A DNA stretch of 20,745 bases from the IMG/VR virus record IMGVR_UViG_3300043773_000511, positions 1-20,745 of that record; one strand, written 5' to 3'. This stretch comes from a virus. The position numbers and the translations under genes were made by a program. Positions 1-20,745 of this stretch are shown here, in pieces (position 1 is the stretch's first letter; every line of letters starts with the position of its first letter). The notes under the pieces are model-generated. The model made no database searches, had not been told where the DNA came from, and was given only the letters and a program-made list of their open reading frames with translations.

Positions 1-81
1 ATGGACTTGCATTGCCATCGGCCTTATCACGAACAGGAAAGGCCCATGATGCGTATTCTTGAAATCGCTGAGATGATCTGA
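1..81 (+). CDS. C-terminal end of an unidentified upstream protein (partial)
   Basis: Frame 1 is open from the window edge to a TGA at 79-81 and encodes about 26 residues ending in EIAEMI. The stop overlaps the next start (TGATG), the same coupling used between the following genes, which is the main reason to read this as the tail of a real gene. The reading frame probably began before the window, so the ATG at position 1 need not be the start. The fragment is too short to assign a function. Its position suggests it belongs to the sugar-phosphate module that follows. Confidence 0.5.
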   Translation: MDLHCHRPYHEQERPMMRILEIAEMI

Positions 82-1487
82 TGGCATTCATCTGCATATC
101 CGGCAGTTCGGGTGTGGGAAAGACCACGATATCGACTTTGATGCAGTCGGTATTGGGTGCGGAGAATTGCACCACTCTGAGCGGAGATGATCTACACAGA
201 TGGGAAAGAACAAGTCCCGTGTGGAAGATCAAAACTCACTTGGATCCAGAAGAGAACGACTTGGAGCGAGGCTATGCTGACATACGGGCTCTCATGGACG
301 GCAAAACCATCGAACGGAGAAAGTACAACCACGACACGGGAATATGGGATTCTCCAATTTTGGTTCAACCAAGGGAACATGTTCTGTACGAAGGGCTTCA
401 TGCCCTGTACCACATTCCGACCTATAGCCTTGCTGACCTGACGATCTTTGTTGATACGGATGATACGCTGAAGACCGAGTGGAAGGTGAAGCGAGATACG
501 AAGAAGAGGGGCTACACGGAAAGCCAAGTTCTTGAAACGATGAAGAGGCGAAAGAAGGACGAGGAATTGTACATCACGCCGCAGAAAGAGAGAGCGGATG
601 TGGTGGTGAAGTTCACGAAGGGAAGGGACGGATCGATATCGCTAGAGTACATCTCTGTGAACGGCAAGGGAATTGCATTGATGGACAGGATGAAGGAATT
701 CTACGATTCTCTTCGGGATTACATGAATCTCTGCAAGTGGATATCGCTTGATCCTTCCTTAGTACAGGGACCGGGAGGAAATGTTTCCGTGAAGTCAAAG
801 AGCGGAATCATTATCAAGTCATCAGGTGCGAGAATGTCCGATGTAAATCTACATCACGGATTCAGTCTTTGTGACATAGATGGGGACTTTCCTGAATTTC
901 AGTCGGAGGAGGAATACACGGAGTTCGTTCATCGTTCACGGAAAATGGGCAGCAGGCCATCTATGGAAACAGGATTCCATGTAGTGTTGCCCGAGCGAGT
1001 GGTAGTACATACGCATCCTATCCATCTCAATGCCATCCTTTGCAGCAAGGAGGCTAGGGGAACCATCAGGGACATCTTCCACGATCTTTCATACGATTTC
1101 ATTGAATACACAAGACCCGGCATGATGCTCACCAACAGGTTGATAGAAGACATGCCAGCGAACATCATATTTCTAGAGAACCACGGACTGATCGTGTGTT
1201 CCGAAAGCCCGCAGGAGGCATTGGAGACAACCGAAAGAATAAACAACCGATGCAAGAGATGGCTTGCTAATCATGTTGAGTCTTTCGTTGATCTTGAAGA
1301 TTGCAAGCAAGAATCTCTGCCACTTTTCCCCGATGCTGCCGTCTTGCCTGATGAAATGCGCTCAACCAACAACTACATACTTGGTCTGCTGAATGCAGCC
1401 TGTCTATCTCCGAATTACCTTTCGGAGGAAGAGGCAACGGCACTCAACTCAATGATTTCAGAAAAGTATAGGAAGGCTATAGCATGA
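81..1487 (+). CDS. Fused P-loop (uridine kinase/phosphoribulokinase-like) kinase and class II aldolase
   Basis: This 468-residue protein joins two enzymes. Residues 1-200 form a P-loop kinase of the uridine kinase/phosphoribulokinase type: Walker A GSSGVGKTT at 8-16, GDD at 35-37, YEGLHAL at 103-109, KRD..KRG around 138-144 and a YITPQ segment near 164-168 that is typical of the family. Residues 215-460 form a class II aldolase/adducin fold: a glycine-rich phosphate loop GPGGNVS at 230-236, SMETGFH at 294-300, the zinc-binding HTH at 310-312 and ENHGL at 366-370 with His368. Known families of this kind phosphorylate small sugars or polyols and cleave or epimerise ketose phosphates. The substrate cannot be read from sequence. 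The start follows the upstream stop directly, and the stop overlaps the nucleotidyltransferase start (ATGA), so the genes are translated together. A combined kinase-aldolase is unusual in a phage. Confidence 0.85.
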   Translation: MAFICISGSSGVGKTTISTLMQSVLGAENCTTLSGDDLHRWERTSPVWKIKTHLDPEENDLERGYADIRALMDGKTIERRKYNHDTGIWDSPILVQPREHVLYEGLHALYHIPTYSLADLTIFVDTDDTLKTEWKVKRDTKKRGYTESQVLETMKRRKKDEELYITPQKERADVVVKFTKGRDGSISLEYISVNGKGIALMDRMKEFYDSLRDYMNLCKWISLDPSLVQGPGGNVSVKSKSGIIIKSSGARMSDVNLHHGFSLCDIDGDFPEFQSEEEYTEFVHRSRKMGSRPSMETGFHVVLPERVVVHTHPIHLNAILCSKEARGTIRDIFHDLSYDFIEYTRPGMMLTNRLIEDMPANIIFLENHGLIVCSESPQEALETTERINNRCKRWLANHVESFVDLEDCKQESLPLFPDAAVLPDEMRSTNNYILGLLNAACLSPNYLSEEEATALNSMISEKYRKAIA

Positions 1488-2320
1488 AGATTGTGATTCC
1501 GATGGCAGGGACGGGGAATCGGTTCGTGGAAAAGGGTTATGCCGATCCCAAGCCGCTCATTCGTGTGAACGGCAAGCGCATTATCGATTACATTCTTGAT
1601 ATGTTCGACACGGAAAACGATGAGTTCGTCTTCATCTGTAATGATGTTCACTTGGCAACGACCAACATGGAGAAAATCCTTCGGGCAATCGTCAAGAATG
1701 CAACCATCATTTCGATGCCGCAGCACAAGTTGGGCCCGGTCTACACGGTTCAGGCTGCTTACGATCACATCAAGGATGACGAGGAAGTCATCATCTCGTA
1801 CTGCGATAACCCACATCTGTGGGATCGCAAGGACTTCGAAACCAAGATGCATGAGGGAGGATATGCCGGTTGCGTACTCACGCACACGGGATTCCATCCA
1901 CACACCCTTGCTCACACGAAGATGGCTTTCGTCAAGGGAAGCAACAATATCCTTGAGGAGATCAAGGAGAAGGCTTGCTACACGGACAATCCGATGGATG
2001 AACATGCATCCACGGGAGTCTATTACTTCAGCAAGGGTGCCTATATCAAGAAGTATTTTGACCAAGCAGTAGCCGAGAAGATACAGTACAACGGCGAGTT
2101 CTATGTTACGCTTGTCTACAATCTTCTCGTTCGTGATGGATTGAAGGTTGGATACTACGATACACCCTATGTCACGGTGTTTGGGACTCCAGAGGAAGTA
2201 GAGAATTTTGAGGCTTGGGCCACGATTCTCAAGGGAACGCAAGTGAAGAATGTCATCGATCTTGTGGCCTGCTATCAATATTGGAAGAAGTACCATGAGG
2301 AGGAAGCAACAGTACTATGA
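1484..2320 (+). CDS. Sugar-phosphate nucleotidyltransferase
   Basis: This 278-residue protein is an NTP-transferase of the glucose-1-phosphate cytidylyl/thymidylyltransferase type. It begins with the nucleotide-binding signature, here PMAGTGNRF at residues 6-14, followed by the substrate lysine in DPKPLI (21-26). A YCDNP segment with Asp108 is the probable metal-binding site. Near residue 170 the sequence MDEHASTGVYYF fits the sugar-binding part of the fold. Such enzymes join a sugar or polyol phosphate to CTP, UTP or dTTP and release pyrophosphate. Both ends overlap neighbours by four bases (ATGA). Together with the kinase-aldolase upstream and the phosphodiesterase downstream, this suggests a short pathway to a nucleotide-activated glycan precursor. 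Which nucleotide and which sugar are unknown. Confidence 0.85.
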   Translation: MKIVIPMAGTGNRFVEKGYADPKPLIRVNGKRIIDYILDMFDTENDEFVFICNDVHLATTNMEKILRAIVKNATIISMPQHKLGPVYTVQAAYDHIKDDEEVIISYCDNPHLWDRKDFETKMHEGGYAGCVLTHTGFHPHTLAHTKMAFVKGSNNILEEIKEKACYTDNPMDEHASTGVYYFSKGAYIKKYFDQAVAEKIQYNGEFYVTLVYNLLVRDGLKVGYYDTPYVTVFGTPEEVENFEAWATILKGTQVKNVIDLVACYQYWKKYHEEEATVL

Positions 2321-2787
2321 TCTACATTTCACACAGAGGAAATCTCAACGGCATCAAGCCTGAACTTGAGAATGCCCCAACCTACATCGATGAGTGCATC
2401 CATCGTGGCTTTGACTGTGAGATAGACCTACGGATGCGGGATGGTATGCCTCACTTGGGGCACGACACACCCGACTTTGTTGTTTCTGCCTCTTGGCTGA
2501 ACAATCGAAAGGACAGGCTATGGATTCATGTCAAGGAATACGAGGCTTTGGTGTGGCTGATGGAGAATTGCCCTGATTGTAAGTTTTTCTGCCACGAAAG
2601 TGATCGATACACATTGATAAGCAATGGATGGATATGGTCGCATGATTTGACAAATAAAATGACAGAGAAGTGCGTGGTTCCATTGCTTTCAAAAGAATCG
2701 ATAGAGGCGTATTCTCAAGAACCAACATTCGGTGCAGTCTGTTCGGATTTTGTGTTTGATTGCATGGAGAAGTTCGATCTGGACTGA
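2317..2787 (+). CDS. Short GDPD-like phosphodiesterase found with surface-glycan genes
   Basis: This 156-residue protein carries the front half of the glycerophosphodiester phosphodiesterase active site: HRGN at residues 6-9, E17/E19, EID at 35-37 and GHD at 48-50. A later FCHESD segment (91-96), followed by SNGWIWS, resembles from memory a small 'HRGN' family encoded in capsule and lipopolysaccharide loci. It is much shorter than standard GDPD enzymes (about 240-300 residues), but the ordered motifs and clean start and stop argue against truncation. It could hydrolyse a phosphodiester in a glycan or act on a precursor. The start overlaps the preceding stop (ATGA), so it is the last gene of the coupled module. 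The next gene has its own promoter 8 bases after this stop. Confidence 0.7.
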   Translation: MIYISHRGNLNGIKPELENAPTYIDECIHRGFDCEIDLRMRDGMPHLGHDTPDFVVSASWLNNRKDRLWIHVKEYEALVWLMENCPDCKFFCHESDRYTLISNGWIWSHDLTNKMTEKCVVPLLSKESIEAYSQEPTFGAVCSDFVFDCMEKFDLD

Positions 2788-2794
2788 ACCTGTC

Positions 2795-2822
2795 TTGACT
2801 TCGGTGTTGGGTGCTGTATACT
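2795..2822 (+). promoter_or_regulatory. Sigma70-like promoter for the helicase gene, leaderless geometry
   Basis: TTGACT at 2795-2800 and TATACT at 2817-2822 are separated by exactly 16 bases. Both hexamers are close to the bacterial vegetative consensus. Only seven bases lie between the -10 box and the helicase ATG at 2830, so a normal start of transcription would fall at about 2829. No Shine-Dalgarno sequence precedes the ATG. The same arrangement recurs at 4248-4275 and 14819-14846. Confidence 0.75.
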
Positions 2823-2829
2823 TTGCCCA

Positions 2830-4251
2830 ATGACTTCTGATCGAATCGAAACCCTTGTACTTCGTTCGCTGATTCACGATGATGAGTTCGCTCGTCGGGC
2901 TTTGCCGTTCATCAAGCCCGAGTACTTCATGGATCGAAACGAGAAGGTGGTCTATGAAACCATCCACTCGTTCATCACTACCTATAACAAGACTCCTACC
3001 GCAGAATCACTCTGCATCGACCTATCGAACCGTGATGGACTTTCCGAAGAAGAGTTCAAGCAGGCAAAGAAGGTAATCGAAGAGATCGCGGAGTACAACA
3101 AGCCCGACACAGACTGGCTTGTCAAAAGCACCGAGAAGTTCTGCCGGGACAAGGCCATCTACAATGCCATCATGGAGTCGATTCAGATCATCGATGGCAA
3201 GGGCAATAAGACACAGAACGCCATTCCCGAGATTCTATCTGATGCCTTGGCTGTTTCGTTCGACACACACATCGGCCATGACTTCATCGATGACCACAAC
3301 GAACGGTACGACTTCTACCACAAGATCGAACGGAAGATGCCGTTTGACCTTGAATACCTGAACAAGATCACTCAAGGAGGTGTACCGAGCAAGACACTCA
3401 ATGTCATCCTCGCGGGCACGGGTGTGGGCAAGAGCCTCTTCATGTGCCATCATGCCGCCCAATGCCTTATCGGTGGGAACAATGTCCTGTACATCACCTG
3501 TGAGATGGCAGAGGAGAGGATCGCAGAACGCATCGATGCCAATCTCATGGACATCTCCCTTGATGACCTGAAGAAGTTGCCCAAGGACATCTACACCCGA
3601 AAAATGCAGAGGATCATGTCCTCCACTTCATCGAAGTTGATCATCAAGGAGTATCCCACAGCAACGGCAAATGCTATGCACTTTGAACACCTGTTGGATG
3701 AACTGCGGCTGAAGAAGAACTTCAAGCCCGATATCGTGTTCATCGACTATCTCAACATCTGTGCATCAAGTCGCTTCAAGGCTAACTCCAATGTGAACTC
3801 CTACACTTATGTCAAGGCGATTGCCGAGGAACTTCGTGGCATGGCCGTCAAGTACGATGTTCCCATCTTCACGGCAACACAGACCAATCGCGAAGGGTTC
3901 GGAAACAGCGATGTGGAACTCACCAACACAAGCGAGTCCTTCGGTCTTCCCGCCACGGCTGACTTCATGGTTGCCCTGATTTCCACCGAGGAACTTGAGG
4001 AACTTGGACAGTTGATGGTAAAGCAGTTGAAGAATCGATATGGTGACCCGTCAAGTAACAGGCGATTCGTTGTCGGTGTTGACCGCAGCAAGATGAAGTT
4101 GTTTGATTTGGATGCCTCCGCACAGCAAGGCATTTCTAAAATGGGCGATGCCGAGAAGGACGAGGAGCAGGAACAGGGAGGATTCAGGACTTTCCGTCAG
4201 CGGATGGAGGACAAGTTTGTCAAGAAGAATAATTTCGATGACTGGTCTTGA
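2830..4251 (+). CDS. 41: Replicative DNA helicase, T4 gp41 / DnaB family
   Basis: This 473-residue protein (T4 gp41 is 475) is a RecA-fold hexameric helicase of the DnaB group. It moves 5'-3' on the lagging strand and works with the primase encoded at 14858. The N-terminal domain (residues 1-150) has the helical DnaB-like opening. Walker A is AGTGVGKS at 195-202, Walker B is DIVFIDYLN starting at 301, and an ATQTNREG segment matches the later conserved helicase motif. The C-terminus is charged and ends in NFDDWS, which could bind a loader or primase. The ATG at 2830 sits seven bases after a sigma70-like -10 box. An upstream start is excluded because no in-frame start precedes it in the promoter. 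The gene ends inside the -35 region of the next promoter. Confidence 0.93.
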   Translation: MTSDRIETLVLRSLIHDDEFARRALPFIKPEYFMDRNEKVVYETIHSFITTYNKTPTAESLCIDLSNRDGLSEEEFKQAKKVIEEIAEYNKPDTDWLVKSTEKFCRDKAIYNAIMESIQIIDGKGNKTQNAIPEILSDALAVSFDTHIGHDFIDDHNERYDFYHKIERKMPFDLEYLNKITQGGVPSKTLNVILAGTGVGKSLFMCHHAAQCLIGGNNVLYITCEMAEERIAERIDANLMDISLDDLKKLPKDIYTRKMQRIMSSTSSKLIIKEYPTATANAMHFEHLLDELRLKKNFKPDIVFIDYLNICASSRFKANSNVNSYTYVKAIAEELRGMAVKYDVPIFTATQTNREGFGNSDVELTNTSESFGLPATADFMVALISTEELEELGQLMVKQLKNRYGDPSSNRRFVVGVDRSKMKLFDLDASAQQGISKMGDAEKDEEQEQGGFRTFRQRMEDKFVKKNNFDDWS

Positions 4252-4275
4252 ACTTGTCAACATACAAGGTATACT
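4248..4275 (+). promoter_or_regulatory. Sigma70-like promoter for the 4283 gene, leaderless geometry
   Basis: TTGAAC at 4248-4253 and TATACT at 4270-4275 are spaced by 16 bases. The -35 box overlaps the helicase stop codon. The ATG at 4283 lies seven bases after the -10 box, the same distance as for the helicase, so the predicted transcript starts at about 4282. There is no Shine-Dalgarno site. Confidence 0.7.
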
Positions 4276-4282
4276 TTACACC

Positions 4283-4522
4283 ATGACATATCGCCTACAC
4301 ATTGACATTCCGATTGAAGCCTGCTCCGTGGAGGAGGCTCAAGAGAAGGCAAGAGGAATCCTGAATGAACTTTCGATTCGTGAAGATGCCCAAATGGGTC
4401 ATCTCGTTGAAGAGATCAATTACAGATTGGGTCATGACGATGATCGGCAGCGTTCGAATTATCTGGACATCGATACTAGAGGGCATTGCTCAAGCAAGAA
4501 GAGCAAAGTACGGTTCAGATAA
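4283..4522 (+). CDS. Small conserved-looking phage protein, function unknown
   Basis: A 79-residue protein beginning MTYRLHIDIP, with an acidic and helical middle (SVEEAQEKA) and a basic end (SSKKSKVRFR). The frame is open further upstream, but the ATG at 4283 is chosen because it sits at a fixed distance from a strong promoter that also overlaps the helicase stop. The N-terminal strand followed by a helix resembles other small T4-type phage proteins. I know no function for them. About 89 bases of its 3' end also encode the start of the zinc-ribbon protein in another frame. The short, charged tail could bind nucleic acid, but that is only a guess. Confidence 0.65.
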   Translation: MTYRLHIDIPIEACSVEEAQEKARGILNELSIREDAQMGHLVEEINYRLGHDDDRQRSNYLDIDTRGHCSSKKSKVRFR

Positions 4523-4787
4523 GTATCCCACCAACGGGCCGACTTGCCTGAATTGCGGCTGTGCCACGCTTCGAACATTGCGAGATCATCAGTTTGAGAT
4601 CGGAAGCAGGGAAAATGCACGGACAGAACCATTGGTCAAGGCAACCATCGTCTACAACCTTCCCGTATATCAATGCGTCAATGCCAAGTGTGGCTACTAC
4701 TACACCGATGAGGAGGCAATGCTCATAGTCGATCCAATCTACAAAGCCTTGCTGAAGCACATACAGAGAACCAAGTCACTTGAGTGA
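4434..4787 (+). CDS. Zinc-ribbon protein (YgiT/MqsA-like finger), start uncertain
   Basis: About 117 residues if it starts at ATG 4434 (ATG 4440 gives 115). The clear feature is a four-cysteine zinc site: CLNC at residues 38-41 and C-x4-C in QCVNAKCGYYY at 81-86, separated by a strand-rich segment (NLPVYQC). This looks like the YgiT-type finger seen in MqsA and in many small phage proteins. The open frame extends back to 4365, but those residues lie inside the 4283 gene. The overlap with that gene is unusually long (about 89 bases), and no good Shine-Dalgarno site is visible. A later non-ATG start or a frameshift product of the 4283 gene is therefore possible. It may be a DNA- or RNA-binding protein. 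The tRNA gene begins 8 bases after the stop. Confidence 0.65.
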   Translation: MTMIGSVRIIWTSILEGIAQARRAKYGSDKYPTNGPTCLNCGCATLRTLRDHQFEIGSRENARTEPLVKATIVYNLPVYQCVNAKCGYYYTDEEAMLIVDPIYKALLKHIQRTKSLE

Positions 4788-4795
4788 CACCGAAT

Positions 4796-4869
4796 GGGGC
4801 GAGGGGGTCTTTGGTTGGCCCAGGAGAGTTTATACCTCTCTGGCGCAGGTTCGAATCCTGATCGCCCTA
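4796..4869 (+). tRNA. tRNA-Ile (anticodon UAU), divergent
   Basis: A 74-base cloverleaf can be folded by hand. The acceptor stem is 4796-4802 with 4862-4868 (7 pairs, one G:U). The D stem GGGT/GCCC has a GG in its loop. The anticodon stem GAGAG/CTCTC is perfect, around loop TTTATAC at 4829-4835 (anticodon TAT, A at position 37). The variable loop has 4 bases. The T stem has four pairs plus one mismatch around TTCGAAT. The discriminator is A4869, and CCA is not encoded. Position 8 is G and position 14 is C instead of U and A, and there is one extra base between the D and anticodon stems, so a covariance score may be modest. The anticodon reads AUA. Confidence 0.75.
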
Positions 4870-4876
4870 CTTGACG

Positions 4877-4884
4877 GATAAATA
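4877..4884 (+). promoter_or_regulatory. T4-type late promoter GATAAATA
   Basis: The octamer GATAAATA followed by CC differs from the T4 late consensus TATAAATA only in its first base. In T4 the octamer spans -13 to -6, which would place the transcript start near 4890. That leaves about 15 bases of leader, with a good Shine-Dalgarno AAGGAG at 4893-4898 before the ATG at 4905. It begins eight bases after the tRNA end. Confidence 0.7.
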
Positions 4885-4904
4885 CCACCACAAAGGAGAT
4901 TGCC

Positions 4905-5294
4905 ATGCTTATTCCAAATACTGACTACATCATCATCGAAACCACCAAGGAAGAATTCGAGAAGCGAACTGACAGAAGCAACGCCAACTTCACCACGGAC
5001 ATGCTCTACAATGTCACGGGCCGAATCTATGCTGTGGGTGACAGCAAGTTCTCTGACAGCCCTGTGATGGGAGATGGACGGTCTTTCTCTTGGGCACGGA
5101 GGCCGGACGAGTTCCCGCTGAAGAACGGCGAGGAAGTCGTATGTGGTTCTTGGGAACACGCCACGGTCCATGAGGGAAAGCACTTGTTCCTCGTCCGCAA
5201 GGACACCGTGCTTGCTGTTTATCGTGAACGGGAACAGGTCGAAGCGACTTTGTTTGACACCGCAGAGGAACAGGAAGTCCAACTTAACGCTTGA
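4905..5294 (+). CDS. Putative GroES-like co-chaperonin (possible gp31 counterpart)
   Basis: A 129-residue protein whose order of segments fits the GroES fold. It has a first strand IPNTDYIIIE, a long polar stretch that could be the mobile loop (residues about 15-38), a GRIYAVGDSK turn near 40-50, then PLKNGEEVV and a final strand RKDTVLAVYRE. T4 gp31 replaces GroES so that the host GroEL chamber can fold the major capsid protein. A late promoter and a strong Shine-Dalgarno site precede this gene, which fits such a role. Sequence identity to GroES is low, and the assignment rests on strand pattern and size only. It could instead be an unrelated small beta-barrel. A terminator follows, so the gene forms its own transcription unit. 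Confidence 0.45.
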   Translation: MLIPNTDYIIIETTKEEFEKRTDRSNANFTTDMLYNVTGRIYAVGDSKFSDSPVMGDGRSFSWARRPDEFPLKNGEEVVCGSWEHATVHEGKHLFLVRKDTVLAVYREREQVEATLFDTAEEQEVQLNA

Positions 5295-5338
5295 AATTCA
5301 ATAAATGCACCCCGCCAGAGATAGCATCTCCGGCCCGA

Positions 5339-5368
5339 CAGCCCCCGCTAGCAGGGGGCTGTTTCTTT
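5339..5368 (+). terminator. Rho-independent terminator
   Basis: CAGCCCCC at 5339-5346 pairs perfectly with GGGGGCTG at 5354-5361 around the loop GCTAGCA, followed by TTTCTTT. It ends the 4905 transcript and isolates the next promoter at 5388. Confidence 0.9.
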
Positions 5369-5387
5369 AAATCAGGATGGGGGAAAG

Positions 5388-5395
5388 GATAAATA
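5388..5395 (+). promoter_or_regulatory. T4-type late promoter GATAAATA, leaderless geometry
   Basis: GATAAATA ends at 5395, exactly six bases before the ATG at 5401. By T4 late-promoter geometry transcription would start at 5401, the A of that ATG. A purine-rich GGGGGAAAGG at 5379-5388 would be a Shine-Dalgarno site for an in-frame ATG at 5395, but only on transcripts from further upstream. Confidence 0.65.
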
Positions 5396-5400
5396 TGACC

Positions 5401-6648
5401 ATGATAAGGACTTTCTCAAGCCTGATCGAAGAGCGGCAACCCGTCATGGAGGCGGTGCAGTCGCAGCATCTTGATCACCTTGAGGACTTGATCTTTTTGG
5501 ATGGAGGGGTAAAGAAAGCCACCGAAATCCTTAAGAATCTGGTGAAGTCCTTGGCTTCAGCCACCCCTACGGCAAAGATGGTCATCACCACGAAGTGGGA
5601 TGGGGCACCGGCAATAGTGGCAGGAATCCACCCGGCAACTAAGAAGTTCTTCGTGGCACTCAAGGGAGCAACCCTTTCTGCCAATCCCAAGATTTGCTAT
5701 ACACAGGCAGACATCAACCGGGAGTATGGAGACAAGGCGGAACTTGCATCCAAACTTTCAGTTTGCCTGAAGAACCTTCCCTCCGTGTTGCCTGCAAAGG
5801 GAATCTATCATGGGGACTTGCTCTTCACAGACAACAAGAAGATCGCCACAATTGACGGTACATCTATGGTGACTTTCCGACCAAACACGATCATGTATGC
5901 CGTTCCTGCTGACAGCCCAATGGGAGTGAAGATAAAGGCTGCAAAGATGGGAATCGTATTCCATACGCAGTACACGGGCACGGGCAAGGAACTCAAGGAT
6001 CTGTCCAAGTCTCCCCTTTCCTCGCTGCAAGGGTTCAAGCAGACAACTGCCGTATGGTTCACGGGTGCCACTTTGCCGTCCCCGCCATCAGGATCAACCT
6101 TCCTCACGGCAAGCAACGCCAAGCAGATAGTTGACCTTATTGGATTGATTGCGGCATCGGCAACCCAAGTCAACTCATTTCTCAAGATTGTGAAGAAGTC
6201 CCACGAAAAGGACATCTACGCAGAACTGATGCCCTTCATCAATTCGGGGGTTCGGGCAGGAATTTCAAAATACGATTCCGCCAAGTTGAAGGTGTTCATC
6301 GAAGGTAAATACAATGCAGCAATCGCGAAGTTGAAGACACAGACAAAGATAGCAGAGAAACAAAACGACAAGAAGAAGGCAATTGCCTTCATCGATGCAT
6401 ACGCAGGGCAGTTTGATCAGTTGTTCAAGGTTCACTCGTTGGTGTCGGAAGCAAAGATGGTGGTAATCAGCAAGTTGTCTGAAGTAAAGACGATAGGAAC
6501 ATACTTGCCAACCGCATCCGGCTTGAAGGCAACCAATCCCGAAGGATTCGTTGCCGTGTGTGGAAAGACTTGTTCAACCATCAAGTTGATAGACAGATTG
6601 GTGTTCGCAAACGCAAACATGAACATAACCAAGGATTGGAAGAAATGA
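5401..6648 (+). CDS. KWDG-motif protein, predicted ligase-like covalent nucleotidyltransferase (DUF6267-like)
   Basis: A 415-residue protein. Residues 64-71 read TKWDGAPA. K-x-D-G is motif I of DNA/RNA ligases and capping enzymes, where the lysine (here Lys65) takes up the nucleotide. Further segments fit the same fold: FFVALKG, GIYHGDLLF, a TFRPNTIMYAVP strand and the GIVFHTQYTG block. From memory this matches a family of unknown function common in T4-type phages (probably DUF6267). No activity is known to me. The first residues MIRTFSSLIEE resemble the T4 internal-protein capsid tag. ATG 5401 is chosen from the late-promoter distance. ATG 5395 (417 residues) is the alternative. The stop overlaps the next start (ATGA), linking it to the large fusion protein. 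An RNA or DNA end-modifying role is an inference. Confidence 0.75.
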   Translation: MIRTFSSLIEERQPVMEAVQSQHLDHLEDLIFLDGGVKKATEILKNLVKSLASATPTAKMVITTKWDGAPAIVAGIHPATKKFFVALKGATLSANPKICYTQADINREYGDKAELASKLSVCLKNLPSVLPAKGIYHGDLLFTDNKKIATIDGTSMVTFRPNTIMYAVPADSPMGVKIKAAKMGIVFHTQYTGTGKELKDLSKSPLSSLQGFKQTTAVWFTGATLPSPPSGSTFLTASNAKQIVDLIGLIAASATQVNSFLKIVKKSHEKDIYAELMPFINSGVRAGISKYDSAKLKVFIEGKYNAAIAKLKTQTKIAEKQNDKKKAIAFIDAYAGQFDQLFKVHSLVSEAKMVVISKLSEVKTIGTYLPTASGLKATNPEGFVAVCGKTCSTIKLIDRLVFANANMNITKDWKK

Positions 6649-9600
6649 AAACCTTCTCGGAAGCAACAAAGAACTTCAAGCCAAAGGGCAAGTCCGTAGT
6701 AGTGGCTGTTGGGAGGTTCAATCCCCCCACCACAGGGCATGAACTTCTTCTCAAGAAGGTCAAGGAAGTGCAGTCTGCAAAGGGTGCCGATGCTCATGTC
6801 ATCTACTACAGTTATTCCAACGATCCTAAGAAGAATCCCCTGACTGCGGCGCAGAAAGCCAAGTATCTCAAGCAATTCTTCCCCGGCTACAAGTTCAAGC
6901 AGATGCCCAAGCCTTCGGCAAAGGGTTCGGGTGTATATGCCTGTATGCAGGAGTTGAGCGACCAAGGCTACACACAGGTTTATGTTGTGACCGGTGCCGA
7001 TCACATGACGGAATACCAACTTGTCAAGAAGTACATCAAGAAGACCCCGACACAGAAGGACGGGTACAACTTCAGCAAGTACGAGATAATCAGCGCAGGA
7101 GAGCGTGATCCCGATTCTGAGGGAGTGGTCGGCATGTCTGCAAGCAAGATGCGTAAGGCCGCATTCGATAAGGACATCAAGACCTTCATGACGGGCATTC
7201 CTTCAGGAGTTTCCAAGACGGTAGCAAAGCAGATGTACAATGATGTCCGCAAGGGAATGAGCCTAAAGGAAGAGGTGATCGTAGAGGAAACCAAGACACC
7301 CGTGACGATCATCGCTCTCACTTCAAGCATGGAAGAGAGCGAGAAAAGCACAATCGGAAAGATGGAGGAAGCCTGCAAGAAGTACAAGGTGAACTTCCAT
7401 CCGATCCGCATCAAGACCGCCACCATCAACATCGCCAAGGCAAGTCCCGACAAGATCACCATAGAGAACTTCGATGGCGAAGGAAATGATGTCACCATCA
7501 TCCCGAACCAGACCCTGTGCGTTGTCCGTGGTGGCACGATGAACAGCGAAGTCGGCATTGCCCTCCTCATGTTGTTGCAGAACAACGGCGTATTCATGGT
7601 GAACGAACGAGGCGGCATGGATCTGTGTGCAAACAAGTTGCAGACTGCCATCACGCTAAAGCGACACAACATTCCTCACCCAAAGACTGCATTCGTCGCA
7701 GATGCTGAATCCATTCCCGATGCCCTGAAGCAGATCGGAGGGAAGTTCCCCGTCATCGTCAAAACCCTGACGGGAGCGGAGGGAATTGGCGTATCGATCA
7801 TCGAAAGCGAAAAGTCACTTGTGTCCGTGCTGCAAAGCCTGTGGAAGTACGGTGCCGAGATCATTCTTCAGGAATTCATTCCCGGCTTCACCCATGATGT
7901 CCGAAGCATCTGTCTCAACGGCAAGATTTTCGCATCTGCCAAGCGAGACAAGGCCAAGGGAGACTTCAGAACGAATATTGCCCGTGGTTCAAAGGGCGGT
8001 TCATTCGAACTATCTGAGGACGAGATCAAGTTGGTGGAAACCGTGGCGAGGGTTTCCAAGTGCTACTATGTCGGAGTCGATCATGTGGTCGCTGGTGGAA
8101 AGCCTTACATCATAGAGATGAATGCGAGCCCCGGAAGCGGAAATGTCTACACTCTGTATGAGGACGGAAAGCCGACAAAGGATGTTGATGGCGATGAACT
8201 TGTCGAAGAACTCGTCAAGCACCTGTCCAACAAGCAGAATTGGAAGTTGTTCAGTTCCGTCGCGGTGGTCGAACCAATAAAGGTCGCAGGCGAGGAATTC
8301 TACGGCAAGGTGGATACGGGCAACAGCGGTTACAACTCAATCCATGCCACGGACATTAAGATCAACGAGAAGAACCACACAGTCACCTTCAAGTTCAATG
8401 GCGAGAAGGAGATGACCAAGCCCATACAGAGCCGTATTCGTCTTCGCCATGGTTCTTCCAAGGAAGAGGCAGTCCGTCCGACTGTCCTGTTTGATGTTGA
8501 ATTTAATGGCAGGGAATTCAAGAATGTCAAGTTCAGTCTTGCCGACAGAAGCCACATGAACTACAAGGTTCTTCTTGGTCTTCGTTTCCTCGTTCAGGCC
8601 GGTGTCATGGTCGATCCCAAGGACATGTCGGCTTCGAAGACGAAGATCGATGAGGAGAAACTTGCCATGCAAGGCAAGGAAATGAAGAGTCACCTTGACG
8701 GTCTGATTTCAAAGATCAGGGAAAAGCATGGAAGCACAAATGTGACCTATTCGCAGGCTATGAAGATCGTAGGTGCGACAGGTGCTGCTCGTCTTGCTGC
8801 CCGTGGAATGATTAAGCGTGACAGCGGCAAGAAGGAAAAGGGAGAACTTGGCAAGGAATCCGTGGAGGAATCCAAGTACACAACCAAGACCGGAAAGGCC
8901 GTGTCTCCTGCAAGAGACACGAAGGCCGACTTGCCGAAGAAGTATGTCGCTGGCCTGAGCAAGACGCAGAAGGCAAAGCGAAAGGCACAATTTGACAAGC
9001 GCAAGGACATTCCCGACAGCGATCCCCGTGCATGGAAGAAGTTGCCGGGTGATCCAAAGGAAACCAAGAGAAAGTCCAAGTACACTCAATTGTTTGCCAA
9101 GAAGTTTGGGAAGAAGGTTGAAGAGGCAATCGATCAATTGATGAAGATCGATTCACTCTCCATCCCCATGTCGGAAAAGGTCGAACGAGTCAGGGAATAC
9201 CAATCCAAGTTGCAGACGAAGGAAGAAAGAGACATCTGCACGGTCTTTATTGAAGTCGTCAAGAACGAGATGTACGAACCATATTCCAACATCAAGACAA
9301 CCTTGGACGAGGATTTCGAGTGGATGATGTACAACAGTACGGATTCAGAGTCCACGGCAAGAATCATTAAGAAGAAGTTGCAGGAAGTTCTTGAAATCGG
9401 AACCAACGAAATCGTCAAGGCGTATTCCAAGATGACTCCGGGGCAGAAGTACTACACCGAGGACAAGGCCAAGGAAGAGCAGGATGCCCTTTACAAGGAA
9501 TGGGAAAAGTTGGTCAACATGGGTCCAAAGGAGTTGGAGTCCTTCATCGATTCAGATGAGGGCGAAGAAGCAGGACTTTCCCGCAAGGAGGCTTCCAAAG

Positions 9601-9830
9601 CAGGAGCCAAGGGCGGAAAGATCAAGTCCGGACGAGACTCGGCCCGTGCCATTGTACGCATGTTGCAGACCAAGAAGAAGGATTGGACACCCAACGATTG
9701 GGAATGGGCACGAAGACAGGTCAATTTCATCACACGCATGAAGGGAGCCCAAGGACCGATGCGTGACGAAAAGGGTCGCCCAACAAGGAAACTTCTGGCT
9801 CTGAAGATTTGGGGCCACAACCCGGAATAA
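6645..9830 (+). CDS. Fusion of NMNAT-like nucleotidyltransferase, RimK-like ATP-grasp ligase and RimB-like aspartic protease
   Basis: A 1061-residue multidomain protein. Residues 15-205 form a HIGH-type nucleotidylyltransferase, with GRFNPPTTGH at 23-32 and ISAGERD plus GMSASKMR (149-170) in the place of the NadM/NMNAT ISSTxxR motif. Residues 218-530 form a RimK-like ATP-grasp: KTLTGAEGIGV at 373-383, LQEF at 408-411, DVR at 418-420 and IIEMNASPGSG at 489-499. Residues 535-660 match the retropepsin-like protease paired with RimK: GKVDTGN at 554-560 (Asp557) and LADRSHMNYKVLLG at 632-645. Residues 740-830 are basic. The C-terminus (995-1061) is a phage-type block with SGRDSARAIV and LKIWGHNP. 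The pieces suggest amino-acid ligation to a protein, its reversal, and NAD- or nucleotide-linked chemistry. The true substrates are unknown. ATG 6645 overlaps the preceding stop. The opening MKTFSEA resembles the T4 capsid tag. Confidence 0.85.
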   Translation: MKTFSEATKNFKPKGKSVVVAVGRFNPPTTGHELLLKKVKEVQSAKGADAHVIYYSYSNDPKKNPLTAAQKAKYLKQFFPGYKFKQMPKPSAKGSGVYACMQELSDQGYTQVYVVTGADHMTEYQLVKKYIKKTPTQKDGYNFSKYEIISAGERDPDSEGVVGMSASKMRKAAFDKDIKTFMTGIPSGVSKTVAKQMYNDVRKGMSLKEEVIVEETKTPVTIIALTSSMEESEKSTIGKMEEACKKYKVNFHPIRIKTATINIAKASPDKITIENFDGEGNDVTIIPNQTLCVVRGGTMNSEVGIALLMLLQNNGVFMVNERGGMDLCANKLQTAITLKRHNIPHPKTAFVADAESIPDALKQIGGKFPVIVKTLTGAEGIGVSIIESEKSLVSVLQSLWKYGAEIILQEFIPGFTHDVRSICLNGKIFASAKRDKAKGDFRTNIARGSKGGSFELSEDEIKLVETVARVSKCYYVGVDHVVAGGKPYIIEMNASPGSGNVYTLYEDGKPTKDVDGDELVEELVKHLSNKQNWKLFSSVAVVEPIKVAGEEFYGKVDTGNSGYNSIHATDIKINEKNHTVTFKFNGEKEMTKPIQSRIRLRHGSSKEEAVRPTVLFDVEFNGREFKNVKFSLADRSHMNYKVLLGLRFLVQAGVMVDPKDMSASKTKIDEEKLAMQGKEMKSHLDGLISKIREKHGSTNVTYSQAMKIVGATGAARLAARGMIKRDSGKKEKGELGKESVEESKYTTKTGKAVSPARDTKADLPKKYVAGLSKTQKAKRKAQFDKRKDIPDSDPRAWKKLPGDPKETKRKSKYTQLFAKKFGKKVEEAIDQLMKIDSLSIPMSEKVERVREYQSKLQTKEERDICTVFIEVVKNEMYEPYSNIKTTLDEDFEWMMYNSTDSESTARIIKKKLQEVLEIGTNEIVKAYSKMTPGQKYYTEDKAKEEQDALYKEWEKLVNMGPKELESFIDSDEGEEAGLSRKEASKAGAKGGKIKSGRDSARAIVRMLQTKKKDWTPNDWEWARRQVNFITRMKGAQGPMRDEKGRPTRKLLALKIWGHNPE

Positions 9831-9835
9831 TTCAA

Positions 9836-10102
9836 ATGCAAAGATTCAAAAACTACATCTCCGAAGACAAGCCAGCCGCACATACATCCTTGGAGAAGAA
9901 GTCCAAGGCTTCAGGCATCCCTTACCGCTTCCTCAAGCAAGTCTATGACCGTGGAGTGGTCGCATGGAAGGGAGGCCATAGGCCGGGGGCTGGCCCCGAG
10001 CAATGGGGTCTGGCAAGAGTCAACAGTTTCATCGTCGGCGGCAAGACTCGTCATACCGCCGATGCAGACATTTGGAAAAAGTACAAGGGCAGCAAGCGTT
10101 AA
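9836..10102 (+). CDS. Small GHRPG-motif phage protein (DUF5824-like)
   Basis: An 88-residue protein with the core GIPYRFLKQVYDRG followed by AWKGGHRPG and WGLARVNSF. I recognise this pattern from a widespread small phage family of unknown function (from memory, DUF5824). It starts five bases after the preceding stop, with a weak upstream purine signal, so it is probably translated by coupling to the fusion protein. It begins MQRFKNYISED, another MxxF...E opening like the T4 capsid-targeting tag. The many conserved His, Arg and Trp residues could form a nucleic-acid-binding or catalytic site, but nothing in the sequence decides this. Confidence 0.75.
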   Translation: MQRFKNYISEDKPAAHTSLEKKSKASGIPYRFLKQVYDRGVVAWKGGHRPGAGPEQWGLARVNSFIVGGKTRHTADADIWKKYKGSKR

Positions 10103-10107
10103 ATTTC

Positions 10108-10115
10108 GCTAAATA
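10108..10115 (+). promoter_or_regulatory. T4-type late promoter GCTAAATA
   Basis: GCTAAATACC lies just after the 9836 gene. The predicted start near 10121 gives a leader of about 26 bases, with AGAGGT at 10136-10141 as the Shine-Dalgarno site for ATG 10147. Confidence 0.65.
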
Positions 10116-10146
10116 CCCAAGCATCAACTTCACCTAGAGGTAAACA

Positions 10147-11064
10147 ATGCACAGTAACAAAATCTCTGCCAATTTGCAAAATGACATTCTGAAGGTTCTT
10201 CGTGGCGAAACTATTTCGAAGACCGAACTCCCGACCGCCATCATGGAGGCCGCAAAGCAGGCTTCCATCGATCTGGGTCATGCCTTCCTTGACGAGGGCT
10301 ATCTGTCGGCAGAACGCCGCCGCGACATCCTTCGCCGCAACCTCGCAGAGGGGTTGAAGAAGTGCGGATGCACTCCGACCACGGAAATGATCAACCGCTA
10401 CGAGGAAGAGGCTTCCAAGCCCGTTCAGGTTGATGCTAAGAAGGAAGTTGCCGAGGAAACCAAGAAGGAAGAAGTCGTTGATGAGGCAGTAGTGACCGAA
10501 ACCGAAGAAGAAACTCTTACCGAAAGCAAGGCTAAGGTCACACAAACAAAAGATGGCCGTTATTTCTTCGAATATCCAGGAATGAGTGCAACAACACGGG
10601 CTGGACTTATGCTCTGGGTAAGAGAGGTGTTTGGAACAAACGACAAAACCTACACCTCGGCTAATACTAAGAAAGCATATGACACACTTGCCAAACATGC
10701 AGATGGAATCAATGCATGGATGAAAAAGAACAATTTCGGATCATTTGCCAACGGTACGCACCCTAACTATAAGCACCTTATTGGTTATTATCTGAAGAAC
10801 CTAAAGGGTGTAAATATTAAGGGCAAGTACGATGTTAAGAATGATCTCGGAGCCGGTAAGACTTTAAAGAAGGAAGAAGTCGTTGATGAGGCTGCATCCG
10901 ACATGATGCTTCGCTCTTGGATTCGCAACAATTATCCAAGCGCCGACAACACCAAGTTCAACAAGATCCTCGCAGCAATGCAGAAGCAGTACAACAAAGA
11001 CCCCAAGGGCTATACCTACGGTGGCGGCTTCAGCAAGGTTGCAAAGGACGCAGGGATCAAGTAA
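10147..11064 (+). CDS. Late protein with a repeat-flanked insert domain, function unknown
   Basis: A 305-residue protein in three parts. Residues 1-105 are helical and charged, with an AERRRDILRRN segment. Residues 115-240 are a separate domain with aromatic-rich strands (GRYFFEYPG) and helices, and visibly more A and T at third codon positions. Residues 250-305 are a basic end (SWIRNNYPSADN, YTYGGGFSKVAKDAGIK). The same nine residues KKEEVVDEA occur at 106-114 and 241-249, encoded by an exact 26-base direct repeat, so the middle domain looks inserted or duplicated at a linker. A late promoter and Shine-Dalgarno site precede it, and structural-type genes follow, so a virion or scaffold role is plausible. 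I do not recognise any family. Confidence 0.75.
   Translation: MHSNKISANLQNDILKVLRGETISKTELPTAIMEAAKQASIDLGHAFLDEGYLSAERRRDILRRNLAEGLKKCGCTPTTEMINRYEEEASKPVQVDAKKEVAEETKKEEVVDEAVVTETEEETLTESKAKVTQTKDGRYFFEYPGMSATTRAGLMLWVREVFGTNDKTYTSANTKKAYDTLAKHADGINAWMKKNNFGSFANGTHPNYKHLIGYYLKNLKGVNIKGKYDVKNDLGAGKTLKKEEVVDEAASDMMLRSWIRNNYPSADNTKFNKILAAMQKQYNKDPKGYTYGGGFSKVAKDAGIK
10462..10487 (+). repeat. Direct repeat, copy 1 (26 bases)
   Basis: Begins AAGAAGGAAGAAGTCG and ends GATGAGGC, identical to 10867-10892. It encodes the linker KKEEVVDEA. The copies are 405 bases apart, exactly 135 codons, so recombination between them would delete the middle domain without a frameshift. Confidence 0.9.
10867..10892 (+). 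repeat. Direct repeat, copy 2 (26 bases)
   Basis: Identical to 10462-10487 over all 26 bases and in the same reading frame. It marks the 3' edge of the A/T-richer insert in the 10147 gene. Confidence 0.9.
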
Positions 11065-11078
11065 TCCCTTTCCGAGAG

Positions 11079-11086
11079 ACTAAATA
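11079..11086 (+). promoter_or_regulatory. T4-type late promoter ACTAAATA
   Basis: ACTAAATAAC sits 15 bases after the previous stop. The predicted start is near 11092, leaving about 21 bases of leader that contain AAAGGAG at 11098-11104, eight bases before ATG 11113. Confidence 0.65.
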
Positions 11087-11112
11087 ACAGAGCCCCCAAA
11101 GGAGAACCATAG

Positions 11113-11994
11113 ATGCCACTCTGGAAGAACAACAATCGCGAAGAGTCGAAGCCGTCATGGCTGAACAAGATCGAGAAGAGACTTTGCGTCCGCACCGTCC
11201 GTGGTTGGGAGAAGCCCCTTGATGGGTCTTTCTTCAGCCAAGGAACCACCGCAACCAACTCGGTTCCTGTTCAGATGGAACTCCTTGTCACCATGCCTTA
11301 TGATCCTTCGATCACGGGTGGCGTAAACAGCGCATATGCCTACAGAACAGTAGGCGGGCTCTCCTCGGACAGCCGTGGCATCACTTCGTCCACCGAAGTG
11401 CAGTATTCTCCCTACTTCTCGACTCCTTTCGATGGAGACAGCGCCACCGCAGGCGGTCCTGCTGGTGTTGGAGTCACCCACGACAACATCACCTATGTTG
11501 TTCCCAATGGTGCAACTCGCGGTGCTGGAGTCGGCTACCAGTATGGCGTGAATGCCTATGGCGTGTCCACCCTCGGTGGCCTGACCGGCGTTACCGCTTA
11601 CATCAAGATTGTTGCCAACGATACCAACCTGACACAGAACCTAACTATCGGTCTGTCGGGAACCTACAACGGAATGGCTCTCTACACCGGCATCGGACTG
11701 ACTGTCGGCAATGCCGCTCCTGCCATTCCAGAGGTTGTGTACAACGCCTTCTTCGGTGCAACCGGAGATGATCCGGGGATCAAGCAGTATCGTCAAGACA
11801 ACATCGCTGTTCTTGTTGTCGGTGGCCAGACTGCTGCCGGTACAAAGGTTGTTGATCTAATCGTTCGCGACAACTCGGGTGTCACCTTCGGCACCATCAA
11901 CGGTCTGACGGGAGCAACCGGCTTTGCCGAATTCACGCTGTCGTTCGACCGTAATGCCGCCGATGCCAAGTGGATCACTTCGTACTCGAAGTAA
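11113..11994 (+). CDS. Probable virion structural protein
   Basis: A 293-residue protein. After a polar, tryptophan-containing start (MPLWKNNN, SKPSWLNKIEKR) it is rich in Gly, Thr, Val and Asn, with alternating strand patterns and very few charges (TGGVNSAYAYRTVGG, YVVPNGATRGAGVGYQYG). That is typical of beta-rich capsid, decoration or tail proteins. It has its own late promoter and a strong Shine-Dalgarno site. I recall similar W-N-N...SKPxWL openings in structural proteins of T4-type marine phages but cannot name a function. No signal peptide, catalytic motif or coiled coil is visible. The 12008 gene follows at 13 bases and probably shares the transcript. Confidence 0.65.
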   Translation: MPLWKNNNREESKPSWLNKIEKRLCVRTVRGWEKPLDGSFFSQGTTATNSVPVQMELLVTMPYDPSITGGVNSAYAYRTVGGLSSDSRGITSSTEVQYSPYFSTPFDGDSATAGGPAGVGVTHDNITYVVPNGATRGAGVGYQYGVNAYGVSTLGGLTGVTAYIKIVANDTNLTQNLTIGLSGTYNGMALYTGIGLTVGNAAPAIPEVVYNAFFGATGDDPGIKQYRQDNIAVLVVGGQTAAGTKVVDLIVRDNSGVTFGTINGLTGATGFAEFTLSFDRNAADAKWITSYSK

Positions 11995-12007
11995 GTAAGG
12001 AGTCAAG

Positions 12008-12604
12008 ATGCGTTTCAAGGACTTGCGTAAGAAGATTGAGGAAGCAATGCTTCCTACCGACTACTACGGTGGGTATGTTGTCGGCACAAAGGTTGGACCC
12101 TTGGACTCTCAGGACAATGCAGTTGATGCTCCCGAGGCCAGCGTCCACAAACTCACGCATCAGGAATTGAAGAGACTCAACACCTTCCTTGGTGCTTCAG
12201 AGGACAAGGCTTACATTGATGTGAATGTAGCCATCAACAACATGAAGCAGAAGTTGCAGACACAGGGCATTTCGTTTGACTTCAAGCCCGATGATGTGAT
12301 GGAAGACGGCGATCACATCTTCCCGCTGAAGCAGTTCGGCGGACGCTACGGAATGGACGGGACATCCTACAATCCAATCAACGACGATGGCATCACCCAT
12401 CGTCTTGGTCACGGATTGAACCTGATGATCACCACCATGCGTCAGTCAAACGGCCTCACCAACATGTGTGCCAAGATTTGTCCTGCCAATGAAATGCCAA
12501 CCTCTCCCGAGATGAAGCCCAAGAATGCACCCATGAACATGTCGGCAAGCACGGTAATGGCAAACAAGAATCCATTCACCAACCCGACATTCTCCAAGCA
12601 ATAA
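12008..12604 (+). CDS. Conserved phage protein with capsid-tag-like start, function unknown
   Basis: A 198-residue protein preceded by TAAGGAG. It starts MRFKDLRKKIEEA, similar to the MxxF...I.E openings of T4 internal proteins. A central segment HKLTHQELKRLNTFLG followed by YIDVNVAINNMKQKLQ recalls a family in T4-type phages that I know only as hypothetical. The second half is low in hydrophobic residues and rich in Asn, Met, Pro and Gly, and looks loosely structured (MKPKNAPMNMSAS). It is the last gene of the late unit that starts at 11079 and ends at a strong terminator. A packaged or minor virion protein is the most likely role, based on context only. Confidence 0.65.
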   Translation: MRFKDLRKKIEEAMLPTDYYGGYVVGTKVGPLDSQDNAVDAPEASVHKLTHQELKRLNTFLGASEDKAYIDVNVAINNMKQKLQTQGISFDFKPDDVMEDGDHIFPLKQFGGRYGMDGTSYNPINDDGITHRLGHGLNLMITTMRQSNGLTNMCAKICPANEMPTSPEMKPKNAPMNMSASTVMANKNPFTNPTFSKQ

Positions 12605-12619
12605 TCGAAGATATGAAGA

Positions 12620-12656
12620 AAGGGGCATCAGTTTCGGCTGGTGCCCCTTGTTATTT
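12620..12656 (+). terminator. Rho-independent terminator
   Basis: AAGGGGCATCAG at 12620-12631 pairs over 12 bases (one G:U) with CTGGTGCCCCTT at 12638-12649 around the loop TTTCGG, followed by the T-rich GTTATTT. It ends the 11079-12604 late transcript. Confidence 0.88.
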
Positions 12657-12657
12657 G

Positions 12658-12665
12658 GATAGATA
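12658..12665 (+). promoter_or_regulatory. Possible degenerate late promoter GATAGATA
   Basis: GATAGATA differs from the GATAAATA used twice elsewhere by one base. The gene at 12687 lies after a terminator and needs its own promoter. This would give a leader of about 16 bases, but with no Shine-Dalgarno site. A weak sigma70-like pair (TTGTTA, TATCAA) is an alternative. Confidence 0.3.
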
Positions 12666-12686
12666 ATGGTGTATCAATGACTCATC

Positions 12687-13076
12687 ATGCAATTCAAGAA
12701 ACTAGACAATGACAACTACTCGCTGTATGCAGCGAAATACTACGACAATCCAACTTGTCGTGGAGTTGAGGAATTCAACGAGGATTTGACCCGCCTGATA
12801 TACCTCAAGCGTCTGTTTCGCCGCTATCGAAGGACGGGTGAATTGCGTGAGCGATTGATACTGAATCATTTGATTACTTTCTACAATGTCTTTGGTGTGG
12901 AAGCCGCAACTCGGCTTCTCTTTTTCAAAATAGACCCCGATTTGTATGATGTGTTGAAGACCTTCATTGTGTTCCTGAACTACATGGACCCAAAGACAAA
13001 CACCATAGATGGCATAGATATTATTGCAATTCAGTTGGATCAGACGATCATAGATCGATTAAGGACACTCGGGTGA
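12687..13076 (+). CDS. Conserved T4-type phage protein, function unknown
   Basis: A 129-residue, mostly helical protein. Segments such as LYAAKYYDNP, EEFNEDLTRLIYLKRLFRRY and LILNHLITFYNVFG match, from memory, a small protein widely conserved in T4-type cyanophages and their relatives that has no assigned function. The conserved Arg/Tyr-rich helix suggests protein or nucleic-acid contacts. The start at 12687 is the first ATG in frame after the terminator. A nearby ATG at 12677 is in another frame. The stop overlaps the GTG start of the next gene (GTGA), so the two are coupled and probably act together or in fixed ratio. Confidence 0.8.
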   Translation: MQFKKLDNDNYSLYAAKYYDNPTCRGVEEFNEDLTRLIYLKRLFRRYRRTGELRERLILNHLITFYNVFGVEAATRLLFFKIDPDLYDVLKTFIVFLNYMDPKTNTIDGIDIIAIQLDQTIIDRLRTLG

Positions 13077-13801
13077 AGAGCAAGGCACAAGACAAACTCA
13101 TACAGCATCGCCTGCTTGATCTTGTGCTGACCTCTTGGACAGAACAGCCTGCCTTCATGTGGGGCATCATCAACGAGCATGGGGCGATTCTACGCAATCG
13201 TGTATCCCTTATGACCAAGGAAGAGAAGGCTGCATATCCAAGCAACTTCTATGCTCTTGCATGGAAATTCAAGAAACTCCTTGAGACAGCCAAGACTCCA
13301 ACCGAGATTGCCAAGGCCATCGTCGCTCTCTACGACATCCGCGAGAAGACGAAGGAAGACATGGTGAATCCAAAGTCCATCGATGAAGCCGCAAGGATCA
13401 TCTTCAAGGAAACAAACATCGACCTACAGTCGCTACTTGAAGAGAACCACGATGCCCGTCCGCTTATCGGAAAGTATGAACTAGACGGAAAGCCCGTGTC
13501 ATTCGAAAAGCCAGTCATGCCGATTGATGAAATCCTTGGATTCCCAATTTACAGAAATGGTGAAGACTTGTTCCTGACTCTTGAGGCAAAGAAGACTAGC
13601 AGCGAGGATGGAGCAGCAGCCGTGGCTGTTCCTGCCAACAATGTCGGATCAGGAAACATCGCCGGTGTGTCGCCGGGTCAGGAACCGCCGGGTCCAAAGG
13701 GTGGGTTCAAGGCATTGGCCAAGATGAAGAAGAAAAGGATCATGCAACTCAGGAGGGATTCAAAGACCCTCAATGTGATTGCCAAAGAAGACAAGGAGTA
13801 A
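13073..13801 (+). CDS. Conserved phage protein with flexible Gly/Pro linker, GTG start
   Basis: A 242-residue protein that starts with GTG at 13073, overlapping the previous stop. Residues 1-100 are helical (HRLLDLVLTSWTEQPAFMWG, YALAWKFKKLLETA). A NVGSGNIAGVSPGQEPPG segment near 190-210 is a Gly/Pro-rich linker of a kind seen in many T4-type phage proteins. The basic end FKALAKMKKKRIMQLRR may bind DNA or another protein. No enzyme motif is visible. Tight coupling to the 12687 gene suggests a shared pathway. A virion or assembly role is possible, but nothing in the sequence proves it. Confidence 0.7.
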   Translation: MKSKAQDKLIQHRLLDLVLTSWTEQPAFMWGIINEHGAILRNRVSLMTKEEKAAYPSNFYALAWKFKKLLETAKTPTEIAKAIVALYDIREKTKEDMVNPKSIDEAARIIFKETNIDLQSLLEENHDARPLIGKYELDGKPVSFEKPVMPIDEILGFPIYRNGEDLFLTLEAKKTSSEDGAAAVAVPANNVGSGNIAGVSPGQEPPGPKGGFKALAKMKKKRIMQLRRDSKTLNVIAKEDKE

Positions 13802-13804
13802 GAC

Positions 13805-14695
13805 ATGCTTTTTAGATGCTTTGCCGTGGTGTTGGGGGCAACCATCCTATTTGCAAATGGCTGCAAGAGCCTTCCTCCTGTCGAACCTTCCACGGGTGCA
13901 GCATCCGCAACCCTCAATTCCGTGGTTGACAGAACCAACGATGAGGTGGCAAACATCAAGCGAGATGCCTTGGAGATCAAGGAAAATACCAAGAGTGCAA
14001 TGCTGTCAAAGAGTGGACCAGAGATGGTGTTGGGCAAGATCGACAGCGAGGCAGACGCAATCGTTGCCTCTGCCAATGACATACAGAAGGAAACCGCCAA
14101 ACTCAAGAAACTCACGGCAGAGGTGACTAAACTTGAAAAGTCCCTGACTACCTTGAGGATTGCCATGGAAGAAGCCAAGGCCGCTGCACTTGAACGGCTT
14201 TATGGCTACATCACTTTGTTCTGGGTAATCGGCTTCATCTTGATCGCGGCTGGCGCTGCGGTTGCGTTCTTTCTCAACAAGACATATGGTGGGATGTTGG
14301 CGCTCCTAGGTGCCCTGATGCTTGGGTTTGCCTCTGCATCGCATCGCTATCTTGACGAGATCGCCATGGTCGGTGCCATACTTCTTGTGGCAGGGTTCAT
14401 CACGGCTGTGGGAATGATTGTCTGGTCAACCATCAACAGCAAGAGAAGCAGCATTGCCGTCAAGGAAATCGTGGAGATGATGCAGATTCTCAAGGAAACC
14501 ATGACAGACGATGAGAGAAATCGAATCTTCGGGCCGGATGGGATTGCAAGCAAGGTGCAGTCCGATCTGACCAAGGAGATCATCGCAAAGGTCAAGGAGA
14601 AGAATGGTTTCAAGCGGCTTGAGGAAATCCGCAATGCCATGAAGGAGTCGGAGAAGACAGGAGCAACGGGGGCAGCACCGCCCGAGTCAAAGTGA
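13805..14695 (+). CDS. Lipoprotein-like, coiled-coil, three-helix membrane protein
   Basis: A 296-residue protein with a clear Shine-Dalgarno site (AAGGAG) before ATG 13805. Residues 1-20 form a short hydrophobic signal ending in FANGC, a plausible lipobox with Cys20. Residues 35-130 are helical and heptad-like (NIKRDALEIKEN, KLTAEVTKLEKSLTTL), fitting a coiled coil. Three membrane helices follow at about 133-157, 162-180 and 186-210. The end (215-296) is charged and helical, finishing in a low-complexity tail. A protein tethered at both ends in this way could act in lysis as a holin- or spanin-like factor, or as a membrane-remodelling or exclusion protein. I recognise no family. A gene-free stretch of about 160 bases with no clear terminator follows, up to the primase. 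Confidence 0.7.
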   Translation: MLFRCFAVVLGATILFANGCKSLPPVEPSTGAASATLNSVVDRTNDEVANIKRDALEIKENTKSAMLSKSGPEMVLGKIDSEADAIVASANDIQKETAKLKKLTAEVTKLEKSLTTLRIAMEEAKAAALERLYGYITLFWVIGFILIAAGAAVAFFLNKTYGGMLALLGALMLGFASASHRYLDEIAMVGAILLVAGFITAVGMIVWSTINSKRSSIAVKEIVEMMQILKETMTDDERNRIFGPDGIASKVQSDLTKEIIAKVKEKNGFKRLEEIRNAMKESEKTGATGAAPPESK

Positions 14696-14818
14696 CGCTA
14701 TGTATGCGTGACCGTTGCTGAAAATCCCACTTTTTCGGGCAGTTACAACAATTATTTTTGCGGCGAGAAAAAGAGGGCGGAAGTCAACTTTTAGTGAGCG
14801 AATCGTTGAGATTTGCTG

Positions 14819-14846
14819 TTGACTGTCTTCGTTGGTGGTGTATACT
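14819..14846 (+). promoter_or_regulatory. Sigma70-like promoter for the primase gene, ultra-short leader
   Basis: TTGACT at 14819-14824 and TATACT at 14841-14846 are spaced by 16 bases, and the sequence just before the -10 box (TTGGTGGTG) resembles that before the helicase promoter. The -10 box ends 11 bases before ATG 14858, so the leader would be about five bases. GTCAAC at 14783-14788 is an inverted copy of GTTGAC at the -35 box and might be an operator half. That point is weak. Confidence 0.75.
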
Positions 14847-14857
14847 TTCCGAACCAC

Positions 14858-15898
14858 ATGAGCAACTACATCGACAGCAAGTACATCAACATCATCTCCC
14901 CTAGGCTGCAACGCTTTGGGTGGAAGAAGCAGAGCCTTGCTGTCTGTCGATGCCCCATCTGTGGAGACAGCCAGAAGTCCAAGAGCAAGACGAGGTTCTA
15001 CTTCTACGAGAAGAAGGGCGGATTCTTCGTCCGTTGCCACAATTGCGACTATGGCACCACCTTGGGGAAGTTCATCGAATACATCGATCCGTTCGTGTAC
15101 AAGCAGTACATGCTTGAGAAGTACCGTGATGGTCTTGAGGGTCGCCATGACGGAAAGGCCGATGCCGAGAAGCAGTTCAAGTTTGAAAAGCCCGTGTTCG
15201 AAAGCAAGCGCAGGGAACTTCTGCTTGAATCCCTTGAGCCCTTGACCGATCTGCCCGATGACCACAAGGCGGTGGAATTCGTCAGGAACCGAAGGATTCC
15301 CGTGGAGCAATGGGAGAGGCTTTACTTCACGGAGGACTTTGGGTGGTGGGCCAAGCAAGTCGATCCCGAGATCGAATCCCCTCCCGACGAGCGGTTGGTC
15401 ATTCCAATCATGCGTGGCAATCGATTGGTTGCAGCACAGGGAAGATCGCTGTCTTCCACGGCTTCCGGCAGGATCATTCGCTACATCACCATCAAGCGAG
15501 ACAAGGACTTGCAGTCCATCTGGTTCGGCTTGGAGCGCATCGACAAGACCAAGCCCGTGATTGTGGTCGAAGGACCGCTCGATTCGCTGTTCCTTCCCAA
15601 CTGCGTGGCAATGCTTGGAGCAAAGCACATCGGTGAACTGCCTGCGGAACTTGAGGGATGCAACATTACCTTTGCCCTTGACAATGAGCCAAGGAACAAG
15701 GAAGTGGTGGGAATTTATCAAAAACTCGTGGAAGACGGATACCGTGTCTGCTTCTGGCCTGAGAACATTCGGGTGAAGGACATCAACGACATGGTGATTG
15801 CAGGACACGAACCCAAGGAAATTGAAAGAACGATACGGGAAAATTCGTCAAGTGGGCTGATTGCCAGACTGAAACTGTCCACATGGCGGCATACATGA
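14858..15898 (+). CDS. 61: DNA primase, T4 gp61 family
   Basis: A 346-residue protein (T4 gp61 is 342) that makes RNA primers for lagging-strand synthesis in complex with the helicase at 2830. A zinc-binding domain is visible at the N-terminus: CPIC at residues 32-35 and CHNC at 60-63. The TOPRIM catalytic core has VVEGPLDS with Glu238 and Asp242, and FALDNEP with Asp275 and Glu277 as metal ligands. The open frame extends 15 codons upstream to 14813, but those codons run through the -35 and -10 boxes, so ATG 14858 is the start. There is no Shine-Dalgarno site. The stop lies one base before the next late-promoter octamer. Confidence 0.93.
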   Translation: MSNYIDSKYINIISPRLQRFGWKKQSLAVCRCPICGDSQKSKSKTRFYFYEKKGGFFVRCHNCDYGTTLGKFIEYIDPFVYKQYMLEKYRDGLEGRHDGKADAEKQFKFEKPVFESKRRELLLESLEPLTDLPDDHKAVEFVRNRRIPVEQWERLYFTEDFGWWAKQVDPEIESPPDERLVIPIMRGNRLVAAQGRSLSSTASGRIIRYITIKRDKDLQSIWFGLERIDKTKPVIVVEGPLDSLFLPNCVAMLGAKHIGELPAELEGCNITFALDNEPRNKEVVGIYQKLVEDGYRVCFWPENIRVKDINDMVIAGHEPKEIERTIRENSSSGLIARLKLSTWRHT

Positions 15899-15906
15899 AC
15901 TAAATA
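15899..15906 (+). promoter_or_regulatory. T4-type late promoter ACTAAATA, leaderless geometry
   Basis: ACTAAATACC directly follows the primase stop. The octamer ends exactly six bases before ATG 15912, so T4 late geometry puts the first transcribed base on the A of the ATG. No Shine-Dalgarno site is present. Confidence 0.65.
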
Positions 15907-15911
15907 CCAAC

Positions 15912-16649
15912 ATGAGCGAAGAATCAACAGAACAACCACAGAATGACGAAACAGAAGTTCAGTCCTCTCCCATTGGCGATCTGATCGACCGTCTGCAAAG
16001 CAAGGACTTGATCGGAGGAAAGGACATGATTCGTTCCATCCTCTTCTCCAAGTTGAGGGGACGGCTAGACACCCTCAATTCAACTACGGCTCCTATCGAT
16101 GGAATCGAAGTCAATGAACCCGAGGTTGAGATTGCTGAAAGCGGCGTTGGTGCTGCCCTGACTCCTGACAAGCAGGGAACCGCCCGTAGAGGATTCAAGC
16201 CTCACTACCGTCAGTTCCCGACCGAGTTCGTGTGGACCGCCGAGAAGGATGGTCAAATCATCGACACCGCAAAGATGAACGCCGAGACTCTTGATCGGGC
16301 ACAGGAAGCCATGAAGGAACTTGGCAAGATCATGGCCGAGAAGGGTGCGGAGGTCATCAAGATTCATGGTCGCGATGGCAAGGTTCTTTCGTCCATGAAA
16401 ATCGGTGAGTCCGTGGAGGCCGGGGGGTGGAACCTAGGTGACTTGGACAAGATCACCGGAACAGGCAAGGCCATGGGTGCAAAGGTCAGCGACATGATGG
16501 TGAACATCCGCGAAAAGATCGTCAAGCGTGGCGAGAAGTTCGTCATCCTTTCCAAGGATGGCAGCAAGCAACTTGGCGAGTACGACAACCTTGCGGATGC
16601 CGAGAAACGCCTGCGGCAGATTGAGTATTTCAAGCACATGAAGAAGTGA
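15912..16649 (+). CDS. Late, probably virion-associated protein of unknown function
   Basis: A 245-residue acidic-to-basic protein. Residues 1-20 are Glu/Gln/Ser-rich. The segment IGDLIDRLQSKDLIGGKDMIRSILFSKL (21-48) is helical, and a low-complexity linker follows. The C-terminal third (IREKIVKRGEKFVILSKDG to RQIEYFKHMKK) forms strand-strand-helix, with the FVILSKDGSKxLGxYxxxxxAEKRLRQIE pattern common at the ends of phage proteins. I recall no function for it. The late promoter and lack of enzyme motifs point to a scaffold or minor virion part. Its transcript is predicted to be leaderless. ThyX follows 14 bases later with its own Shine-Dalgarno site, probably on the same message. Confidence 0.65.
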   Translation: MSEESTEQPQNDETEVQSSPIGDLIDRLQSKDLIGGKDMIRSILFSKLRGRLDTLNSTTAPIDGIEVNEPEVEIAESGVGAALTPDKQGTARRGFKPHYRQFPTEFVWTAEKDGQIIDTAKMNAETLDRAQEAMKELGKIMAEKGAEVIKIHGRDGKVLSSMKIGESVEAGGWNLGDLDKITGTGKAMGAKVSDMMVNIREKIVKRGEKFVILSKDGSKQLGEYDNLADAEKRLRQIEYFKHMKK

Positions 16650-16663
16650 CAAGGAGATAGATC

Positions 16664-17407
16664 ATGCAAGTTACTGAAGTGTTGGGTGGGCGACCGAAGA
16701 GTGTCCTTGCTTTGGACAAGGGGTTCGTTGAATATATCGATCATCTTGGCGATGACCTGACCGTGGTGAATGCGGCTCGGGTTTCGTTCCACAAGGAAAG
16801 CAGTTGGGAGTGGGAGGATTCACATGTCCCCCGTGGTCATCTGTCCGAGAAGGACCAGAAACTCATCAAGTACCTTGCCAAGCACAAGCATTGGACACCT
16901 TTCGCTCACCCACAGGTGACGCTCCGAATCAAGGCTCCAATCTTCGTTCGGACGCAACTCTTCAAGCACAAGGTAGGATTCACCGAGAACGAGGTTTCTC
17001 GTCGCTATATCTCTGAGCCGCCACAGGTCTATTACCCCCGTTGGCGTGGCAAGCCCACAAACGGCGCAAAGCAGGGTTCCGATGACTTTCTGCCCGTCAA
17101 CGAAGAACTCAATACCATCAATCGACACTACGAGATGACGGTCAGGGAGTCTCTTCTGACCTATCACGAACTAATTGATCGTGGGGTTGCACCCGAGCAG
17201 GCACGGGCGGTCTTGCCGCAGGGAACCTACACGGAGTGGTGGTGGACTGGATCTTTGTCCGCATATGCCCGTGTGTATGCACAGCGCATAGACGCACACG
17301 CACAATGGGAAGTTCAGCAGTATGCACAGGCCATCAATTTGATTATTGCGCCTTTGTTCAAGCATTCTTGGGCGGCACTCACGGAAAAGCCATCTGCGGG
17401 TATCTAA
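16664..17407 (+). CDS. thyX: FAD-dependent thymidylate synthase ThyX
   Basis: A 247-residue protein that makes dTMP from dUMP with FAD, NADPH and methylene-tetrahydrofolate, supplying thymidine for phage DNA. The ThyX signature appears at 101-115 as KHKVGFTENEVSRRY, the Lys-His-Lys variant of the RHR motif often seen in phage enzymes. Further on are ARAVLPQGTYTE (180-191) and RIDAHAQWEVQ (208-218), which bind nucleotide and flavin. Length fits the family (about 210-260). ATG 16664 follows AAGGAG at a good distance. The stop codon TAA lies inside the next late-promoter octamer. It sits in a late transcription unit between virion-type genes, which is a little unexpected for a nucleotide-metabolism gene. 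Confidence 0.93.
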   Translation: MQVTEVLGGRPKSVLALDKGFVEYIDHLGDDLTVVNAARVSFHKESSWEWEDSHVPRGHLSEKDQKLIKYLAKHKHWTPFAHPQVTLRIKAPIFVRTQLFKHKVGFTENEVSRRYISEPPQVYYPRWRGKPTNGAKQGSDDFLPVNEELNTINRHYEMTVRESLLTYHELIDRGVAPEQARAVLPQGTYTEWWWTGSLSAYARVYAQRIDAHAQWEVQQYAQAINLIIAPLFKHSWAALTEKPSAGI

Positions 17408-17410
17408 ATA
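17403..17410 (+). promoter_or_regulatory. T4-type late promoter TCTAAATA, leaderless geometry
   Basis: TCTAAATACC overlaps the thyX stop codon and ends seven bases before ATG 17417. The predicted transcript start is 17416, one base before the ATG. No Shine-Dalgarno site is present. Confidence 0.65.
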
Positions 17411-17416
17411 CCTTGC

Positions 17417-18871
17417 ATGGCCAAATTCCGAGACTTCATAGGCAAGGAACCCGATCCCGAAGGGTTGGAAGAACTGTACAAGGAATTTCAGGAGTTCATG
17501 GAGGCTCCTGAGCCGGATGTAGTCTCGTCTGCAACATCCAAGCAAAAAATCCGAGTAGTGAGGGGTTCACCCGGCCCGAAGGGCGAAAAGGGTGACAAGG
17601 GAGACACCGGCGAACGGGGTCTTCGTGGTTTGCGTGGAATCACAGGCCCAAGGGGCGAAAGAGGTGACCGTGGCGAGAAGGGCGACAAGGGCGAGCGTGG
17701 CGAAAAGGGTCCGCAGGGCGAAAGAGGTCCGCAAGGCGAGGTCGGCCCCCGTGGGGAAAAAGGAAGTGACGGGAAAGCGGGTGCCCAAGGCACACCTGGA
17801 CCCCAAGGTCTTCGTGGCGAAAAAGGTGACAAGGGAGACAGAGGAGAAGCAGGGCCGCAAGGACTGAAGGGGGTTGCTGGTCCCAAGGGGGACAAGGGAG
17901 AGAAGGGCGATGTAGGCCCACGGGGTATCGCTGGCCCCAAGGGAGACAAAGGAGATAAGGGCGATAAGGGAGACAAGGGTGAGCCGGGTCTTCAGGGAAT
18001 CGCCGGAGTCGCGGGAGCCAAAGGAGAGAAGGGTGCTGTTGGTCCAGTTGGTCCGCAGGGCAAGCGTGGTTCCAAGGGACAAAAGGGTGACCGTGGAGAA
18101 AAGGGCGAGAAGGGTGATGTTGGTCCTGCCGGTCCACAAGGTGAGAAGGGTGCCACGGGAGACTCTGGCGTTCTTCATGCAATCTATCCACTCAAGTACG
18201 ATCCCAAGTCAAAGACACTCAAGGTAGACCTTACCAACCTGAATCGCGGAACCACCGTACTGGGCAATCCCGGCGGCGGAATGGGTGAAGCATTCAAGTT
18301 CGTTGAAGTCGCAGGACAGCCCGGTCTTACTGCCATCCAGTATCAGGCAGAGACTCTTCGGTTCGATGCAGGCAACAATGTACAACTGATCACCAACCCT
18401 GCGACGAACAGCATAACCATATCCTCTTCGGGCACGAACTTCTTCTATCAGCCCGATCCCCCGACATCGGGATTCACCGCCGGTTCACGATGGATGGATT
18501 CGGATGATGGACAGGAGTACATCTACATCAATGACGGCAACACGCAGCAATGGGTGCAGCCCACGGTGAATCCTGCAATGGTGGTTGCCGTGACATCGGT
18601 AACGGGAAGCACATACCTAGCCACGGGTAGGGATCACTACATCGGTGTCAACGCAACCGGACCCGTGACGATAACTCTTCCTTCCCTGCCGTTCACGGGA
18701 AGGGAAATCATCGTCAAGGATGAGTCGGGTCGGGCAGGAGAGCCTTATCGATACATCACCATAGTCGGTGCAACGGCGGCAGACACGGTTGACAACCAAG
18801 AGTCCGCAACCATCAATCTAAATAACGCAGGACTGCATTTCATATACAACAATGGGTGGAGAATAGTATGA
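17417..18871 (+). CDS. Collagen-like tail-fibre or virion surface protein
   Basis: A 484-residue protein. Residues 1-49 (MAKFRDFIGKEPD...) are a helical head. Residues 50-251 are about 67 uninterrupted Gly-X-Y triplets, dominated by charged GEK, GDK, GER and GPQ units that stabilise bacterial-type collagen helices without hydroxyproline. Residues 252-484 are beta-rich, with segments such as PVTITLPSLPFTGREIIVKDESG and [19 protein letters not shown] typical of phage fibre tips. A homotrimeric fibre with a rod and a receptor-binding or trimerising tip is the likely form. The start follows a late promoter by seven bases. The coding end contains another late octamer (18817) and overlaps the next start by four bases. 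Opposite-strand open frames here are side effects of the Gly-X-Y repeats. Confidence 0.88.
   Translation: MAKFRDFIGKEPDPEGLEELYKEFQEFMEAPEPDVVSSATSKQKIRVVRGSPGPKGEKGDKGDTGERGLRGLRGITGPRGERGDRGEKGDKGERGEKGPQGERGPQGEVGPRGEKGSDGKAGAQGTPGPQGLRGEKGDKGDRGEAGPQGLKGVAGPKGDKGEKGDVGPRGIAGPKGDKGDKGDKGDKGEPGLQGIAGVAGAKGEKGAVGPVGPQGKRGSKGQKGDRGEKGEKGDVGPAGPQGEKGATGDSGVLHAIYPLKYDPKSKTLKVDLTNLNRGTTVLGNPGGGMGEAFKFVEVAGQPGLTAIQYQAETLRFDAGNNVQLITNPATNSITISSSGTNFFYQPDPPTSGFTAGSRWMDSDDGQEYIYINDGNTQQWVQPTVNPAMVVAVTSVTGSTYLATGRDHYIGVNATGPVTITLPSLPFTGREIIVKDESGRAGEPYRYITIVGATAADTVDNQESATINLNNAGLHFIYNNGWRIV
18817..18824 (+). promoter_or_regulatory. T4-type late promoter TCTAAATA inside a coding region
   Basis: TCTAAATAAC lies within the last 55 bases of the collagen-like gene, using a CTA leucine codon. 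A start near 18830 would give a leader of about 38 bases with GGTGGAG at 18854-18860 as the Shine-Dalgarno site for ATG 18868. Confidence 0.5.
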
Positions 18872-20103
18872 GTTACCTTTTCAACGATCAAGTGCAATTC
18901 AAGGGAAATGCAGTAGATGCCTTCAACCGATTGAAAGTCTCTGCACCTTTCACGCTTTTCGACAGCCAGAATCGCTATCAGATGAACGACAAGTGGGACA
19001 CATTCGGTGCCACCGGAGGTACTGCCACATTCGCAGTACTTGAAAGCGCCATCAACATGACCGTGGGAACAACGGCAGGAAGCAAGGTCACACGGGAAAC
19101 CAAGAGGGTGTTCCCCTACCAACCCGGCAAGTCCCTGCTCGTCCTCAACACCTTTGCAATGAACACTCCCAAGGATGGTCTGTTGCAGCGGGTAGGGTAT
19201 TTCGGCATCACGGGAGGGGCGACCGCATCCGTTCCCTTCAATGGCATCTACTTGCAGCAAGACGGGCTCACGATGTCCATGTGCTTGGCTAGTGCGTCAC
19301 TTGGCAACACAATCACGGTCAATCAGTCAAATTGGAATGGAGACAAGTTCGATGGAAACGGAGAGTCGGGAAGGACTCTTGATCCAACCAAGGGAAACAT
19401 AATGTGGATGGACATTGAATGGCTCGGTGTCGGTGATGTGAGGACAGGGTTCATTGTAGATGGACGGCCAATCGTTGCCCATACATTCCACAACGACAAC
19501 CTGAATCCAACGACCTACATGACAACGGCGATATTGCCGATTCGGTATGAACTGATGAATACCAAGGGGCAGACCGGAAGCAGCACGATGAAGCAGATAT
19601 GCTCATCCGTGATAAGCGAGGGTGGATATGAAGGATTCAGCCGCAGACACAATGTCACCCATAACGGAGCAACCCTAAAGACCCTGACCACGGCGGGGGT
19701 GCAGTATCCGATCATCGCACTTCGACTCAATTCCAATCGGCTCGACAGCGTTGTGGTTCCTTCCAACATCAATGCCGTGATTCAGGAAACCAGCAACAAC
19801 AAGCCCAACACGGCACAGTATCGCATACTGTTCAACCCATCGATAAGCGGCGGTTCATGGGTCACCCACTACAACGGAAATGTTGACTACAACAACACAA
19901 TGGCAAGCATAACTGGTGGAACCGACATCATAGGCGGATACATCAGCAGCAGCGGATCTTTGGTAATATCGGATGTCAATGACTTCAATTTCCAAATCGG
20001 AAGAACCCAACTTGGAGTTAGCGATGTGATCGTGTTCACCATGACACCAATCTATGATGGTGCAAAGATATGCGCTGACTTCTCTTGGTTTGAGATCATC
20101 TGA
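18868..20103 (+). CDS. Conserved phage structural protein
   Basis: A 411-residue beta-rich protein of a family I recognise from many phages as an unnamed structural protein. It opens with [20 protein letters not shown] and goes on with [65 protein letters not shown] and [11 protein letters not shown], which come in the usual order for that family. ATG 18868 is chosen over the upstream in-frame ATG at 18856 because it follows a Shine-Dalgarno site and forms an ATGA overlap with the collagen-like gene. The last stop overlaps the next start (TGATG). The three-gene run suggests one fibre or baseplate assembly. Confidence 0.85.
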
Positions 20104-20745
20104 TGCCCTTGGACTTTCCGTCGAATCCCTTCCTAAACCAGGTCTATGCTGCCAATGGCAAGGCTTGGCGATGGAACGGAGCCGCATGGGAGACACACAA
20201 CGCATCCCTTACGGTTGATTATGTCTCGGACATTAACGGCATATCCGGCAGCGTATCACTCACGGCTGGTGCAAATGTAACCATCACGAAGTCGGGACAG
20301 ACCCTGACAATTGCGTCTAGCGGAGGCGGCGGTGGAGGAACAGGAAGCGGCGCAAATGGTGCCACAGGAGCAACAGGTGCTACTGGTCCTGTGGGTGCCA
20401 CAGGTCCGCAGGGTGCTACTGGTTCCACGGGTCCGCAGGGTGCCACGGGTACACAAGGCCCAACAGGCCCACAGGGTGCAACGGGTACACAAGGCCCAAC
20501 AGGCCCACAGGGTGCAACAGGTCCTCAAGGAGAAATTGGCCCTCAAGGCATTCAGGGTGAAAGTTTTTACTTTAGAGGCCCTTACGGTGGTTCAGAGATT
20601 GTTTATAATCTCAATGATGTAGTTACATTCATTGGCAATTCTTATATTTGTTTAACTAATGGTCTTACTGGCTCTCAACCAGATTCTTTAGTGGGTTGGG
20701 ATGTATTTGTAGAAAAGGGTTCAACTGGCTCAACAGGAGACACTG
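20103..20745 (+). CDS. Second collagen-like fibre protein (5' part, runs off the window)
   Basis: The frame starts at ATG 20103, overlaps the previous stop by one base, and stays open for 214 codons to the window edge. Residues 1-35 ([24 protein letters not shown]) are a common phage fibre opening in which a short Trp-rich unit probably attaches to the virion. A serine/glycine-rich spacer [12 protein letters not shown] is followed by Gly-X-Y triplets rich in Thr, Ala, Pro and Gln ([23 protein letters not shown]), unlike the charged triplets of the 17417 protein. A beta-type domain follows ([20 protein letters not shown]), then a second collagen-like stretch starts at the edge. From about 20555 the DNA becomes clearly A/T-richer. 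Confidence 0.85.
20445..20516 (+). repeat. Exact 36-base tandem repeat, two copies
   Basis: 20445-20480 and 20481-20516 are identical over 36 bases, each beginning ACGGGTACAC. Each copy encodes 12 residues, [12 protein letters not shown], so changes in copy number would lengthen or shorten the collagen rod in frame. Confidence 0.92.

What the first reader, a model, noticed from the sequence alone, without database searches (positions are those of the whole stretch)
6645..9830. One polypeptide joins an NMNAT-like transferase, a RimK-like ligase and its partner protease
RimK-type ligases add glutamate or similar residues to protein ends, and the RimB-type protease is thought to counter or trim this. 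Here both are fused in order behind a nucleotidyltransferase of the NadM/NMNAT type and ahead of a phage-specific tail. Adding and removing a tag, plus NAD-type chemistry, in one phage protein would be a self-contained host-protein-modifying machine. I know of no described function for this architecture.
Basis: partly seen in the sequence, partly recalled or inferred. Interest (0 to 1): 0.8.

Follow-up and report, generated by a model that had tools for sequence, protein, structure and literature searches.

The report
Likely phage-packaged enzyme precursor
A T4-like virus of bacteria strings a nucleotide-transfer enzyme, a glutamate-adding enzyme and the matching glutamate-removing protease into one protein that looks like a precursor packed into the virus head, cut up there, and injected into the host with the viral DNA.

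Summary
Window 6645-9830 (+) encodes 1061 aa with an NMNAT/PPAT-fold domain, a complete RimK domain, a RimB (PF05618) domain and a phage tail; catalytic residues are kept in 32 of 32 aligned sequences. RimK followed by RimB (DUF785) in marine phages was predicted in 2008 (PMC2530865), so that part is known. New here: most relatives, fused or separate, begin with a T4-type capsid-targeting leader ending in a prohead-protease-like site ([LI]xE|A). Such a site recurs at the NMNAT-RimK junction, and one relative has the enzymes as separate genes with such leaders. In cyanophage S-CREM2, with a published virion proteome, 4 of 206 called genes have a strict leader and all 4 are on the virion list, including the NMNAT homologue. 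Best reading: a head-packaged, gp21-processed precursor delivering separate enzymes at injection, RimK-RimB then adding and trimming glutamate on host proteins. Against: the window's own leader (MKTFSE|A) fails the strict test, no cleavage was measured, substrates are inferred. It works like T4 internal head proteins but is not filed as one.

The parts
5395..6648 (+). DUF6267 gene; leader MTMIRTFSSLIEE|R, similar to a head-targeting leader; its stop overlaps the next start (ATGA)
   Evidence: Pfam DUF6267 E 4e-89; start region read; loose leader match; relatives L110 and L112 start MFSFRQITE|I and MLRFKQYLAE|A
6645..9830 (+). NMNAT-RimK-RimB-tail precursor, 1061 aa
6645..6662 (+). leader MKTFSE|A: shortened, atypical head-targeting leader (most relatives: ...[LI]xE|A)
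   Evidence: 43 of 60 distinct relatives have the [LIV]xE[AGSDE] leader; the window and its MKTF[SL]E group do not
6687..7271 (+). NMNAT/PPAT-fold nucleotidyltransferase domain (GRFNPPTTGH; SASKMR)
   Evidence: PHROG cytidyltransferase E 1.3e-58; fold Z about 12, tie of PPAT, NMNAT, NadD; G31, H32, R170 in 32 of 32
7257..7328 (+). linker 1 with predicted prohead-protease site IVE|E (after residue 214)
   Evidence: 60 of 60 distinct relatives have [LIV]xE[ADEQ] here; 18 of 18 representatives with [LIV]xE[ADE] against a shuffle mean of 4.1, maximum 10; residues 208-217 have pLDDT under 50, in a model with 363 such residues
7299..8249 (+). RimK-type ATP-grasp glutamate ligase domain, complete with N-terminal domain
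   Evidence: Pfam E 6.7e-31; profile against 7qyr E 1.9e-41; Z 28.1 against 7qys; residues 295, 373, 420, 442, 444, 448, 479, 491, 493 invariant in 32 of 32
8250..8630 (+). RimB-type retropepsin-like domain (DTG at residues 557-559)
   Evidence: Pfam PF05618 E 5.8e-10; 9g58 E 1.3e-9; 2pma Z 14.1; DTG in 32 of 32 and 35 of 35
8631..9827 (+). phage-specific tail built of small modules (half of DUF5824, DUF3140, DUF6321); in 29 of 47 relatives it begins with a run of 5-8 Glu, not in the window
9836..10102 (+). small DUF5824 gene with a canonical 10-residue leader MQRFKNYISE|D; the same piece is fused to the cytidyltransferase in phrog_3041
   Evidence: DUF5824 E 3.6e-18; strict leader; phrog_3041 positions 611-676 of 678
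2830..4251 (+). flank: gp41-type replicative helicase
   Evidence: phrog_19 E 1.9e-130; the same neighbour in syn9 and S-PM2
14852..15898 (+). flank: gp61-type primase
   Evidence: phrog_47 E 3.5e-76; the same neighbour in syn9

Best explanation
The gene encodes a precursor of injected enzymes in a T4-like phage. Step 1 (inferred from leaders and from a homologue detected in virions): an N-terminal capsid-targeting leader brings the chain into the prohead core. Step 2 (inferred from conserved sites): the prohead protease gp21 cuts after [LIV]xE at the leader and at the NMNAT-RimK junction, and perhaps at the RimB-tail junction, releasing a nucleotidyltransferase, a RimK-RimB enzyme and tail pieces inside the head. 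Step 3 (by analogy with T4 Alt and the internal proteins): they enter the cell with the DNA. [quoted passage not shown] The NMNAT-fold enzyme makes or restores a dinucleotide cofactor; which one is open. Step confidences: domain identity 0.97; packaging of this family 0.8; cleavage into separate enzymes 0.6; glutamate chemistry 0.6; host translation as target 0.35.
For: Leaders: T4 ipII and ipIII begin MKTYQEFIAE|A. Of 57 distinct NMNAT homologues (from 78 loci), 39 have NMNAT within 60 residues of the ORF start; 30 of these 39 have [LIV]xE within 21 residues before the domain, against a shuffle mean of 12.0, maximum 23, and random downstream windows with mean 11.1, maximum 20. RimK-RimB ORFs in 86 loci gave 38 distinct 26-residue starts among those not open at the 5' end; 4 of these begin at one internal Met (MTVAI...); of the other 34, 33 have [LIV]xE[ADEGSV] in the first 24 residues, e.g. 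MQVSKFKDYITE|A. In the fused family 12 of 18 representatives have [LIV]xE[ADE] in the leader (shuffle mean 1.1, max 6) and 18 of 18 at linker 1 (mean 4.1, max 10). Gene splitting: L112 has DUF6267, RimK-RimB and NMNAT as three adjacent genes, each with a site-bearing leader. Virion evidence: in S-CREM2 the strict leader picks 4 of 206 called genes, all among the 50 called genes that match the mass-spectrometry list, Fisher p 0.003; one is the cytidylyltransferase MKNFSSFLTE|AD, 29.7% identical to the window's NMNAT domain, 3 unique peptides. The RimK-RimB protein of Yersinia phage YerA41 is annotated 'structural protein'. Machinery: the 177-kb contig carrying an identical copy of the gene encodes gp21 (E 2.5e-36), gp22 and gp23. 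Genome-wide strict leaders: 5 in G001 against shuffle mean 0.42, 7 in G002 against 0.34. A site at residue 6 has a parallel in T4 Alt, whose first [LI]xE is MELITE|L. Enzymes.
Against: The window's own leader MKTFSE|A has F at the third position before the cut and E at residue 6 instead of 10; it is not a strict hit, and 17 of 60 distinct relatives lack the [LIV]xE[AGSDE] leader. The strict pattern itself fits only 2 of the 4 T4 proteins ipI, ipII, ipIII, Alt (sequences). One of the 5 strict hits in G001 looks spurious, and the shuffle maximum there was also 5. The bare [LIV]xE pattern is common in helices: a control segment inside RimK has it in 18 of 18, and the window protein has 25 [LIVF]xE positions in all. 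For fused DUF6267-NMNAT proteins 9 of 13 have the site, but shuffles give a mean of 5.9, maximum 12, so this is not significant; of 5 with a medium-length leader 1 has it. Site density in the tail is not above shuffles (16 against 12.9, 4 representatives). With a loose leader pattern S-CREM2 shows no enrichment (5 of 14, p 0.23), and 46 of its 50 virion genes lack the strict leader. YerA41's protein has no such leader; nor do the RimK-only proteins of S-RIM8 and S-RIM12. The S-CREM2 authors warn that such proteins may be contaminants of the preparation. The purified bacterial RimBK hybrid showed protease but no ligase activity on Pseudomonas S6. The gene lies between replication genes, not among late genes. 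Relatives are related, so counts are not independent events.
Confidence: 0.6

Rival explanations
1. A single uncut multi-enzyme protein that works inside the infected cell (made with the replication genes), not a virion protein; the leaders and linker sites are only amphipathic, acidic linkers.
For: The gene sits between the gp41 and gp61 replication genes; the window's own leader is atypical; RimK-only proteins of S-RIM8 and S-RIM12 have no leader, so some phage RimK proteins probably act unpackaged.
Against: Leader motif far above shuffles in separate sets and in 33 of 34 usable RimK-RimB starts; a leader-bearing NMNAT homologue detected in S-CREM2 virions; a passage citing NMNAT-like proteins in the virions of S-CBWM1, S-SZBM1 and S-SCSM1.
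Confidence: 0.2
2. RimK-RimB acts on the phage's own head or core proteins during assembly, building or trimming acidic tails that help the core or DNA packing, rather than on host proteins.
For: 29 of 47 relatives carry a run of 5 or more Glu right after RimB; in G002 the only other called protein with such a run lies between gp21 and gp23, the place of the gp22 scaffold (not scanned for family there); RimB cuts internal 8-Glu runs (PMC11957791), so self-cutting at this run is conceivable.
Against: The window's own phage (G001) has no such runs in any called protein; the run in G002 is gene-encoded, not shown to be added. Packaging by itself does not decide between host and phage targets.
Confidence: 0.12
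3. The RimK-like ligase makes a small molecule or modifies a nucleotide (for example an amino-acid conjugate used for DNA hypermodification or a cofactor), working with the NMNAT-fold enzyme.
For: RimK homologues work in coenzyme biosynthesis in Methanocaldococcus (mentioned in PMC11957791); YerA41, which has RimK-RimB, has modified DNA that resisted sequencing (PMC7354516); next-best solved relatives are LysX/ArgX.
Against: By profile the best solved relatives are RimK glutamate ligases, E 1.9e-41 against 8.3e-22 or weaker for LysX/ArgX; a fused RimB peptidase points to peptide substrates; the window-type phages were assembled from ordinary metagenomes, so their DNA can be sequenced (inference).
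Confidence: 0.15
4. The main function is NAD restoration against NAD-depleting defence, and RimK-RimB is a passenger.
For: NMNAT fold; phage NAD-restoring pathways are in print (search listing only).
Against: NAPRT/NAMPT-family gene in 0 of 5 related contigs (fragments possible); substrate of the domain unresolved; the RimK region is the most conserved part of the protein.
Confidence: 0.1

Closest known systems
Phage T4 internal head proteins (IPI, IPII, IPIII, Alt)
   Same: targeting leader of the MKTYQEFIAE|A type in most relatives, gp21-type protease in the same genome, in T4 brought into the head and injected (T4 facts from PMC9026906 passages; leaders read)
   Different: here the cargo is a chain of three enzyme domains and small modules with a further candidate cut between them; the window's own leader is shortened and fails the strict test
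Putative phage RimK with C-terminal DUF785 in ocean metagenomes (PMC2530865)
   Same: the same RimK-then-RimB order in phage-like contigs; the authors already suggested modification of the host translation apparatus (passages)
   Different: no NMNAT fusion, head-targeting leader or processing is mentioned in the passages seen
RimABK system of Pseudomonas and the RimBK hybrid of Desulfotalea (PMC11957791, PMC10092738)
   Same: RimK and RimB folds and catalytic residues; functional pairing
   Different: in the bacterial hybrid RimB is N-terminal; cellular enzymes
Polyvalent proteins of phages and conjugative elements (PMC5512222)
   Same: several host-directed enzyme domains in one polypeptide, predicted to be delivered with the DNA; the authors draw an operational analogy with polyproteins (passages)
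   Different: their predicted processing is by embedded zincin-like peptidases and they typically lie near late genes; RimK is not mentioned in that paper's main text (0 occurrences); here the predicted cutter is the prohead protease in trans
Virion NMNAT/cytidylyltransferases of cyanophages (S-CREM2 and others, PMC10665884)
   Same: homologous enzyme in the virion, with the leader
   Different: stand-alone; the passages and section seen do not mention a targeting leader

Membership tests
RimK alpha-L-glutamate ligase | RimK ATP-grasp domain with N-terminal domain and RimK fold | tested here: met
RimK alpha-L-glutamate ligase | poly-Glu contact residues R64, R189, N262 of P. aeruginosa RimK (here R295, R420, N493) | tested here: met
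   alignment, residues named in PMC10092738; invariant in 32 of 32 in A1; R295 in 34 of 35 and the other two in 35 of 35 in A3
RimK alpha-L-glutamate ligase | further poly-Glu contacts S7, R8, S14, S68 of P. aeruginosa RimK | not tested
   no aligned column was measured; by eye the LTSS segment (residues 225-228) has no Arg
RimK alpha-L-glutamate ligase | transfers glutamate to a protein C-terminus | not testable with these tools
   needs an assay
RimB / PF05618 retropepsin-like peptidase | family match, fold and catalytic DTG | tested here: met
   DTG in 32 of 32 and 35 of 35
RimB / PF05618 retropepsin-like peptidase | cuts poly-Glu | not testable with these tools
   needs an assay
NMNAT (NMN/NaMN adenylyltransferase) | nucleotidyltransferase fold with [HT]xGH and SxxxxR motifs | tested here: met
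   TTGH and SASKMR read in sequence; G31, H32 and R170 in 32 of 32; motif names recalled
NMNAT (NMN/NaMN adenylyltransferase) | specificity for NMN or NaMN rather than phosphopantetheine or other substrates | tested here: inconclusive
   PPAT, NMNAT and NadD tie at Z about 11-12
T4-type internal head protein | IPII/IPIII-like targeting leader (start, x, x, [FY], xxx, [LI], x, E) at the N-terminus of the window protein itself | tested here: not met
   MKTFSE|A; a looser [LIV]xE[AGSDE] leader is met in 43 of 60 distinct relatives, not in the window; the strict form also misses T4 ipI and Alt
T4-type internal head protein | gp21-type prohead protease in the same phage | tested here: met
   G001 Peptidase_S77 E 2.0e-37
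T4-type internal head protein | present in the mature virion | not testable with these tools
   no proteome of this phage; homologue detected in S-CREM2
Polyvalent protein | several enzyme domains, predicted to act on the host, in one polypeptide | tested here: met
Polyvalent protein | embedded zincin-like peptidase (a common theme of the class, not universal) | tested here: not met
   none in the Pfam scan at E up to 1; the embedded peptidase is RimB-like

The most novel reading that the evidence does not exclude
Aquatic T4-like phages carry a phage 'polyprotein': one gene for several take-over enzymes, sent into the prohead by a targeting leader and cut apart there by the prohead protease (with the embedded RimB perhaps cutting at the neighbouring poly-Glu run where there is one), so that a glutamate ligase-protease pair and a nucleotidyltransferase are already inside the host when the DNA arrives. 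The leader then becomes a general in silico tag for injected enzymes in marine T4-like phages.
Probability: 0.45. Interest if true: 0.8.

Novelty: new variant of a known kind. Interest (0 to 1): 0.62.

Why it matters
It turns a puzzling domain fusion into a testable delivery system. The strict leader may pick out enzymes that a phage injects: in S-CREM2 it pointed only at proteins on the virion list (4 of 4). It suggests that protein glutamylation, described so far as a bacterial regulation of ribosomes, is used at the first moment of infection by phages whose stand-alone RimK-RimB genes are common in marine viral contigs (221 relatives of the Mosig protein matched), and that a head protease can double as a polyprotein processor.

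Tried and rejected
NARP2-like NAD pathway: searched for NAPRT/NAMPT (PF04095), 0 of 5 related contigs, controls 6 of 14; not pursued. DUF6267 as a solved fold: no significant sequence relative in the PDB (best E 0.1); it looks ligase-like to my eye (KxDG, recalled motif), untested. NMNAT domain against PDB by sequence: best E 0.45. Full-length structure: poor (pLDDT 59.1), so only its better parts were read; A1, on which it rests, holds the window and 31 of the 47 references listed. Tail: sites not above shuffles, hence no claim of cutting within the tail. Cellular origin: the scan of species genomes gave 69 loci; I looked at 7 of them: L275-L279 and L281 look phage-like by their neighbours, by eye; L316 (Dojkabacteria) looks cellular, with a DTG downstream of the ligase match. 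I built no tree. The fused DUF6267-NMNAT junction was dropped as statistical evidence (9 of 13, within shuffles). RimK-only phage proteins: Melnitz has a leader (TTG start), S-RIM8 and S-RIM12 do not. The terms RimK and ATP-grasp do not occur in the main text of the Melnitz paper. YerA41's supplementary table was not read; its virion status for this protein rests on the record's annotation. Literature searches behind 'not seen in print': (open-licence PMC only, ranked and partly cut lists); none listed a phage NMNAT-RimK-RimB precursor or a leader on these enzymes, but most listed papers were not opened.

Choices made after seeing data: the leader pattern was first seen by eye; the strict form was fixed with [FY] at position 4 in the first 60 codons, and for S-CREM2 widened to [FYL] and limited to the first 35 codons; the widening adds one of the four hits. 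The S-CREM2 gene list is my own ORF calling (206 genes, of which 50 match the 52 listed virion proteins), not the deposited 219 CDS. Dropped rows: L057, L058 and L061 (motif too narrow; back), L019 and L032 (cut at the 5' end) and L072 (broken frame). In one search, 4 loci already in the first set were dropped and 17 near-duplicates merged (78 to 57); one of the 39 (L182) is cut at its 5' end and may be a fused form; L119, L120 and L122 have a site just outside the 21-residue window and count as misses. The relatives are the best 80 of 221.
Full report
What is there. The reading frame at 6558-9830 (+) is open; the conserved start is ATG 6645, overlapping the stop of the DUF6267 gene. The 1061-aa product holds an N-terminal nucleotidyltransferase domain, a complete RimK ligase, a RimB-type retropepsin-like domain and a tail with pieces of DUF5824, DUF3140 and DUF6321. 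The window is a fragment of a T4-like phage: an identical copy of the protein lies in a 177-kb contig (L004/G001) that encodes gp23, gp22 and gp21. Neighbours are a gp41-type helicase and a gp61-type primase, the same setting as the cytidyltransferase gene in cyanophage syn9 and, on the gp41 side, S-PM2.

Are the domains real? RimK: Pfam E 6.7e-31; profile match to Pseudomonas RimK 1.9e-41, to E. coli RimK about 1e-35, to LysX/ArgX only 8.3e-22 or weaker; the predicted structure (pLDDT 84.3) aligns with RimK at Z 28.1 (rmsd 2.6, 288 aligned). RimB: PF05618 E 5.8e-10, RloA 9g58 E 1.3e-9, 2pma Z 14.1 (rmsd 2.8, 112 aligned) in the weak full-length model. NMNAT: PHROG E 1.3e-58, fold Z about 12 with PPAT, NMNAT and NadD tied. 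Key residues are invariant in 32 of 32 aligned sequences (window included): G23, R24, N26, P27, P28, T29, G31, H32 of NMNAT, the RimK residues corresponding to R64, R189 and N262 of P. aeruginosa RimK, and DTG of RimB. In the deeper RimK-RimB alignment (35 sequences, down to about 28% identity) DTG is in 35 of 35.

What the relatives show. One search gave 76 viral loci; sequences over 900 aa run from 958 to 1299 aa, and L008 is complete at 782 aa. More distant loci show other arrangements: NMNAT alone or behind DUF6267; RimK-RimB alone in contigs related to pelagiphage Mosig (221 relatives matched, the best 80 kept) and in Yersinia phages YerA41 and GN1; and, in L112, DUF6267, RimK-RimB and NMNAT as three adjacent genes. 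The small DUF5824 gene downstream in the window matches the C-terminal end of phrog_3041 cytidyltransferase, so this piece too is fused in some phages and separate here.

The leader. T4 IPII and IPIII begin MKTYQEFIAE|A; according to PMC9026906 (passages) residues 4 and 7 of the IPIII leader matter for targeting, 8 and 10 for cutting. The same shape stands in front of these enzymes: MKKFSAFLSE|A (syn9 cytidyltransferase) and PFKNYLEE|A (Mosig RimK-RimB), both; MSKSYQQFLKE|T (NMNAT of L112); KFSQFITE|E (Melnitz RimK); MQRFKNYISE|D (window gene 9836-10102). Counts: 30 of 39 distinct near-N-terminal NMNAT leaders against a shuffle mean of 12.0, maximum 23; 33 of 34 usable RimK-RimB starts; 12 of 18 representatives of the fused family against a mean of 1.1, maximum 6. 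Genome-wide the strict form occurs 5 times in G001 (shuffle mean 0.42, maximum 5; one hit looks spurious) and 7 times in G002 (mean 0.34, maximum 3). The window's precursor is not among the 5 in G001; its relative in G002 is among the 7. The strict form fits ipII and ipIII of T4 but not ipI or Alt, so it under-calls; Alt has a candidate site at residue 6 (MELITE|L), as the window protein does (MKTFSE|A).

A check against measured virions. S-CREM2 has a published virion proteome (PMC10665884, section 18 read whole). With my own ORF calling, 4 of 206 genes carry the strict leader: SAM hydrolase, a small protein, the APH/ChoK-like kinase and the cytidylyltransferase. All 4 are on the virion list (50 of 206 called genes are; Fisher p 0.003). 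The cytidylyltransferase, MKNFSSFLTE|AD, is 29.7% identical to the window's NMNAT domain and was identified with 3 unique peptides. The authors caution that such proteins may be carried over rather than packaged. A loose form of the pattern gives no enrichment (5 of 14, p 0.23), and 46 of the 50 virion genes, structural ones mostly, lack the strict leader.

The junction. Between NMNAT and RimK, 60 of 60 distinct relatives have [LIV]xE followed by A, D, E or Q, and all 60 still have one when the first, constant L[KNST]E is masked; forms include YIPE|A, LLNE|A, FVAE|A, and IVE|E in the window. 18 of 18 representatives have [LIV]xE[ADE] against a shuffle mean of 4.1, maximum 10. The window's linker has pLDDT under 50 (residues 208-217), in a model where 363 of 1061 residues do. 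Control: the bare [LIV]xE is equally universal in a RimK helix (18 of 18), where [LIV]xE[ADE] is in 6 of 18 with a shuffle mean of 3.7; so the claim rests on place and following residue, not on the bare pattern. Relatives are related, so counts are not independent events. After RimB, 29 of 47 relatives have 5 or more Glu in a row, most followed by LSE or similar; RimB of Pseudomonas cuts internal Glu runs (PMC11957791), so self-cutting there is possible. The window's subgroup lacks the run. In the tail, sites are not above shuffles.

How it most likely works. Shown here: domain identity, conservation, leaders and junction sites, gp21 in the same genome. Inferred: packaging of this protein, cutting by gp21, injection, glutamate transfer to host proteins. 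RimB in P. fluorescens both removes glutamate from S6 and stimulates RimK (PMC11957791, abstract and passages), so a tethered RimB could act as regulator as much as antagonist. The D. psychrophila RimBK hybrid showed protease but no S6 ligase activity, a warning about the target.

What is known and what is new. Phage RimK with C-terminal DUF785 was described from ocean metagenomes in 2008, with the idea of modifying host translation (PMC2530865, passages). Multi-domain 'polyvalent proteins' predicted to be delivered with the DNA are a known class (PMC5512222, passages). The general idea that leaders let T4-like phages load various proteins is in PMC9026906. I found no account of the NMNAT-RimK-RimB chain, of leaders on phage RimK or NMNAT, or of a prohead-protease-cut enzyme precursor in the searches, which cover open-licence papers only. 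It works like a T4 internal head protein; it is not filed as one, because the window's own leader fails the strict test and virion presence was not measured.

Weak points. The window's own leader, MKTFSE|A, is not canonical, so this member is among the least well supported of its family for leader cutting. Nothing was measured on this phage. The host is unknown. Substrates of both enzymes are open.

Noticed in passing
window 17417-18871 and 20103-20744: Collagen-repeat proteins (GXY runs), the first with Pfam Collagen E 9.5e-36, the second read by eye; probably tail-fibre related.
   Followed up: no
window 81-1487: Fusion of a PRK/uridine-kinase-type domain with a class II aldolase domain, followed by a MobA-like nucleotidyltransferase: possibly a sugar-nucleotide cassette.
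   Followed up: no
window 4796-4870: tRNA-Ile with anticodon TAT.
   Followed up: no
OR473000 (L271-L274): In S-CREM2 the virion-listed SAM hydrolase, APH/ChoK-like kinase and a small protein also start with strict targeting leaders, and the Cas9-annotated virion protein has a similar segment (LRFASFMAE|A) near its start: leaders may mark injected enzymes generally.
   Followed up: partly
L281 (Clostridia genome bin, phage-like): Three proteins begin with M(M)(L/I)KKFSEFI(A/T)E|GMWGSAL, a leader-like family in a contig that also has a RimK-like gene.
   Followed up: no
L100:8493-11687 (-), contig G002: A protein of about 1065 aa with several [LI]xE|A sites near its start and no Pfam match; possibly another processed head protein.
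   Followed up: no
L275-L279: RimK-RimB loci filed under Parcubacteria, Saprospiraceae, Thaumarchaeota, Sphingobacteriales and Alphaproteobacteria bins look like phage contigs, judging by neighbouring genes by eye.
   Followed up: partly
window 5395-6648: DUF6267 contains KWDGAP and EGFVAV segments that look like a nucleotidyltransferase/ligase active site (motif recalled); a PDB sequence search gave nothing significant.
   Followed up: partly
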